DNA from: Alphaproteobacteria bacterium SO-S41
GTDB lineage: Bacteria; Pseudomonadota; Alphaproteobacteria; Micropepsales; Micropepsaceae
NCBI GenBank assembly: GCA_019670725.1
Contig: AP024629.1
Location: forward strand, 1,364,001-1,428,000
DNA: 64,000 bases
Direction of reading: 5' to 3'
Made by a program: the position numbers and the translations under genes. The notes beneath the pieces are model-generated. The model made no database searches and was not told the DNA's origin. It worked only from the letters and a program-made list of their open reading frames with translations. Positions 1 through 64,000 of this stretch are shown here, in pieces. How positions within the stretch are numbered: position 1 is the stretch's first letter; the number at the start of each line of letters is the position of its first letter.

Positions 1-62
1 CCCACAGTGTGGCGCTGGCAAGGCTGGCGCAGCGGCTTGGTAAAAAGAGCGCGCCCGGCTAG
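1..62 (+). CDS. C-terminal end of an upstream gene (partial)
   Basis: Reading from base 3, an open frame ends at a TAG at 60-62 and encodes a basic tail ending in KKSAPG. Codon choice has the G/C-rich third positions seen in the rest of the chromosome. The next gene starts 8 bases later, so the two are probably co-transcribed. Only about 19 residues are visible, so the product cannot be named; a chance open frame is possible. Confidence 0.4.
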   Translation, partial: HSVALARLAQRLGKKSAPG

Positions 63-70
63 AAGCCGCC

Positions 71-415
71 ATGATCACGCTCTATGGCATCCCGAACTGC
101 GACACGGTGAAGAAGGCGCGGACCTGGCTGGAAAAGGCCGGCAAGGCCTACAGCTTTCACGACTACAAGACGGCCGGCATCGACCGGGCGCATCTCAAGG
201 CCTGGATCGCCGATCACGGCTGGGAAAAGGTGCTGAACCGCGCCAGCACGACGTTCCGGGCCCTTGATGACGCGGACAAGGACGGGCTGACGGCCGACAA
301 GGCGATCCGGTTGATGATCGCGCAGCCCTCGATGATCAAGCGGCCGGTGCTCGACCTCGGCAAGCGCACGATCGTCGGCTTCAAGCCGGAGATTTATGCC
401 GAGGCGTTCGCCTAG
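71..415 (+). CDS. ArsC/Spx-family (YffB-like) reductase
   Basis: This 114-residue thioredoxin-fold protein belongs to the ArsC/Spx superfamily, YffB branch. The N-terminal motif GIPNCDTVKKAR carries the single conserved Cys at residue 10, followed by the helix typical of this branch. Length matches the family (about 115 residues). YffB-like proteins are thought to be glutathione-dependent thiol reductases; true arsenate reduction is unproven. No ars genes are nearby, so an arsenic-resistance role is not supported. The ATG at 71 begins right after the upstream stop codon. Confidence 0.88.
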   Translation: MITLYGIPNCDTVKKARTWLEKAGKAYSFHDYKTAGIDRAHLKAWIADHGWEKVLNRASTTFRALDDADKDGLTADKAIRLMIAQPSMIKRPVLDLGKRTIVGFKPEIYAEAFA

Positions 416-510
416 GACGCGAAGCCGCAGCGCCAAGCGTTGAAATCACAGCCTTCGGCTGCTTTACCGGACGACAGAGTGGATGCGAGCCGGGCGTCCG
501 GCGGGGGATC

Positions 511-2403
511 ATGGAAAAGCGTGTCTCGTGGGCCGAGCGTCTGCGCTACGGGTTCGACAAGTCGATGGCCGCGGGGCCGATCGCGCTGATCGGGTGGCTG
601 AGCTTCGTCACGCTGGTGGTGATCGTGATCGCCGCCTTCATCCTGGATGTCGGCGGGCTCACCACCGAGGGCGGCGAGCCGATGAGCTATGCCGAGGCGT
701 TCTGGCAGACGCTGATGCGCACCATGGATGCGGGCACCATGGCCGGCGATGCCGGCTGGACGTTCCGCATCGTGACGCTGGCGATCACGCTGTCGGGCAT
801 CTTTATCTTCTCGGCGCTGATCGGCCTCTTGAGTTCGGGCATTTCGGAAAAGCTGGGCGAGCTGCGCAAGGGGCGTTCGCGGGTGCTGGAGCGCGGCCAT
901 ACCGTGATCCTCAACTGGTCGCCCTCGATCTTCGACATCATCTCGGAACTCGCGATCGCCAATGAAAGCGAGAAGCGGCCCCGGCTCGTCATCATGGCGA
1001 ACAAGGACAAGGTCGCGATGGAGGACGAGATCGCGGCGAAGGCGCCCGATCTCGGCAGGCTGAAGATCATCTGCCGCAGCGGCGATCCGACCGATCTCTA
1101 CGATCTGCAGATCGTCAGTCCCGACGAGGCGAAATCGATCATCGTGCTGTCGCCGGAAACGGACGATCCGGATTCGCAGGTGATCAAGACGGTGCTGGCG
1201 CTGGTCCACGCGCCGGACCGCGCGACGAGCAAGTACCGGATCGCCGCGGAAATCCGGAATGCGTCGCGGGCGAAGGTCGCGCGCAAGGTGGGCGGCAGCG
1301 AGGCGCAGCTGGTGCTGGCCGACGATCTCATCGCGCGGATCATCGTGCATTCCAGCCGTCAGTCGGGACTGAGCGCGGTCTTCTCGGACCTGCTCGATTT
1401 CTCGGGCTGCGAGATCTATGTCGCGGCGCCCGGCGCGCCGCCCGCCGCGACGTTCGGCGCAGCGCAGGCATCCTACGAGAACCAGGCGCTGATCGGCATT
1501 TGCGACGCCGAGGGCCGCGTCAGGCTCAATCCGGCGCCCGATACGGCGCTGACGCATGCGACGCGGATGATCGTCATCGCGGAGGACAATTCCGCCATCG
1601 CGACCTCGACGCCGCCGCCCGATGCGGTGGATGAGGCGGCGCTGAAGGCCATCGCACCGAAGCCGCTCGCGCCGGAGCGCACGCTGGTGCTGGGCTGGAA
1701 CCGGCGCGGGCCGACGATCGTCTCGAGCCTGACGCGCTATCTGCCGGCAGGATCGGCGGTGACCGTGGTGGCCGACTATCCGGGCTTGACGAATGACCTG
1801 GCGGCCCTTGCCGGCGCGGCGCCTGGGATCGAAGTGACGGGCCGCACGGGCGATAGCTCGAGCCGCGAAGTGATGCTGGAGCTTGGCCTTGCGAGCGTTC
1901 AGCGGGTGATCGTGCTCAGCTCCAGCGACCAGATGGCGGTGCAGGCGGCGGATACGCGCGCGCTCGTCACGCTGCTGCATCTGCGCGAAATCATCGACGA
2001 GGAAGCGCTCCATATCGGAGTCGTCAGCGAGATCGCCGACGTGCGCAACCGGCCGCTCGCGGAAGTGACGCGGGCCGACGATTTCGTCGTTTCCAACAAG
2101 CTGATTAGCCTGATGCTGGCGCAGGCTTCGGAGAACGAATACCTGGCCGCGATCTTCGACGACCTGCTGGATGCGGACGGGTCGGAAATCTACATGCGGC
2201 CGGTCGAGGACTATGTGTCGATCGATCGGCCCGTGAACTTCCACACGGTCGTGGAAGCGGCGCGCCGGCGCGGCGAAGTCGCGTTCGGCTATCGCCAGCC
2301 GGGCGCTGCCGGGCGGCCGAGCGGTGTCGTGCTCAGCCCGCCCAAGTCGCAGGCCGTGCAGTTCACGGCCGGCGACCGGCTGGTCGTGCTCGCGGAGAAC
2401 TAG
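511..2403 (+). CDS. CASTOR/POLLUX-type ion channel with RCK/TrkA-N domains
   Basis: A 630-residue inner-membrane protein. One membrane helix lies near residues 23-45, followed by a re-entrant pore-like segment and a second helix near 87-110. A long cytosolic part follows with two Rossmann-like RCK/TrkA-N lobes starting near residues 128 (GHTVILNW) and 388 (TLVLGWNRRG). This is the layout of the CASTOR/POLLUX/DMI1 family of calcium-gated or potassium channels (DUF1012). Bacterial members are presumed cation channels, but ion and ligand are not known. A 95-base gap separates it from the reductase gene. Its stop codon shares the CTAG palindrome with the convergent gene. Confidence 0.88.
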   Translation: MEKRVSWAERLRYGFDKSMAAGPIALIGWLSFVTLVVIVIAAFILDVGGLTTEGGEPMSYAEAFWQTLMRTMDAGTMAGDAGWTFRIVTLAITLSGIFIFSALIGLLSSGISEKLGELRKGRSRVLERGHTVILNWSPSIFDIISELAIANESEKRPRLVIMANKDKVAMEDEIAAKAPDLGRLKIICRSGDPTDLYDLQIVSPDEAKSIIVLSPETDDPDSQVIKTVLALVHAPDRATSKYRIAAEIRNASRAKVARKVGGSEAQLVLADDLIARIIVHSSRQSGLSAVFSDLLDFSGCEIYVAAPGAPPAATFGAAQASYENQALIGICDAEGRVRLNPAPDTALTHATRMIVIAEDNSAIATSTPPPDAVDEAALKAIAPKPLAPERTLVLGWNRRGPTIVSSLTRYLPAGSAVTVVADYPGLTNDLAALAGAAPGIEVTGRTGDSSSREVMLELGLASVQRVIVLSSSDQMAVQAADTRALVTLLHLREIIDEEALHIGVVSEIADVRNRPLAEVTRADDFVVSNKLISLMLAQASENEYLAAIFDDLLDADGSEIYMRPVEDYVSIDRPVNFHTVVEAARRRGEVAFGYRQPGAAGRPSGVVLSPPKSQAVQFTAGDRLVVLAEN

Positions 2404-3173
2404 GGCACGACTTCGAAGCTCACCGTCGCGGTGTAGCTGCGATAGGGGCCGCCTTCAGCGGCCGGGCCCATGCGGTAGCGGGTCATCACCAGATAGACGT
2501 CGGCTTCGGTCGGCGTGAAGGCGATCTTGCCCTCGGCGTCGGTCTTGGCTTCAGGCGGGGCGGCGCCGGTATAGGTCTCGCCGTCGCGATGGAGCTGCAC
2601 CGGCTGGTCGGCGACCGGCTTGCCGTCGAAGAGCAGCTGGAACTGGACGGGATCGCCCGCGGCGGCCTCGTTGGGGTGAGTGACGGGCACGAATTCGAGG
2701 CCGGTCCCGCGCGGCGCCAGCGCCTTCGCGTCGGGCTTGCCGCGCGACACATAGGTGTCGGCGAGGGTCAGGCTCTGCATGTCCACGGCCTCGGCACCCT
2801 CGGGCGGCGTCGCGCCGGGCTCGAGGAACTCCCACTGGCCGTCCTTCTCATAGGCCTTGGCCGTGCGGCCGACGCGCGCGCCGCTGGAGATGCGATAGGT
2901 GCCCTCGGTGGCGGTTGGGACCTCCAGCACGGTGAGGTCCTTGAGGTAGGTCGGGGTCAGCGCCGCCTTGGCGCCGTCGGGGCCGACAACGTGGTAGTCG
3001 TCCGACTTCATCGCGACGTCCGGCGTGAAGAAGCCCTCGGTGAATGACCCCTCGACCGTCACGTGGTCGCGGTCCTTCGAGATGAAGACGTTCGGCAGCA
3101 GGTAGGGCGAGTGGGCGGCGGCCAGCGGCGTCAGCGCCGCGGCGAAGGCGAATCCAAGCCAGAATCGGGTCAT
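2400..3173 (-). CDS. DUF4198 periplasmic protein
   Basis: A 257-residue exported protein with a signal peptide over about residues 1-20 and a mature start near AHSPYLLP. It belongs to DUF4198, a family of periplasmic beta-sandwich proteins repeatedly found beside metal or TonB-dependent transport genes. The C-terminal half (about 155-230) has an immunoglobulin-like segment with FQLLFDGKPV and KIAFTPTEADVYLV. It is divergent from the TonB receptor and shares a 148-base control region with two palindromes. This suggests co-regulation by metal or heme status, which is inference. The substrate is unknown. Confidence 0.82.
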   Translation of the reverse strand: MTRFWLGFAFAAALTPLAAAHSPYLLPNVFISKDRDHVTVEGSFTEGFFTPDVAMKSDDYHVVGPDGAKAALTPTYLKDLTVLEVPTATEGTYRISSGARVGRTAKAYEKDGQWEFLEPGATPPEGAEAVDMQSLTLADTYVSRGKPDAKALAPRGTGLEFVPVTHPNEAAAGDPVQFQLLFDGKPVADQPVQLHRDGETYTGAAPPEAKTDAEGKIAFTPTEADVYLVMTRYRMGPAAEGGPYRSYTATVSFEVVP

Positions 3174-3214
3174 TTCAGTCCTTTGCCGGTCAAAATCGGC
3201 TTTTCATTCAGAAT

Positions 3215-3229
3215 GTGACTCAGAGTCAC
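3215..3229. promoter_or_regulatory. 15-bp perfect palindrome containing two GANTC sites
   Basis: GTGACTC-A-GAGTCAC is a perfect inverted repeat with a one-base centre, 42 bases upstream of the DUF4198 start codon. It contains GACTC and GAGTC, both CcrM-type GANTC methylation sites, which are known to influence alphaproteobacterial promoters. It may be an operator for the minus-strand gene; the binding protein is unknown. Confidence 0.5.
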
Positions 3230-3240
3230 TCGCAACAGGC

Positions 3241-3268
3241 TTGACGGCCTTGAGGTGCGCACGATAAC
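3241..3268 (+). promoter_or_regulatory. Predicted sigma70-type promoter of the TonB receptor gene
   Basis: TTGACG at 3241-3246 and GATAAC at 3263-3268 are separated by 16 bases. The expected transcription start falls near 3275, just ahead of the palindrome at 3279-3297. That geometry suits repression by a protein bound to the palindrome. Confidence 0.5.
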
Positions 3269-3278
3269 GAACGCGGCG

Positions 3279-3297
3279 ATTGCGATCAATTCGCAAT
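3279..3297. promoter_or_regulatory. Fur/Mur-like operator (TGC-N9-GCA dyad)
   Basis: ATTGCGA-TCAAT-TCGCAAT is a perfect 7-bp inverted repeat with a 5-base spacer. Its core has the TGC-N9-GCA spacing recognised by alphaproteobacterial Fur/Mur proteins. It overlaps or directly follows the predicted start of the TonB receptor transcript, 25 bases ahead of the start codon. Confidence 0.6.
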
Positions 3298-3321
3298 ATC
3301 AAGTTTTCGGGGGATACCATC

Positions 3322-5553
3322 ATGACGCCGTTCCAGGGACCGCTGCGGTCCGTTCTTTTCGCGACCTCCGCCCTCACCCTCATCGCCTTGCCCGGCGCGC
3401 TCGCCCAGGAGCAGCAGGTCGCCGCCGCGGGCATCGATCTCGGCAGCGAGACCGTGACGGTCACCGCGACCAAGACCGAGAAGAAGACCGACGAGGTGCC
3501 GGCGACCGTGACCGTGTTTACGGCCGAGGAGATCGCGGACCGGCTAGTCGACAATGTGAAGGATCTCATCCGCTTCGAGCCGGGCCTGTCGGTCCGCACC
3601 CAGCCCGCGCGCTTCACCGCGGCGCTCGCGACCACCGGCCGCGACGGCAATAGCAGCTTCAACATCCGCGGCCTGGAAGGGAACCGCGTGCTGGTTCAGG
3701 TCGACGGCGTGCGCATTCCCGACGCCTACGCCTTCGGCGCGCAGTCGGTCGGCCGCGGTGACTATGTCGATCTCGATCTGCTGAAGTCCGTGGAAGTGCT
3801 GCGCGGCCCGGCCTCGGCGCTCTATGGCAGCGACGGCCTGGCAGGCGCGGTCAGCTTCATGACCAAGGACCCCGGCGACTTCCTGAAAGGCGACCGCAAC
3901 TGGTACGCCCAGATGCAGGGCGGCTATGCCAGCGCCGACCAGGGCCTGAGCGGCGGCTTCGTCGGCGCGGCGCGCTCGGGCGAGTGGGAGGCGATGGTCG
4001 CCTATACCCACCGCGAGAGCGAAGGCCAGGAGACGCAGGGCACGAACGATTCGGCCAATACCGATCGCACCACCGCCAACCCCGAGGAGAACGTCTCCGA
4101 TGCGCTGCTGGCGAAGCTGGTCTTCACGCCGGATGCGAACAACCGCCTGCGCCTGACGCTGGATTCACTGCGCCAGGACATCGACTGGAATGTGCTGAGC
4201 GCGATCTCCAAGCCGCCGCTGGCCTCGACCAGCGTGCTCGGCCTCACCGCGCGCGACGAGGTCGAGCGCGACCGCATCACGCTCGACCACGAATATAGCG
4301 GCACGGGCTTCATCAAGAGCGCGCGCTCGAACATCTATTACCAGGACAGCACGACGCGGCAGATCTCGTGGGAAGACCGCAACACCGCCGTCGACCGCAT
4401 CCGCGATTCGACGTTCGACAACACTGTGTGGGGCCTCGGCACCACGCTGGAGAGCGAATTCACAACGGGCTCGGTGAAGCACCTGCTGGTCTACGGCGCC
4501 GACTATTCGGTGACCGAGCAGCAGAGCATCCGCTCCGGCACCGTACCGCCCGCCGGCGAGACGTTCCCGACCAAGCCGTTCCCCGATACCGACTACACAC
4601 TCGCCGGCTTCTACGTGCAGGACGAGATCGCGGTGCTTGACGGGGCGCTCACCTTCTTCCCCGCCGTGCGCTTCGACTATTACCAGCTCGATCCCGTCAC
4701 CTCGGACGCGCTCTATGCCGGGCCGACGCCGACGGAGTCTTCCGACAACCACTGGTCGCCCAAGCTCGGCATCGTATGGAAGATCAACGATACGTTCGGC
4801 GTGTTCCTGAATCTCGCGGAAGGCTTCAAGGCGCCGGCGCCGAGCCAGGTGAACACGAACTTCTCGAACCCGACCCAGTTCTATGTCTCAATCTCCAATC
4901 CCGACCTGAAGCCGGAAACCAGCCAGACGATCGAAGGCGGCTTCCGCTTCGGCGGCGATGCGTGGTCGGCGAGCGTCACGGGCTATTACGGCACCTATGA
5001 CGACTTCATCTCGCAGGTGCAGGTGCGCGGCAATTTCGCGTCCGGAGACCCGGCCGTCTATCAGTACGTGAACCTGCCGGGAGTCGAGATCTACGGTTTC
5101 GAAGGCCGGGCCGAGGGTCAGTTCGGCAACGGTTTCAGCGCGATCGCCGCGTTCTCCTATTCACACGGCATTTCGAAGACGAGCGGTGTCGAGACCCCGC
5201 TGCAGACGATCGATCCGGTGAAGTTCAGCGCCGGCCTCAACTATCGCGATCCCGACGGGCGGTTCGGTGGCCAGCTCGCCGCCGTCTATTCCGCGCGCAA
5301 GGATGCGGAAGATGCCTGCGCCGTCGCGGCGACCTGCACGCTGTTCCGGCCCGACTCGTTCACGGTGCTGGACCTGACGGCGTGGGTGCAGCTCGGCGAT
5401 CACGCCAAGCTGCGCGGCGGCATCTTCAACCTGACCGACGAGAAATACTGGTGGTGGAGCGACGTGCGCGGGATCGCCGCGACGTCGACGACGCTCGATG
5501 CCTATACCCAGCCCGGCCGCAACTATGCGGTTTCGCTGACCGTATCGTTCTGA
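3322..5553 (+). CDS. TonB-dependent outer-membrane receptor (heme/hemoglobin-receptor-like)
   Basis: A 743-residue outer-membrane receptor. I place the start at the ATG at 3322, behind a GGGGGAT ribosome-binding site and giving a clean signal peptide ending at ALAQ near residue 28; a longer TTG start at 3280 lies inside the operator. A TonB-box-like ETVTVTA segment precedes the plug (about 45-165, with FNIRGLEGNRVLVQVDGVR). A 22-strand barrel ends in a terminal Phe. FKAP and NPDL motifs resemble the FRAP/NPNL pair of heme receptors, but the stretch between them has no His, so the ligand is uncertain. The DUF6607 gene follows after 30 bases. Confidence 0.9.
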   Translation: MTPFQGPLRSVLFATSALTLIALPGALAQEQQVAAAGIDLGSETVTVTATKTEKKTDEVPATVTVFTAEEIADRLVDNVKDLIRFEPGLSVRTQPARFTAALATTGRDGNSSFNIRGLEGNRVLVQVDGVRIPDAYAFGAQSVGRGDYVDLDLLKSVEVLRGPASALYGSDGLAGAVSFMTKDPGDFLKGDRNWYAQMQGGYASADQGLSGGFVGAARSGEWEAMVAYTHRESEGQETQGTNDSANTDRTTANPEENVSDALLAKLVFTPDANNRLRLTLDSLRQDIDWNVLSAISKPPLASTSVLGLTARDEVERDRITLDHEYSGTGFIKSARSNIYYQDSTTRQISWEDRNTAVDRIRDSTFDNTVWGLGTTLESEFTTGSVKHLLVYGADYSVTEQQSIRSGTVPPAGETFPTKPFPDTDYTLAGFYVQDEIAVLDGALTFFPAVRFDYYQLDPVTSDALYAGPTPTESSDNHWSPKLGIVWKINDTFGVFLNLAEGFKAPAPSQVNTNFSNPTQFYVSISNPDLKPETSQTIEGGFRFGGDAWSASVTGYYGTYDDFISQVQVRGNFASGDPAVYQYVNLPGVEIYGFEGRAEGQFGNGFSAIAAFSYSHGISKTSGVETPLQTIDPVKFSAGLNYRDPDGRFGGQLAAVYSARKDAEDACAVAATCTLFRPDSFTVLDLTAWVQLGDHAKLRGGIFNLTDEKYWWWSDVRGIAATSTTLDAYTQPGRNYAVSLTVSF

Positions 5554-5583
5554 GTTCGCTGGCTTGAGGAAGGAAAAAAGAAA

Positions 5584-6570
5584 ATGAGAAACCTGCTTGT
5601 TGCCGCGGCGATGGCGCTCAGCCTTGCCGCCTGCGCGACGCCCGGCGCTTCGGCGCCGGTCGCCGCCGCCCCCGCTGCCACCCAGGCCGATTTCGAGCGA
5701 GACCGGCAGTCGATCCTGGCGATGGCCGGCAATTATCGCGTCATGTTCGACTTCAAGGAGACGGTGCCGTTCGTCGCCGACTACAAGCCGATTGAGCCCA
5801 AGGAGAGCGGCGGGTTCGAGATCGTGCGCGTGGTGGAAGACACCGGCACGAAGATCGCGCTGCAGCACATCCTCGTCATGGAGATGGACAACAAGCAGAC
5901 CTTCATCATCAAGCACTGGCGCCACGACTGGACCTACCAACCGAAAACCGTGCTGACCTATGCAGGTCCCGGCAAGTGGGTGCTGACCGATGTGCCCGCC
6001 GCGACCGCGGCCGGCGCATGGTCGCAGACCGTGTGGCAGACCGACGACTCGCCGCGTTACGGCGGGGTTGGTCACTGGCGCTATGACGGCGGCGACGTGC
6101 GCTGGATGAGCGACGAGACGCTGCGCCCGCTCGCCCGCCGCGACGCGGTGCGCAAGCCCCCCTATGACCATTATCGCGGCACCAACCGCCATGCGCTGAC
6201 CCCCAAGGGCTGGGTGCATGAGCAGGACAACGCCAAGCTCGGCCTCCGCAATGGCGTGCCGACGACCATCGTCCATGAGGTCGTGCTCAACACCTATCGC
6301 CGCGACGAGGACTTTCCGTCGGCCAAGGGCGACGCCTATTGGGCGAAGACCAAGGACTATTGGGCGGCGGTGCGCGGGATGTGGGACCAGGCGATCGCGG
6401 CCGGCAAAGGCGTGACCGTGAAGGAAGAGCCCGAGAACGGCTCCGACTCAGGGCCGGCGCTGATGGGCCTCGCCGATGACATCGTGTCGGGCACCGAGAC
6501 CACGGCCGGGGCGATTCTCAAGGCACGCGCCGAAATCACCCGCGTCACCGGCGTCGCGCTGACGCCCTGA
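5584..6570 (+). CDS. DUF6607 lipoprotein
   Basis: A 328-residue envelope protein with a lipoprotein signal: the lipobox LAAC places the lipidated Cys at residue 17, followed by an Ala/Pro-rich linker. The body matches the DUF6607 family of unknown function, with conserved aromatic stretches such as IIKHWRHDW and HWRYDGG. It starts 30 bases after the TonB receptor gene behind GAGGAAGG, so it is almost certainly in the same operon. Its role is presumably in handling the same ligand; no catalytic motif is visible. Confidence 0.75.
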   Translation: MRNLLVAAAMALSLAACATPGASAPVAAAPAATQADFERDRQSILAMAGNYRVMFDFKETVPFVADYKPIEPKESGGFEIVRVVEDTGTKIALQHILVMEMDNKQTFIIKHWRHDWTYQPKTVLTYAGPGKWVLTDVPAATAAGAWSQTVWQTDDSPRYGGVGHWRYDGGDVRWMSDETLRPLARRDAVRKPPYDHYRGTNRHALTPKGWVHEQDNAKLGLRNGVPTTIVHEVVLNTYRRDEDFPSAKGDAYWAKTKDYWAAVRGMWDQAIAAGKGVTVKEEPENGSDSGPALMGLADDIVSGTETTAGAILKARAEITRVTGVALTP

Positions 6571-6604
6571 TCGTCCCAATTCGGGATGCGGCAAGGATGT
6601 GGAT

Positions 6605-6633
6605 TGTAGGGGGCGCAGGTTGTGCCCCCTACA
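6605..6633 (+). other. Stem-loop between the DUF6607 gene and recA
   Basis: TGTAGGGGGC and GCCCCCTACA form a perfect 10-bp stem with a 9-base loop. No U-run follows, so it is not a classic intrinsic terminator. It may protect the 3' end of the upstream transcript or insulate recA. Confidence 0.5.
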
Positions 6634-6671
6634 TCTTGACGTTGAGGGAGAAACTTCAAGAGAACAAAACA

Positions 6672-6686
6672 GAACACTTGCAGAAC
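6672..6686 (+). promoter_or_regulatory. LexA (SOS) box of recA
   Basis: GAAC-ACTTGCA-GAAC fits the alphaproteobacterial LexA consensus GAAC-N7-GAAC and lies about 67 bases before the recA start. Two further GAAC half-sites at 6662-6665 and 6689-6692 flank it, giving a four-copy array. recA is therefore predicted to be DNA-damage inducible. Confidence 0.75.
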
Positions 6687-6752
6687 TAGAACAAAGGGGG
6701 CACATTCGACTCGTTGCCCGTCAACGAGCCGCATGAAATAAGGAACGCCCCG

Positions 6753-7847
<1,095 letters not shown>

Positions 7848-7894
7848 GCCTAGGCCATAAAGACGCAGGACTGGGTTTCGCGACACACCTGCCC

Positions 7895-7929
7895 AAAACG
7901 GCTCCGGACCTCTCGTCCGGGGCCGTTTT
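7895..7929 (+). terminator. Intrinsic terminator of recA
   Basis: A 15-bp stem (7895-7909 with 7915-7929, one mismatch) with a 5-base loop is followed by a T-rich stretch (GCTTTGATTTA). It lies 48 bases after the recA stop. Confidence 0.85.
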
Positions 7930-8000
7930 GCTTTGATTTATACCCCTGTTTTCAGCGCGGGTGCTTTGCACCGCACCATCGCACCCCTTAGATAGGGCCT

Positions 8001-10658
8001 ATGACCAGCCTGACCGACATCCGCTCCGCCTTTCTCGGCCATTTTGCCGCCCAAGGGCATGAAATCGTCCCCTCCGCGCCCCTCGTGCCGCGCAATGACC
8101 CGACGCTCATGTTCGTCAATGCCGGCATGGTGCCGTTCAAGAACGTCTTCACCGGGGCCGAAACCCGGGCGATTCCGCGCGCCACCTCGTCGCAGAAATG
8201 CGTCCGCGCGGGCGGCAAGCACAACGATCTCGACAATGTCGGCTACACCGCCCGGCACCACACCTTCTTCGAGATGCTGGGGAATTTCTCGTTCGGCGAT
8301 TATTTCAAGGAACAGGCGATCACTCTCGCTTGGGACCTGATCTCGAAGACCTTTGCGCTGCCCAAGGATCGCCTGCTGGTCACCGTCTATCACACGGACG
8401 ACGTGGCGGCGGACCTCTGGAAGAAGATTGGCGGCTTCGGCGACGACCGGATCATCCGCATCGCGAATTCCGACAATTTCTGGTCGATGGGCGATACCGG
8501 CCCGTGCGGGCCGTGTTCGGAGATTTTCTACGACTACGGCGACAAGATCGCGGGTGGCCCGCCAGGCAGCCCGGACCAGGATGGCGACCGCTTCGTCGAG
8601 TTTTGGAACCTCGTCTTCATGCAGTACGAGCAGGTCGCGCCCGGCGAGCGGGTCGATCTGCCCAAGCCCTCGATCGATACCGGCATGGGGCTGGAGCGGA
8701 TCGCCTCGATCCTGCAGGGCAAGACGTCGAATTATGATACGGACCTTTTCCGCGCGCTGATTGAGGCGTCGGCGTCGCTGACCGGCGTCGCGGCGGACGG
8801 GCCGCAGGCGGCGAGCCACCGGGTGATCGCCGATCACCTGCGTGCGTCCTCGTTCCTGATCGCCGATGGCGTGATGCCGTCGAACGAAGGTCGCGGCTAT
8901 GTCCTCCGGCGCATCATGCGCCGCGCGATGCGCCATGCGCATCTGCTGGGTGCGAAAGATCCGCTGATGCACCGCCTCGTGCCGGTGCTCGTCGCGCAGA
9001 TGGGCGCGGCTTACAGCGAACTCGTGCGCGGCGAGGCCGTCATTGAGGAGATGCTGGAGCTTGAGGAAGTCCGCTTCCGCCAGACGCTGGAGCGTGGGCT
9101 TCGCCTGCTCGACGACGCGGTCGGGGAGATGAAGACCAAGGAGCTGCCGGGCGAGATCGCCTTCAAGCTCTACGACACGTTCGGCTTCCCGCTCGACCTG
9201 ACGCAGGATGCGCTGCGCGCCAAGGATCTGACGGTCGACCTCAAGGGCTTCGACGCCGCGATGGCGGCGCAGAAGGCGGCGGCGCGCGCGGCCTGGGCCG
9301 GCTCGGGCGAGGCGGCGACGGAGGCCGTGTGGTTCGCGATCCGCGAGCGCGAAGGCGCGACGGAATTCCTCGGCTATGACGCCGACACCGCGCAGGGCCG
9401 CATCGTCGCGCTGGTCAAGGGCGGCGTCGAGGTTGACGAGCTGAAGGCCGGCGAGGACGGCATCATTGTCGTCAACCAGACGCCCTTCTATGGCGAGAGC
9501 GGCGGCCAGGCCGGCGACAGCGGCACGATCACCGACGGCGCATCGCGCTTCGCGGTGAGCGACACGCAGAAGAAGCTGGGCGTGCTGCATGTCCATGTCG
9601 GCAAGGTCGAGAGCGGTGTCTTCCGCAAGGGCGGCGACGCGGGACTGACGATCGATGTCGAGAAGCGCCGGGCGACGCGCGCCAACCACTCCGCGACGCA
9701 TCTGCTGCACGAGGCGCTGCGCCGCGTGCTGGGCACGCATGTCAGCCAGAAGGGCTCGCTGGTTGCGCATGACAGGCTGCGCTTCGATTTCAGCCATCCC
9801 AAGGCACTGACGCAGGCGGAGATCGCGGCGATCGAGGCTCAAGTGAACAGCGTTATCCGCGATAACAATGCGGTCTCGACGCGGCTGATGACGCCCGACG
9901 AGGCGGTCGCGGCCGGCGCGCTGGCGCTGTTCGGCGAGAAGTATGGCGACGAAGTCCGCGTGCTGGGCATGCCGAGCTCGCGCGACGCGGCGGGCAAGAC
10001 ATTTTCGGTCGAACTCTGCGGCGGCACCCATGTCGCGCGGCTCGGCGATATCGCGCTCTTCAAGATCGTGTCGGAAAGCGCGGTCTCGTCCGGCGTCCGC
10101 CGCATCGAGGCGCTGACCGGCGAAGCGGCGCGGCTCTATCTTGAAGGCCAGGCTGGCATTGCCCGCGAGGCGGCAGCGGCGATCAAGGCGGCGCCGGCCG
10201 AACTCGTAGAACGCGTCGTCACGCTGGCGGACGAGCGCCGCCGGTTGGAGCGTGAACTCGCCGACGTGAAGAAGAAGCTGGCGCTGGCGGGTCCGGCCAG
10301 CTCGGGCGGCGAAGAGATCGAAAAGATCGGCGCGCGCAACGCGATCCTGAAGGTCGTCTCCGGCGTACCGGCAAAGGACCTGAAAGGTCTTGCTGACGAA
10401 GCGAAGGCGAAGCTCGGCTCGGGCGTCGTCGCCTTCGTCACCGATGACGGCGGCAAGGCATCGATCGTCGTCGGCGTCACCAGCGACCTCACCGCGACCT
10501 TCGACGCGGTCGCGCTGGTGCGCGTCGCCAACGAGAAGCTCGGCGGCAAAGGCGGCGGCGGGCGGCCGGACATGGCGCAGGCCGGCGGGCCCGATCCCAG
10601 TAAGGCCGCCGAAGCGCTGGACGCCATTCGCGGCGCACTCCTCTCCGCCGCGGCCTAA
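8001..10658 (+). CDS. alaS: Alanine-tRNA ligase
   Basis: A full-length 885-residue AlaRS, which charges tRNA-Ala and edits mischarged Ser or Gly. The N-terminal class II catalytic core is recognisable ([17 protein letters not shown]). The editing domain carries [16 protein letters not shown], and its zinc/editing site includes [11 protein letters not shown]. The C-Ala domain with a coiled coil and a Gly-rich [13 protein letters not shown] segment completes the chain. The start is the ATG at 8001; no leader peptide or T-box is visible. The antiporter gene follows after 9 bases. Confidence 0.98.
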
Positions 10659-10667
10659 GGCGGTTCG

Positions 10668-12392
10668 ATGGCGGGTGCGGGGGCCATCGAGCAATTCAAG
10701 GATGCGATGGTCTTCCTGGCGGTCGCCGGGATCGGCGTGCCGCTGCTGCAGCGGCTGAAGGTCAATCCCGTTCTCGGCTTCATGCTGGCCGGCATGGCGA
10801 TCGGGCCGTACGGGCTCGGCCTGCTGGTCGGCGAGCAGCCGTGGCTCAGCTGGGCGACGATCAACAAGCCCGCGGACTTCGAGGGTCTCGGCGAGATCGG
10901 CGTCATCTTCCTGCTGTTCACGATCGGACTCGATCTGTCGTTTGCACGGCTGTGGACGCTGCGCCGCCTCGTCTTCGGGCTCGGCTCGGCGCAGGTGGCT
11001 GCTAGCGCGCTGGTGCTGGGTGGCGCGCTGACATTGGCGGGGCTGACCTTCTGGCCGGCAATCGTGGCGGGACTGGGCCTCGCGCTGTCGTCGACGGCGG
11101 TCGTGATGCAGCTCCTCATCAGCCGCCATCGCTTCGCGACATCGGAGGGGCAGACCACGTTCGCCGTTCTGCTGATGCAGGATCTGATGGTGGTGCCGAT
11201 CCTCTTCCTGGTCGGGGCGCTCGGCGCGCCGGTCGGCGAGACCATGACCGACCAGATCATGCTCACGATCGGCTATGGCGTCGCGGCGGTCGTGCTGCTG
11301 CTGCTGACCGGGCGGTTCGTCGTGCCGTGGGTGATGCGCGCGGCGGCGAAATCGGAAAGCCACGAGATCTTCATCGCCGTCGTCCTGCTGGTCGCGCTGG
11401 CCAGCGCGGCGCTCACTGGCGCGGCGGGATTGCCGACCTCGCTGGGCGCGTTCATCGCTGGCGCTATGCTGGCCGAAAGCGCGTTCAAGCATCAGGTCGA
11501 AGCCGACATCGAACCGTTCAAGGGCCTACTGCTGGGCCTCTTCTTCGTCTATGTCGGTATGTCCATCGATCTCGCCTTCGTGTGGGCGAATATCGAGGTG
11601 GTGCTGATCGGCCTGGCGGCGCTGGTCGTCCTGAAGTTGATCGTGCTGCTGGGCATCGGCGCGCTGTTCCGCGTGCCGTTCTCGACCAGTCTGCAGGTCT
11701 CGTTTCTGCTCGCCCATGGCGGCGAATTCGCGCTGATCCTGCTCGCTGCGGCGGCGGAGTCGGGACTCCTGGACCATACCGTGTCGCAGATCCTCGTCGC
11801 CGTCGTCGTCCTGTCGATGGCGCTGACGACGCCGCTGGACGAGATCGGCCGGCGCCTCGCCGCCCTGTCAGAAGGGCGACGCGCGGAGCGTCCGCGGCTG
11901 GAGACGGCCGACAAGGATGGACCGGTCATCGTCGGCGGCTATGGCCGGGTCGGGCAGATGATCGCGCAGGTGCTGGACGCCGAAAGCGTGCCGTGGCTGG
12001 CGCTGGACGCTGATCCGACGATCGTGACGGCGGCGCGCAAGGCGGGCTTGCCGGTCTTCTTCGGCGACTCGACGCGCAAGGAGGTGCTGCTGCGCGCCGG
12101 AGCCAATCGCGCACCGGCCTTCGTGGTGACGCTGTCCAATCCCCAGCTTGCCGAGCGCATGGTGCGGGCGGTGCGCGACGAATGGCCGGGGCCGCCGCTC
12201 TTTGCGCGCGCCAAGGACTGGAAGCACGCCGACCATCTGCGCCGGCTCGGCGTCGATGACGTCATTCCCGAAGCGGTCGAGGGCAGCCTGCAGCTCGCGG
12301 CGCATGTGCTGGAAGGGCTCGGCTTCGAGGAAGAAGCCATCGAGGCGCGCATCGAGGAAGAGCGCGAACGGGCGAAGACGAGCCACGATTAA
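10668..12392 (+). CDS. CPA2 monovalent cation:proton antiporter with TrkA-N domain (Kef/YbaL-like)
   Basis: A 574-residue inner-membrane protein. About a dozen hydrophobic segments fill residues 10-390 (Na+/H+ exchanger fold, e.g. GEIGVIFLLFTIGLDLSF). A cytosolic TrkA-N nucleotide-binding domain starts near residue 419 with the Rossmann motif VGGYGRVGQMIAQVL. This matches the KefB/KefC/YbaL group, which exports K+ in exchange for H+ under redox or electrophile control. No KefF/KefG partner is adjacent. The gene begins 9 bases after alaS and is probably co-transcribed with it. Confidence 0.9.
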   Translation: MAGAGAIEQFKDAMVFLAVAGIGVPLLQRLKVNPVLGFMLAGMAIGPYGLGLLVGEQPWLSWATINKPADFEGLGEIGVIFLLFTIGLDLSFARLWTLRRLVFGLGSAQVAASALVLGGALTLAGLTFWPAIVAGLGLALSSTAVVMQLLISRHRFATSEGQTTFAVLLMQDLMVVPILFLVGALGAPVGETMTDQIMLTIGYGVAAVVLLLLTGRFVVPWVMRAAAKSESHEIFIAVVLLVALASAALTGAAGLPTSLGAFIAGAMLAESAFKHQVEADIEPFKGLLLGLFFVYVGMSIDLAFVWANIEVVLIGLAALVVLKLIVLLGIGALFRVPFSTSLQVSFLLAHGGEFALILLAAAAESGLLDHTVSQILVAVVVLSMALTTPLDEIGRRLAALSEGRRAERPRLETADKDGPVIVGGYGRVGQMIAQVLDAESVPWLALDADPTIVTAARKAGLPVFFGDSTRKEVLLRAGANRAPAFVVTLSNPQLAERMVRAVRDEWPGPPLFARAKDWKHADHLRRLGVDDVIPEAVEGSLQLAAHVLEGLGFEEEAIEARIEEERERAKTSHD

Positions 12393-12412
12393 CCGGGTTA
12401 ACTCCCCATCCC

Positions 12413-12494
12413 GTCATGGCCGCCCTTGAGGCGGCCATCCATTTGGTCAGCGAGCCGGTCGCCACTGGATGGCCGGGTCAAGCCCGGCCATGAC
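12413..12494. repeat. REP-like palindromic mosaic element, copy A
   Basis: An 82-bp unit bounded by GTCATGGCC and GGCCATGAC contains two hairpins: GGCCGCC/GGCGGCC with loop CTTGA and GGCCGGG/CCCGGCC with loop TCAAG. It is the reverse arrangement of the copy at 43863-43942. It lies between the convergent antiporter and icd genes. Confidence 0.85.
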
Positions 12495-12512
12495 GAGGTA
12501 GTTCGGACAGAA

Positions 12513-12538
12513 AAAGGCCCGCTTTGCAGCGGGCCTTT
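12513..12538. terminator. Bidirectional terminator between the antiporter gene and icd
   Basis: AAAGGCCCGCT-TTGC-AGCGGGCCTTT is a perfect 11-bp stem with a 4-base loop. On the minus strand it is followed by TTTTT-type sequence, making it a good icd terminator; on the plus strand it follows the antiporter gene. Confidence 0.9.
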
Positions 12539-12559
12539 CGTGTGTTCGTGCGGCTGAAT

Positions 12560-13771
12560 TTACTTCAGCGCTGCCGTCAAATTGTCGGCGACCTTGTCGA
12601 GGAAGCCTTCGGTGGTCTGCCAGGACTGGTCGGGGCCGACGAGGACGGCCATGTCCTTGGTCATGTCGCCGGCTTCGACGGTGGCGATGCAGACGTCTTC
12701 AAGCTTCTGGGCAAAGTCGGCGAGCGCCTGGTTGTCGTCGAGCTTGGCGCGGTGCTGTAGGCCGCGGGTCCAGGCGAAGATCGAGGCGATCGAGTTGGTC
12801 GAGGTCTTCTCGCCTTTCTGGTGGGCGCGGTAATGGCGCGTCACGGTGCCGTGCGCGGCTTCGGCCAGGACGGTCTTGCCGTCCGGGGTCATCAGCACCG
12901 AGGTCATGAGGCCGAGCGAGCCGAAGCCCTGAGCGACCGAATCCGACTGCACGTCGCCGTCGTAGTTCTTGCACGCCCACACGAAGCCGCCGGACCACTT
13001 CATCGCCGAGGCGACCATGTCGTCGATCAGGCGGTGCTCGTAGGTGAGGCCCGCGGCGGCGTATTTGTCCTTGAACTCGTCCTGATAGACCTTCTCGAAG
13101 ATGTCCTTGAAGCGGCCGTCATAGGCTTTCAGGATCGTGTTCTTGGTCGACATGTAGAGCGGATAGCCGCGGTTCAGCGCGAAGAGCAGGCTGGTGCGCG
13201 CAAACTCCTCGATCGACTCGTCGAGGTTGTACATGCCCATCGCCACGCCCGACGACTTGAAGTCGTAGACCTCGTGCTCGATCGTCTTTCCGTCGGCGCC
13301 GGTGAAGGTCATGGTCAGCTTGCCGGGGCCGGGGACCAGGAAGTCGGTCGCCTTGTACTGGTCGCCGAAAGCGTGACGACCGACGACGATGGGCTGGGTC
13401 CAGCCGGGGACGAGGCGCGGCACGTTCTGACAGATGATCGGCTCGCGGAAGATGACGCCGCCGAGCACGTTGCGGATCGTGCCGTTGGGCGACTTCCACA
13501 TCTTCTTCAGGCCGAATTCTTTCACCCGGGCTTCGTCCGGCGTGATGGTCGCGCATTTGACGCCGACGCCGTGCTTCTTGATCGCCGCGGCGGCGTCGAG
13601 GGTCACCTGGTCATTGGTCTCATCGCGATACTCGATCCCCAGGTCGTAGACCTCGATCGGGATGTCGAGGAAGGGAAGGATCAGCTTCTCCTTGATCAGC
13701 GCCCAGATGATGCGGGTCATCTCGTCGCCGTCGAGATCGACAACGGGGTTCGCGACTTTGATCTTTTCCAT
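12560..13771 (-). CDS. icd: NADP-dependent isocitrate dehydrogenase
   Basis: A 403-residue homodimeric-type IDH of the TCA cycle, converting isocitrate to 2-oxoglutarate with NADPH production. The N-terminus [19 protein letters not shown] and the HGTVTRHYR segment are diagnostic. I choose the ATG whose first base is 13771 because AAGAGG precedes it at good spacing and the length matches alphaproteobacterial IDH. Upstream in-frame codons (to 14008) run through the divergent gene. It is divergent from the TrmJ-like gene with an 88-base shared control region. Confidence 0.97.
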
Positions 13772-13859
13772 GAAATCCTCTTGGACGGGCGGACGGGGCG
13801 GTTTGCCGGACGTTGGGGCAGGGTATAACAGCGCCCCGCCGCGTGCGTGAAGGACTGAA

Positions 13860-14678
13860 ATGAGCCAATCCCTGCCAGAAACGCCCCCGCCGGCGGTGAT
13901 CCTCGCCGATCCGCAGCTGGGCGAGAATATCGGGGCGGTGGCGCGGTCCATGGCCAATTTCGGGCTGGGGGACCTCAGGCTCGTCAGGCCGCGGGACGGC
14001 TGGCCCAATGCACGGGCCTATGCGGTGTCGTCGGGGGCGACCTGGATCCTGGAGGGGGTCAGGGTCTTCGATACGGTCGCCGAGGCGATCAGCGGGTTGA
14101 CCATGGTGATCGCGACCACGGCGCGGGACCGGGAAATGGCCAAGGAGGTGCTGACCCCGCCCGAGGCCGCGCGGCGGCTGCGCGAACGGGCCGTGACGGG
14201 GGCGCCGACCGGGTTTCTCTTCGGGTCGGAGCGGGCGGGGCTGACGAATGAGGATGTGGTGCTGGCCGATGCCGTGCTGACCGTGCCGACCGATGCGCGG
14301 TTCTCGTCGATGAACATCGCGCAGGCGGCGCTGCTGAGCTTCTATGAGTGGTTCAAGAGCGCGGACGAGACGCCGGCGGTGAGCCTCGATCTCGGGCGGT
14401 TCGATCTCGCCGCGAAGGAGGAGCTGCTCGGCTTCTTCGACCATATCGAGCGCGAGCTGGACGAGGCGGGGTTCTTGTTCCCGCCGGCCAAGCGCCCGGC
14501 GATGGTGCGGAACCTCCGCAATATCTGGCAGCGGGCACAGCTCTCGCAGCAGGACGTGCGCACCATGCGCGGGATCGTGACGGCGCTGGTCCATCGTCCG
14601 CACGCCAAGCGCAATGCGGAAAAAGCGGCAGCAAAAGCCGCGGCTGAACAAGAACAGGACTCCGGCGAGACGACATGA
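13860..14678 (+). CDS. TrmJ-like SPOUT RNA 2'-O-methyltransferase
   Basis: A 272-residue SpoU/TrmH-superfamily methyltransferase of the TrmJ branch (tRNA Cm32/Um32 in E. coli). The three SPOUT motifs are present: [14 protein letters not shown] near residues 24-37, [10 protein letters not shown] near 119-128 and [15 protein letters not shown] near 150-164, which together form the knotted SAM site. A Lys/Ala-rich tail (about 245-265) may bind RNA. It is the first gene of a tightly packed operon and overlaps the hydrolase gene by 4 bases (ATGA). Confidence 0.88.
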
Positions 14679-15565
14679 CCATCAGGGAAGGGTTCGTCGA
14701 TATCGGCGATGCCAAGCTGCATTATTTCGCGGCGGGCGATCCCGCCAAGCCGATGCTGGTTTTCCTGCACGGCTTTCCGGAGTTCGGCGGCATGTGGCGC
14801 GCGACAATGGAACGGCTGAGCGATCGCTTCTTCTGCCTCGCGCCCGACCAGCTTGGTTACAATCTCAGCGACAAGCCGGACGAGATCGCGCGCTATCGCA
14901 CCAAGCGGCTGGTCGAGGATGTCACCAGCTTCGTGAAGGCGTTCCCGCCGCGGCGGAAATTCACGCTGGTGGCGCATGACTGGGGTGGCGCGGTGGGCTG
15001 GGCCTATGCGCTGAAGCATCCCGAGACGCTGTCGAAACTGGTCATCGTCAATGCCGTGCATCCCGCCGCCTTCCAGCGCGAGATCGCGCGCAATTCGGAC
15101 CAGGCCAAGGCCAGCCAGTACATGGTCGACATGCAGGGCGCGGATGCCGATGCTGCCTTTGCCGCCGACGATTTCGCGCGGCTGCGCCATTCGTTCCGGC
15201 AAATCACGATGTCGGCCGCAGAGCTGGCCGACTATCGCGGGGCATGGTCTCAGCCGGGCGCGATCCGGGGCATGCTGAATTGGTATCGCGCGATGCGGCT
15301 GGTGCCACCGGCGGTGAAGGACGGCGTCGCGACCAGCGCTGCGCCGCGCGCCTATGACGAGGCGGCGCTGACGGTGAAGGTGCCGACGCTGGTGCTGTGG
15401 GGGCTTCAGGACCAGGCGCTTCTGCCGGGTTGTATCAAGGGGCTCGACCAGTGGGTGCCGCAACTCACGCTGAAGACTTTCGCTGAGGCCTCGCACTGGC
15501 TGGTGCATGAGGAGCCTGAGCAGGTCGCAGCGGAGATCGCGGCGTTCGCGGGGGCGGCGGCATGA
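14675..15565 (+). CDS. Alpha/beta hydrolase (epoxide hydrolase-like)
   Basis: A 296-residue alpha/beta hydrolase. The oxyanion motif HGFPEF sits at residues 32-37 and the nucleophile elbow AHDWGG places Asp at 102. A catalytic His candidate lies in SHWLVHEEP near 279. An Asp nucleophile with HGxP is typical of epoxide hydrolases and haloalkane dehalogenases; the substrate is unknown. Start and stop overlap the neighbours by 4 bases on each side, indicating translational coupling. Confidence 0.87.
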   Translation: MTIREGFVDIGDAKLHYFAAGDPAKPMLVFLHGFPEFGGMWRATMERLSDRFFCLAPDQLGYNLSDKPDEIARYRTKRLVEDVTSFVKAFPPRRKFTLVAHDWGGAVGWAYALKHPETLSKLVIVNAVHPAAFQREIARNSDQAKASQYMVDMQGADADAAFAADDFARLRHSFRQITMSAAELADYRGAWSQPGAIRGMLNWYRAMRLVPPAVKDGVATSAAPRAYDEAALTVKVPTLVLWGLQDQALLPGCIKGLDQWVPQLTLKTFAEASHWLVHEEPEQVAAEIAAFAGAAA

Positions 15566-16137
15566 TCGGGCCCGATGTGAAGCTGAACGCGCCGGCCTTC
15601 GTGCATCCCACCGCGCAGCTCTATGGCGACGTGACGATCGAGGCGGGCGCGAGCGTGTGGCCGAATGTCGTGATGCGGGCGGAGATGTATCGCATCGTCA
15701 TTGGCGCGAACACGAACGTGCAGGATTTCGTGATGTGCCATGTCGGCGACGGCGCGGACACGATCGTTGGCGCGAACTGCTCGATCACCCATCATGTGAC
15801 GCTGCATGGCTGTACGATCGGCGACAATTGCCTCATCGGCATCGGCGCGACGATCATGGACGGCTGCGTGATCGGCGAGAATTCGATCGTCGCGGGCGGC
15901 GCGTTCCTGAAAGAGCGGACGGTTATTCCCGCGAACTCCATCGTCATGGGCGCGCCAGGCAAGGTGACGAAGACGCGCAACAACGCGCTCGCCAATGCCT
16001 TCAACGCCTTCATGTACCGCGTGAATGGCGAGGCCTATGCGCGCGGCGATTATCGCTACTGGTCGTCGCAGGCGTTCAAAGCCGAGGCTGAGATCGAGAA
16101 GGCGCGGCTGTTCGCGTTGCACGGCGGTGCGGCGTGA
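15562..16137 (+). CDS. Gamma carbonic anhydrase-family protein (left-handed beta-helix)
   Basis: A 191-residue hexapeptide-repeat protein. Repeats of the form [IV]G-N..I run across residues 20-150, and His residues in MCHVGDG and SITHHVTLHG supply the three-His metal site of gamma-class carbonic anhydrases (YrdA/PaaY-like). A C-terminal helix follows. Activity as a carbonic anhydrase is not certain; many members act as thioesterase-like or unknown enzymes. It is coupled to both neighbours by 4-base overlaps. Confidence 0.87.
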   Translation: MIGPDVKLNAPAFVHPTAQLYGDVTIEAGASVWPNVVMRAEMYRIVIGANTNVQDFVMCHVGDGADTIVGANCSITHHVTLHGCTIGDNCLIGIGATIMDGCVIGENSIVAGGAFLKERTVIPANSIVMGAPGKVTKTRNNALANAFNAFMYRVNGEAYARGDYRYWSSQAFKAEAEIEKARLFALHGGAA

Positions 16138-17213
16138 CGATCCGCTATGCCATGATTGGCGGCGGTCCGGGCGCGATGATCGGCGAGGCGCACCGCATGA
16201 CGGCCCGCGCGGCCGGATTCGAACTCGTAGCCGGGGCGTTTTCATCCGACCCCGCGAAGTCGCAGGCGCAGGCCGTGAAGAGCGGGCTGGAGGCAGCGCG
16301 GGGCTATGCGACCTGGCCCGCGTTGATTGCCGACGCGGGCGCGCTCGCGCTCGATGCGATCGTCATCGTGACGCCCAACCATTTGCATGCGCAGCCGGCG
16401 ATCGCCGCGCTGAACGCGGGGCTGCATGTCGTCTGCGACAAGCCCCTAGCGGTGAGTGTGGCGCAGGCCGAGGCGATCGCCGAGGCGGCGCGCGCGGCCA
16501 ACCGGATCGTGGGCGTGACCTGTACCTATGCCGGGTTCGGCGGGCCGCAATTGGCAGCGAAGATTGTCGCAGAAGGCGGGATCGGCTCGTTGCGGCTGGT
16601 CCAGGCGGAATACTGCCAGGACTGGCTGGCGACGAAGCTGGAGGACGGCGGGCAGGGTCCCGCCGCATGGCGGACCGATCCGGCGCGCAGCGGTCCGGCG
16701 GGGGCCACCGGCGATATCGGCAGCCATCTGTGGCAGATGATCGAGATCGTGACGGGGCGCCGCGCGGCGGCGCTGTCGGCCGATCTGACGGCGCTGGTCG
16801 AGGGCCGCATGCTCGACGACACCGCGCTGATCCGCCTGCGCTATCCCGACGGTGCGCGCGGGCAGATGACGATCACCCAGGCCGCCGTGGGTGGCGCGGG
16901 CCTGCGCTTCCAGATCATGGGCGACACAGGCGGCGTGATCTGGCGGCAGGACGATCCGCTGCATGTGACGCTGATGAAGAAGGGTGGGGCGACGGAGGTG
17001 TTCGACGTCGCCAATGAGGGGCCTTTCGCCGCCGTGAAGGGGCCCCCGATCGGCTTCCTCGATGCCTTCGTCGATCTCTATCGCCGGTTCGGCGGCGCGA
17101 TCCGCGGCGAGGCGGTCTCCTATCCCGGCGTCGAAGACGGGGTACGCGGGATGGCGTTCATCGAAGCAGCCGTGGCGTCGTCCAAGGCCGACGGTGCGTG
17201 GCTGACGCTATGA
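16134..17213 (+). CDS. Gfo/Idh/MocA-family oxidoreductase
   Basis: A 359-residue NAD(P)-dependent dehydrogenase. The N-terminal Rossmann motif is IGGGPGAMIGEAHR (about residues 8-21), and the CDKPLA signature of the family is near residue 101. The C-terminal alpha/beta domain spans about 130-345. Members oxidise or reduce sugars, inositols or biliverdin-like substrates; the substrate here is unknown. It starts with GTG at 16134, inside the GTGA overlap with the upstream stop, and overlaps csaA by 4 bases. Confidence 0.85.
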   Translation: MTIRYAMIGGGPGAMIGEAHRMTARAAGFELVAGAFSSDPAKSQAQAVKSGLEAARGYATWPALIADAGALALDAIVIVTPNHLHAQPAIAALNAGLHVVCDKPLAVSVAQAEAIAEAARAANRIVGVTCTYAGFGGPQLAAKIVAEGGIGSLRLVQAEYCQDWLATKLEDGGQGPAAWRTDPARSGPAGATGDIGSHLWQMIEIVTGRRAAALSADLTALVEGRMLDDTALIRLRYPDGARGQMTITQAAVGGAGLRFQIMGDTGGVIWRQDDPLHVTLMKKGGATEVFDVANEGPFAAVKGPPIGFLDAFVDLYRRFGGAIRGEAVSYPGVEDGVRGMAFIEAAVASSKADGAWLTL

Positions 17214-17542
17214 TCAGCTTCGACGATTTTCTCAAAGTCGATATCCGCGTCGGCACGGTGCTGCGCGCCGAGGCGTTCCCGGAGGCGCGCAAGCCGGCGT
17301 TCAAGCTGTGGATCGATTTCGGGCCGGAGATCGGCGAGCGGAAGAGCTCGGCGCAGATCACGGTACGGCACCGGCTGGAGGATCTGCCCGGGCGTCAGGT
17401 CTTCGCTGTCGTGAATTTTCCGCCGCGGCAGGTCGGGCCGTTCATGTCGGAAGTGCTGGTTCTCGGCGCCCATGACGCCGAGAACCACGTCGTGCTGCTC
17501 GGCCCCGATTTTCCGGTGCCTAACGGATCGCGGATGCTGTGA
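17210..17542 (+). CDS. csaA: CsaA-like tRNA-binding protein
   Basis: A 110-residue OB-fold protein of the tRNA_bind/CsaA family (MISFDDFLKVDIRVGTVLRAE start, then KSSAQIT and VNFPPRQVG). CsaA is described as an export-related chaperone in Bacillus and binds tRNA or proteins; the role here is unproven. The ATG at 17210 lies in the ATGA overlap with the preceding stop. It is the last gene of the operon, and the convergent neighbour begins at the very next base. Confidence 0.88.
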   Translation: MISFDDFLKVDIRVGTVLRAEAFPEARKPAFKLWIDFGPEIGERKSSAQITVRHRLEDLPGRQVFAVVNFPPRQVGPFMSEVLVLGAHDAENHVVLLGPDFPVPNGSRML

Positions 17543-18067
17543 TCAGAGCGGACGGACGGAGCTGACCGTCTTCTCGAACAGGTCCTTCAGCTCGTCGTAC
17601 TTCTCGGGCGTCGTGTAGCAGCCTGCGTTCACCAGGCGGCCGGTGAGGGCGATGACGGCCATGCGCGCCTTGACGGCGATCGGGGCGCCCATCGCGTTCG
17701 GTTGAAGGGTAAGGGTCGCGATCTGCATATACATGCCGCCGAGGTCGCGGGATTCGGTCTCGCTGACTTCCATCTTGGAGGCGTCGATGCCGACGATGTT
17801 GGCCCAGCCGGCGAGGTCCATGGGCTTGGACAGTTCGGCGTTGATCTGGTCCTGGGTCAGGGCGGCGAGGGCGGGGATTTCGTTCGACTGCGCGTTGCAG
17901 TTGGTCGCGCCGTCCGGGCTCTGAACCCCGGAAAGACCGGCCGCAAGGCCCGTCTGGGGCGTCCAGCCTTCGGGGAAGTCGACGGTGAACTTGCCGCCCG
18001 CATCCTGGAAAGCGGTGAGGCCGAGGGCGACGGTGGAGATGGCAAGAAGGCGGGCAAGTCTGAGCAT
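17543..18067 (-). CDS. Small secreted protein of unknown function
   Basis: A 174-residue exported protein. The ATG whose first base is 18067 gives a signal peptide (LLAISTVALGLTAF); longer in-frame starts lack one. The mature part has KFTVDFPEGW near the start, resembling proteins that score product or toxin load, and two Cys residues (NCNAQ, AGCYTT) that may pair. I do not recognise a family. It abuts the csaA stop and would terminate with no obvious hairpin. Confidence 0.7.
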   Translation of the reverse strand: MLRLARLLAISTVALGLTAFQDAGGKFTVDFPEGWTPQTGLAAGLSGVQSPDGATNCNAQSNEIPALAALTQDQINAELSKPMDLAGWANIVGIDASKMEVSETESRDLGGMYMQIATLTLQPNAMGAPIAVKARMAVIALTGRLVNAGCYTTPEKYDELKDLFEKTVSSVRPL

Positions 18068-18170
18068 TGGAGGTCCGTTCCAGCGATGAAGGCGGCAGAA
18101 TAGGGCTATAAACGCTGTATCGGACCTGAATGCTGCAGACCAGCCCCGCGTCGTTTCGCCGCTTCTTGCC

Positions 18171-18198
18171 TTGACTTGGCCCCGGCCATCCGTATGTT
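18171..18198 (+). promoter_or_regulatory. Predicted rpsD promoter and leader
   Basis: TTGACT at 18171-18176 and TATGTT at 18193-18198 are 16 bases apart. The roughly 125-base leader that follows contains two small stem-loops (GACAG/CTGTC at 18244-18260 and GTCCC-GCAA-GGGAC at 18266-18279). These could be a target for S4 autoregulation; this is inference only. Confidence 0.5.
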
Positions 18199-18330
18199 CC
18201 GCGGCCTTCGTCGGGGTCAGGCCCGGCGGGGACATGCACCCGTGACAGTTTCAGGCTGTCTGTCGGTCCCGCAAGGGACAGAGGAGGGGCGTTTTCCGAA
18301 CCTGACGACGATGAGCTATGGGAAATCGCT

Positions 18331-18948
18331 ATGACCAAGCGCCTTGAGGCGAAACACAAGATTTCGCGTCGTATCGGCCAGAATCTCTGGGGTACGTCGA
18401 AGAGCCCCACCAACAAGCGCGAATCCGGCCCCGGCCAGCACGGCGCGCGCCGTAAGAACAAGATCTCGGACTTCGGCATTCAGCTGCGCGCCAAGCAGAC
18501 GCTGAAGGGCTATTACGGCAACATCACCGAGCGCCAGTTCCGCAAGATCTTCGCCGAGGCGAACCGTCTGCGCGGCGACACCGGCGAGAACATGATCGGC
18601 CTGCTCGAGCGCCGCTTGGACGCGACGCTCTATCGCGCCAAGTTGGCCCCGACCCCGTTCGCCGCCCGCCAGATCGTGAGCCACGGCCACGTCAAGGTGA
18701 ACGGTAAGCGTCTCAACGTCGCCTCGGCGCTGCTGAAGCCCGATGACGTGATCGAGATCTCCGAGAAGGCCCGCAACATGGCGCTGGTCATCGGCGCGAC
18801 CCAGTCGCCCGAGCGCGACGTGCCCGATTACCTGTCGGTCGACGCCGCCCGCGGCACGATCAAGCTGGTGCGCACGCCGAAGCTGGCCGAGGTGCCCTAT
18901 CCGGTTCAGATGAACCCGAACCTGATCATCGAATTCTACTCGCGTTAA
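18331..18948 (+). CDS. rpsD: 30S ribosomal protein S4
   Basis: The complete 205-residue S4, a primary 16S rRNA-binding protein that nucleates 30S assembly. The N-terminal zinc-less domain starts [14 protein letters not shown]. The S4 RNA-binding domain includes [15 protein letters not shown] (near residues 110-125), and the chain ends in NLIIEFYSR. It is a single-gene unit here, as in many alphaproteobacteria, followed by a strong terminator. Confidence 0.98.
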
Positions 18949-18972
18949 TTCGCGACCCAGGACTCGGCAGCA

Positions 18973-19000
18973 CGCCCGCATCGCGAGATGCGGGCGTTTT
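18973..19000 (+). terminator. Intrinsic terminator of rpsD
   Basis: CGCCCGCATC-GCGA-GATGCGGGCG is a perfect 10-bp stem with a 4-base loop followed by TTTTGCTTTG, 24 bases after the rpsD stop. Confidence 0.92.
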
Positions 19001-19062
19001 GCTTTGTCACGCGGAACCTCACTGACGGGTTGACGTTTCCTCAGTAGCCAGAGGAGGCCCCG

Positions 19063-19551
19063 ATGACGCACGACAATGAGAACGAAGCCGACCGCAAGGT
19101 CTGGAAGCTGATGGACGACATCGGCACCTGCATGCTCGTCACCCGCGTCGGCGAGGAGATGCATTCGCGTCCCGTCGCCGCCTATTCGCGGCGCGAGGAG
19201 AACACGATCTACGTTATGACCGATGTCAGCGGTCACAAGGACGACGAGATCGCCGCGCAGCCGATCGTCAATCTCTCCTTCGCCAGCCCGAGCGCCAATT
19301 CCTATGTGTCGCTGAAGGGCAAAGCGGCGGTTACGAACGACCGCGCCAAGATCAAGGAATTGTGGAACGCCTTTGCGAAGGCGTGGTGGGACGGACCGGA
19401 AGATCCGCGCATCCGCCTACTGAAGATCGAGCCGCTGCAGGCCGAATATTGGGACAGCCCCGGCCGCATGGTCGCCGGCGCGATCATGCTGTTCAACGCA
19501 GTCACCGGCAAAAAGGCCGATGTCGGCGAGAACCGCAAAGTCGCGATGTAA
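19063..19551 (+). CDS. Pyridoxamine 5'-phosphate oxidase-family (general stress protein 26-like) protein
   Basis: A 162-residue split-barrel flavin-binding protein. The segments CMLVTRVGEEMHSRPVAAY, NTIYVMTDV and the C-terminal EYWDSPG match the PNPOx-like general stress protein family. These bind FMN or F420-type cofactors and are often stress-linked; the substrate is unknown. It has AGAGGAGG ahead of the ATG at 19063. It converges on the next gene across a terminator hairpin. Confidence 0.85.
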   Translation: MTHDNENEADRKVWKLMDDIGTCMLVTRVGEEMHSRPVAAYSRREENTIYVMTDVSGHKDDEIAAQPIVNLSFASPSANSYVSLKGKAAVTNDRAKIKELWNAFAKAWWDGPEDPRIRLLKIEPLQAEYWDSPGRMVAGAIMLFNAVTGKKADVGENRKVAM

Positions 19552-19557
19552 AAGCAA

Positions 19558-19582
19558 AACGGCCGGGCAATGCCCGGCCGTT
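19558..19582. terminator. Bidirectional terminator between convergent genes
   Basis: AACGGCCGGGC-AAT-GCCCGGCCGTT is a perfect 11-bp stem with a 3-base loop, followed on the plus strand by CTTCTTTG and on the minus strand by TTGCTTTT. Confidence 0.88.
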
Positions 19583-19602
19583 CTTCTTTGTCAGGTCGCT
19601 GG

Positions 19603-20121
19603 TTATTGCGGCTTGTAGCCCGCGATGCCTTCGGCCAGCCACTTGCGCAGCGAGCCGGCGCCGCCGGTGATGTCGTCGATCTGCCAGCCCTCGCGCAGGG
19701 CCTTCAGGGCATAGGTCACCGTTCGCGTTTCGGCTCCCAGCTTGTACGAGGCCTCGACGGTTGCCGTCGTAGCGTCCTTCGCTGTGGTCTTGGTGGCAAC
19801 CTCGACCTTCGGGTCCCATTCCTGGCTGTCCCAGATGACGTTGCCGTCGATGATGGGCTCGGGAATGTCGTAGGCGGTCTTGTAGAGCGCGAGCAGGTCG
19901 GGCGTGAAATGGGCCAACACGACGCTGTCCAGCGTCGCAGCGCCGAGCTCCGGCGAGACGGACTCCGATTCCGCCAGCGTGTCGTAAAGGCTCTTTACGA
20001 AAATCTCGGGCGCGACGCCTTGGGCGGCCTCGACGGGCGGCGGCGGCGGCGCGTTGGCGTAGATGGGCGTGGTCAGCAGGAGCGCGAAGGCGAGCGCGCT
20101 CGACAGTTTGGTGATGGACAT
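19603..20121 (-). CDS. Secreted DUF3828-like protein, paralogue 1
   Basis: A 172-residue exported protein (signal peptide to about residue 24, then a PPPPP stretch). Conserved features shared with the gene at 20220-20777 include FVKSLYD, FTPDLLALYKT, a DSQEWDPK-type segment and TATVEASY. The pattern resembles DUF3828 (NTF2-like, unknown function), but the family assignment is tentative. Both genes are on the minus strand with a hairpin between them, a tandem duplication. Confidence 0.72.
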   Translation of the reverse strand: MSITKLSSALAFALLLTTPIYANAPPPPPVEAAQGVAPEIFVKSLYDTLAESESVSPELGAATLDSVVLAHFTPDLLALYKTAYDIPEPIIDGNVIWDSQEWDPKVEVATKTTAKDATTATVEASYKLGAETRTVTYALKALREGWQIDDITGGAGSLRKWLAEGIAGYKPQ

Positions 20122-20141
20122 GGTGATCTCCCCGGCAGCAA

Positions 20142-20166
20142 GCAGCCGCCCAACATGGGCGGCTGC
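20142..20166. other. Stem-loop between the tandem DUF3828-like genes
   Basis: GCAGCCGCCCA-ACA-TGGGCGGCTGC is a perfect 11-bp stem with a 3-base loop, upstream of the 19603-20121 gene. No T-run follows on the minus strand, so termination is uncertain; it could tune relative expression or stabilise mRNA. Confidence 0.55.
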
Positions 20167-20219
20167 GATATTTTAAGTTGTCCGGCGCGGCAGCGCTCGC
20201 GACGTAATGACGCTTCCCG

Positions 20220-20777
20220 TTAGGGTGTGACGCCGTTCTCTTTCAGCCCGACGCCGATCATCTGGCGAATGCCGCCGCCATGGGTGTCGTTGACGTCGTC
20301 GATCAGCCAGAGGCCGGTCTTGGACTTCTTGAGCGAGAAGGTGATGACGCTGCTGGCGCCGAAGCTCGGGACGGTCGCCTCGACGGTCGCCGAGGTGTCG
20401 TCCTGCTTGACGGTCTTGGTGGTGACCGTGCCGGGCTTGGTGTCCCAGTCCTGTGCCATCATGAACATGTCGGCGTCGACCACCGGCTCGTCGAAGCCGA
20501 CGACGGTCTTGTAGAGCCCAAGGAGTTCGGGCGTGAAGTAATAGAGGATGATGTGCGAGGTCGTGTTGCGGCCCAGGTCGGCGCGGATGCCCTCGGCGGT
20601 CAGCTTCACGTCATAGACGCTTTTGACGAAGACATCGGGCGTGCCGCGGTTGTCGGGCTCGGCGAGATTGTCGTCGACGGCGGCGGTGGCCGCTTCCTGC
20701 GGCGGAACATCGGCCCAGGCGGGCGCGGCGGCGAGAAGCGTGACGGCCAGGGCGGCCGAAATTCTGGACAGCGACAT
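20220..20777 (-). CDS. Secreted DUF3828-like protein, paralogue 2
   Basis: A 185-residue exported protein. I choose the ATG whose first base is 20777, giving the signal peptide SLSRISAALAVTLLAAAPAWA behind AGGGGTTCCC; a longer start is possible but lacks a signal. It shares FVKSVYDVKL, FTPELLGLYKT, DWDTK and TVEATV with its downstream neighbour. The C-terminal half ends in WLIDDVNDTHGGGIRQMI. Function unknown; NTF2-like folds often act as periplasmic binding or scaffold domains. Confidence 0.72.
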   Translation of the reverse strand: MSLSRISAALAVTLLAAAPAWADVPPQEAATAAVDDNLAEPDNRGTPDVFVKSVYDVKLTAEGIRADLGRNTTSHIILYYFTPELLGLYKTVVGFDEPVVDADMFMMAQDWDTKPGTVTTKTVKQDDTSATVEATVPSFGASSVITFSLKKSKTGLWLIDDVNDTHGGGIRQMIGVGLKENGVTP

Positions 20778-20797
20778 AGGGAACCCCTGAAAGCGAA

Positions 20798-20822
20798 ACG
20801 GCCGCACAGAGCGTGCGGCCGT
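20798..20822 (-). terminator. Intrinsic terminator of grxD
   Basis: ACGGCCGCAC and GTGCGGCCGT form a perfect 10-bp stem with a 5-base loop; the minus strand continues with TTTCGCTTT. It lies about 40 bases after the grxD stop. Confidence 0.82.
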
Positions 20823-20860
20823 CAGCAATAGTCGTCGTCGATTGCGGCGTCTGCGTGGCG

Positions 20861-21199
20861 TTACGCCGCCTGCTCCAGCTTCACGCCCTTTTCTTCAAGG
20901 AACGCGCGGAGTTCGCCGGTTTCGAACATTTCGCGGATGATGTCGCAGCCGCCGACGAATTCGCCCTTCACGTAGAGCTGGGGGATCGTCGGCCAGTTCG
21001 TGAACTCCTTGATCCCGTTACGGATTTCGGGGTCCGCGAGGACGTTCACGTCCTGGAAGTCGACGCCCAGGTGACCCAGGATCTTGGCGACGGTCGCCGA
21101 GAAGCCGCATTGCGGGAAGGACTGGGTGCCCTTCATGAAGACGACGACGTCGTTGGCGTCGATCGTGGACTGGATGCGTTCGAAGACCGGATTGCTCAT
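20861..21199 (-). CDS. grxD: Monothiol glutaredoxin
   Basis: A 112-residue monothiol glutaredoxin (Grx4 type), which carries and delivers [2Fe-2S] clusters with glutathione. The CGFS active site begins at Cys31, and the [19 protein letters not shown] glutathione-binding segment is intact. It lies directly downstream of a bolA gene; Grx4-BolA heterodimers act in iron sensing and cluster trafficking. Downstream of purL-bolA is its usual place in alphaproteobacteria. Confidence 0.97.
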
Positions 21200-21237
21200 C
21201 GGATGAGACTTTCCCTGAAGCGGACTGCCACTCTTAT

Positions 21238-21471
21238 CTATTTGGGGACGGCGGTGGTCAATGCCAAGGCGTGCAGTTCACCCCCCATCCGCCCGCCCAG
21301 GGCGTCGAACACCAGCTTGTGCTGGGCGACCCGGGTCTTGCCGGCAAAGGCGGTCGAGGTGACGTGGGCGGCATAGTGGTCGCCGTCGCCGGCGAGGTCG
21401 GTGATCGTGACCTCGGCGCCGGGCAGGGCGGCCTTGATGAGGTGCTCGATATCGGCGGCGTTCATGGGCAT
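21238..21471 (-). CDS. bolA: BolA-family protein
   Basis: A 77-residue BolA/IbaG-type protein, the usual partner of monothiol glutaredoxin. The fold is recognisable from [16 protein letters not shown], the [11 protein letters not shown] segment with its conserved His, and [14 protein letters not shown]. The start is at 21471 or, two codons on, 21465; longer frames are not conserved. The conserved Cys of some BolA proteins is absent here, so His residues would ligate a cluster. Spacing to grxD is 38 bases, consistent with one transcript. Confidence 0.93.
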
Positions 21472-21601
21472 GGCAAAACCGATCTGACGGGACGTGACCA
21501 ATATAGGCCGCTTAGGCGCATTCCGCGAGGCTGGTTCCATCCGTCCAAGACGAGGCACGGTCGGCGCGCTAGGGTTGCACGTTCTTGCAGGAGACCCCGT
21601 C

Positions 21602-22012
21602 ATGAAGCCCGTGCAGTTCACCTCCGCGCTGCGGTATCGCGATCCGGAGGCGGCGATCGCCTGGCTGATCGCGGCATTCGGGATGCGGGCGCATTTCGTG
21701 GCGCGGGCGGGTGAGGCGGCGGATGCGCCGGTCGTGCATGCGCAGATGAAGCTCGGTGACGCGATGGTGTTCGTGGGACCGGACCACGAGAATGACGCCT
21801 ATGGCATGCGGACGCCGCTGGCGCTGAACGGCACCAACCAGTGCATCTGCATCGCGCTGGAGGACGTCGAGGGCGCCTTCGTGAGGGCCACGGCGGCGGG
21901 TGCTACGGTCATCACCGCGCCGCGCGACACGCCCTATGGCGCGCGGGAGTTCTCGGTGAAGGATCCCGAGGGCCATGTCTGGTCCATCGGGAATTACTGG
22001 GGCGAGCCTTAA
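21602..22012 (+). CDS. VOC-family (glyoxalase/bleomycin resistance-like) protein
   Basis: A 136-residue vicinal-oxygen-chelate protein. Two beta-alpha-beta-beta-beta modules are visible: SALRYRDPEAAIAWLIAAFG at the start and FSVKDPEGHVWSIGNYWGEP at the end. The ATG at 21602 follows AGGAGA. This PhnB/glyoxalase-like subgroup includes dioxygenases and resistance proteins; the function here is unknown. It is divergent from bolA with 130 bases between. Confidence 0.85.
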   Translation: MKPVQFTSALRYRDPEAAIAWLIAAFGMRAHFVARAGEAADAPVVHAQMKLGDAMVFVGPDHENDAYGMRTPLALNGTNQCICIALEDVEGAFVRATAAGATVITAPRDTPYGAREFSVKDPEGHVWSIGNYWGEP

Positions 22013-22024
22013 CCCGCCTCAGGG

Positions 22025-22549
22025 CTACTTCTGCGCGGCGATGGCGTCGAAGTCGATCTGCTCGAAGACCGAACGCATGATGGGCTTCAGCGTGTCGCCG
22101 AAGAGCGGCGTGACCGTCACGTAGCGCGACGGGCTGACGATCATCAGATACTTGGCGTTGGTGACGACGGGCGAGGAGAAGCTGAGCGCGTTGCGGCCGG
22201 CGATCTGGTTGATCTCGGCGGCGGCCTTGTTCGCCTCCTTGGGCTCGTCGAGCATCTTCTGGAACTTGGCGACGTCGGCGTTCGAGAAGGTGATCTCGAC
22301 CGAGAAGCTGTCGGTGGTCGGCGCCGAATAGGTCTGCGCGACGACGGAGCGCTCCTTGCCGGTGACGGTGGTGGCGGGCGCCGCGGTGAAGCCCTTGGGC
22401 GCGGCGGGCAGCAGCGCGACGAACTTCGCCAGCGTCGCCTGGTCGACCATGGCTTCTTCCATGGCGGGGGCGGAGGACTTGCCGTCGCCGCAGGCGGCGA
22501 GCGGAACGGCAAGCAGCAGGGCGGCGACGAGGGCGCGGACGGATTTCAT
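22025..22549 (-). CDS. Putative lipoprotein of unknown function
   Basis: A 174-residue lipoprotein with a strong signal: LLAVPLAACGDGK places the lipidated Cys at about residue 20. The mature protein alternates hydrophobic and polar strands (SYSAPTTDSFSVEITFSNA type segments) and has a helical stretch KMLDEPKEANKAAAEINQI. I recognise no family. GGGGAGAG precedes the ATG whose first base is 22549. The VOC gene converges 12 bases away with no terminator in between. Confidence 0.72.
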   Translation of the reverse strand: MKSVRALVAALLLAVPLAACGDGKSSAPAMEEAMVDQATLAKFVALLPAAPKGFTAAPATTVTGKERSVVAQTYSAPTTDSFSVEITFSNADVAKFQKMLDEPKEANKAAAEINQIAGRNALSFSSPVVTNAKYLMIVSPSRYVTVTPLFGDTLKPIMRSVFEQIDFDAIAAQK

Positions 22550-22623
22550 GAAACTCTCCCCAGACGATCGGTTTTCGATCTTGCCGCGATGATCATCCGA
22601 GTCCGCTCCGGTGTCGAGCCTGA

Positions 22624-24852
<2,229 letters not shown>

Positions 24853-24974
24853 GGCGGGGCTTCTAGCGGGTGGGAGCGATTCAAGCCAGATCAGGAAATC
24901 GGCCCTGCGCAGGTTTCCGGCTGTGGGGTGGAATTGATCCGGGAATTTTTTTGGGGTGTACCCCCCTGGGCGGC

Positions 24975-25637
24975 TCAATGCGCCGGGCGGCCGGCGCGGA
25001 TTTCCGCGGCTGCGGCAGCGGATCGAACCGCGCCACGGCATTCGAACGTCGACTCCACTGTGTTGTTCATCTCGGTCCCTATCCCTGTCCTGCCGCCATC
25101 GGCGTTCGATATAGCAGAAATAGGAAAATAATCAAGACTTGGGATCGCGCAGGATGCCATGTGCTCGACCACCCAGAGGCGCTGAGCGTCGGTGTCGGGG
25201 ACCGTGACGTGCCGGGCGGTGTGGATGCGCTCGAACGCGGTGTTGGGATCCACCCCTGCGGCGACGAGGACGGCGGCGGCGATGAGGGCCGAGCGGCCGA
25301 TGCCGGCGCGGCAATGGATGAGGACAGCTTTGCCCGCCGCGATCTCGTCCCGCAGGCGTCGCGCGAGGGCGGCGGCCTTGATCGCGTTGGCGGGGACACC
25401 ACGGTCGGGAATCGGGAAGTCGTCAAGCTGGATGTCGTGCCGCGCACAGGCCGATGCCTGGGCGGCGAGTTTCAGCTCATGGATCTCGTGCGGCTCCAGC
25501 AGGCGCACGATGCGGTCAACGCCGTCGCTGCGGCAGTCTGCGATCGCGGCATCGAGATCGTCGCCGCCCAGCGGCCGGGGCGCGATGGCGAGGCGGCCGG
25601 AAAGCGGCGTGTCGATCCAATAGAGGCGGGCGCGCAT
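24975..25637 (-). CDS. Dual-specificity/tyrosine phosphatase-like protein
   Basis: A 220-residue protein phosphatase with the PTP signature [10 protein letters not shown]: nucleophile Cys109 and phosphate-binding Arg115. A likely general acid is Asp78 in DFPIPDRG. The fold matches small atypical dual-specificity phosphatases, usual length about 165-180 residues. The last 45 residues (after WVVEHMASC) look unlike the catalytic domain and may be an extension created by loss of a stop. Targets are unknown. It sits between purL and cargo genes on the same strand. Confidence 0.8.
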
Positions 25638-25669
25638 GAGGCTAGACGTCGTTCAGGCCGCGCGTGGGA

Positions 25670-26320
25670 TCATCGGCGGTCGATGATCTCGCCGCTGCGG
25701 TCGGCGGTGAGCTTGGGGTCGGTGCAGACATTCTGCCGCCTGATCTCCTCGCGCGGGCGGTCGCCCAGCACGATGCGTATGTCGTAGAGGCAGTCCGCGG
25801 TCGGCAGGACATAGGTGTTGGTCGACTTGATGCGGATGTTCTGGCGGCTCTCCAGCGTCACGTCCGCGCCCCAACGATCGGCGGTGCCCGGGGCGAGGAA
25901 GAGACCGCGGATGACATCGCCGGTGCCGTTGACGAGGGTGAGCGTGGCCGGCTTGCCGTCGGCGGTCTGACCGCCGCCCGGGACGGGCGTCTTCCAGAGG
26001 CCGAACATCGCCTCGCGGACCAGCACGCGGGCGGTTCTTGTGGCGGGGTCGATCCACACCTCGCCGTCGATGGCGATGCCGTCGCCTTCCGTGCCGCCCG
26101 GGCCGGCGGCGGGCAAGGCGGCGGTCGAGGCCGGGTCCACCGTGTAGGTCTGGAACTGGCCGGCGAGCCGGTTCTCGACGACGACGCTGTAGGTACCGGG
26201 CGGGCAGGGCGCGCGGACGCAATAGATCGGGGTGTAGCTGACCTGAAACCGCCCCTCGACATGGATCGGCTGGGCCGGGTCCGACGACAGCGCGGCGGCG
26301 AGAATGGCGAGGGCGATCAT
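25670..26320 (-). CDS. Hypothetical secreted protein
   Basis: A 216-residue protein with a short signal-like start (MIALAILAAALSSDPAQP). I choose the ATG whose first base is 26320, behind GGAG, over a TTG four codons earlier. Features include a Cys-containing RAPCPPGTYSVVVEN segment, a DGEVWIDPATR turn and a C-terminal SGEIIDRR. No family recognised; beta-rich. It lies between the phosphatase and saccharopine dehydrogenase-like genes on the minus strand. Confidence 0.68.
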   Translation of the reverse strand: MIALAILAAALSSDPAQPIHVEGRFQVSYTPIYCVRAPCPPGTYSVVVENRLAGQFQTYTVDPASTAALPAAGPGGTEGDGIAIDGEVWIDPATRTARVLVREAMFGLWKTPVPGGGQTADGKPATLTLVNGTGDVIRGLFLAPGTADRWGADVTLESRQNIRIKSTNTYVLPTADCLYDIRIVLGDRPREEIRRQNVCTDPKLTADRSGEIIDRR

Positions 26321-26389
26321 GTCCGGCTCCAAAGCAACTGTGGCTGAAGACGAACACGCAAAAGCGGCGCGAAAGCGGCCAGCGCCTTC

Positions 26390-28063
26390 CTAGCGCCGTT
26401 TCAGGCGGCCGCGATAGCGGACGATGAGGCCGGTGAGCGGGTGGCTGATCTCGACATGGAAACGAAAGGCGCCGTCCTTCTCCGCTTCGAAGGAATTGGA
26501 GCGCGGGGCGAGCCAGAGGGGCAGGGGAATGCCGAGGAGGCGCCAGTGCCGGATGACGAGGCGGAGGCCGGCCTCCTCGACGACCAGCGCCATCGCGAAG
26601 GTCATCGCGCCGAAGCGCTCGACGAGCAGGCGATCCCAGCGGCCGGCGCCGGCATATTGGCGGCTGGAGAAGGTGTAGGGGCCGAAGCGGCGGGTCCAGG
26701 TTTCGACGCCGGCCGTCTCGTCGAAGCGGACGGTGACGGGGATGTCCTTTGCCGCCGGCGGGAAGCCCGCGATCCACGCCCCGAGATGGCCGAGCGGGTT
26801 GCGGCCGCGTTCGACGGTGGCGACGCCCTCGGCGAGATCGCCTTCGTGGATGGCGCGGATGGCATAGGGCAGGCGCTTCCAGGCCTCGCCGAGCAGCGTG
26901 GGGTAGAGGCGCTGAGGCGATGCGGCGTCGTCGCAAAAGCCGGTGGTGATGCGGCGGCCGTCGAACAGTGCCTCGTAATCGGCAAGCTCGAGTTCGGCGG
27001 TGGCGGCGCGGGCGCCGGGGGCGGGCACATGGCCGTCCAGATGTTTGCGGACGAGCGCCTCGACGGCCATGGAGGGGATCAGTGGGCCGTCATCGCCCTC
27101 GGCGAGCATGTGCCACGAGCGGCGGGCGGGCGCGCCGCGGGAGTCGCGGCCGGCGATGCGCACAAACATGCCGCCGCGATGTTCGCCCCAGCGCAGGCGA
27201 TTGGTCGACCAGTGCATGAGCCCTGCCATGAAGGTGAGCGGCGGCAGGAGGCGCAGGCGCACCAGCCAGGCGCAGGCGATGAGCGCGCGATGCAGGATGG
27301 CGGGCACGGGGCCGGCGCCCATCCAGACCGTGCGGGCGTTCGGCCAGAGCTGCTGGAGGGCCCGGAGGTCGGGGACGTCGACGAGCGAGAAGAGCGTCGA
27401 GGTCAGCGGCAGCGCGCCGGGCGGGGCGATGGTGACGCGGGCGTGGTCGGTGAAAGGATAAGCGGTGATGTCCTGGCCGTCGCGGCGGATGGGCGTCGGG
27501 CGGCCGGCATAGGAGGAGATGGCGCGGATGACATTGAGCCCGACGCCGGCATAGGGCGAGGGCGCGATGCCGCCCTCGATCGTCTCGATCCCGGCGAGGC
27601 CCTCGCCGAGGCGGCGGACGACGGCGGCGGTGAGGACCGGGAAGCTGGAGACGCCGGAGAGGACGAAGATGCCGGCCGCCTTCGCCGCCTCGTCATAGGC
27701 CGCGACGCCCGCGACGAAATCCGCGCCGTCGGCGAGATCGAGATAGGAGAGGCGCGCGCGGATGCAGGCCTCGATCAGGGCGAAGCCGGTGGCGCCATAG
27801 GCCTGGAACGGACCGCTGGCGTCGATGACGAGCTGGGGCGTGAGGGCGGCGAGCTGGGGGCCGAGATCGCCGTCGCGGTCGAAGGCGGCGGGAATAAGGA
27901 CGGCCTCGCCGGTGCGGCGGGTGGCGATATAGGCGCGCGCCTTCTCTGCCGAGCGGCCGGCGATGATGAGAACGATGCGCGGCTCGTTCTCCAGCAGCTC
28001 GACGATGCGGCCGCCGAACGTGCCGTAGCCGCCGACGATGAGAATGCGCAGCGGATCGCTCAT
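26390..28063 (-). CDS. Saccharopine dehydrogenase-like oxidoreductase with DUF4166 domain
   Basis: A 557-residue fusion. The N-terminal part (1-350) has the Rossmann motif VGGYGTFGGRIVELL of saccharopine dehydrogenase-like NAD(P)-binding proteins. The C-terminal part (about 390-555) matches DUF4166, with LPYAIRAIHEGD and HWRLLGIPLPLWLAP. The reaction is unknown. Its start overlaps the stop of the upstream DCC-family gene by 4 bases, and this pair recurs in other proteobacteria, suggesting a joint role in redox or envelope chemistry. Confidence 0.83.
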   Translation of the reverse strand: MSDPLRILIVGGYGTFGGRIVELLENEPRIVLIIAGRSAEKARAYIATRRTGEAVLIPAAFDRDGDLGPQLAALTPQLVIDASGPFQAYGATGFALIEACIRARLSYLDLADGADFVAGVAAYDEAAKAAGIFVLSGVSSFPVLTAAVVRRLGEGLAGIETIEGGIAPSPYAGVGLNVIRAISSYAGRPTPIRRDGQDITAYPFTDHARVTIAPPGALPLTSTLFSLVDVPDLRALQQLWPNARTVWMGAGPVPAILHRALIACAWLVRLRLLPPLTFMAGLMHWSTNRLRWGEHRGGMFVRIAGRDSRGAPARRSWHMLAEGDDGPLIPSMAVEALVRKHLDGHVPAPGARAATAELELADYEALFDGRRITTGFCDDAASPQRLYPTLLGEAWKRLPYAIRAIHEGDLAEGVATVERGRNPLGHLGAWIAGFPPAAKDIPVTVRFDETAGVETWTRRFGPYTFSSRQYAGAGRWDRLLVERFGAMTFAMALVVEEAGLRLVIRHWRLLGIPLPLWLAPRSNSFEAEKDGAFRFHVEISHPLTGLIVRYRGRLKRR

Positions 28064-28515
28064 GCGAGGAACCGTCCGGCATCGGCGGGGTCGGGCATAA
28101 GACAGGTCTCGCGCGCCCCGAACCAGGCGATGCGGTTGAGCGCGACGCGGTCATAGAGCCAGTCCGCGATCGCGCGCGGCAGGACACGGCCCACGGCGAG
28201 CAGCGACCACGGGAAGCAGAGACGCGCGAAGATGCGCAGGCCCCCGGCGGATTTGGGATAGAGGCGGCCGTTCTCGATCAGCAGGCTGGAGACGGGATCG
28301 GTGGGATCGAGCCCGTAATGGCGGCAGAGCGCGATGCCCAAGGGCGACTGCACGGTCGTCATGCGGAAGACGCGCCGGCGGTCGCGCCGCAGCACCAATT
28401 GGGCGAAGCGCGAGCAGAAGACGCACATCCCGTCGAAGACGATGAGCGGGCGGTCGTCGGGAAACGGCGGCACGTCCGGATCGGCGCGATAGCTGTAAGG
28501 CTCCCTGGGCGTCAT
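28060..28515 (-). CDS. DCC-family thiol-disulfide oxidoreductase (YuxK-like, DUF393)
   Basis: A 151-residue protein with the family hallmark FDGMCVFCSRF: the DxxCxxC pair is Cys31/Cys34. The remainder is a short thioredoxin-like scaffold with a hydrophobic C-terminal helix region (WSLLAVGRVLPRAIADWLYD). DCC proteins are predicted thiol-disulfide oxidoreductases; the substrate is unknown. Translationally coupled to the downstream saccharopine dehydrogenase-like gene. Confidence 0.85.
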   Translation of the reverse strand: MTPREPYSYRADPDVPPFPDDRPLIVFDGMCVFCSRFAQLVLRRDRRRVFRMTTVQSPLGIALCRHYGLDPTDPVSSLLIENGRLYPKSAGGLRIFARLCFPWSLLAVGRVLPRAIADWLYDRVALNRIAWFGARETCLMPDPADAGRFLA

Positions 28516-28538
28516 GGCTTGAGTGTAGCAGTCAAAGC

Positions 28539-28568
28539 CGTGGATGGTCCGCCTTCGCGGACTATGAC
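28539..28568. repeat. Half copy of the palindromic repeat family (copy E)
   Basis: This 30-base hairpin arm is nearly identical to the right half of the element at 51919-52000 (three differences). Only one half is present, between the DCC gene and purQ. Confidence 0.75.
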
Positions 28569-28585
28569 AGTGACGCGGCGCGCTT

Positions 28586-29251
28586 CTACCCCACCGCGCC
28601 GGCGAGGCTTTCGAAGAAGCGGCGGCCGGTCTGGTTGAAGGCGATGTCGTCCACGTGGCGCTCGGGGTGGGGCATCATCCCCATGATGGTCTTCGTCTCG
28701 TTGAAGACGCCGGCGATGTTGCGGATCGAGCCGTTGGGGTTGTCGAGATAGCGGACGGCGACGCGGCCCTCGCCTTCGAGGCGGTCGAGGGTGGCGTCGT
28801 CGGCGAAGAAATTGCCCTCGCCATTGGCGACGGGGATCGAGATTTCCTCGCCCGCCTCGTAGCGGTTGGTGAAGATCGACTGGCTGTCCTCGACGCGGAT
28901 CGCGACGGGGCGGTTGACGAATTTGAGGCCGGCATTGCGCAGGAAGCCGCCGGGCAGGAGGCCGCATTCGGCGAGGATCTGCCAGCCGTTGCAGATGCCG
29001 AGAATGGGCGTGCCGGCCTTGGCGCGTTCCACCACGGTCTGCATGATCGGCGAGCGGGCGGCCATGGCGCCGCAGCGCAGATAATCGCCGTAGGAAAAGC
29101 CGCCGGGCAGGACAATGAGGTCGAGATCGGCAGGCACGTCGGTATCGCCGTGCCAGAGCATCTGGGTCTTCTTGCCGGTCACGAATTCCAGTGCGGTCGC
29201 GGCGTCGCGATCGCAGTTGGAGGCGGGGAAGACGACGACGGCGGCTTTCAT
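28586..29251 (-). CDS. purQ: Phosphoribosylformylglycinamidine synthase, glutamine amidotransferase subunit PurQ
   Basis: A 221-residue class I glutamine amidotransferase domain that supplies ammonia to PurL. The nucleophile is Cys87 in GICNGWQIL (usually GICNGFQ), and the catalytic His/Glu pair sits in [11 protein letters not shown] near the C-terminus. It overlaps the racemase gene's end by 4 bases. It is separated from purL by several non-purine genes, so it may depend on read-through or internal promoters. Confidence 0.97.
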
Positions 29252-29946
29252 TTTTCCGATTCCATGGCCCGATCGAGCGCGGCGATAGCATGAAGCGCCA
29301 TCGTATCGAAGAGGGGAATCGCGGTCATGGACTGGTCGATCAGGAGGCCGATCTCGGTACAGCCGAGAATGACCGCCTCCGCCCCCGCCGCGGCGAGGCG
29401 GCCGATGACGCCGAGATAGGCCTCGCGGGAGGCCGGGGCGATGATGCCCTTGATCAGCTCGTCATAGATGACGCGGTGGACAGTGGCGCGGTCTTCGGGC
29501 CCGGGAATGAGGATGTCGAGGCCCTGGGCGGCGAGGCGGTCCTTGAGGAAGCTCATTTCCATGGTGAAGGCGGTGCCGAGCAGGCCGACCTTGCGGTGGC
29601 CGGCGGCCAGGATCGGGGCGGCGGTGGCGTCGGCGATGTGGAGGAGCGGGGTCTTGCAGGCGGCGGCGACCGCTTCGGAGGCGATGCTCATCGTGTTGGA
29701 GCAGATGACGAGAAGCTCCGCGCCGCCGGCTTCGAGCGATTTCGCAGCCTCGACGACCATGGCGCTGGCGCCGTCCCAGTCGCCGGCGGCTTGCAGCTTT
29801 TCGACCGCGCCGAAATCGAGCGAGGCCATCAGGGAGCGCGCGGAATGGACGCCGCCGAGGCGCTGCTGCGCCGCGCGGTTGATGAGCGCGTAATAGGCGG
29901 CGGAGGATTCCCAGGAGAGACCGCCGATGAGGCCGATGAGCTTCAT
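29248..29946 (-). CDS. Aspartate/glutamate racemase-family protein
   Basis: A 232-residue Asp/Glu/hydantoin racemase-family enzyme. The two catalytic Cys candidates are both present: Cys82 in VICSNTM and Cys196 in ILGCTEIG. The N-terminus [15 protein letters not shown] matches the RacX/YgeA branch of broad-spectrum amino-acid racemases. Its start lies one base from the end of the DUF3291 gene, and its stop overlaps purQ. A non-purine passenger in the purine cluster. Confidence 0.88.
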
Positions 29947-29947
29947 G

Positions 29948-30427
29948 TCAGTCGCAGCTTTCCATGATGCCGCGTGCGGAGGTCATGCCCGGTGCGGGGA
30001 AGGGCTCGCGGAAGGTGAAGGCGTCGGCGGTCGGGCCGTTTGCCTCAAGCAGCGCGAGGCGACGCTTGGCGTCGGCGAGGTCCGGCGTCGTGCCGGCGGG
30101 CACCCACCACAGGACCATGTAGGTCTCCATATGGTCGAACCATTCGCGGCGGCGGCGCATAATGTCGCGATGGGCGGTGCGGTAGACGAAGGCCGCGAGA
30201 CTGTCCAAGTCGCGCCAGAGCGACATGTTGGTGATGATGCGGGGATCGTCGAAGGCGACGATGTCGGTGGCGTTGCCGCTCTCGTCCTTCAGCCGCCAGA
30301 CGAAACCGGGCTGCGCCTCGGCGAGCGCGTTGATGCGGTCGAGATTGGCGTGGAAGTCGGCATTCTCCGGCGCGTCGGCGGCGCGGGTGAAGCGGGCGAC
30401 GTTGAGCTGGGCGAGGTGATGGCTCAT
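29948..30427 (-). CDS. DUF3291 protein
   Basis: A 159-residue protein of DUF3291, a ferredoxin-like alpha/beta barrel family (ABM-like). The LAQLNVARFTRAADAP start, the NMSLWRDLDSLAAFVYRTAH segment and VLWWVPAGTTPD are characteristic. Possible monooxygenase-like or heme-degrading fold, but function unknown. Its start overlaps the VOC gene's stop by 4 bases. Confidence 0.85.
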   Translation of the reverse strand: MSHHLAQLNVARFTRAADAPENADFHANLDRINALAEAQPGFVWRLKDESGNATDIVAFDDPRIITNMSLWRDLDSLAAFVYRTAHRDIMRRRREWFDHMETYMVLWWVPAGTTPDLADAKRRLALLEANGPTADAFTFREPFPAPGMTSARGIMESCD

Positions 30428-30819
30428 CGCTGCGTCTCCGCCGGCTTCACGCGCCAGGGTGGGTTCAGGCGGTTTTCGCCGGCGTGGTAGAGGCAGATTT
30501 CGTTGCCGTCGGGATCGCGCAGGCGCGCCTCGCGCCAGAGCCAGGTTTCGTCGCGCGGGTCCTGGAAGAAGGCGAAGCCGGCGGCCTTGAGGCGCGCGAC
30601 ATCGGCGTCGAGCGTGTCGCTCTCCAGATATACGACGATGTTCGCGCCCGTGGGCGGGGTTTCGACCTGATGCAGCGACAGGGTCGTGCCGCCCTCCGGC
30701 GCTTCGAGCCGCATGTAATGCGGCGGCGCGTCGACCAGCAGCGTGAAGCCGAGGCGGACATAGAAGTCGCGCCCGCGGATCACGTCGGTAGAGGGCAGGG
30801 TGATCTGGTTGAGGCGCAT
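30424..30819 (-). CDS. VOC-family protein
   Basis: A 131-residue glyoxalase-fold protein: LNQITLPSTDVIRGRDFYVRLGF begins the first module and ARLRDPDGNEICLYHAG closes the second, including the usual metal-site His/Glu positions. The reaction is unknown. It heads the small minus-strand string VOC-DUF3291-racemase-purQ, all within a few bases of each other. Confidence 0.85.
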   Translation of the reverse strand: MRLNQITLPSTDVIRGRDFYVRLGFTLLVDAPPHYMRLEAPEGGTTLSLHQVETPPTGANIVVYLESDTLDADVARLKAAGFAFFQDPRDETWLWREARLRDPDGNEICLYHAGENRLNPPWRVKPAETQR

Positions 30820-30948
30820 GACCCGTCCGTCAATCTCTCGCTACGGCAGCGACATAATGCGCTGGTCGCTGCGATGCCAGCGGGCATAGGGTTCGCCCGT
30901 CACACAAGGCCGTCACAAGGCCATCCAACAAGGGCAGGGAGGCCCACC

Positions 30949-31473
30949 ATGGCGATCGAACTCTATGATCTCAGCGTCGCGAACTATCTGCAGACCCTCG
31001 GTGCGCTGGAGGGCATCCTGACGAAGGGTGCGGCCTTTGCGGCCGAGACGGGCGTCGATCTCACCGAGATCGTCGATACGCGCGTCCATCCCGATATGTT
31101 TCCGTTCTCGTTCCAGGTGGTGAGCGCGTGCCGTCATTCGCTGGGCGCCATCCAGGGCGCCAAGGCGGGGGTGTTCACGCCGCCGGGCAAGGCGCCGGAG
31201 GGCGGCTATCCCGCGCTGCAGAAGCTGGTGGCGGACTCCATTGCCGCGCTGAAGGCAGAGAGCCGTGAAGAGATCAACGCACTGCAGGGCAAGGACATGG
31301 TGTTCAAGCTGAGCGAGGACTTCAAGCTGCCCTTCACGGTGGAGAACTTCATCCTCTCATTCTCGCTGCCGAACTTCTATTTTCACTCGACGACGACCTA
31401 CGCGATCCTGCGCCAGCGCGGCGTGAAGCTGGGCAAGCGCGATTTCATGGGCGCGATGCGCATGAAGACCTGA
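30949..31473 (+). CDS. DUF1993 protein, paralogue 1
   Basis: A 174-residue all-helical protein of DUF1993 (DinB-like four-helix fold). The start is the ATG at 30949 behind AGGGAGG. The second half carries LPNFYFHSTTTYAILR and ends KLGKRDFMGAM. Function unknown; some relatives are linked to stress responses. The neighbouring downstream gene is a close paralogue 66 bases away. Confidence 0.88.
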   Translation: MAIELYDLSVANYLQTLGALEGILTKGAAFAAETGVDLTEIVDTRVHPDMFPFSFQVVSACRHSLGAIQGAKAGVFTPPGKAPEGGYPALQKLVADSIAALKAESREEINALQGKDMVFKLSEDFKLPFTVENFILSFSLPNFYFHSTTTYAILRQRGVKLGKRDFMGAMRMKT

Positions 31474-31539
31474 GCGCCATTGTTCTTCGCCTCCCCTCCT
31501 TTAGGGTGCGCCCATAAAACCAAGAGGGGAGGCGGCCCA

Positions 31540-32067
31540 ATGGCCATTACACTTTACGATATCAGCGTCGGTCAGTTCCTGCAGACGCTGGGTGCCATCG
31601 AGGGCGTGCTCGCCAAGGGGCTCGCCTTCTGCACCGAGAACAAGATCGACCTGGAAGAGGTGCTGGACGCCAAGGTGCGGCCGGACATGCTGCCCTTTCG
31701 CTTCCAGGTGCAGTCGCTGGTGCATCACTCCAAGGATGCGATCGAGGCCATGAAGACCGGCCAGGCGCATGCGCCGAGCGATATCCCGCCGCACAGCTAT
31801 CAGGAGCTGCAGGCGCTGATCGCCGACGCGATCGCGTCGCTGAAGGACGAGGTGCCGGCCGAGATCAACGCGCTGGAGGGCCGGGACGTGACATTCTCGC
31901 TGGGCGAGAAGCTGCGCCTGCCCTTCACGGCCGAGAATTTCCTGATGAGCTTCGAGCTGCCCAATTTCTATTTCCACGCCTCGATGACCTACGCGATCCT
32001 GCGCGGGAAGGGCGTGAAGCTGGGCAAGCGCGACTTCATGGGCGCGATGAAGCTGAAGACGGCTTAG
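31540..32067 (+). CDS. DUF1993 protein, paralogue 2
   Basis: A 175-residue DUF1993 protein clearly duplicated from the upstream gene: both begin MAI-LYD-SV---LQTLGA and end KLGKRDFMGAM--KT, with F(K/R)LPFT-ENF in between. The ATG at 31540 follows GGGGAGGCGG. The two probably form one transcript. Divergence in the middle suggests different ligands or partners. Confidence 0.88.
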   Translation: MAITLYDISVGQFLQTLGAIEGVLAKGLAFCTENKIDLEEVLDAKVRPDMLPFRFQVQSLVHHSKDAIEAMKTGQAHAPSDIPPHSYQELQALIADAIASLKDEVPAEINALEGRDVTFSLGEKLRLPFTAENFLMSFELPNFYFHASMTYAILRGKGVKLGKRDFMGAMKLKTA

Positions 32068-32099
32068 GGCCCGCGCGGATAGTCTGAATCACTCACTTT

Positions 32100-32177
32100 G
32101 TCATTCCCGCGAAGGCGGGAATCCATTGGGGCAGACGCCCTGCCGGAGCGCTGGATGCCCGCCTTCGCGGGCATGAC
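32100..32177. repeat. REP-like palindromic mosaic element, copy C
   Basis: A 78-bp unit bounded by GTCATTCCCGC and GCGGGCATGAC, with two GCCTTCGC-type hairpins. Same architecture as the elements at 12413, 43863 and 51919 but with different stems. Confidence 0.85.
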
Positions 32178-32220
32178 AGTTTGGGTGTTTCACCCCAATC
32201 AGCATGAGGCTTAGAAAATC

Positions 32221-32335
32221 ATCTTCCCGCGCCACTATGCGGGGAAGTACGGCCGAAGGCCGGGATGGGGGCGGGCGCCGGCGCTGGCCCCCTTCGCCCC
32301 TTCGGGGCACTTCCCCCGTAAGCACGGGGGAAGAT
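32221..32335. repeat. Composite palindromic repeat, copy F (TTCCCC/GGGGAA type)
   Basis: This 115-bp unit opens ATCTTCCCGCG and closes with CTTCCCCCGTAA and CGGGGGAAGAT, with GGCCGAAGGCC and CCCCTTCGGGG hairpins inside. Its closing hairpin core recurs at 33070-33091. With copy C it fills most of the 286-base gap between the DUF1993 gene and the next gene; I see no gene here. Confidence 0.75.
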
Positions 32336-32353
32336 AGCTGCCGACGACGATTG

Positions 32354-32758
32354 CTACGGCGGGCCGACGGTCTGGCCGTCGGTGAGGGCGTTGAGGAGGC
32401 CGCGGTTGATGTCCTTATAGTCTTCCAACAGGTCCTGGAAGGCTTCCTGGTCGCCGAAGCCGCAGCCGCTCATCGACGCGCCCCAGCTGCGCTTGCCGGT
32501 CTTGCGGATCGAGCGGAGCATGATCGAGGGATAGGCCGCCGTGCCCTCGCGCGAGAAGATGTAGGTGTCGAGCCGCGAGGCGGTCCACACTTCCTCCACC
32601 CGGTCGTTCTTGGTGAAGGCGACGTCGGGGATGTTGTAGGCTTGGAGATAGAGCGTCTCGTAGTCCTTGCCGCAGTCGATCGGCGGCGGCAGCGGTTCAT
32701 CGGCGCGGGCGATGCCCAGCGTCGCAACGAGCAGCGCGGCGGCGAGGACGATGCGCAT
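32354..32758 (-). CDS. Small secreted protein in the purine operon
   Basis: A 134-residue exported protein (signal peptide MRIVLAAALLVATLGIARA). Two Cys residues (IDCGKDYE, SGCGFGDQ) may form a disulfide. The ATG whose first base is 32758 lies 2 bases after the purS stop, so it is co-transcribed with purC-purS. I recognise no family. Confidence 0.72.
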   Translation of the reverse strand: MRIVLAAALLVATLGIARADEPLPPPIDCGKDYETLYLQAYNIPDVAFTKNDRVEEVWTASRLDTYIFSREGTAAYPSIMLRSIRKTGKRSWGASMSGCGFGDQEAFQDLLEDYKDINRGLLNALTDGQTVGPP

Positions 32759-32760
32759 GG

Positions 32761-33000
32761 TCAGGCGATCTCGACCTGGTAGTTTTCGATCACCGTGTTG
32801 GCGAGCAGCTTCTGGCACATCGCCTCGACGCGCGCCTTGGCGGCGGCGACGTCCTCGCCGGTGATGTCGAGTTCGATGAACTTGCCCTGGCGGGCATCGG
32901 CGACTTCGTCGAAGCCGAGTCCGTGCAGGGCGCCGGCGATGGCCTTGCCCTGGGGGTCGAGGACGCCTTTTTTCAGGGTGATGTGGACGCGGGCTTTCAT
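32761..33000 (-). CDS. purS: Phosphoribosylformylglycinamidine synthase subunit PurS
   Basis: A 79-residue PurS, the small structural subunit that joins PurQ to PurL for ammonia transfer. The sequence KARVHITLKKGVLDPQGKAI and the closing ENYQVEIA are typical, and the length matches the family. It follows purC by 107 bases, with a palindromic repeat in the gap. Confidence 0.96.
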   Translation of the reverse strand: MKARVHITLKKGVLDPQGKAIAGALHGLGFDEVADARQGKFIELDITGEDVAAAKARVEAMCQKLLANTVIENYQVEIA

Positions 33001-33069
33001 TTGTTTCTCGGCATCTCGTTCTGAAAAGTCATTGCGCTGCATCCGCCCCCTCCACCGCTTCGCGGTCCC

Positions 33070-33091
33070 CCTCCCCCGTAAACGGGGGAGG
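33070..33091. repeat. Palindromic repeat fragment inside the purC-purS gap (copy G)
   Basis: CCTCCCCCGT-AA-ACGGGGGAGG is a near-continuous palindrome sharing the CCCCCGTAA core with the unit at 32221-32335. It lies within a co-transcribed gap, so it could affect mRNA processing. Confidence 0.65.
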
Positions 33092-33107
33092 ATCATGAGG
33101 CGCTGTT

Positions 33108-33881
33108 TTAGGTCTGGACCAGCACCGGTCCCTTGCGTTCGTTGTTGCCGGCTTCCGGGAGGATGCCGAGGCGGCGGGCGACTTCCTGGTAGGCTTCGGT
33201 GACGTTGCCGAGGTCGCGGCGGAAGCGGTCCTTGTCCATCTTCTCGCCGGTCTCGATGTCCCACAGGCGGCACGAGTCGGGGCTGATCTCGTCGGCGAGG
33301 ACGATGCGCGCCATGTCGCCTTCCCACAGGCGCCCGAACTCGATCTTGAAATCGACCAGGCGGATGCCGGCGCCGAGGAAGAGGCCGGTCAGGAAGTCGT
33401 TGATGCGGATGGCGAGCGACATGACGTCGTCGATGTCCTGCGGGGTCGCCCAGTTGAAGGCGAGGATGTGCTCTTCCGACACCATCGGGTCGTGGAGCTT
33501 ATCGTCCTTGTAGTAGAATTCGACGATCGAGCGGGGGAGCTGCTCGCCCTCCTCGCGGCCGAAGCGCTTGGCGAGGCTGCCCGCCATGACGTTGCGCACG
33601 ACGACCTCGAGCGGAATGATCTCGACCTCGCGAATGAGCTGCTCGCGCATGTTGAGGCGCTTGATGAAGTGGGTGGGCACGCCGATCACGTTCAGCTGAG
33701 TCATGATGTACTCGCTGATGCGGTTGTTGAGGACGCCCTTGCCCTCAAGCGTCGCCTTCTTCGTCGCATCGAAGGCGGTGGTGTCGTCCTTGAAATACTG
33801 GATGAGGGTGCCGGGCTCGGGACCCTCATAAAGGATCTTGGCCTTGCCCTCGTAAACGAGCCTGCGACGACTGCCGGACAT
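33108..33881 (-). CDS. purC: Phosphoribosylaminoimidazole-succinocarboxamide synthase
   Basis: A 257-residue SAICAR synthetase, which joins aspartate to CAIR using [11 protein letters not shown] at the N-terminus (ATP site), [13 protein letters not shown] and LVDFKIEFG are the expected signatures. AGGA precedes the ATG whose first base is 33881. A promoter candidate lies at 33922-33949. It is divergent from the ATPase zeta-subunit gene, a conserved alphaproteobacterial neighbour. Confidence 0.97.
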
Positions 33882-33921
33882 GAAGGTTATCCTAAACCGG
33901 CCCAGGGGCCGTGAGACCCTG

Positions 33922-33949
33922 ACTTAAGGGATCGCGCCGGGATTCTCAA
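33922..33949 (-). promoter_or_regulatory. Predicted promoter of the purC operon
   Basis: On the minus strand TTGAGA (33949-33944) and TTAAGT (33927-33922) are 16 bases apart, about 40 bases ahead of purC. This would drive purC-purS and possibly the genes beyond. No PurR-type operator was recognised. Confidence 0.45.
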
Positions 33950-34026
33950 TTCCGGCGGAACGCAGCGGTTAATGCCGGGCCTCTTGAGATTCGGCTTGGC
34001 ATGACGCACATCGGGGCGGAATTCCC

Positions 34027-34045
34027 GTCCGCGTTTTCCGCGGAC
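34027..34045 (+). other. Leader stem-loop ahead of the zeta-subunit gene
   Basis: GTCCGCG-TTTTC-CGCGGAC is a 7-bp stem with a 5-base loop ending 17 bases before the start codon, between promoter and ribosome-binding site AGGAGACG. Confidence 0.4.
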
Positions 34046-34062
34046 GCCATCAGGAGACGATC

Positions 34063-34386
34063 ATGGCCGGATTTGATGACCGCAAGAAAGCCCAGGAGGG
34101 CCAGTTCGCGCACGACCAGGAGATCACCTTCAAGGCGACCGCGCGGCGCAACAAGCTGCTGGGCCTGTGGACGGCCGAGAAGCTGGGCCTGACCGGCGAG
34201 GCGGCGGACGCTTATGCGAAGGAAGTCGTGAAGTCCGATTTCGAGGAAGCCGGCGACCACGACGTCTTCCGTAAGGTCAAGGGTGACCTCGACGCGAAGG
34301 GCCTCGATGTCAGCGAGCACCGCATCCGCCGCGAGATGGACGAGCTGTTCCAGACCGCACTGGCGCAGGTGAAGGCCGGGACGTGA
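34063..34386 (+). CDS. F1-ATPase zeta subunit (DUF1476)
   Basis: A 107-residue alphaproteobacterial-specific ATPase inhibitor subunit. DUF1476 hallmarks FDDRKKAQEGQFAHDQE and RRNKLLGLWTAEKLGL are intact. In Paracoccus the zeta subunit blocks rotation of the F1 motor and prevents ATP hydrolysis. AGGAGACG precedes the ATG. Its position divergent from purC is widely conserved in the class. Confidence 0.94.
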   Translation: MAGFDDRKKAQEGQFAHDQEITFKATARRNKLLGLWTAEKLGLTGEAADAYAKEVVKSDFEEAGDHDVFRKVKGDLDAKGLDVSEHRIRREMDELFQTALAQVKAGT

Positions 34387-34457
34387 TCGCGCGCTCCGGA
34401 ACTGAAAATGGCCTCACGCGTTTTGGAGGCAGATTTCTCTGATCTGGAGCTTGCATC

Positions 34458-34814
34458 GTGGCCGATATCCGTACCGCCGAAGGCCGTGAGGTCATTCTGA
34501 GCCGCCTGCGTCCCGTATTCCCCGCGATGGGTACGGCGATCGTTGAACATGGCCGTCCGCTCGCCGTGCAGTTGAGCAAGGCCGGTCACCAGCTGGGCGG
34601 CCAGCTGGGCAAGGTCGGTGGACGCACCTGGGCCGGAGCCGGCGGCGGCCTGATCGCGCTCGCGGCGATTGCCTGGGCGGTCGACAAGTTCCTGCTCTCG
34701 CCGCCGAAGAAGCCCGTGCGCAAGCCGGTTCGGGCCCGCACAGCGGCGACGCGCGCACCTGCCGCGCGGGCGCGGACGACGCGCAAGCCGGCACCGCGCC
34801 GCAAGTCGGCGTAA
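34458..34814 (+). CDS. Small membrane protein with basic tail
   Basis: A 118-residue protein starting with GTG at 34458. One membrane helix lies near residues 61-80 (GGGLIALAAIAWAVDKFLL). The C-terminal 40 residues are rich in Lys, Arg, Pro and Ala (KKPVRKPVRARTA type), a likely nucleic-acid or ribosome-binding tail. I recognise no family. It follows the zeta gene and ends at a terminator. Confidence 0.65.
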   Translation: MADIRTAEGREVILSRLRPVFPAMGTAIVEHGRPLAVQLSKAGHQLGGQLGKVGGRTWAGAGGGLIALAAIAWAVDKFLLSPPKKPVRKPVRARTAATRAPAARARTTRKPAPRRKSA

Positions 34815-34834
34815 TCATCGGCAAGCGTTTTGAG

Positions 34835-34854
34835 TGGCCGCCTTCGGGCGGCCA
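34835..34854. terminator. Bidirectional terminator downstream of the basic-tail protein and chrA
   Basis: TGGCCGCC-TTCG-GGCGGCCA is a perfect 8-bp stem with a stable TTCG tetraloop; the plus strand continues TTTGCTTTT. It lies between convergent genes. Confidence 0.85.
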
Positions 34855-34867
34855 TTTGCTTTTGGGC

Positions 34868-36226
34868 TCAGGTTTGCGAGAGCGTGACGGCCATGCCGGC
34901 GGCGGCGAAGAGAGCGACGAGCGTCGCGACGCCGACGCGAAAGCGCAGGACCAGCAACAGCGCTGCCGCGGTGAGCGCCAAGGCGACGAGATCGAGTGTC
35001 GCGAGACGCGGCACGGCGAGGCTGAGGCCGTAGCCGGTGAAGGTCGTCACCTCGCGGAAGAGGACATGCAGCGCGAACCACAGCGCGAGATTGGCGATGA
35101 CGCCGACCACCGCGGCCGTGACGGCAGCGAGCGCCGCATTGAGACCGGGCCGGGTGCGCAGCGCCTCGGCATAGGGCGCGCCGGCGAAGATGAAGAGGAA
35201 GGACGGCGCGAAGGTGACCCAGAGGGTCAGCAGCGCGCCGAGCGTCCCCGCCACGAACGGGTTGAGGCCCGTGTCGGCGCCGAAGGCGGCGAGGAAGCCG
35301 GTGAACTCCAGCACGAGAATCAGCGGCCCCGGCGTCGTCTCGGCGAGGCCGAGGCCGTCGATCATCTGGGCGGGTGAGAGCCAGGCATAGGTCTGCACTG
35401 CCTCCTGCGCGACATAGGAAAGCACCGCATAGGCGCCGCCGAAAGTGACGACGGCCATGGTCGCGAAGAAGCGTCCGAGATCGGCGAAGACGCTGCCCGG
35501 CAGCAAGAGCGCGAGCAGCGCGACGGGGGCAAGCCAGAGGGCGAGGCCGAGGATGAGCTGACGCCAGAAGGTGGCGGCGCGGGGCTGGATGTGGGTGAGT
35601 CCCCCGGTCTCGATATGGGCGTCGATGAGGCCGGTGTCGGGGGCATCGGCGTTGGCGGCGTGCGTGCGCGCCAGGGTCATCGAGCCGGGCAATGCACGCG
35701 ACAGGACGAAGCCCGCGAGCCCGGCGCCCAGCACAACGAGTGGGAAGGGCGCGCCAAAGAGGAAGAGCGCGAGGAAGGCGAGGAGCGCGAGCCAGCGGAG
35801 CACGCTGGTCCGCAGCGCGCGTCCGGCGAGACGGATCAGCGCCTGAAGCACGATCACCAGCACCGCGCATTTGATGCCGGTGAAGACGCCCTGGATCAGC
35901 GGGATATGCGCGAAGGCCGCGTAAAGCGCGCTCAGCGCCAGCATGATGAGCGCGCCGGGCAGGATGAAGAGCAGGCCGGAGATCAAGCCGCCGCGCGTTC
36001 CGTGGGTGAGCCAGCCGATATAGGTGGCGAGCTGCTGCGCCTCCGGCCCCGGCAGCAGCATGCAGTAGTTGAGCGCGTGGAGGAATCGCGCCTCGCCGAG
36101 CCAGCGTTTTTCGTCGACGACGATGCGATGCATCAGCGCGATCTGCGCGGCCGGGCCGCCGAAGCCGAGTATGCCGACCTTCGCGAAGGTGCGGATCAGC
36201 TCGGCGAGAGAAGGGAGCGGTGGCAT
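34868..36226 (-). CDS. chrA: Chromate transporter ChrA
   Basis: A 452-residue bidomain (long-chain) CHR-family transporter, which exports chromate. Each half has the family GxGGPAAQ / TFGGAYAV-type motif (FGGPAAQIALMHR near residue 22, FGGAYAVLSYVAQEA near 265) and LPGPEAQQLA / TPGPLILVLEF segments. About 10-12 hydrophobic helices. It stands alone without chrB, so regulation is unknown. Confidence 0.93.
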   Translation of the reverse strand: MPPLPSLAELIRTFAKVGILGFGGPAAQIALMHRIVVDEKRWLGEARFLHALNYCMLLPGPEAQQLATYIGWLTHGTRGGLISGLLFILPGALIMLALSALYAAFAHIPLIQGVFTGIKCAVLVIVLQALIRLAGRALRTSVLRWLALLAFLALFLFGAPFPLVVLGAGLAGFVLSRALPGSMTLARTHAANADAPDTGLIDAHIETGGLTHIQPRAATFWRQLILGLALWLAPVALLALLLPGSVFADLGRFFATMAVVTFGGAYAVLSYVAQEAVQTYAWLSPAQMIDGLGLAETTPGPLILVLEFTGFLAAFGADTGLNPFVAGTLGALLTLWVTFAPSFLFIFAGAPYAEALRTRPGLNAALAAVTAAVVGVIANLALWFALHVLFREVTTFTGYGLSLAVPRLATLDLVALALTAAALLLVLRFRVGVATLVALFAAAGMAVTLSQT

Positions 36227-36271
36227 CCGGCCACGCTAATGGCCGAATGCGAAGCGCGTGTCACGACCGCT

Positions 36272-37951
36272 TTAGAGAACCAGCGCGCTCGAATGGCAGC
36301 GGACGCCGTTGATGCGGACGTCGGCTTCGCCGAGATGGAGGCCGAGCAGGCCGGTCAGCGAATTGACGACGGCGTCGAGCGGCGCGGCGGCGGTGCCGAG
36401 CGCGGCGGCGACGCTTTGCTGGATGGCCGGCGCGCCGAGCGGCAGGCCGAGGCCGAGAATGTTGACCTTGAGTTTCAGGTCGCCGATGAGGCTGGTCGTC
36501 ACGGCCTGCAGCGCGTCGTTGGTCTGGACGGTCTTGATCGCGTGGGCGTCGATCTCGGCGCCGTTGAAGCTGAGAGTCTGCCAGTTCTTGCCCCCGACAT
36601 CGACGCCGGCCTGCGCGGTGACCGAGACGAGCGGCAGGGCGACGAGCGCGGCGGGGTTCTCCACCAGCTTGTGCTTGAAGTCGTCGAGCTTGGTCATGTC
36701 GACCGCCGCGATGGCGGCGCGGCCTATGCCGGTCTTCACCTGCAGCGTGACCTTGCGCTCCCTAGCATTGGCGGGACACGAGATTGCCCCCAGCTTCGCC
36801 TCGGCCGAGGCGAGCTCGACGAGCAAGGGCAGGTTGACGGAGACGATCGCGTTCTTGCCCGAGGCGCCGGTGCCGACCGAGGCGACGACATAGAGCCGCG
36901 CCTGCGCCGTGCGGATGACCGGTTCGCCCGACGCGGTGACGGCGATCCAGGGCGAGTTGTTGGGACGCTCGCCGATCGCGAGCCATGCTTGCACCGAAGC
37001 GAGACCAGGGATCGCGGCCTTGAAGTCGAGCTTCACCTGACGGCCGTCGCGCGCGAGGGCGAGCACCGCGTTGGAAAGGTCGAGCGCGTTGACGGTGAGC
37101 TTCATGCCGCCGACGCCGGTGTGATCCTGCGCGCCGGCGGCGCCGAGGTCGATCAGCTTGTCGAGGCCGATGTCGGACAGTGCGCCGGATGCGGTCGCGA
37201 GCTGGCGGACCGCAAAGGCGGCGGTCTTGTCGCCCTTGTCTTCCAGCAGCGTGCCGAGCGCGGAGAGCGCATCGCTGGTTTCGATATCGCTGGCGAGCAC
37301 CTTGTCGAAGCTGGCACCTTCGAGGTTCAGTTCGGTGCGCAGGGCATCGACATAGTCGAAGAGGCTGACATTGGCCGCGAGCAGCGAATTGTAGTCCATC
37401 ACCGAGAGCGAGACCTTGCTCCCGGTCAACGCCGTCAGCAGCGCGTTGGCGACGCCGCCATTGAGGCTGACGAGGCGGGTGCCCAGCGAGAAGGCCGCCA
37501 ATTGCGCGTTGGCCGCGGTGGCGGAGCGGGCGATGGTGACCGTGCCGGATTCCGTCAGATGCTCCCCAAAGAAGAGTGCGATATTGCTCTTGAGTTTCAC
37601 TTGCACAGCATTGGGCATGGAGCCGCCGGGCGAGAATCTCTGCCCTGATTCGACTGTGCTGTCGGGCACGTAACTACCAAGCACGATCTGGGCTTCGATC
37701 TTGGTCGGCCAACCATTGGCCGCGATGGTCTGATCGACCCGGCGGCGGGCATTGGGCAGATCCTCGGCGGCGGCCATCGCGGCGAGATCGGCGAGGCCCT
37801 GGAGCCGGCGGTTCTGGACGTAGAGGTAGCCGAAATCGACGGCGAACGCCGTCATTGTGAGGAGCACGGTGGCGGTCAGCGCGAAGATGATGGCCGCCGC
37901 GCCGCGCTCGTCCGTCGCAAATCGCTGGAAAAACAGGGGCTTGCGCATCAA
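36272..37951 (-). CDS. TadG-family Flp-pilus assembly protein
   Basis: A 559-residue TadG-like protein. An N-terminal pseudopilin-type helix (RGAAAIIFALTATVLLTMTAFAVDFG, about residues 18-42) is followed by [20 protein letters not shown], a classic TadE/TadG start. The long periplasmic part carries repeated beta-rich segments (DUF2134-like). It ends with a Cys pair (about SCPANA and RCHSSAL). It follows tadE by a 4-base overlap. The rest of the Tad secretion locus is not in this window. Confidence 0.82.
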   Translation of the reverse strand: MMRKPLFFQRFATDERGAAAIIFALTATVLLTMTAFAVDFGYLYVQNRRLQGLADLAAMAAAEDLPNARRRVDQTIAANGWPTKIEAQIVLGSYVPDSTVESGQRFSPGGSMPNAVQVKLKSNIALFFGEHLTESGTVTIARSATAANAQLAAFSLGTRLVSLNGGVANALLTALTGSKVSLSVMDYNSLLAANVSLFDYVDALRTELNLEGASFDKVLASDIETSDALSALGTLLEDKGDKTAAFAVRQLATASGALSDIGLDKLIDLGAAGAQDHTGVGGMKLTVNALDLSNAVLALARDGRQVKLDFKAAIPGLASVQAWLAIGERPNNSPWIAVTASGEPVIRTAQARLYVVASVGTGASGKNAIVSVNLPLLVELASAEAKLGAISCPANARERKVTLQVKTGIGRAAIAAVDMTKLDDFKHKLVENPAALVALPLVSVTAQAGVDVGGKNWQTLSFNGAEIDAHAIKTVQTNDALQAVTTSLIGDLKLKVNILGLGLPLGAPAIQQSVAAALGTAAAPLDAVVNSLTGLLGLHLGEADVRINGVRCHSSALVL

Positions 37952-38496
37952 TAGCCCCCGAGGGTGACGGTCGCGGAGCGGCGGATCGTCGTGGACGGCA
38001 TGGGGAAGAGTTCGATGACGTTCCAGAAGGGCGAGCCCGAGGCGTCGTAGCTGACGGTGACCGTGAAGGCGTCGTTGCCTTCCTTCACGGTGACCGCGGC
38101 CTTGGCGGCGACGAGGCCGTCCTGACGGCTGAGATTGCGCTGGACGGTCTGTCGCGCGATGGCGGAGCGCTCAGCCGCGTCCAATCCTGCGATGGCGGAG
38201 CGGGCGCCGTCATTGGCGAGCTGCTGGACGTCGTGCGCCATCCAGAAGTAGGCGCCGTAGCAGATCACGCCGAGCAGAAAGACCAGAAGAACCGGGGCAA
38301 TGAAGGCGAACTCGATCGCCGCAACACCGCGCTGACATTGGGTAAAGCGGCGCAGGTGGTTCTTGAGCGGTTGACGTTGGGGTAGACTTCCGGTTGTGTT
38401 GCTTGCGCTTTGCCTGAATTCCACCCGCGCGGGCACAGGCGGGTGCGCCGAAGCATTGCAATAAAGCTTGCCAGTTTTCGCAAGCAACTGACTCAT
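37948..38496 (-). CDS. TadE-family Flp-pilus assembly protein
   Basis: A 182-residue TadE-like minor pseudopilin. The TadE helix RGVAAIEFAFIAPVLLVFLLG starts near residue 57 in this frame; the 50 residues before it are unusual, and no alternative ATG/GTG/TTG appears closer, so I keep the ATG at 38496. The LANDGARSAIAGLD segment is typical. It probably acts with TadG in pilus assembly and lies next to the divergent PAS protein. Confidence 0.78.
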   Translation of the reverse strand: MSQLLAKTGKLYCNASAHPPVPARVEFRQSASNTTGSLPQRQPLKNHLRRFTQCQRGVAAIEFAFIAPVLLVFLLGVICYGAYFWMAHDVQQLANDGARSAIAGLDAAERSAIARQTVQRNLSRQDGLVAAKAAVTVKEGNDAFTVTVSYDASGSPFWNVIELFPMPSTTIRRSATVTLGGY

Positions 38497-38545
38497 GACT
38501 TCAGCCCTTCAAAGCCATCCGCAAGAATTGCTTAGCTACTTATCG

Positions 38546-38560
38546 ATTTGGCGCCCAAAT
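38546..38560. promoter_or_regulatory. 15-bp dyad in the tadE/PAS intergenic region
   Basis: ATTTGG-CGC-CCAAAT is a perfect inverted repeat about 50 bases upstream of tadE in an AT-rich 274-base intergenic region that holds no visible gene. A possible operator for either divergent gene. Confidence 0.4.
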
Positions 38561-38770
38561 GCTGCGCCCGCACATTGTATAGATTAGAGTTTTGAAGGCC
38601 GCGTTCTGTCGCATTTTTGCTGATGTACAGAAAATGATGCGAATTTTGCCCGTGGTCGGCCAAATGGGCACGGATCGAAATTGATTTTCGGCGCTCGCTT
38701 GATTACCGTTAATCCGACTCCATCAGCGCTCAATGGAAAAGACATAAATTACTTATTTTAGGTGCCCGAA

Positions 38771-39685
38771 ATGTCCGACCCACGACAAGTTGTCAGCGCT
38801 GCCGAAATCATCCGTAATTTCGGGTTCTGGCAGCAGCAGGCGCTGGCGAAGCCGCTGACCATCACGCATCACGGACGTGCGCGGGTCATGCTCCTCTCGA
38901 CGGAGGAATATGAGCGGCTGCGCGGGCAGAACGCGCCGGCGGGCGATGCTGCGCCCATCAACGATGCCGAGATCAAGCTCGCGACAATTCTTGAGAACAT
39001 GGCCGAAGGTTTCATCCTGTACGACAGGGATCTCCGGTTGATGGAGATGAACCGGGTCGCCGAAGCCTATTTCGGGGTCAGCCGCGAGCACATGCTGGGC
39101 AAGACCGTCGCGGAAGCACTGGGCCGGCCGGGCAATACAATCGCGGACGAGATTCTGCGGCGGGTGCTGCGGACGGGCGAAATCGAAACCTATGAAGCAA
39201 GCTCCGCGATCTTTCCGGGGCGCAAGATCATGGCGCGCGCTTTCCCCTATCGCGACGGCGTTGCGAGCCTCTCCGTCAACGTCACGGAACGCGAGCATAT
39301 GCGCGCGGCGGCGGCGGAGTGGGTCGCGGGACAGACGGCGCTCGCGCAGTTGAACCAGATCGCCCTGGTCAAGCTGGACTCACGGGGCCGGATGACCTCC
39401 GTCGACGAGCATTTCGAACGGCTCACGGGCTTCACGGGCTCGGATCTCGCCGAGGTGCGGATGTTCGACATTGTCGAGAATGCCGATCGCCGGCGGCTGC
39501 AGACCGGGTTTGAATCCGTGATTTCAAATCGGGTGCCGGCGGCGGTGGCCGTGCGCATTCTCGGCAAGTCCGGCGATGTGCGCTCGGTGACCCTCGCTAT
39601 GGCGCCGCTGACGCAGGATTTCACGGCGCTCGGGGTCCTCGTCGTGGTCGGCGAAGGCAAGGCCGTCCTGGAGACTGTACGCTAG
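38771..39685 (+). CDS. PAS-domain sensor protein with Phd/YefM-like N-terminal domain
   Basis: A 304-residue soluble protein. I choose the ATG at 38771 (AGGTG ahead) over a GTG three codons earlier. Residues about 7-52 resemble the Phd/YefM antitoxin fold (VVSAAEIIRNF ... PLTITHHGRAR ... EEYERLR). Two PAS domains follow: about 70-175 (FILYDRDLRLMEMNRVAEAYFG) and about 195-300 (VKLDSRGRMTSVDEHFERLTGF). No kinase, GGDEF or output domain is present, so output may be DNA binding or protein contact. No toxin gene is adjacent. It is divergent from tadE. Confidence 0.75.
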   Translation: MSDPRQVVSAAEIIRNFGFWQQQALAKPLTITHHGRARVMLLSTEEYERLRGQNAPAGDAAPINDAEIKLATILENMAEGFILYDRDLRLMEMNRVAEAYFGVSREHMLGKTVAEALGRPGNTIADEILRRVLRTGEIETYEASSAIFPGRKIMARAFPYRDGVASLSVNVTEREHMRAAAAEWVAGQTALAQLNQIALVKLDSRGRMTSVDEHFERLTGFTGSDLAEVRMFDIVENADRRRLQTGFESVISNRVPAAVAVRILGKSGDVRSVTLAMAPLTQDFTALGVLVVVGEGKAVLETVR

Positions 39686-39765
39686 GCGGCGCTGCACCGG
39701 CGTCGGAACCATCCGCCTGACCCCGCGTTCGTTCGAATGAGGGGCTCACAGAAGGCGGGTGGCAC

Positions 39766-39972
39766 ATGCGTGCGAACAGCTTCGTTGTCCTGCAATTTTC
39801 CCTGATGATCGATGTGCTGGTATTTGGCATCGCGGCGGCGATCGTCGTCAGCGTGCCGGCGCTGAACACGCTGGCCTATATTCTGCTGCCGCTGATCGTG
39901 ATGGCGGCACTGGTGGCGACGCCGTTCACCGCATGGTGGCTGGCGCCCCGCATGGGACGCCGCCACATCTAG
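39766..39972 (+). CDS. Small two-helix membrane protein
   Basis: A 68-residue protein with two hydrophobic segments (about residues 8-30 and 34-57) and a short basic tail GRRHI. AAGGCGGG precedes the ATG at 39766. No family recognised. Its TAG stop lies in a CTAG that, on the other strand, is also the stop of the older purB tail described below. Confidence 0.62.
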   Translation: MRANSFVVLQFSLMIDVLVFGIAAAIVVSVPALNTLAYILLPLIVMAALVATPFTAWWLAPRMGRRHI

Positions 39973-39977
39973 CCGCC

Positions 39978-39989
39978 GAACACGCGCGC
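39978..39989. repeat. Distal 12-bp direct repeat (older purB 3' end)
   Basis: GAACACGCGCGC is identical to 41136-41147 inside purB. On the minus strand this copy still reads in the purB frame as A-R-V-F-G-G-stop, ending in a TAG at 39971-39969. Confidence 0.8.
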
Positions 39990-39994
39990 TGATC

Positions 39995-41074
39995 TTATTC
40001 GAGAATTAGCTGGAAATGGCCGGTTGCGGAGATGTTGAAATTTTGCGGCAGGCGAATTGGAAGGATTTGATTGAATGATCGAATGGTCTCCTGGCTAAAC
40101 CAATATTGCCATTCAACATCAAAAGTTCCCGAGAAGATGTTGCTGTGAACATACCCAATGGCCTCAGTTACGGTAGTGAAAGCCATATTGAGATTTAGCC
40201 TGAACCCTCGCCTGCCTGTTAATTTTCCGAGGTCGGGCTGAGAGAGTTCACGACCGCTATCTCTTCCGACAAGGATAGTCGGTGAAACAGGATCGCTAGA
40301 AATGCAATCGGAAGCAGTTGAAAAGGGTAAAAGATATTCGCTTCGAGAATCTGAAGCTCCAATTATCGCAGTAACGGGCGTCGCGATTTTGACCCGCGCT
40401 ATAATCGTACCATCAGCTTCGCGTTGTACCACACCACCCGTTATACCTTCTTGACGACCTGTGAGCGTGCCAGTGAGTGCCCGTATAGTATCGTTGTTGC
40501 TGGTGTGTCCTGAATAAACGAGATGTCCTCCTGAGATTCTCGCAGACGGGCCTAACCCAAGGGCTAGTGGGCGACCTGGCTCGTACCTTTCATAATGCGC
40601 TCTTTTTTGAATCGCTTCAGGCGAAAGGTAGTTACTGACTTCCAGAAAACGTTCCTCTTCCTCTTCGAAAGTCCAAGAGACGATCGGTCTTCTAAGATCG
40701 CTCGTGGCGTACAACGAAAATAGGCGGCCATTTGAAATTAAAAAATATCTCGCGTTGACCTCCGGATGGGCCGCGTAGGAATGGGCTTGAAGGAGAACTT
40801 TTTCATCGAGCCGAATGTGAGGGGCTTTGACCTCTACAATGAACTTTCCGAATGGCCCCGCGATACACTCGTAATCTGCGATGCCCTCGACAGAAATGCC
40901 TTTGCCCTCTTTGGGTCGTCCTAGGAACTTCTCAGCATAGCGAAAACGACGCTCAGTCTTAATGTCATTAGCGGTATTGTGCGCATATCCGAGCCGTTCG
41001 AGAAATGGCCTAACGACTACTTCTCGAACATCGGTTTCAGACATTGTGTCGAAGTTGACTTGGCGTCTATGCAT
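39995..41074 (-). CDS. Orphan HsdR N-terminal/PD-(D/E)XK nuclease-like protein
   Basis: A 359-residue protein. The first 160 residues match the type I restriction enzyme R-subunit N-terminal domain: ETDVREVVVRPFLERLGY, then a PD-(D/E)XK core with Asp67 in GIADYE and Glu81-x-Lys83 in IVEVKAP. There is no helicase part. The C-terminal 200 residues are unrecognised and beta-rich. No hsdM or hsdS is nearby. The ATG whose first base is 41074 has AGGG upstream; a second ATG lies at 41044. Codon use is much more AT-rich than in the neighbours. A defence or stand-alone nuclease role is inferred. Confidence 0.8.
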   Translation of the reverse strand: MHRRQVNFDTMSETDVREVVVRPFLERLGYAHNTANDIKTERRFRYAEKFLGRPKEGKGISVEGIADYECIAGPFGKFIVEVKAPHIRLDEKVLLQAHSYAAHPEVNARYFLISNGRLFSLYATSDLRRPIVSWTFEEEEERFLEVSNYLSPEAIQKRAHYERYEPGRPLALGLGPSARISGGHLVYSGHTSNNDTIRALTGTLTGRQEGITGGVVQREADGTIIARVKIATPVTAIIGASDSRSEYLLPFSTASDCISSDPVSPTILVGRDSGRELSQPDLGKLTGRRGFRLNLNMAFTTVTEAIGYVHSNIFSGTFDVEWQYWFSQETIRSFNQILPIRLPQNFNISATGHFQLILE

Positions 41075-41102
41075 GTTCTTGCCCTATGCAAGAACATGCA
41101 TA
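41068..41102. promoter_or_regulatory. 15-bp perfect inverted repeat over the cassette gene's start codon
   Basis: Arms 41068-41082 and 41088-41102 are perfectly complementary with a 5-base centre. On the minus strand the start codon is inside the second arm and the ribosome-binding site AGGG begins in the loop. A TATTAT -10-like box lies just upstream (41110-41105). It may be an autoregulatory operator or an mRNA hairpin that controls translation. Confidence 0.65.
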
Positions 41103-41126
41103 CGATAATATCGATGATTCGGCTAT

Positions 41127-42449
41127 CTACTCACTGAACACGCGCGCGAAGATCGCATTCACCTGCTTGAGGTGATGGCCGAGATCGAACAAAGCTTCGA
41201 TCTGGTCGGGCTTCAGCGCGGTGGTGACGTCGGCATCGGCCTTCAGGTTTTCCAGGAAGGTCGGCGCACTGACCCCGTTATGCATCGCGCGCCAGACCGG
41301 CATCGCGTTGCGCTGGACGAGGCGATAGGCGTCCTCGCGCTGCACGCCCGCCTGGGTCAGCGCCAGCAGCACGCGCTGCGAATGGACGAGGCCGCCGAGC
41401 AGGTCGAGATTGCGCTGCATGCGTTCGGGATAGACGACCAGCTTCTCGACGACATCGGCCATGCGGTGCAGCGCGAAGTCGAGCGTGATGGTGGCGTCGG
41501 GGCCGATATAGCGCTCGACGGAGGAGTGCGAGATGTCGCGCTCGTGCCAGAGCGCGACATTCTCCAGCGCCGGCGTCACGTAGCCGCGCACCATGCGGGC
41601 GAGGCCGGTGAGGTTCTCGGTCAGCACGGGGTTGCGCTTGTGCGGCATGGCCGACGAGCCCTTCTGGCCTTCGGAGAAATACTCCTCGGCTTCCAGAACT
41701 TCGGTGCGCTGGAGATGGCGGATCTCGGTCGCGAGATTCTCGATCTGGCTGGCGACAACGCCAAGCGCTGCGAAGAAGGCGGCGTGGCGGTCGCGCGGAA
41801 TGACCTGCGTCGAGACGGGCTCGGGCTGCAGGCCGAGGCGCTTAGCGACGTGTTCCTCAACGGCGGGGTCGATCTGCGCGAAGGTGCCGACGGCGCCCGA
41901 GATGGCGCAGGTCGCGATTTCCGCGCGGGCGGCGATCAGGCGCGTACGGGCGCGCTGGAACGCCGCGTGGTGGCCGGCGAGCTTGACGCCGAAGGTCGTC
42001 GGCTCGGCATGGATGCCGTGGCTGCGGCCGATCGTGGGAGTGAGCTTGTGGGTCTTGGCCTGCGCTTCAAGCGCGGCGAGCAGGCGGTCGGCGCCGGCGA
42101 TGAGGAGATCGGAGGCGCGCGCGAGCTGCACGGCGAGGCAGGTGTCGAGTACGTCCGATGACGTCATGCCCTGATGCACGAAACGCGAGTCGGGGCCGAT
42201 GAATTCGGCGAGATGGGTGAGGAAGGCGATGACGTCGTGCTTCACCTCGCGCTCGATCGCGTCGATCTTCGCGACGTCGAACGTGGCGGCGGAGCCCTTC
42301 TCCCAGATCGTCTGCGCCGCGCCCTTGGGGATGACGCCAAGCTCGGCGAGGGCCTCGCAGGCATAGGCCTCGATCTCGAACCAGATGCGGAACTTGGTTT
42401 CGGGGCTCCAAATTTCGGTCATCTGGGCGCGGGCGTAACGGGGAATCAT
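41127..42449 (-). CDS. purB: Adenylosuccinate lyase
   Basis: A 440-residue PurB, which releases fumarate from SAICAR and from adenylosuccinate. The fumarase/aspartase signature SAMPHKRNP and TSSDVLDTC, HGIHAEP segments are intact. The C-terminus reads IFARVFSE, where the last two residues and stop come from the inserted cassette; related purB genes usually end VFG or similar. It is the first purine gene on this strand, separated from purC by a large block of other genes. Confidence 0.97.
   Translation of the reverse strand: MIPRYARAQMTEIWSPETKFRIWFEIEAYACEALAELGVIPKGAAQTIWEKGSAATFDVAKIDAIEREVKHDVIAFLTHLAEFIGPDSRFVHQGMTSSDVLDTCLAVQLARASDLLIAGADRLLAALEAQAKTHKLTPTIGRSHGIHAEPTTFGVKLAGHHAAFQRARTRLIAARAEIATCAISGAVGTFAQIDPAVEEHVAKRLGLQPEPVSTQVIPRDRHAAFFAALGVVASQIENLATEIRHLQRTEVLEAEEYFSEGQKGSSAMPHKRNPVLTENLTGLARMVRGYVTPALENVALWHERDISHSSVERYIGPDATITLDFALHRMADVVEKLVVYPERMQRNLDLLGGLVHSQRVLLALTQAGVQREDAYRLVQRNAMPVWRAMHNGVSAPTFLENLKADADVTTALKPDQIEALFDLGHHLKQVNAIFARVFSE
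41136..41147. repeat. Proximal 12-bp direct repeat inside the purB C-terminus
   Basis: GAACACGCGCGC, encoding A-R-V-F on the minus strand, is repeated exactly at 39978-39989. Beyond it a weaker match (GATC then ATTC at similar spacing) continues, as expected for an attachment-site duplication. Confidence 0.75.
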
Positions 42450-42587
42450 GGGCGGCGATCCTGCGGTGGGCGCGTTTGCGGGCTTCAGTCGGTCCTTCGC
42501 GGGCCGGGGTCAAGAGGCGCGTTGTTTCGCCGCTTTCGCGCGATCAGCCGGGTGTGCCATCACAGGCGCATTAGGGAGAGACTCAGC

Positions 42588-42935
42588 ATGAACCGCCTGA
42601 TTCAGGCCGCTATGGCCGTGTTCGTGCTCGCTTTCGGCGGGCCGGCCTTTGCCGATGATACGGTTGCGGCCCTGCGCCAGCCGGCGCTCGACGCCTGCAT
42701 CTCGGGCGTCGGGACCCCGGAGGCGCCGGCCCTGTGCAGCTGCATCGTCGATCGGATCATCGCCGATTTCGGCGAGGATGCAGTCGCGATGCTGAAAATC
42801 CTGGGCGCCGGCTATCAGCCCTCGCAGGAGGCGGAGATCGCCAAACTGCTCGGTCTCAGCCCCGCGGATACGAAGGTCGTGATCGCGAGGATCGACGACA
42901 AGATGACGTCCGTTATGGACGCCTGCCTGAAATAA
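42588..42935 (+). CDS. Small secreted Cys-rich protein, paralogue 1
   Basis: A 115-residue exported protein (signal peptide to about AFA at residue 23). The mature part has Cys at ACISG, CSCIVD and DACLK, a pattern suited to two disulfides, plus DFGEDAVAMLKILGA. The next gene is a clear paralogue. GGGAGAG precedes the ATG. Function unknown. Confidence 0.75.
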   Translation: MNRLIQAAMAVFVLAFGGPAFADDTVAALRQPALDACISGVGTPEAPALCSCIVDRIIADFGEDAVAMLKILGAGYQPSQEAEIAKLLGLSPADTKVVIARIDDKMTSVMDACLK

Positions 42936-42955
42936 CGAGTGGATTGGAGAGCGAC

Positions 42956-43312
42956 ATGAAGCATCTGTTTGGAATGGCCGCGGTTGCGGCGCTGCTGGCC
43001 TTCGCGCCCGCCCGGGCCGAGGACACGGCTCAATCGTTGCGTCAGCCGGCGATCGACTGGTGCAAGGGCTCGATCGGCGACGACGCGCCGCCCAAGGGCG
43101 CGGATGCCACCTGCACCTGCATGATCGATGCGATCATCGTCAGCTTCGGCGACGATGCAGTGAAGATGCTGAGGATCCTGATCGCCAATCTGAACGAGTC
43201 CGACATTGCCGGGATCGCCAAGCTGCTGGGTATCTCGGAGGCCGAAGCCAAGGCCTTTGTCGACATGGCGACGCTGAAGATCGAGCCGATCCAGGGCAAG
43301 TGCATGAGCTGA
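42956..43312 (+). CDS. Small secreted Cys-rich protein, paralogue 2
   Basis: A 118-residue exported protein with the same layout as its upstream neighbour: signal to ARA, then ED-A-SLRQPAID-C, TCTCMID, SFGDDAVKMLRIL and a final Cys (GKCMS). The shared LRQPA-(L/I)D-C and FG-DAV-ML-IL motifs show a tandem duplication. 20 bases separate the two genes. Function unknown. Confidence 0.75.
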   Translation: MKHLFGMAAVAALLAFAPARAEDTAQSLRQPAIDWCKGSIGDDAPPKGADATCTCMIDAIIVSFGDDAVKMLRILIANLNESDIAGIAKLLGISEAEAKAFVDMATLKIEPIQGKCMS

Positions 43313-43328
43313 GGCTGCGGCGGCCGTC

Positions 43329-43775
43329 TTAGAGCAGGAAGATGCCGACATAGCAGACATAGCCGATGGCGAGCGCGACCAGCGTCGCGCAGCCGATGCT
43401 GAACCAGCTTTGCTTCTGCGCCTCGTCCTTGCGCCGTTCTTTTGCATTCAGGTTCTGCGGCGCGTCGTCCTTAGGCTTGCGGTCGATGAACGGCGCGGCG
43501 ATCACCAGCGCGCAGAGCGCCATGATGCCCGCGAGCATGGTCTTCCAGATAGTCGTGCCGATGAGATCGAAGGTGTCGGCGTTGCGGTCGAGCCAGGCAT
43601 CGACCTGCTCGAGGTCGAAGCCGAGCAGGACGAGCACGACGGCGACGACGAGGAAGAAGAAAAACAGGAAGCTGTAGAAGACCGAGGCACCGCTGCCGAA
43701 GCGGATGCCCTGAAGTCCGGCCGCGGGAAATACCCGCGCGAGACCCCATAGAAAACCGAAGAACCGTCCGATCAT
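43329..43775 (-). CDS. Small multi-helix membrane protein
   Basis: A 148-residue protein with three hydrophobic segments, about residues 30-50 (FYSFLFFFFLVVAVVLVLLG), 74-95 and 128-147, and a charged cytosolic stretch NAKERRKDEAQKQ between the last two. I choose the ATG whose first base is 43775, shortly after which the MIGRFFGFLWG start looks natural. No family recognised. Confidence 0.65.
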   Translation of the reverse strand: MIGRFFGFLWGLARVFPAAGLQGIRFGSGASVFYSFLFFFFLVVAVVLVLLGFDLEQVDAWLDRNADTFDLIGTTIWKTMLAGIMALCALVIAAPFIDRKPKDDAPQNLNAKERRKDEAQKQSWFSIGCATLVALAIGYVCYVGIFLL

Positions 43776-43862
43776 GCCGCGCCTGCAAGGCCCATCGCCT
43801 CGGCGGTAGTATGCATGTCGCCGGGGCCAAGCCCACTCGTCACATTCGCCCATAACCAACCC

Positions 43863-43942
43863 GTCATGGCCGGGCTTGACCCGGCCATCCAGCCGACATC
43901 GCGCCCGGTCTTCTGGATGGCCGCCTCAAGGGCGGCCATGAC
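43863..43942. repeat. REP-like palindromic mosaic element, copy B
   Basis: An 80-bp unit bounded by GTCATGGCC and GGCCATGAC with GGCCGGG/CCCGGCC and GGCCGCC/GGCGGCC hairpins. It is the inverse arrangement of copy A (12413-12494). Confidence 0.85.
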
Positions 43943-43971
43943 GAACGGTGCGGCTGCTCTGAGCCGAAGCC

Positions 43972-44640
43972 CTAGTTCGAAGAGATCTGGCCGATCTGGT
44001 AGGCGGCGACGAGATCGCCCTCCAGCTTGTAGCCGAGGAAGGTGAGGGTGATGCCACCCTTCAGCGGGCCGTCGGCGATCGCGCCTTCATGGGTGTAGAC
44101 GGCGACGCCGTCTGCCTTGGGGGTCGCGGCGCCGAACGCCGTGACGAGATCAGCGGTCTTCGCGCCGAGGCCGGGCATGCCGGTTTCGAGGTTGATGGCC
44201 TTCTTCGGCTTGACGCATTCGGCGGGCATCGCGGCGGGCGCGGTTTCGACCGCAATGGCGGCGAGGGTATGCGCGTCGCCGCCGAGTTGGCCCGACTGGA
44301 ACCAGACGAGGGCGGCCGGCGCCGTTGCGGAGCCGGGCTGCTGGTAGCAGAGCCAATAGGTGCTGTCGGCGGCGTCGCCGGCATGCTGGATCGCGCCGCC
44401 GAGTTCCTTGGCGATGTCGGCGAGCGGGGTGCCCTCGAAGACCAGCGCGATGCTGCCGGCCTTGAGCGCGACCGGCGGCGGAGCGGTCAGCTTGGTGGCG
44501 CCGTCGAGCGCGGTGTCGGAGCGGAAGAGATTGAAACCGGGCGTTGCGGGCACGCCGGCCACTTCGACGATCTTAGCCTGGGCGACGCCAAGCGGCATGA
44601 CGACAAGAATAAACGCAGCCGGCAGCGAGAAACGCGACAT
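43972..44640 (-). CDS. Secreted protein, tandem family member 1
   Basis: A 222-residue exported protein (signal to about AQA, residue 22). A Cys pair is likely between WLCYQQ and AECVKPK. The closing third holds GMPGLGAKTADLVTAFGAATPKAD, a motif shared with the two genes upstream on the same strand. Family not recognised; beta-rich with a repeated G-x-PGL-A-x-x-AD core. Function unknown. Confidence 0.72.
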   Translation of the reverse strand: MSRFSLPAAFILVVMPLGVAQAKIVEVAGVPATPGFNLFRSDTALDGATKLTAPPPVALKAGSIALVFEGTPLADIAKELGGAIQHAGDAADSTYWLCYQQPGSATAPAALVWFQSGQLGGDAHTLAAIAVETAPAAMPAECVKPKKAINLETGMPGLGAKTADLVTAFGAATPKADGVAVYTHEGAIADGPLKGGITLTFLGYKLEGDLVAAYQIGQISSN

Positions 44641-44729
44641 GACTTATCCATTGCAGACGGGCTTTAAGCCCAACCCGTCCGCAACGCGTGACGGCGGCGG
44701 TTGTTCCGCCGCCGCGCCGTTAAGCCGCG

Positions 44730-45389
44730 CTATTCGAGTTCGGTGACGACACCGAACTTCGCCGCAACGACCTTGCCGTCGATGACGCGGTATTTAAGCT
44801 CCTTGGAGGAGACGGTGCCGTCGCCTTTGGGCTCGCCGCCGAAATAATACCCAACGGTGCCGTTGGCATCCATTTCAGGCTTGGGGCCGAAGGCGGTCTC
44901 CAGATCGGCCTGGGTCGCGCCGAGCCCGGGAACGCCGGTCGTCACCGCCAGCGGCTTCTCAGACATGAAGCAGCCTGGCGGGATGTCGTCGGTAGGATGC
45001 GTCTCATAGGCGAAAGCTTCGACCGCGGTGCTGGCGTCGCCCTTCGTGTCGGAGCCGAAGAAGATGAGCGCTGCGGGCGCGTTCGCATCGGCGGGCGAGA
45101 GGACGCAGGACCAGGTGAACGCGTCGCCGCCTTCGCCCAGCGTGTACTGCTCGATGCCCAGTGCGTCGTCGAGATCCTTGAAGGTCGTCTTGCCGGGGAC
45201 GAAGTCGAGCTTGTCGATCTTCACCGCGACGGCCGGCGCCTTCTCAAGCTGGTTGCCGGAGCCGGTGAGGCCGTTGCGGATCAGCGTGACGGCGGGGCCT
45301 TCGCCATAAGAAAGCTCGTCGGCCAGAACGGCGGGGGCGAAGGCGATGGCGGCGGCGAAAAACGCACCGGAAGCGGGCAGGCGAAGCAT
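44730..45389 (-). CDS. Secreted protein, tandem family member 2
   Basis: A 219-residue exported protein. I choose the ATG whose first base is 45389, giving the signal MLRLPASGAFFAAAIAFAPAVLA-type; a longer start is possible. It shares GVPGLGATQADLETAFGPKPEMDANG with its neighbours, a WSCVLSPADANAPAALIFFGSD segment and a PPGCFMSEK Cys. Function unknown. Confidence 0.72.
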   Translation of the reverse strand: MLRLPASGAFFAAAIAFAPAVLADELSYGEGPAVTLIRNGLTGSGNQLEKAPAVAVKIDKLDFVPGKTTFKDLDDALGIEQYTLGEGGDAFTWSCVLSPADANAPAALIFFGSDTKGDASTAVEAFAYETHPTDDIPPGCFMSEKPLAVTTGVPGLGATQADLETAFGPKPEMDANGTVGYYFGGEPKGDGTVSSKELKYRVIDGKVVAAKFGVVTELE

Positions 45390-45479
45390 GAAGGACCCTG
45401 GAGATGAGAGGAATTTACGGAGGCGTAGGAGGCAAGCATGCATGCGGGTTGCCTGGTTCCGCAATGTGGTTAGGCGGCT

Positions 45480-46112
45480 TCATTGTGTCGTTTCTTGGGA
45501 GACGACGACGGCGACCGCCTTGCCATCCACGAATTTGTACCGGACGTCCTGGCCGAGATCGTAACCGGGAACGATCTGGCCGATAAACATATAGCCCGCA
45601 AGGCCCTCGGCGTCCGGCGTGGCGGGGCCGAGCGCCTTGACCATATCGGCGACGGTCGCGTCGAGGCCGGGGACGCCGAAGCTGACGGCGGTGCCGGCGG
45701 GAAAGACCGGGCAGTCGCCGCGCTTCAGGCCCGGCGCGCGTTCCAGGGCGACGGCGGTGACCTCGTGCTCGGGGCCGCCCATTTCGCTGTCGGAGACGAA
45801 CCAGACGAAGACATCGGGCGCTTCGGCCGAGACGTAGCAGAGCCACAACGACGCGCCGCCGGCCTCGCCCTCGCTGCGGATCTCGCTGCCGAACCGGGCC
45901 TGGACGTCGGAGAGGTGAGACACCTCCAGCGTCACCGTGAGATCGCCGGCCGTGACGGCCTTCACCGGCGGGGCCTTCGCCTCGCCATAGGCCTCGGGTC
46001 CGCCGCCTTCGAGGATCGGCCGCGCATAAGGCCCGCCGGGATCAAGCTCGGTCGGCGCCGGTGCGGCGGCGGTGAGGGCGAGGAGGGCAACGGCGGCGAT
46101 GAGATAGCGCAT
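45480..46112 (-). CDS. Secreted protein, tandem family member 3
   Basis: A 210-residue exported protein, ATG at 46112 (signal MRYLIAAVALLALTAAAPA). It shares GVPGLDATVADMVKALGPATPDAEG, a WLCYVSAEAPDVFVWFVSD segment and RGDCPVFPAG with the two downstream paralogues. The conserved Cys pair (WLC, DC) suggests one disulfide per protein. Function unknown. Confidence 0.72.
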   Translation of the reverse strand: MRYLIAAVALLALTAAAPAPTELDPGGPYARPILEGGGPEAYGEAKAPPVKAVTAGDLTVTLEVSHLSDVQARFGSEIRSEGEAGGASLWLCYVSAEAPDVFVWFVSDSEMGGPEHEVTAVALERAPGLKRGDCPVFPAGTAVSFGVPGLDATVADMVKALGPATPDAEGLAGYMFIGQIVPGYDLGQDVRYKFVDGKAVAVVVSQETTQ

Positions 46113-46161
46113 GTGCGATGACGCGCGGGTCACGCGTCAAACGTCAAGCGGATAGCGCCAG

Positions 46162-47622
46162 CTACGTCCCGATGCCGCCCATGGCGAGGTATTTGATCTC
46201 CATGTAGTCCTCGATGCCGTATTTGCTGCCTTCGCGGCCAAGGCCGGATTCCTTGATGCCGCCGAAGGGAGCGACCTCGGTGGAAATGATGCCTTCGTTG
46301 ATGCCGACGATGCCGTATTCCAGCGCCTCGGCGACGCGCCAGACGCGGCCGAGATCGCGGGAATAGAAATAGGCGGCGAGGCCGAACGGCGTGTCGTTGG
46401 CGATGCGGATGGCGTCGGCCTCGTCCTTGAAGCGGAAGAGCGTCGCGACGGGGCCGAAGATTTCCTCGCGGGCGATTTCCATGTCAGAGGTGACTTCGGT
46501 CATCACGGTCGGTTCGAAGAAGGTGCGGCCGAGTGCGTGGCGGTGCCCGCCGGTCACGATCTTCGCGCCGCCATCGAGGGCGCCGGCGATGAGCTCTTCG
46601 ACCTTCTTCACGGCCTTTTCTTCGATGAGCGGTCCCTGCTGCACGCCGTCGGTCAAGCCTTCGCCGACCTTCAGCGCCTTCACGGCGGCGGTCAGCTTTT
46701 CGGCGAAGGCGTCATAGACGCCCTCCTGCACCAGCAGGCGGTTCGCGCAGACGCAGGTCTGGCCCATGTTGCGGTACTTCGACGCCATCGCGCCTTTGAC
46801 GGCCTCGTCGAGATCGGCGTCGTCGAAGACGATGAAGGGCGCGTTGCCGCCCAGTTCCATGCTGACCTTCTTTACCGTCGAGGCACATTGGCGGATCAGC
46901 GTCTTGCCGACCTCCGTCGAGCCGGTGAACGAGAATTTCGCGACCAGCGGGCTTTCGGTCAGCTCAGTGCCGACCTCCGACGATTTCTTCGAGGTGATGA
47001 CGTTGAAGACGCCCTTCGGGATACCCGCGCGCTGGGCGAGTTCAGCAATGGCGAGCGCCGAGAGCGGGGTCAGCGCGGCGGGCTTCAGCACGACAGGGCA
47101 GCCGGCGGCGAGAGCGGGGCCGGCCTTGCGGGTGATCATGGCGTTCGGGAAATTCCACGGCGTCACCGCGCCGACGACGCCGATCGCCTGCTTCAGCACG
47201 ACGATGCGGCGGCCATGGGCGAAGGTCGGGACGACATCGCCATAGACGCGCTTTGCCTCTTCGGCGAACCACTCGATGAAGCTGGCGCCGTAGGCGATCT
47301 CGCCGCGCGATTCGGTCAGGGGCTTGCCCTGTTCGGAGGTCATGATGATCGCGAGGTCTTCCTGGTTCGCCATCATCAGGTCGAACCATGTGCGCATCAG
47401 CTTGGCGCGCTCCTTCGCCAGCAGGCCGCGCCAGGCGGGGAGGGCGGCGTGAGCGGCTTCGATGGCGCGGCGGGTTTCGGCGGCGCCCATGTCGGGCACC
47501 TCGGCGAGGGTTTCGCCGGTCGCCGGGTTGACCACAGGGAAGGTCCCGCCCGCATCGGCTGTGACGAAAGCCCCATCGACATAAGCGGCGGATTTGAGAA
47601 GAGTGGGGTCCGAGAGTTTCAT
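46162..47622 (-). CDS. gabD: Succinate-semialdehyde dehydrogenase
   Basis: A 486-residue aldehyde dehydrogenase of the GabD group, oxidising succinate semialdehyde to succinate with NAD(P)+. VTPWNFPNAMITRKAGPALAAGC, ELGGNAPFIVFDDADLD (catalytic Glu) and GQTCVCANR (nucleophile Cys) are intact. AAGGAG sits 6 bases before the ATG whose first base is 47622, deciding the start. No gabT is nearby; other aldehyde substrates are possible. Confidence 0.93.
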   Translation of the reverse strand: MKLSDPTLLKSAAYVDGAFVTADAGGTFPVVNPATGETLAEVPDMGAAETRRAIEAAHAALPAWRGLLAKERAKLMRTWFDLMMANQEDLAIIMTSEQGKPLTESRGEIAYGASFIEWFAEEAKRVYGDVVPTFAHGRRIVVLKQAIGVVGAVTPWNFPNAMITRKAGPALAAGCPVVLKPAALTPLSALAIAELAQRAGIPKGVFNVITSKKSSEVGTELTESPLVAKFSFTGSTEVGKTLIRQCASTVKKVSMELGGNAPFIVFDDADLDEAVKGAMASKYRNMGQTCVCANRLLVQEGVYDAFAEKLTAAVKALKVGEGLTDGVQQGPLIEEKAVKKVEELIAGALDGGAKIVTGGHRHALGRTFFEPTVMTEVTSDMEIAREEIFGPVATLFRFKDEADAIRIANDTPFGLAAYFYSRDLGRVWRVAEALEYGIVGINEGIISTEVAPFGGIKESGLGREGSKYGIEDYMEIKYLAMGGIGT

Positions 47623-47739
47623 GGGGGCTCCTTCGGCTGGCAGTCTAGCAGTTGGGATCGCGGACATGAGACACCGATTTGCGCCGAACCCGCAGGGCGG
47701 GAGAGACGGCGGTCCTCACTTCAGGAGATGGGAAGCGTC

Positions 47740-49953
47740 ATGCGCGGAACCTATGGACTATTTCTCACGGTCAGCGCGATCGCCTTCATCGCGGCGGGGG
47801 TGTTTGCGGTGACCGATCTGCTGCCGCGCCACGCCAATGCGTCGGTGCCGAGCGCGGCCGCTCCGGCGGCGGCCGCATCCGCCGCCGCACCCGCTGCCGC
47901 CAGCACCGCGCCGCTGCCCGCCGCGCCGGTTGCCGCGAAGAAGGACCACGCGGTCACGACGCCGTTCGGGGTCAGCCGCAACGACCCCTATTACTGGCTG
48001 AACGAGAAGACCAATCCGGAGGTCGCGACCTATCTGGAGGCGGAGAACGCCTATGCGAACGCCGCGCTGGCGCCGCTGGAGGCGACCCAGGCGGCGATCT
48101 TCAAGGAACTGGAAGACCGCGCCAGCCTGCCCGACCAGGAAGTGCCCTATGCCGATAGCGGCTTCTACTATCAGCAGCGCTTCGATGCCGGCGCCGACTA
48201 TCCCGTCATCGTGCGCATGGCGAACAGCCCGACCGGTCCTGAAGAGGTGGTGCTGAACGTCCCCGAACTCGCCAAGGGACACGAGCAGTATTTCCTGCGC
48301 GGCTGGAAGGTCAGCCCCGACGGCACCAAGGTCGCCTTCGCGGTCGACTTCAAGGGCGACCGGATCAACGAGATCTTCGTGCGCGACATCGCGACGAATG
48401 CGGTGACCTCGACGGGCATCAAGGACGCCTCGTCGGACATCGCCTGGACCGCCGACGGCAAGGCGTTCTTCTACACGAAGCTGGACGAGACCGTCCGCGG
48501 CTTCCAGGTGAAGCGCCACATCATGGGTGCCGATCCCGCAACCGATACGGTGATGATCGAGGAGCCCGATACGACGTTCGAGCTGTCGATCGCGGAAGCC
48601 TCGTCGAAGGAAATGGCGATCATCACGGTCTATCACCTGCAGCGCACCGAGCTGTGGGCGGTGTCGCTGACCTCGCCCGATCCCAAGCCTGTGCTGCTGC
48701 TGCCGCGCACCAAGAATGTGCGCGCCAATGCTGATCACTTCGACGGCAAGTTCTACATCCTCACCAATGACGGCGCGCCGGATCTCAAAGTCATTGCGCT
48801 GGACGACACCGCCCCCGATCTCGCGACGGCGGAGACCGTGGTCGCCGAAGTGCCCGGCCACTACATCGAGAACATCGCGCTGTTCGATAAGGACATCGCG
48901 GTGCAGGAGGTGCATGACGCGACCTCCACGGTGAAGATCGTCGACCGCGCGACGGGCGCGGTGAAGTCGACGCTCGATTTCGGGCCGCTCGGCGTCACGA
49001 CGCTGGAGCAGAACAAGGACGCGACGCTGCCCTTCGTGCGCGTGACGTTCGAAAGCGCGACGCTGCCGCCGGTGACCTATCAGGTGGACCTCGCGACGGG
49101 CGCCAAGACCGAGCTGAAGAAGAGTCCGGCCTATACCTGGTTCAAACCGGAACTCTATGAAGCGACCCGCATCATGGCGCCGGCCAAGGACGGCAAGCAG
49201 GTGCCGGTGACGCTGGTCTGGCGCAAGGACCTGAAGAAGGTCGGCGGCAATCCGACGCTGGTCTACGGCTACGGCGCCTATGGCATCACGACGGAGCCCG
49301 GTTGGTACCGCAACTATGTCAGCCTGCTCGATCGCGGCTTCGTGGTCGCCGTCGCCCATATCCGCGGCAGCCGCGATCTCGGCGACGCCTGGTACCAGGG
49401 CGGGCGGATGCAGACCAAGATGAACACCTTCACCGACTTCATCGCGGCGACGGAAGGCGTGATTGCGCAGGGCTATGCCGATCCCAAGCATGTCTATGCG
49501 CAGGGCGGTTCGGCCGGCGGACTGCTGATGGGCGCGGTCAACAATCTGCGCCCCGATCTCTATGACGGCATCGTCGCGCAGGTGCCGTTCGTGGACGTGC
49601 TGACCACGATGCTGGACGACACGATCCCGCTCACCACCTTCGAATACGAGGAGTGGGGCAATCCCAATATCCAGGAGCAATACAACTGGATGGCCGCCTA
49701 TTCGCCCTACGACAATGTTGCGGCCAAGGCCTATCCGCCGCTCTTCGTGCTGACCGGCTTCAACGACAGCCAGGTCGGCTATTTCGAGCCGGCGAAGTGG
49801 GTGGCAAAGCTGCGCGCGACAAAGACGGACAAGAACCAGCTCCTCTTCCTCTGCAATATGGGCGCGGGCCATTCGGGTAATTCCGGCCGTACCGGCCCGC
49901 TCGCCGACCGCGCGAAGGTGTTCGCGTGGCTGGCCGATCGGGCGGGGAAATAG
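47740..49953 (+). CDS. Exported S9-family prolyl oligopeptidase (oligopeptidase B type)
   Basis: A 737-residue serine peptidase: N-terminal membrane/signal segment (about 6-24), an Ala/Pro-rich linker to about residue 65, a beta-propeller, and the alpha/beta hydrolase domain. The catalytic triad is Ser591 in GGSAGG, Asp676 in GFNDSQVG and His711 in GAGHSG. GYGAYG and AHIRGSRDLGDAWY match the oligopeptidase B (PtrB) branch, which cleaves after basic residues. An in-frame ATG also lies 12 bases upstream. The leader suggests a periplasmic location, unlike cytosolic PtrB. Confidence 0.92.
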   Translation: MRGTYGLFLTVSAIAFIAAGVFAVTDLLPRHANASVPSAAAPAAAASAAAPAAASTAPLPAAPVAAKKDHAVTTPFGVSRNDPYYWLNEKTNPEVATYLEAENAYANAALAPLEATQAAIFKELEDRASLPDQEVPYADSGFYYQQRFDAGADYPVIVRMANSPTGPEEVVLNVPELAKGHEQYFLRGWKVSPDGTKVAFAVDFKGDRINEIFVRDIATNAVTSTGIKDASSDIAWTADGKAFFYTKLDETVRGFQVKRHIMGADPATDTVMIEEPDTTFELSIAEASSKEMAIITVYHLQRTELWAVSLTSPDPKPVLLLPRTKNVRANADHFDGKFYILTNDGAPDLKVIALDDTAPDLATAETVVAEVPGHYIENIALFDKDIAVQEVHDATSTVKIVDRATGAVKSTLDFGPLGVTTLEQNKDATLPFVRVTFESATLPPVTYQVDLATGAKTELKKSPAYTWFKPELYEATRIMAPAKDGKQVPVTLVWRKDLKKVGGNPTLVYGYGAYGITTEPGWYRNYVSLLDRGFVVAVAHIRGSRDLGDAWYQGGRMQTKMNTFTDFIAATEGVIAQGYADPKHVYAQGGSAGGLLMGAVNNLRPDLYDGIVAQVPFVDVLTTMLDDTIPLTTFEYEEWGNPNIQEQYNWMAAYSPYDNVAAKAYPPLFVLTGFNDSQVGYFEPAKWVAKLRATKTDKNQLLFLCNMGAGHSGNSGRTGPLADRAKVFAWLADRAGK

Positions 49954-49964
49954 CCGAAGGCGTC

Positions 49965-50510
49965 ATGGGCAGTACGACCATGCCCGTAACGCTCCGCCGC
50001 GCGACGATGGATGATGTGCCGCCCTTGCGCGCGCTGATGGCGGCGTCCATTGGGCAGTTGATGGACGCGTTCCTCACGCCCGCGCAGGTCGCCGCCTCGC
50101 ATGAGCTCATGGGGCTCGATACGCAGCTCATCGAAGACGGCACCTATTTTATCGCGGAGATCGACGGCGACCTCGCCGGCAGTGGTGGGTGGAGCCGGCG
50201 GGCGACGCTGTTCGGCGGCAATCACACGGCGGGGCGCAGCGATGCGCTGCTGGTGCCGGGGCGCGACCGGGCGCGGGTGCGCGCGATGTACACGGCGCCC
50301 AGCGCCGCGCGGCGCGGCGTCGGGCGGGCGATCCTCGCGGCGGGAGAGGATGCGGCGCGGGCCGAGAGCTTCACCGCCGTCGAACTCGCCGCGACGCTGG
50401 CGGGCGAGCCGCTCTATCGCGCGTGCGGCTATGTGCCGGAACTCGCCTTCGAGGAGATGACCTCGAACGGTGTCGCCGTGCCACTGATCCGGATGGTGAA
50501 GCCTCTCTAG
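49965..50510 (+). CDS. GNAT-family N-acetyltransferase
   Basis: A 181-residue acetyltransferase. Acetyl-CoA-binding motif A is visible as RARVRAMYTAPSAARRGVGRAILAAGEDAARAE (with R-R-G-V-G). The start may be the ATG at 49965 or 49980. Substrate unknown. It begins 12 bases after the oligopeptidase stop, so it is in the same transcript, possibly relevant to peptide or amine metabolism. Confidence 0.86.
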   Translation: MGSTTMPVTLRRATMDDVPPLRALMAASIGQLMDAFLTPAQVAASHELMGLDTQLIEDGTYFIAEIDGDLAGSGGWSRRATLFGGNHTAGRSDALLVPGRDRARVRAMYTAPSAARRGVGRAILAAGEDAARAESFTAVELAATLAGEPLYRACGYVPELAFEEMTSNGVAVPLIRMVKPL

Positions 50511-50512
50511 GA

Positions 50513-50533
50513 ATGCGTAGACAGACTACGCAT
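50513..50533. promoter_or_regulatory. 21-bp dyad upstream of the P450 gene
   Basis: ATGCGTAG-ACAGA-CTACGCAT is a perfect 8-bp inverted repeat 78 bases before the P450 start. TTGACA, a consensus -35 box, lies downstream at 50558-50563, though no clear -10 follows. A candidate operator for P450 regulation. Confidence 0.5.
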
Positions 50534-50610
50534 GGGGCTTGAGTGCGGCCGCCGGCTTTGACAATCTGTCATCACAGGCGCCGCTGAGATGCGCCGTACG
50601 GGAGATCGTC

Positions 50611-51885
50611 ATGAGCAAGGCTCTGCTGAAGGAACCGCCCGCCGCTGTGGGCCATCCCGATCCCTGGACGCTGCCGCTCGACAAGATCGATGTCGGGCAG
50701 GCGGCGCTCTTCCGTGACGATGCGTTCTGGCCGTATTTCGAGCGCCTGCGCGCCGAGGACCCGATCCACTACTGCCCGGAGAGCCGCTTCGGACCCTATT
50801 GGTCGATCACCAAGTTCAAGGACATCATGGCGGTCGATATCGACCACAAGCGGTTCTCCTCGGACTGGACCTATGGCGGCATCACGATCCGCGATCCCGA
50901 AGACGGGGCCGGCGATCTCCGCCTGCCGATGTTCATCGCGATGGATCCGCCCAAGCATGACGCGCAGCGCAAGGTGGTCAGCCCTATCGTCGCGCCGGAC
51001 AATCTGGCCAAGCTGGAAGGCGTCATCCGTGAGCGGGTCGGACAGATCTTCGACAGCCTGCCGCGCAACGAGACCTTCGACTGGGTCGACCGTGTCTCGA
51101 TCGAGCTCACCACGCAGATGCTGGCGACGCTGTTCGACTTCCCCTGGGAGGACCGCCGCAAGCTGACGCGCTGGTCTGACGTCGCGACGGCCGACGAGGA
51201 AAGCGGCATCATCGATTCCAAGGAACAGCGCGTCGCCGAACTGTTCGAATGCGCGGATTATTTCACGCGGCTGTGGAATGAGCGGGTCAACAGCACCAAT
51301 CCCAATGGCGACCTCATCTCCATGCTGGCGCACGGCGAATCCACGCGGAACATGGACCGCATGGAATATCTGGGGAACCTCATCCTCCTCATCGTCGGCG
51401 GCAACGACACGACGCGCAACTCGCTGACCGGCGGGCTCTATGCGCTGTCGAAGAACCCGTCCGAATGGGCGAAGCTGAAGGCCGATCACTCGCTGGTCGA
51501 GAACATGGTCAGCGAAATCATCCGCTGGCAGACGCCGCTCGCCCATATGCGCCGCACGGCGGTGGAAGATGTCGAGATGGGCGGCAAAACCATCAAGAAG
51601 GGCGACAAGGTCGTGATGTGGTATGTCTCGGGCAACCGCGACACCGACGTCATTCCGGATGCGGACAAATTCATCATCGACCGCAAGAACGCGCGCCATC
51701 ACCTCTCATTCGGCTTCGGCATCCATCGCTGCGTCGGCAATCGCCTGGCAGAGATGCAGCTGAAGATCGTCTGGGAAGAGATCATGAAGCGCGATCTCGA
51801 CCTGGAAGTGATGGGCGAGCCGACGCGCGTGCTCTCCAGCTTCGTGAAGGGCTACGAGTACATGCCGGTGCGCATCAACGCGTAG
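50611..51885 (+). CDS. Cytochrome P450 (CYP153-like)
   Basis: A 424-residue soluble P450. The heme-ligand loop HLSFGFGIHRCVGNR puts the Cys at residue 374; the I-helix GGNDTTRN is at 263-270; the ExxR pair is Glu302/Arg305. The GGNDTTRNS helix and loop wording are typical of CYP153, which hydroxylates terminal positions of alkanes or other apolar chains. No ferredoxin or reductase gene is adjacent, so partners are elsewhere. CGGGAG precedes the ATG. Confidence 0.88.
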   Translation: MSKALLKEPPAAVGHPDPWTLPLDKIDVGQAALFRDDAFWPYFERLRAEDPIHYCPESRFGPYWSITKFKDIMAVDIDHKRFSSDWTYGGITIRDPEDGAGDLRLPMFIAMDPPKHDAQRKVVSPIVAPDNLAKLEGVIRERVGQIFDSLPRNETFDWVDRVSIELTTQMLATLFDFPWEDRRKLTRWSDVATADEESGIIDSKEQRVAELFECADYFTRLWNERVNSTNPNGDLISMLAHGESTRNMDRMEYLGNLILLIVGGNDTTRNSLTGGLYALSKNPSEWAKLKADHSLVENMVSEIIRWQTPLAHMRRTAVEDVEMGGKTIKKGDKVVMWYVSGNRDTDVIPDADKFIIDRKNARHHLSFGFGIHRCVGNRLAEMQLKIVWEEIMKRDLDLEVMGEPTRVLSSFVKGYEYMPVRINA

Positions 51886-51918
51886 CGTCTAAAGCCTGAC
51901 GCCCCATCCATCTATCGT

Positions 51919-52000
51919 GTCATGGTCCGCGAAGGCGGACCATCCACGGCTTCGGTGCGGCAAAAAAAGTCGTGGATGGTCTGCCTTCGCAGACCATGAC
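51919..52000. repeat. REP-like palindromic mosaic element, copy D
   Basis: An 82-bp unit bounded by GTCATGGTC and GACCATGAC with two hairpins of the GTCCGC/GCGGAC and GTCTGC/GCAGAC type around an A-rich centre. Its right half recurs at 28539-28568. Confidence 0.85.
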
Positions 52001-52035
52001 ATTGAGGGTTCCTCCAGATCTATCCGAAGGCGCGC

Positions 52036-52515
52036 CTACTGCGTCGAGCTGCCGGCCTCCGGCATTTCGCGCGGCGGCTTCTTCGGTTTGCGGAACGTGT
52101 GCTGCAGTTCCTCGGCCGTGACGATGCCGTCGGCATTCACGTCGGCCTGATCGAACGCAGTCACGTAGCGCGCGCCATAGGCGTCCGGCGTGATGCGGCC
52201 GCTGGTGTCCCATGAAATGAACGGCGTGACGTCGCAGGTGCCGCTCTTGGCGTCGTTGAGGCGCGTGATCTCGCCGCTGTCGAGCGAGCCGTCCGCGTTG
52301 AGATCGGCGGCGAGGAAGCCGGCGCGGATGCCCGCGTCCATGTCCGCCTTGGTCAGCGAGCCGTCGGGGCGGCGGATGAAGGGGCCGAGCAGGCAGGTGC
52401 CGGACGAGTCGGCGCGCTGGGCCTCGACGCGCATCGGTCCGCCCGCGCCGCCGCTTCCGCAAGCCGCCAGCGCAACGGCGAGGGCGGCAAGGCTGACGGT
52501 GGTCATGAATTTCAT
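52036..52515 (-). CDS. EF-hand lipoprotein
   Basis: A 159-residue lipoprotein: lipobox LAAC near residue 19, then a Gly/Ser spacer. Two calcium-binding EF-hand loops are visible: DLNADGSLDSGE near residue 71 and DVNADGIVTAEEL near residue 128. A Cys pair (SGTCLLG, SGTCDVT) flanks a repeat. Likely periplasmic calcium sensing or structure; function unproven. Confidence 0.8.
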   Translation of the reverse strand: MKFMTTVSLAALAVALAACGSGGAGGPMRVEAQRADSSGTCLLGPFIRRPDGSLTKADMDAGIRAGFLAADLNADGSLDSGEITRLNDAKSGTCDVTPFISWDTSGRITPDAYGARYVTAFDQADVNADGIVTAEELQHTFRKPKKPPREMPEAGSSTQ

Positions 52516-52594
52516 GGGAGCCTCGGGACAGGACGGGATGCAAACGCGGAAGGACTCATAATCCGTCGCGCGGCGGGCGCAAGCGGGGCTTGGG

Positions 52595-53191
52595 TCAGGC
52601 GTGTCCGGAGAGGGCGTGCATCATCGTGCCGATCACGCCCTTTGCGACCTCCAGATCGGAACGGCCCTCGCGGAGGGCGGTGGGCACCTGGCCGTCGAGC
52701 AGGATGGCGGCGAGGCCGTGGACGAAGGCCCAGGCGCTCAAGGTGGCGTCCCCGAGCGCGTCATCGCCGAAGGCCGCCGCGATCTGTCCAGACGCGGTCT
52801 GGAGGCTGTCATGGGCGCTGTCGCGCAGGCCGGGATGCGCCGGAGACTCGATGTCGGCCGTGAACATCAGCCGGAAGACGGCGCGGCGCTCCAGCGCGAA
52901 GCCGATATAGGCAAGGCCCCGGGCCATGGTCGCCTCGCGCGTGGGGAGGCCGGTCCCGGCGCTCGCCAGCCGCTCCGCGAGGTCGCGATAGCCGGCCTCG
53001 GCAATGGCGGCGAGCAGGGCGTCGCGGGTGGGGAAATGCCGGTAGGGGGCGTTGTGCGAGACCTCCAGCGTCCGCGCCAGTTCGCGTAGGCTGAGCGCCG
53101 CCGCGCCTTCGCGCTCCAGGACAGTCTCGGCCGTTTCAAGCAGGCGGCGGCGCAGATCGCCGTGGTGATAGGGCCGGGCAGATGTTGTCAT
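52595..53191 (-). CDS. TetR-family transcriptional regulator
   Basis: A 198-residue repressor. The helix-turn-helix spans about residues 20-60 (RRRLLETAETVLEREG ... SLRELARTLEVSHNAPYRHFPTRDAL). The ligand-binding half resembles the WHG subfamily (GLAYIGFALERRAVFRLMF). I place the start at 53191, behind AAGGAT; ATGs at 53200 and 53209 are also in frame. Two identical ATGTTG-N7-CAACAT operators at and above its start codon show autoregulation and control of the divergent SDR gene. Confidence 0.88.
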   Translation of the reverse strand: MTTSARPYHHGDLRRRLLETAETVLEREGAAALSLRELARTLEVSHNAPYRHFPTRDALLAAIAEAGYRDLAERLASAGTGLPTREATMARGLAYIGFALERRAVFRLMFTADIESPAHPGLRDSAHDSLQTASGQIAAAFGDDALGDATLSAWAFVHGLAAILLDGQVPTALREGRSDLEVAKGVIGTMMHALSGHA

Positions 53192-53200
53192 TGACAACAT
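53182..53200. promoter_or_regulatory. TetR operator 1
   Basis: ATGTTG-TCATTGA-CAACAT, in full a perfect 9-bp inverted repeat with a 1-base centre, overlaps the tetR start codon. It shares both half-sites and the 7-base spacing with operator 2. Confidence 0.75.
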
Positions 53201-53214
53201 ATCCTTCATGCGCA

Positions 53215-53233
53215 ATGTTGATGGCGACAACAT
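53215..53233. promoter_or_regulatory. TetR operator 2
   Basis: ATGTTG-ATGGCGA-CAACAT repeats the half-sites and spacing of operator 1. The two centres are 33 bases apart, about three helical turns, so two dimers could bind on the same face between the divergent starts. Confidence 0.75.
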
Positions 53234-53251
53234 TAGGCGGAGAAGCGGCCA

Positions 53252-54028
53252 ATGAAAAGAACCGAAGGTGAGATCTGGGTGGTCGGCGCCTCGCGGGGGC
53301 TCGGGCAGGCCGTTGCCACCTGCTTCGCGGAGGCGGGGCGTCCGGTCGTCGGCATGGCGCGTCAGGCGCCGGCGGAACGGCGCGGCTTCGCGGACTTCGT
53401 GACCGTCGATGTCGCCGACCCCGTGGGGTTCGAGACGGCGGTCGCGGCCTTGTTCCGCGCGCGGCCGACGCCGGGGCTGATCGTCTATTGCGCGTCGGTG
53501 GTCAGTCAGGGCGCGGTGCTGAACCGCGCGGACCGCGACCTGCGGCAGGAGGTGGACACCAACTATCTCGGCTTCGTGCGGCTGGCGCGGGCGGTCGCGG
53601 CGCACAAGCCGGTGGGGGTGCAGATCCGTCTCGTCGCGACGGCCTCGACGCTCGGCTATGTCGGCTGTCCCTCGCTCGACAACTACTCGGCGGCGAAGGC
53701 GGCAGTCATCTCGTTCGTGCGCTCGGCGCGGGGCGAACTGGCGGCAAAGGGGATCGAGGTCGCGGTGCTGTCGCCGCCGCATATGGAGAACGGCGCGGAT
53801 CTGCGGGGCTCGCAGCTCTTCACGATGGCGTGGAGCGCGCCGCGCTTCGCACGGGCGGCCGACGGTTCGGCGCGCGAATATGTGCTGGGCTTTTCCAATC
53901 GCCAGTTGCTATGGCTGCGGCGGCTGGCGCCGGCGCTGGCGCAATGGATCATGACACGGATCGGCCGCGATGCACTGGCGCGCGGGGCGACGCGCGACAT
54001 GGGCGTCAGAGCAGCCCCAGCTCCTTGA
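53252..54028 (+). CDS. Short-chain dehydrogenase/reductase
   Basis: A 258-residue SDR. The cofactor motif GASRGLGQAVA begins near residue 12; the catalytic Tyr-x-x-x-Lys is YSAAK near residue 145, with Ser upstream in TASTLGY. The substrate is unknown. It is divergent from tetR across two identical operators and is the likely regulated target. Its 3' end overlaps radC (convergent) by 23 bases. Confidence 0.87.
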   Translation: MKRTEGEIWVVGASRGLGQAVATCFAEAGRPVVGMARQAPAERRGFADFVTVDVADPVGFETAVAALFRARPTPGLIVYCASVVSQGAVLNRADRDLRQEVDTNYLGFVRLARAVAAHKPVGVQIRLVATASTLGYVGCPSLDNYSAAKAAVISFVRSARGELAAKGIEVAVLSPPHMENGADLRGSQLFTMAWSAPRFARAADGSAREYVLGFSNRQLLWLRRLAPALAQWIMTRIGRDALARGATRDMGVRAAPAP

Positions 54029-54767
54029 AGCTCGCATGGCCGCCACGGCCGATGACGAGATGGTCGTGGACGGCGACGCCGAGCGGCTTGGCGGCGGCGG
54101 CGATCGCCTTGGTCATCTCGATATCGGCGCGGCTGGGGGTGGGATCGCCGCTGGGGTGATTATGGACGAGGATCATCGCGCTCGCCCCCGCTTCAAGCGC
54201 GCGCTTCACGATCTCGCGGGGATAGACGGGCGTGTGATCGATCGTGCCTTCCGCCATCACGGCGTCCTCGATCAGCCGGTTCTTCCGATCGAGGAGAAGC
54301 AGGCGGAACTGCTCGACGGGCGCACGGGCGATCGCGGCCTTGCAGTAGTCGAGCAGCGCCGTCCAGGACGAGATCACGGGCTTGGTCTGCACCGACTTGC
54401 GCGCGAGGCGGATGGCGGCGGCCTCCACCGTCTTCAACAGAGCGACCGCCCCGTCGCTCATGCCCTTGATCGCGCGCAGGCGTTCGGGCGGGGCGGCGAG
54501 GACTTCCTCGTAACTGCCGAAGCGTTCGATCAGCGTCTTGGCGAGCGGCTTGGTGTCGATGCGGGGCAGGGCGCCGAACAGTAGAAGCTCGATCATCTCG
54601 TGATCGGCGAGCGCCTCGGCTCCTGCCGCCATGAAACGTGCGCGCAGGCGTTCGCGATGGCCGGCATGGGGCGAAGCGGGCTTTTCGGCTTTTGCATCGA
54701 CAGCGAAGACGGCGCCCTGCGCATCGCGCAGGCCGGGGAGATCGTGCGCGTCGTCCTCAGGCGCCAT
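54006..54767 (-). CDS. radC: JAB-domain protein RadC
   Basis: A 253-residue RadC. A helix-hairpin-helix-like N-terminal part is followed by the JAB/MPN-type metal site ILVHNHPSGDPTPS (H-x-H with downstream Asp). The reaction and any repair role are unproven. Its start overlaps the map stop by 11 bases. It ends inside the convergent SDR gene. Confidence 0.93.
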   Translation of the reverse strand: MAPEDDAHDLPGLRDAQGAVFAVDAKAEKPASPHAGHRERLRARFMAAGAEALADHEMIELLLFGALPRIDTKPLAKTLIERFGSYEEVLAAPPERLRAIKGMSDGAVALLKTVEAAAIRLARKSVQTKPVISSWTALLDYCKAAIARAPVEQFRLLLLDRKNRLIEDAVMAEGTIDHTPVYPREIVKRALEAGASAMILVHNHPSGDPTPSRADIEMTKAIAAAAKPLGVAVHDHLVIGRGGHASFKELGLL

Positions 54768-55581
54768 AGGGCGGGTGGTCGAGCCCGGCGGGCGACTTGG
54801 TGAAGATCTCGCAGCCGGTTTCGGTGATGCCGATGGAGTGCTCGAACTGCGCCGAGAGCGACTTGTCGCGCGTGACGGCGGTCCAGCCATCGGAGAGCAG
54901 CTTCACCTCCCAGCGGCCGGCATTGATCATCGGCTCGATGGTGAAGATCATGCCGGGCTTCAACTGCAGGCCCTGACCGCGGCGGCCGTAATGGACGATG
55001 TTCGGGGAGTCGTGGAAGACGCGGCCGAGGCCGTGGCCGCAGAAATCGCGCACGACCGAGAAGCGCGCGGCCTCCGCATGTTCCTGGATCGCCGCGCCGA
55101 TATCGCCCAGCGTATTGCCGGGCTTGGCGGCGGCGATGCCGAGCATCAGGGATTCGTAGGTGACGTCGACCAGGCGCCGCGCCTTCACGCCGACATCGCC
55201 GACGAGATACATGCGGCTGGTGTCGCCGTGCCAGCCGTCGACCAGCAGCGTCACGTCGATATTGACGATGTCGCCATCCTTCAGCGGCTTGTCGTTGGGG
55301 ATGCCGTGGCAGACGACGTGGTTGATCGAGGTGCAGACCGATTTCGAATAGCCGCGATAGAAGATCGTCGCGGGGATGGCGCCATGGGCGACGCCGAATT
55401 CGCGCACCAGGCGGTCGATCTCGGCCGTAGTGACGCCCGGCTTCACATGGGTCACCAGCATGTCGAGGCATTCGGCCGAAAGCCGCCCCGCCTTGCGCAT
55501 GCCGGCAAAGCCCGCCTCGCCGTGCAGCTTCACGGCCTGGGTGGTGCGGTCGGGGGTCTCAGTCGCGTCGATATAGGCCAT
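54757..55581 (-). CDS. map: Methionine aminopeptidase, type I
   Basis: A 274-residue MetAP that removes the initiator Met from nascent proteins. The five metal ligands are visible: Asp109, Asp120, His183, Glu216 and Glu247. The N-terminus is somewhat longer than E. coli Map. AAGGA precedes the ATG whose first base is 55581. It forms a unit with radC. Confidence 0.96.
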   Translation of the reverse strand: MAYIDATETPDRTTQAVKLHGEAGFAGMRKAGRLSAECLDMLVTHVKPGVTTAEIDRLVREFGVAHGAIPATIFYRGYSKSVCTSINHVVCHGIPNDKPLKDGDIVNIDVTLLVDGWHGDTSRMYLVGDVGVKARRLVDVTYESLMLGIAAAKPGNTLGDIGAAIQEHAEAARFSVVRDFCGHGLGRVFHDSPNIVHYGRRGQGLQLKPGMIFTIEPMINAGRWEVKLLSDGWTAVTRDKSLSAQFEHSIGITETGCEIFTKSPAGLDHPPYGA

Positions 55582-55641
55582 GGCCGAAGTCCTTTGCCGA
55601 CATATAGTCTCCCCGAGGCGCGAACGGAACAGCACTGAACA

Positions 55642-56400
55642 ATGACGACCCGCGAACCCCATACGGCCGCGATCCTGCTGATCGGCGACGAACTCCTGTC
55701 GGGCCGGACCCAGGACCTGAATCTCGCCTATATCTCCAAGAAGCTGAACGAGGTCGGCGTGCAGGTCCGCGAGGCCCGAATGGTGCCGGACGTCGAGGCG
55801 GAGATCGTCGCGGCGGTGAATGCGCTCAGGGCCCGTTATGCCTATGTCTTCACGACCGGCGGGATCGGGCCGACCCATGACGACATCACGGCCGATTCGA
55901 TCTCCGCGGCGTTCGGGGTGCCCTGCTACTACCACCCCGACGCCTATGCCCTGCTGGAGGCGAACTATCCGCCGGGCGAGTTCACCGAGGCGCGCAAGCG
56001 CATGGCGCGGACCCCGGTGGGGGCGAGCCTGATCCCCAATCCGGTCTCGCGGGCGCCCGGCTTCCGGGTGGAGAACGTCTTCGTCATGGCCGGCATCCCG
56101 CGCGTCATGCATGTCATGCTGGAGGGGGCGCTGCCGGTGCTGGAGGGCGGGCGGCCCGTGGTCAGCCGCTCGATCGGCGTCTACCTGCCCGAGGGGCGGT
56201 TCGGGACGGGGCTCGGCGCGCTGCAGACCCGGTTTCCCGACGTCTCGATCGGCTCCTATCCCTTCCTCAGGGACGGCCGCTACGGCGCCAGCATCGTGGT
56301 GCGCGGCCAGGACCCGGCCCGGGTCGCGGAAGCCGCGGAGGATGTCAGGGTGATGCTTTCGGGCATCGGCGGGGCGCCGTTCGACGAGGAAACCGCCTGA
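55642..56400 (+). CDS. CinA N-terminal/MoaB-type molybdopterin-binding protein
   Basis: A 252-residue protein made only of the MoaB/Mog-like domain of CinA: LLIGDELLSGRTQDLN near residue 12, TTGGIGPTHDDIT near 71, and a C-terminal VSIGSYPFLRDG segment. The NMN-deamidase (CinA C-terminal) half is missing, as in many alphaproteobacteria where it is a separate gene. Function is uncertain. It is divergent from map. Confidence 0.88.
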   Translation: MTTREPHTAAILLIGDELLSGRTQDLNLAYISKKLNEVGVQVREARMVPDVEAEIVAAVNALRARYAYVFTTGGIGPTHDDITADSISAAFGVPCYYHPDAYALLEANYPPGEFTEARKRMARTPVGASLIPNPVSRAPGFRVENVFVMAGIPRVMHVMLEGALPVLEGGRPVVSRSIGVYLPEGRFGTGLGALQTRFPDVSIGSYPFLRDGRYGASIVVRGQDPARVAEAAEDVRVMLSGIGGAPFDEETA

Positions 56401-56404
56401 TTTT

Positions 56405-56438
56405 GGGCCTTACGCCGCGACACACTCTTGTAAGGCCC
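56405..56438. other. 9-bp inverted repeat after the CinA-like gene
   Basis: GGGCCTTAC and GTAAGGCCC are perfectly complementary with a 16-base centre, starting 4 bases after the stop codon. No T-run follows. It may be an RNA stem or a protein-binding dyad. Confidence 0.5.
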
Positions 56439-56559
56439 TGCGAAATCTGGTGAATCTCCACGGCTTTCGAGACTCATGCGCCCTGGCGACACGCCGGCGC
56501 AAACGAGACAGCCGGCCGGCGAACGGCGGCACACCGAACGATTTTTTGGGAGACCCAGG

Positions 56560-56823
56560 ATGACCCTCATGAAGAAGACGCTTGCCGGTGCGGCCGCCAT
56601 TGCGATGCTCGCGGCGGGCACGGCCTTCGCGCTCGACTCTTCGCGCGAAGTCTATTTCACGGCCGGCACCCACCAGTTCTATGTGTGGTGCACGGGCGGC
56701 GCCGCGGGTTCGACCGCGACGCAGGACGGTTCGACCGCCGAAGACGCGCAGCTCAAGCTGTATGAGTCGCTGAAGTCCGGCGGCAAGGCGAATTGCTGGC
56801 CGGTCTGGCAGGGCAAGGTCTGA
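56560..56823 (+). CDS. Small exported protein
   Basis: An 87-residue exported protein (signal to about AFA, residue 24). GGGAG precedes the ATG at 56560; an ATG three codons later is also usable. Two Cys residues (VWCTGG, ANCWPVW) probably pair. Contains VYFTAGTHQFYVWC. No family recognised. Terminator follows. Confidence 0.65.
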   Translation: MTLMKKTLAGAAAIAMLAAGTAFALDSSREVYFTAGTHQFYVWCTGGAAGSTATQDGSTAEDAQLKLYESLKSGGKANCWPVWQGKV

Positions 56824-56848
56824 TTTCTCCCGTTAGCGGGGGCGGGAG

Positions 56849-56872
56849 CGGCGGCCTTCGGGCCGCCGTTTT
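56849..56872 (+). terminator. Intrinsic terminator after the small exported protein gene
   Basis: CGGCGGCC-TTCG-GGCCGCCG is a perfect 8-bp stem with a TTCG loop followed by TTTTCGTTTG. Confidence 0.85.
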
Positions 56873-56922
56873 CGTTTGTGGCGCTTGACGGCGCCCGGCG
56901 CTTTGCCGGACATGGCGCGGGC

Positions 56923-57009
56923 GACCCCTTGGCGGAACCGGTAGACGCCGCAGACTTAAAATCTGCTGTCCGTAAGGGCGTGCCGGTTCGAGTCCGGCAG
57001 GGGTCACCA
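56923..57009 (+). tRNA. tRNA-Leu (anticodon UAA)
   Basis: An 87-base tRNA with encoded CCA. The acceptor stem GACCCCT pairs with AGGGGTC. The anticodon stem GCAGA/TCTGC holds the loop CTTAAAA, giving anticodon TAA (Leu). A long variable arm fits a class II tRNA. The T-arm GCCGG-TTCGAGT-CCGGC is present. It marks the left edge of the defence gene cluster; tRNA-Leu genes are frequent integration sites. Confidence 0.95.
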
Positions 57010-57216
57010 ATATTTTCAATGGCTTAGCGCAAGTTCGCCCTTGGGCAAAGCGATCCTCGCGCTTTTCAGGATACACCACGGATACAATGCGGGTGCCATC
57101 GCCGATGGTTTCGAAGGCTCACCGGCGCCGTTATCCTGTTGGAGTGTCGCATTGCCGTGGCACGTCCGAGCCACGATTTTTTGCTCGGGCGACAGACCGA
57201 GCCCACAGGTTAACCG
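57010..57216. other. Gap between tRNA-Leu and the defence operon
   Basis: This 207-base stretch has no gene I can support. It holds two hairpins: one terminator-like at 57156-57182, and GCTCGG/CCGAGC at 57183-57202. Composition begins to shift toward the AT-richer island here. No integrase was found, so the mechanism of entry at the tRNA is not visible. Confidence 0.5.
57156..57182 (+). terminator. Terminator-like hairpin before the defence operon
   Basis: CGTGGC-N8-GCCACG is followed by ATTTTTT. It would insulate vsr from the tRNA transcript. Confidence 0.6.
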
Positions 57217-57630
57217 ATGGATGTCGTCTCAGCACAGAAGCGATCTTCGATGATGTCGAAGATCCGTGGTCGCGACACCATGCCAGAATTGCTGGTCAGG
57301 AAAGCAGCTCGCCGGCTCGGAATTCGATACCGTCTAAACTGCCGACACCTGCCGGGAACTCCGGACTTGGTGATACCCAAGACTAGACGCGTCGTATTCG
57401 TGCATGGGTGCTTTTGGCACAGCCATGCTGGCTGCAAGTTCGCGTACAAGCCCAAGTCGAACGAAGTATTCTGGACGGCAAAATTACAGGCTAACGTGGA
57501 TCGCGATACCCGAGTCACGATCGAACTCGAGGAAAAGGGGTGGGCTGTGTCTGTAGTTTGGGAATGCGAAACAGGCGACCCAAATCGGCTTGAGCAACTT
57601 CTGAGGAACTACGTGCTCGATGCTCACTGA
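57217..57630 (+). CDS. vsr: Very short patch repair (Vsr) endonuclease
   Basis: A 137-residue Vsr endonuclease, which nicks beside T:G mismatches that arise when a 5-methylcytosine deaminates. The family core FVHGCFWHSHAGC is intact (residues about 66-78), as are PGTPDLVIP near 48 (catalytic Asp) and the C-terminal VVWECE. It overlaps the next gene by 11 bases, pairing it with the cytosine-5 methyltransferase whose damage it would repair. First gene of the island operon. Confidence 0.95.
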   Translation: MDVVSAQKRSSMMSKIRGRDTMPELLVRKAARRLGIRYRLNCRHLPGTPDLVIPKTRRVVFVHGCFWHSHAGCKFAYKPKSNEVFWTAKLQANVDRDTRVTIELEEKGWAVSVVWECETGDPNRLEQLLRNYVLDAH

Positions 57631-59104
57631 ATCGGTCGCGTCGCATCTACAGTTGAAATTGAACAGGCTGCGCTCTGGCGCTGCTCCGCGGGTCCTCGAG
57701 CTTTGCTCAGGTTGCGGTGGACTCGCACTCGGTATGGCGGCGGCAGGTTTTGAGCTGAGCGCTCATGTGGAGTCGGATCCGGAAGCTGCGGCAAGCTACG
57801 CTCTGAACTTCGGCAAGGACCGCGTTGCGGGTGACCCCTGGGCCCTACCTCGTGATATGGTGCAGTGCTCACCGGAAGACCTTGTTTCAGATCTTAGTCT
57901 TAGCCAACTTCCTGCAGCGGCCTTTGATGTTTTAGCCGCAGGGTTGCCATGCCAAGCTTTTGCGCGGATCGGCCGATCAAAACTCAGGGCAGTCGCGGGT
58001 GGGCAAGATGATGCGTTTCAACGCGATCCTCGCGCTGCATTGTACAGGCGGTTCCTTCAATACGTCGAAGAAACTCATCCACTCGCAATTGTAATCGAGA
58101 ATGTACCGGACATCCTCAATTTCGGGGGGCACAACGTGCCCGAGGAGATTTGCGACACCCTCGAAATGTCGGGCTATCGAACAGCCTACACGATTCTAAA
58201 TGCCGCTTATTTTGGAGTTCCTCAAGTTCGCGAACGCCTTTTCATAATTGCGCTCTCGCGGTCCTTGAACGTGGCGCCTGAATTTCCCAGCGCGACGCAC
58301 TATCTCGATCTACCGCGTGGCTATGCGAGTTCTCGACGCGTCGCTCTTAAACACGTCAGGCCAGAAAGCCTAAGGTACCACAAAGTGCAGGAGCCCTCAT
58401 CGGAGTTGGCGCCGACGCCTAGCGTACGTCAGGCACTACGTGATCTTCCTCGAATCACAGAGCACCGAACTGATCCCGCAGCCATGCGGCGCAGGAGACT
58501 CAAAGAGGTTCTAGCGTACAGGAACACGACAACCGCGCTCGATGAGTACGCAGAGCAAATGCGCGCTTGGCCTGGGTTCGAATCGCAATCTGGCGCGGAC
58601 GGTCACCTAGTTCGCATCACTCCGCGCGACTTTCCGCTCTTTCGCCGCCTTCCTCATGGATCCGATTATCCGGACGCCCGTCGTCTCGCCGAGGCAATTC
58701 TCCTGGAAACCGCAGAAGCACTTAATCAGACGGACAGGAGAACAAAGGCGTGGAAGGAATTGCAAAAGAGCATCGTACCTCCATACGATCCGGCTAAATT
58801 TCCAAATAAGTGGTGGAAACTTGAGCCGCTCAAACCATCGCGGACGCTCACAGCCCACATTGGAAAAGATACCTACTCGCACATCCACTACGATAGCCTC
58901 CAGGCTCGCACGATTTCTGTAAGGGAGGCGGCCAGGCTACAGTCGTTCCCAGACGGTTTCCGATTCTCAGGCGCGATGAACGCAGCATTTCGGCAAATCG
59001 GGAATGCGGTTCCGCCGCTTCTTGCGCTCGCGGTTGCAAGAAAACTGAAGCAGCAAATCGACCAGGTGGTGGCACCACCGGCGATCGCTCAAGCAGCAGA
59101 GTAG
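57620..59104 (+). CDS. DNA cytosine-5 methyltransferase
   Basis: A 494-residue C5 DNA methyltransferase. SAM motif I is LELCSGCGGLALGM near residues 26-39, the catalytic PCQ motif puts the nucleophile at Cys111, and ENV is at about 160-162. Later motifs QVRERLFI and RTISVREAARLQSFPDGF, and a closing IGNAVPP, are present. The recognition sequence cannot be read from the protein. It begins inside vsr. Confidence 0.95.
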   Translation: MLTESVASHLQLKLNRLRSGAAPRVLELCSGCGGLALGMAAAGFELSAHVESDPEAAASYALNFGKDRVAGDPWALPRDMVQCSPEDLVSDLSLSQLPAAAFDVLAAGLPCQAFARIGRSKLRAVAGGQDDAFQRDPRAALYRRFLQYVEETHPLAIVIENVPDILNFGGHNVPEEICDTLEMSGYRTAYTILNAAYFGVPQVRERLFIIALSRSLNVAPEFPSATHYLDLPRGYASSRRVALKHVRPESLRYHKVQEPSSELAPTPSVRQALRDLPRITEHRTDPAAMRRRRLKEVLAYRNTTTALDEYAEQMRAWPGFESQSGADGHLVRITPRDFPLFRRLPHGSDYPDARRLAEAILLETAEALNQTDRRTKAWKELQKSIVPPYDPAKFPNKWWKLEPLKPSRTLTAHIGKDTYSHIHYDSLQARTISVREAARLQSFPDGFRFSGAMNAAFRQIGNAVPPLLALAVARKLKQQIDQVVAPPAIAQAAE

Positions 59105-59107
59105 ACG

Positions 59108-60646
59108 ATGGCGGGCGAGAACGAAGCGGCGCCCGCGTTCGACTACGCTCCTCCCGGCGCTAGTGCAATGTTGGCGTCTCTCAGGGGAATAGGATACTCG
59201 CCAGCAACTGCGATCGCCGACTTGATCGACAACAGCATCGCCGCAGAAGCCTCTCGCGTACGCCTGGATTTCCTTTGGCGTGGAGCGGCCTCAATCCTGA
59301 GAATTACCGACAATGGTAGCGGCATGGATCGCGACACACTGGTCGAAGCGATGCGTCCAGCCGGCCGCCATCCAAACGCGCCACGAGCTCCCAAAGATCT
59401 AGGGCGCTTTGGGCTGGGTCTCAAAACGGCGTCGCTCTCGCAAGGCAAGCTGCTCGCAGTAGCATCTAAAGTTCCCGGCCAACGCGTGGAGGCGAGATGC
59501 TGGGACTTAGGGCATGTCGAGAAGGTCAATGCGTGGCAACTGCTACAGGGAGTTCCCCAAGAGATTGCTGACGACATCACACTGTTGGACGAAGAGACCC
59601 AGGGCACCGTTGTAATCGTTTCAGGGCTCGATCGTCTGCTCGGAAAGGAAATCTCCGACAACGCGACCGATCGAAATCGATTCTACGCCATGGCACGTAC
59701 TGTCGAGCGCCATCTCGCGATGACTTTCCATCGCTATTTGGAGGGCGCTAGCCCCAAGTTGATGATCACGATCAACGGCTACGACGAAACCTCCAAGATT
59801 CTGCCGTGGGATCCTTTTGCATCCAAGCACCTTGCTACGGCGCCAACCCCAATCGAATACCTGAACCACAGCGGCGGAGCTATCGAAGTTCAGGGATTTG
59901 TCCTCCCACATCGCGACCGCATGACCAGCGCAGAATTTGATCTCGCTGAAGGTCCGTCTGGATGGCAGGCCCACGAAGGCTTTTTTGTTTATCGAGGTCA
60001 GCGATTGTTGGTTTCTGGTGGCTGGCTCGGCCTTGGCCCAGGACGGGGTTGGCCGCAAAATGGCGTGCATCGGCTAGCTAGGCTCCGCTTGGATCTACCC
60101 ACGAGCGGTGATCACGAGTGGAAAGTCGATATTAGAAAGTCCTCCGCGACGCCGCCTCCCGCGCTGCGCGGCCGACTCCAGGCGCTCGCCGAGAGCGTCC
60201 GACGTGACGCGCGCGAGATCTTTGTCCAGCGCGCTGGTGGGGGATCGAAGCAACAACGCGACCAGTTGGTGCGCGTGTGGCAGCCAGTTCATTCAAGTCG
60301 TGGCGTTTCCTACAAAATTGATCGCGCACACCCCGTAGTCTCGAGGGCGCTATCAGCGGTTGGCGGCGAGCGTAGTCTAGTGGAGGAAATGCTGGGAGTC
60401 GTTGAAGCCACTGTACCGCTTCAACGCATTTGGCTCGACGTTGTTGAATCCAACGAAACGGCCACGCAGCCGAGCGAAGCGGCAATCCCTGACGATGACG
60501 AGACTTCGCTGCTATCATTGTACCGGCACATGCGAACGGAGCTACAGCTTGCACCGGACGTGGCCAAAGCGCGTTTAATGAAACTTGAGCCGTTCGCGGC
60601 ATATCCCGCGGCGATCCTGCGCCTTCCTGATATTCCGGGGGAGTGA
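59108..60646 (+). CDS. GHKL (MutL/MORC-like) ATPase
   Basis: A 512-residue GHKL ATPase. The N box AIADLIDNSIA places the key Asn at about residue 42; the G1 box DNGSGMD is near 68-74 and the G2 box GRFGLGLKTASLSQG near 99-113. This matches the MutL/MORC-related ATPases found in prokaryotic restriction-modification and defence operons. It starts 3 bases after the methyltransferase stop, and the Z1 gene starts directly after its own stop. Confidence 0.9.
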   Translation: MAGENEAAPAFDYAPPGASAMLASLRGIGYSPATAIADLIDNSIAAEASRVRLDFLWRGAASILRITDNGSGMDRDTLVEAMRPAGRHPNAPRAPKDLGRFGLGLKTASLSQGKLLAVASKVPGQRVEARCWDLGHVEKVNAWQLLQGVPQEIADDITLLDEETQGTVVIVSGLDRLLGKEISDNATDRNRFYAMARTVERHLAMTFHRYLEGASPKLMITINGYDETSKILPWDPFASKHLATAPTPIEYLNHSGGAIEVQGFVLPHRDRMTSAEFDLAEGPSGWQAHEGFFVYRGQRLLVSGGWLGLGPGRGWPQNGVHRLARLRLDLPTSGDHEWKVDIRKSSATPPPALRGRLQALAESVRRDAREIFVQRAGGGSKQQRDQLVRVWQPVHSSRGVSYKIDRAHPVVSRALSAVGGERSLVEEMLGVVEATVPLQRIWLDVVESNETATQPSEAAIPDDDETSLLSLYRHMRTELQLAPDVAKARLMKLEPFAAYPAAILRLPDIPGE

Positions 60647-63535
60647 ATGCCAATCAACCCGGAGTTCCAACGCGAATTGATACAAGTGGCGCAACTTCGG
60701 TTGTCCCAACGATCATCAGAAGCGCCGCTGACACGGGACGAAATCAGCTCGACGGTGGAGCGGCTGTTGGCAGCTTTCCCGGAATGGAAAGACGCTGTCT
60801 CCAAGGACGGCGTCGTCGCGCAGCTCAATGTAATTTTCAGTACGTTTATCGGCGACGAGTCTGTGCTTCGGGCGCGCGATGGGCACGTGCCCTGGCTAAA
60901 GGACGCTGATGTTCGATGGCGATTCTGGGACCGATATCGCACGTACATGATACGGAACCAGACCTCGCAGCCCGCGATCAATTCAATGAATCGCGTCACT
61001 GATCGGATCTTGGACTTGTTGGGCAATCCAGCTTCGGCACGTTCGTTTGATCGACGAGGGATGGTTGTCGGAGACGTCCAATCCGGAAAAACCGGAAACT
61101 ACACGGGCTTGATCTGTAAGGCTACGGACGCGGGTTACAAGGTCATAGTCGTACTGACTGGGCTCAACAACAATCTCCGCAGCCAGACCCAAATCCGTCT
61201 GGATGAAGGGTTTATCGGAAAGGTCAGTGTTCCGATCGGCGAAGACACATCCAGAGTGGTGGGAGCTGGGCAGATCGATCCATCTGCGATCGTAGATTGG
61301 GCGACTAACAGAACCGAGAAGGGCGATTTCAACTGGAAGGCCATGTCTCAGTTTGGTGTCCATCCGGGCGGTCGGCCGTTGCTTCTCGTTGTTAAGAAAA
61401 ATGCGAGTGTTCTGAAGGGCGTTTTGGAATGGATTCGCCTGACCGCCAACGCAGTTGAAAACGGTCGAGCCAAGTTTAGCGGAATGCCCGTGTTAGTCGT
61501 CGACGATGAAGCGGACAACGCATCAGTCGATACGCGCAAGGGTGCTCTAGTCGACGGAATCCCTGCGTCAGATCACAAACCGTCCACCATAAACGGAATG
61601 ATACGCCAGATCCTGAGCAGCTTCGATCAGGTCTCATATGTCGGATACACGGCGACACCCTTTGCAAACATTTTTATCCATCCGGATGCTGAAACAGGGA
61701 AGGAATTGCACGACCTCTTTCCGAGAGATTTCATCGTCAACATGCCGACGCCGGACAACTACATCGGCGCATCAAGGATATTTGGCTACGACCGAGATGA
61801 AGACGCCGGCCTCGATGAGGGAGCGATCGGTCTTCCGAAGCTAGTGGTACCAATTACAGACTTCGCGAAGACAGATTCCCGAAGAGAAGTGTCCGGTTGG
61901 ATGCCACCTGCTCACAAGGTTGGCCACATTCCCTTGATTGAGAACGAGGATGGAATTCCCGAATCTCTTCTAAGTGCGATCCGATCGTTCGCTCTAGCGG
62001 TGGCCGCGCGACGAGTGCGCGGGCAAGGCAGCGAGCACAACAGCATGCTGGTCCATGTCACGAGATACCAGGCCGTGCAGAAGAGGGTTGTACTTCAGAT
62101 ACAGGAGGCCCTGGATACGATTGCTAATTCCGTTCGCTACGGCGGAAAAGAGGGTATGCGCCCATTGTACGAGCAATGGAAAAGCGATTTTGAGCCCGTC
62201 ACAAGCACGCTTGCGTTGCCAGATTGCGCGCCTGTTGCGTGGTCTGAGGTTCGCGAAGCGCTTCGAGCGACCATCAATTCGATCACGATCCGCGAGATAA
62301 ATGGCAGCTCCGCAGATGTTCTCGACTATGACGCGAACAAGGGTCGCGGGCTCAATGTAATCGCGGTTGGTGGTGATAAGCTCGCGCGGGGACTAACTCT
62401 TGAAGGACTGTCGATCACCTATTTTCTGCGCGGCTCCTCTATGTACGACACCCTTCTTCAGATGGGGCGATGGTTTGGATATCGGCACGGATATCTCGAC
62501 CTTTGTAGGCTCTACACAAGTCAGGATCACATCGACTGGTATGGCCACATAGCGCAAGCCAATGACGAGCTTCGACGCGAGTTCGATCGTATGGAAGCTG
62601 TTGGCGCTGATCCTATACAATTTGGATTGCGTGTCCGGAGCCATCCCAGCCTCACCGTCACATCGCGCGCAAAGATGAGGCACGGTACCGAGCTGAAAGT
62701 CTCGTTCGCCGGTGATGTGTCGGAGACATCGGTGTTTTCAACTTCACCCCGAACACTCTCTCAGAACTTCTCGGCGGCAGGAAATTTCATTGACCGTCTC
62801 CGCGGTTCCTCAAAGTACGCGCGAGATCCTGAGCAAGTGCGCTCACAAAGTCGAATTAGCAGGTGGGCCGGATCCCACCTTTGGCAAGACGTTGGCGCGT
62901 CCGATGTTATCGACTTTCTCGACTCGTTCTCTACTCATGAGGATGCCGCGAGGGCGAATTCATCTGTCCTGGCAAAATATATCCGGCAGCAGCTGCTAAG
63001 GGGCGAGTTGACGAATTGGAACGTCCTGCTTGTCGGAGGCGACGGCGAAGAAGCGATTTCCGTAGGCGGAGTGTCTGTGAACGCTGTTATTAGGCAACCG
63101 AAGGGTGGTTGGCTGAGCGGATCCGACTATCCGAGAGTCATTAAACCTGCCGAGAAATTTGTCATTCGGCGTTTGCTAAGTCCACGTGATGAAGCCGTTG
63201 ACTTGGACGCAGCCGCATTTGACGCAGCGATGGCTGAGACCGTTGCCACGCCGCCCAAGCGCCAGCGAAAGACAGATGACCCTCCTGCCTTTCCCTCTGG
63301 AGTGTTTCTAAGAAAGCGGAGGAGCCCCACCCACGGCCTGCTGCTACTGTATCCACTTGCGCGACTGGCCCCGTTGAAGCGGCCAGACGGGAGCGAATTC
63401 AATCACTTGTTTCTGCCGGAAGAACCCAATCCGATCGGTCTTGGAATAAGCTTTCCAGCCTCGGAGAACGCCGCGTCGGTCACATACGTTGTAAACAGCA
63501 TCTACGACACGACCGATGATGATGGCGACGCATGA
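60647..63535 (+). CDS. Z1-domain superfamily 2 helicase-like ATPase
   Basis: A 962-residue Z1-family protein. Walker A is GDVQSGKT (about 142-149), Walker B is VLVVDDEAD (about 282-290), then YVGYTATPFANIF near 331 and the motif V/VI region LARGLTLEGL...QMGRWFGYR near 579-612. Z1 proteins accompany MutL/MORC ATPases in defence operons. The ATG at 60647 directly abuts the previous stop; the downstream gene overlaps by 4 bases. Confidence 0.93.
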   Translation: MPINPEFQRELIQVAQLRLSQRSSEAPLTRDEISSTVERLLAAFPEWKDAVSKDGVVAQLNVIFSTFIGDESVLRARDGHVPWLKDADVRWRFWDRYRTYMIRNQTSQPAINSMNRVTDRILDLLGNPASARSFDRRGMVVGDVQSGKTGNYTGLICKATDAGYKVIVVLTGLNNNLRSQTQIRLDEGFIGKVSVPIGEDTSRVVGAGQIDPSAIVDWATNRTEKGDFNWKAMSQFGVHPGGRPLLLVVKKNASVLKGVLEWIRLTANAVENGRAKFSGMPVLVVDDEADNASVDTRKGALVDGIPASDHKPSTINGMIRQILSSFDQVSYVGYTATPFANIFIHPDAETGKELHDLFPRDFIVNMPTPDNYIGASRIFGYDRDEDAGLDEGAIGLPKLVVPITDFAKTDSRREVSGWMPPAHKVGHIPLIENEDGIPESLLSAIRSFALAVAARRVRGQGSEHNSMLVHVTRYQAVQKRVVLQIQEALDTIANSVRYGGKEGMRPLYEQWKSDFEPVTSTLALPDCAPVAWSEVREALRATINSITIREINGSSADVLDYDANKGRGLNVIAVGGDKLARGLTLEGLSITYFLRGSSMYDTLLQMGRWFGYRHGYLDLCRLYTSQDHIDWYGHIAQANDELRREFDRMEAVGADPIQFGLRVRSHPSLTVTSRAKMRHGTELKVSFAGDVSETSVFSTSPRTLSQNFSAAGNFIDRLRGSSKYARDPEQVRSQSRISRWAGSHLWQDVGASDVIDFLDSFSTHEDAARANSSVLAKYIRQQLLRGELTNWNVLLVGGDGEEAISVGGVSVNAVIRQPKGGWLSGSDYPRVIKPAEKFVIRRLLSPRDEAVDLDAAAFDAAMAETVATPPKRQRKTDDPPAFPSGVFLRKRRSPTHGLLLLYPLARLAPLKRPDGSEFNHLFLPEEPNPIGLGISFPASENAASVTYVVNSIYDTTDDDGDA

Positions 63536-64000
63536 CTTTGCTAGCCCATACATGGGAACTACTTCAACTTGAGGCGCGCACCGAGGCGGGCTGGCATCTA
63601 CGCAGAATTCTACCGACATCTCCCTGTGAGATCTTCGCCGCTCTGCATCAGCCTGACGGTACGCCTGGCTTGGTGCTGGAGGTCAGTCCACTTTCGTTTG
63701 GATCATATCCAGAGATACCAGTCGCAGTTGGGTTCCGGCTCGTGTCCCAACTGATTGGCCACAGCCGGAACGGCCGTGTCCGTGTAATCTTGTCTTTAGC
63801 GGACCCCGCTTATTCGGCTGTGTTCTCGGTGCTCTGCATGGATTGCGCCGAATGCTTGGCGAACGAAATCGACGAGCGCAGCGCGTTAGCGCGCTTTGTA
63901 GGTCGGTTGCTAGTCTGGCAGGAATTTATGGAGCGTCGGGGCACCGGCGGCCTCCCAGAAAAGGCAGCTTTAGGTCTAATGGGCGAGCTCGTCGTCTTAG
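63532..64000 (+). CDS. PD-(D/E)XK motif protein, DUF4420 (partial, runs off the window)
   Basis: The ATG at 63532 overlaps the Z1 stop (ATGA), and the frame stays open to the end of the window (about 156 residues). The text MTLLAHTWELLQLEA at the start and RLLVWQEFMERRG...GLMGELVVL near the edge match the DUF4420 family, predicted PD-(D/E)XK nucleases. The nuclease core should lie beyond the window. Confidence 0.82.
   Translation, partial: MTLLAHTWELLQLEARTEAGWHLRRILPTSPCEIFAALHQPDGTPGLVLEVSPLSFGSYPEIPVAVGFRLVSQLIGHSRNGRVRVILSLADPAYSAVFSVLCMDCAECLANEIDERSALARFVGRLLVWQEFMERRGTGGLPEKAALGLMGELVVL

Follow-up and report, generated by a model that had tools for sequence, protein, structure and literature searches.

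Operons that join a paraMORC/MORC ATPase to a Z1-type SF2 helicase, a novel restriction endonuclease and an AIPR protein were described by Iyer, Abhiman and Aravind in 2008 (PMC2292703), and the portion of that paper available to us names Dcm-type methylases and Vsr as frequent partners and proposes a restriction-modification (RM) role with DNA looping. Miller 2022 (PMC9523054) presented, as functionally untested, a system made of Z1, PD-(D/E)XK and C5-cytosine DNA methyltransferase (MTase) proteins; according to the accessible part of that paper, its type II further includes AIPR and a MORC-type ATPase, and MzaA occurs in only a few type II systems. The same part cites the five-gene Mza system (mzaABCDE) of Gao 2020 as validated. 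CglI and NgoAVII consist of a C5 MTase, a nuclease and a Z1 ATPase that is triggered by unmethylated sites, and their cleavage needs extensive ATP hydrolysis (PMC4267653). A Shedu protein of the related paraMORC3 kind, which combines GHKL and PD-(D/E)XK domains, blocks phage and requires both activities to do so (PMC12137116).

The window analysed here is a stretch of 64,000 nucleotides (bases 1364001-1428000 of a 4.44-Mb contig) from Alphaproteobacteria bacterium SO-S41. A first-pass annotation of this DNA had recognized five consecutive plus-strand genes, overlapping or abutting, at 57217-64000, and had proposed to look for a completed DUF4420 gene and an AIPR gene past position 64000. All five ORFs are at those positions, the DUF4420 gene runs 527 nt past the window edge, and the AIPR gene follows directly. 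The operon comprises six tightly packed genes in the order Vsr, C5 MTase, B, C, D and E, all open and of full length:

57217..57630, plus strand, Vsr-type mismatch endonuclease (137 aa; TIGR00632, PDB 1cw0)
57620..59104, plus strand, C5-cytosine DNA methyltransferase (494 aa; PF00145, TIGR00675)
59108..60646, plus strand, B, MzaB-like GHKL (MutL/paraMORC) ATPase (512 aa; PADLOC MzaB)
60647..63535, plus strand, C, MzaC-like Z1 SF2 ATPase/translocase (962 aa; PADLOC MzaC, PF10593)
63532..64527 (L002:9532-10527), plus strand, D, MzaD-like DUF4420 PD-(D/E)XK nuclease (331 aa; PF14390, PADLOC MzaD)
64529-66586 (L002:10529-12586), plus strand, E, MzaE-like AIPR protein (start inferred; PF10592, PADLOC MzaE)

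The junctions of the first five genes are, in order, an 11-nt overlap, a 3-nt gap, an abutting join and a 4-nt overlap. The longest AIPR ORF overlaps the DUF4420 gene, and the ATG located 1 nt after the DUF4420 stop (64529) is the probable start codon.

Pfam, NCBIfam and PADLOC were concordant on gene identities throughout the operon, and all six family assignments, AIPR included, scored above their cut-offs and far above chance. Vsr matched TIGR00632 with 132 bits (cut-off 97.85), and the MTase matched the dcm model TIGR00675 with 161 bits (cut-off 100.7) and PF00145 with 179 bits. The B, C, D and E proteins matched HATPase_c_3 (93 bits, cut-off 25), Z1 PF10593 (260 bits, cut-off 25), DUF4420 PF14390 (222 bits, cut-off 27) and AIPR PF10592 (306 bits, cut-off 25), respectively. 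The PADLOC models MzaB (413 bits), MzaC (753 bits), MzaD (105 bits) and MzaE (373 bits) hit consecutive genes in B-C-D-E order, in agreement with the earlier placement of the ATPase and Z1 protein in Mza families. However, the NCBIfam MZA equivalog cut-offs were all missed (MzaB 483 against 850 bits, MzaC 856 against 1500, MzaD 165 against 420 and MzaE 510 against 1050). MzaA is absent at the locus: the PADLOC MzaA model found two matches in the genome, at 1.63 and 1.83 Mb, neither near the operon, and the gene immediately upstream of B is the MTase. Because of the missed cut-offs and the absence of MzaA, we regard the operon as an Mza relative; the earlier label "Mza-like" is apt for the B to E genes and does not extend to strict Mza.

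Comparison with the described systems places the locus, by its gene content, as a well-preserved member of a system type already known from Iyer 2008 and Miller 2022; the first-pass annotation had likewise treated the type as known. The gene families are those of the operons of Iyer 2008 and stand in conserved neighbourhoods, and the available text of that paper does not count, locus by locus, how often the MTase is kept or exchanged, unlike the present survey (PMC2292703). All components of type II of Miller 2022 (Z1, DUF4420, C5 MTase, AIPR and MORC-like GHKL) are found here in one operon, together with Vsr, which the accessible part of that paper does not mention for type II (PMC9523054). 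The B, C, D and E genes are homologous to those of Mza and consecutive; unlike Mza, the locus has no MzaA, misses the NCBIfam cut-offs and has a C protein outside the MzaA-bearing tree group. A C5 MTase, a Z1-domain SF2 ATPase and a nuclease are common to CglI/NgoAVII and this locus, but the nuclease of that three-gene system is a PLD-B3 protein, and GHKL, DUF4420 and AIPR are missing from it (PMC4267653). The eight locus proteins that were examined include no PLD-B3 protein. What this work adds is the full extent of the operon, the island that carries it, and counts of how often the MTase is retained or exchanged.

The predicted active sites of the core proteins are largely intact. MutL-type GHKL ATPases use Glu as the general base. 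In the B protein, Asp38 occupies the usual position of this Glu, as does Asp in 81/81 homologues, and the other GHKL motifs are intact; this substitution merits a biochemical look. The C protein has Walker A and DDE motifs, and its AlphaFold2 model (pLDDT 82.8) shows two SF2 lobes at about residues 90-660, nearest to dsDNA/dsRNA translocases (Z 14.5 to 13), among them Mfd (Z 14.5), FANCM (13.9) and RIG-I. In the DUF4420 protein, E152, D182, E191 and K193 are invariant across the 80 homologues that cover these positions. For AIPR, a structure model was built on the homologue of locus L018 rather than on the window's own protein (pLDDT 87.4, pTM 0.65). Residues 1-192 of this model align with the restriction-endonuclease folds of AF1548 (Z 9.7), FokI (Z 9.4, rmsd 4.5, 154 aligned), HamA (7.9) and MspJI (7.2), a fold reading that rests on the VIA-align comparison; with Foldseek alone, AIPR had no significant match in the PDB. 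In the homologue alignment, this N-terminal domain has the conserved Asp and lacks the conserved Lys of D...(D/E)xK. Residues 216-367 matched the ParB N-terminal domain weakly (Z 5.8, below the level trustworthy alone), so that the middle domain is possibly ParB-like. A conserved AIPR stretch, QIVNGGQTT, may be related to the DGQQR motif found in DUF262 proteins.

The operon is located next to a tRNA gene that carries one copy of a direct repeat:

56923..57009, plus strand, tRNA-Leu (TAA), integration site (ARAGORN)
56951..57009, plus strand, 59-nt left attachment repeat, the 3' part of tRNA-Leu (exact-match script)

An exact second copy of the 59-nt repeat lies beyond the window (genome 1449454-1449512), beside a tyrosine integrase gene, and these two copies are the only ones in the 71 kb examined. 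The repeats enclose 28.5 kb, with the operon at the tRNA-Leu end and the integrase at the far end. The operon genes have a G+C content of 0.54-0.59, compared with 0.647 for the window. Another genome from this genus (G011) has about 3 kb of other sequence after the tRNA and then genes that are found here about 7.8 kb past the second repeat; since its tRNA joins genes lying past that repeat here, this genome lacks the island. Judged by these features, the operon was acquired horizontally, as cargo of an integrative island at tRNA-Leu. A further element may occupy the sequence that separates the second repeat from the point where synteny resumes: immediately after that repeat, L003:12513-13000 has a 99% identical copy at genome 500421-500891, a hint at such a second element. 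The island also carries, on the minus strand between operon and integrase (L003:432-5885), an ImuA-ImuB-DnaE2-like mutagenesis cassette made up of a DnaE2-type polymerase (DNA_pol3_alpha), an ImuB-like IMS protein and one more ORF.

Overlapping 938- and 271-aa genes lie on the minus strand 13 nt past the AIPR gene and convergent with it (L002:12600-16129; about 66600-70129 in window coordinates). Searches of Pfam, PHROGs, NCBIfam and PADLOC gave no match for this pair, and none of the other loci in our 84-locus survey set was found to have it. Homologues of the pair stand directly after a Vsr-MTase-B-C-D-E operon on a plasmid of Rhizobium sp. B230/85 (NZ_CP072161), where an ATP-binding protein and HNH endonuclease pair lies just upstream of Vsr on the opposite strand (L124:3201-5332). 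Sinorhizobium sp. B11 has a homologue of the 271-aa gene with its own large partner gene and without the Vsr-MTase-B-C-D-E operon. Speculatively, the 271-aa protein might be an ADP-ribosyltransferase.

The survey set of 84 loci joined the best 80 matches of a profile scan across named genomes with three plasmid loci and the window itself. Genes were assigned by iterative profile searches seeded with the window's proteins, and MzaA was seeded from a plasmid locus. The surveyed loci came from proteobacteria, actinomycetes, Bacteroidota, cyanobacteria, Chloroflexota, Bacillota, Verrucomicrobiota and methanogens, and Z1 matches in phage records were only distant and partial. Complete loci were taken as those with a full B-C-D-E set and flanks of 4 kb or more on either side; of these 58, 57 have a C5 MTase within 4 kb and 41 have Vsr within that distance. 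Since the 80 loci are the best matches to one profile, near-copies included, these counts are descriptive. In the sole exception, L085, an MTase lies 5.4 kb upstream. All 21 complete loci that bear MzaA have a C5 MTase. The window's own 4.44-Mb genome has only two C5 MTases and one Vsr in total, so the chance of such proximity is about 1%. The first-pass annotation had called the attached Vsr/MTase pair poorly characterized; the pair is present, but it is not peculiar to this locus, as an MTase is near-universal in the family.

A quick tree of the C protein, built without bootstrap, confined MzaA to one part: its distribution required three changes, against a mean of 23 in 500 shuffles, and 27 of the 30 loci of one group carried it. 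In the other three (L046, L051 and L056), the C gene is near a contig end, so MzaA may lie beyond. The C protein of the window is a long, unplaced branch outside this group, flagged as long and of unsure exact placement; its best identities are 50% over 650 columns (L064) and 46% over the full length (L018).

On the same tree, the MTase switches side or strand at least 24 times, yet it is nearly always present, as would be expected if the core needs self-protection. Several pairs of loci combine similar cores with dissimilar MTases: L030/L033 (core 84% identical, MTases 34%), L030/L035 (89% and 45%), L020/L021 (93% and 50%) and L053/L059 (84% and 44%). The MTase identities are the best among all MTases within 6 kb, as two loci carry two, and the pairs share history, so that they amount to a handful of events. 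The pair L023/L025 was dropped as a swap once all MTases within 6 kb were compared, and L081 was left out of the swap pairs because its AIPR gene is split and it may be degenerate. Across pairs, the partial rank correlation between MTase and core identity was 0.02 with Vsr held, and that of Vsr was 0.34 with the MTase and 0.33 with the core, from few independent swaps, which places Vsr no closer to the MTase cassette than to the core. A recognition domain in the core was sought by sliding identity along B, C, D and E, and no hypervariable segment was particular to the MTase-swapped close pairs in comparison with MTase-kept pairs. These patterns suggest that the MTase is a standard but exchangeable part of the Mza-type family. 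Either the swapped MTases read the same motif, or the core does not fix the motif, and the data fit both; near-identical cores with dissimilar MTases are hard to reconcile with a fixed core motif unless the replacements are isospecific.

We propose, with a probability of about 0.7, that the operon is an ATP-dependent 5mC RM-type anti-phage system in which the MTase is a replaceable cassette and Vsr its repair partner, a reading drawn from sequence and from analogy with the systems above. The C5 MTase, an enzyme class assigned from sequence, would methylate a short motif across the host genome, and Vsr would repair the T:G mismatches that arise from deaminated 5-methylcytosines. Motifs and folds suggest that incoming unmethylated DNA would be engaged by a B-C-D-E complex, in which the Z1 SF2 ATPase (C) may move along or remodel DNA, the GHKL ATPase (B) may act as an ATP-gated clamp, and the DUF4420 protein (D), with its E-D-ExK site intact, would cut DNA. 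AIPR (E), whose restriction-endonuclease-like N-terminal domain is without the canonical lysine, may serve recognition or assembly. The B-C-D-E core would be kept while the identity, side and orientation of the MTase change.

The MTase has PCQ, ENV and QxRxR motifs. Vsr matches PDB 1cw0 (E 1e-23) and has the catalytic residues E24, D50, H63 and H68; H63 is His in 34/54 homologues and thus less conserved than the other catalytic residues of the operon, all of which are highly conserved. The operon's Vsr is the only one in the genome. We favour a putative role of Vsr in mismatch repair where the motif is methylated. Caulobacter pays a cost for losing a solitary C5 MTase because of a Vsr-like protein (PMC12907096), and by this analogy an addiction effect of Vsr alongside repair is possible.

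A different view, which we consider unlikely, is that B-C-D-E is an infection-sensing module, abortive or DNA-structure-sensing, that does not read methylation, with the MTase and Vsr as a neighbour that hitch-hikes or is selected separately, perhaps as a stabilizing or anti-anti-restriction cassette. AIPR proteins take their name from abortive infection, the PADLOC and NCBIfam Mza A-E models contain no MTase, and the MTase varies in identity, side and orientation while the core stays. If the construct of Gao 2020 was without an MTase, methylation-based self-protection may be unnecessary. However, the presence of a C5 MTase in nearly every complete locus, across many phyla and archaea, is far above the hitch-hiking expectation, and an MTase is present again after each replacement.

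It is less probable still, and in our judgement doubtful, that Vsr is the working nuclease of the restriction complex instead of an MTase repair enzyme, for instance a nickase licensed by the MutL-like B. MutL is a known helper of Vsr, and the GHKL B protein resembles MutL. In 10/54 loci Vsr directly adjoins the core and stands apart from the MTase, and it is fairly similar in some MTase-swapped pairs, such as L033/L034 (MTase 37%, Vsr 73%). Against this, 17 of the 58 complete loci (about 30%) have no Vsr within 4 kb, the D protein already offers an invariant nuclease site, and in 40/54 loci no more than 500 bp separate Vsr from the MTase; Vsr never occurs without an MTase, which carries little weight since nearly every locus has one. 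The last alternative, a decayed or inactive island remnant, fits horizontal acquisition and the lower G+C content but is very improbable given six open, full-length ORFs with conserved catalytic residues.

A further idea can be offered tentatively, as one that is rather unlikely to hold: the core may have no fixed recognition sequence of its own and may take its self/non-self specificity from the linked 5mC MTase, either the protein or its mark, so that specificity would be changed by a cassette swap alone, and the sigma-factor Mza may be a lineage derived from this RM family, its MTase having been omitted from current models. Mza is catalogued as a five-gene system; the near-universal C5 MTase of the surveyed loci, present also in 21/21 complete MzaA-bearing ones, makes the whole family worth testing as ATP-dependent RM. 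Near-identical cores with dissimilar MTases would allow the seat of specificity to be addressed by a simple swap experiment.
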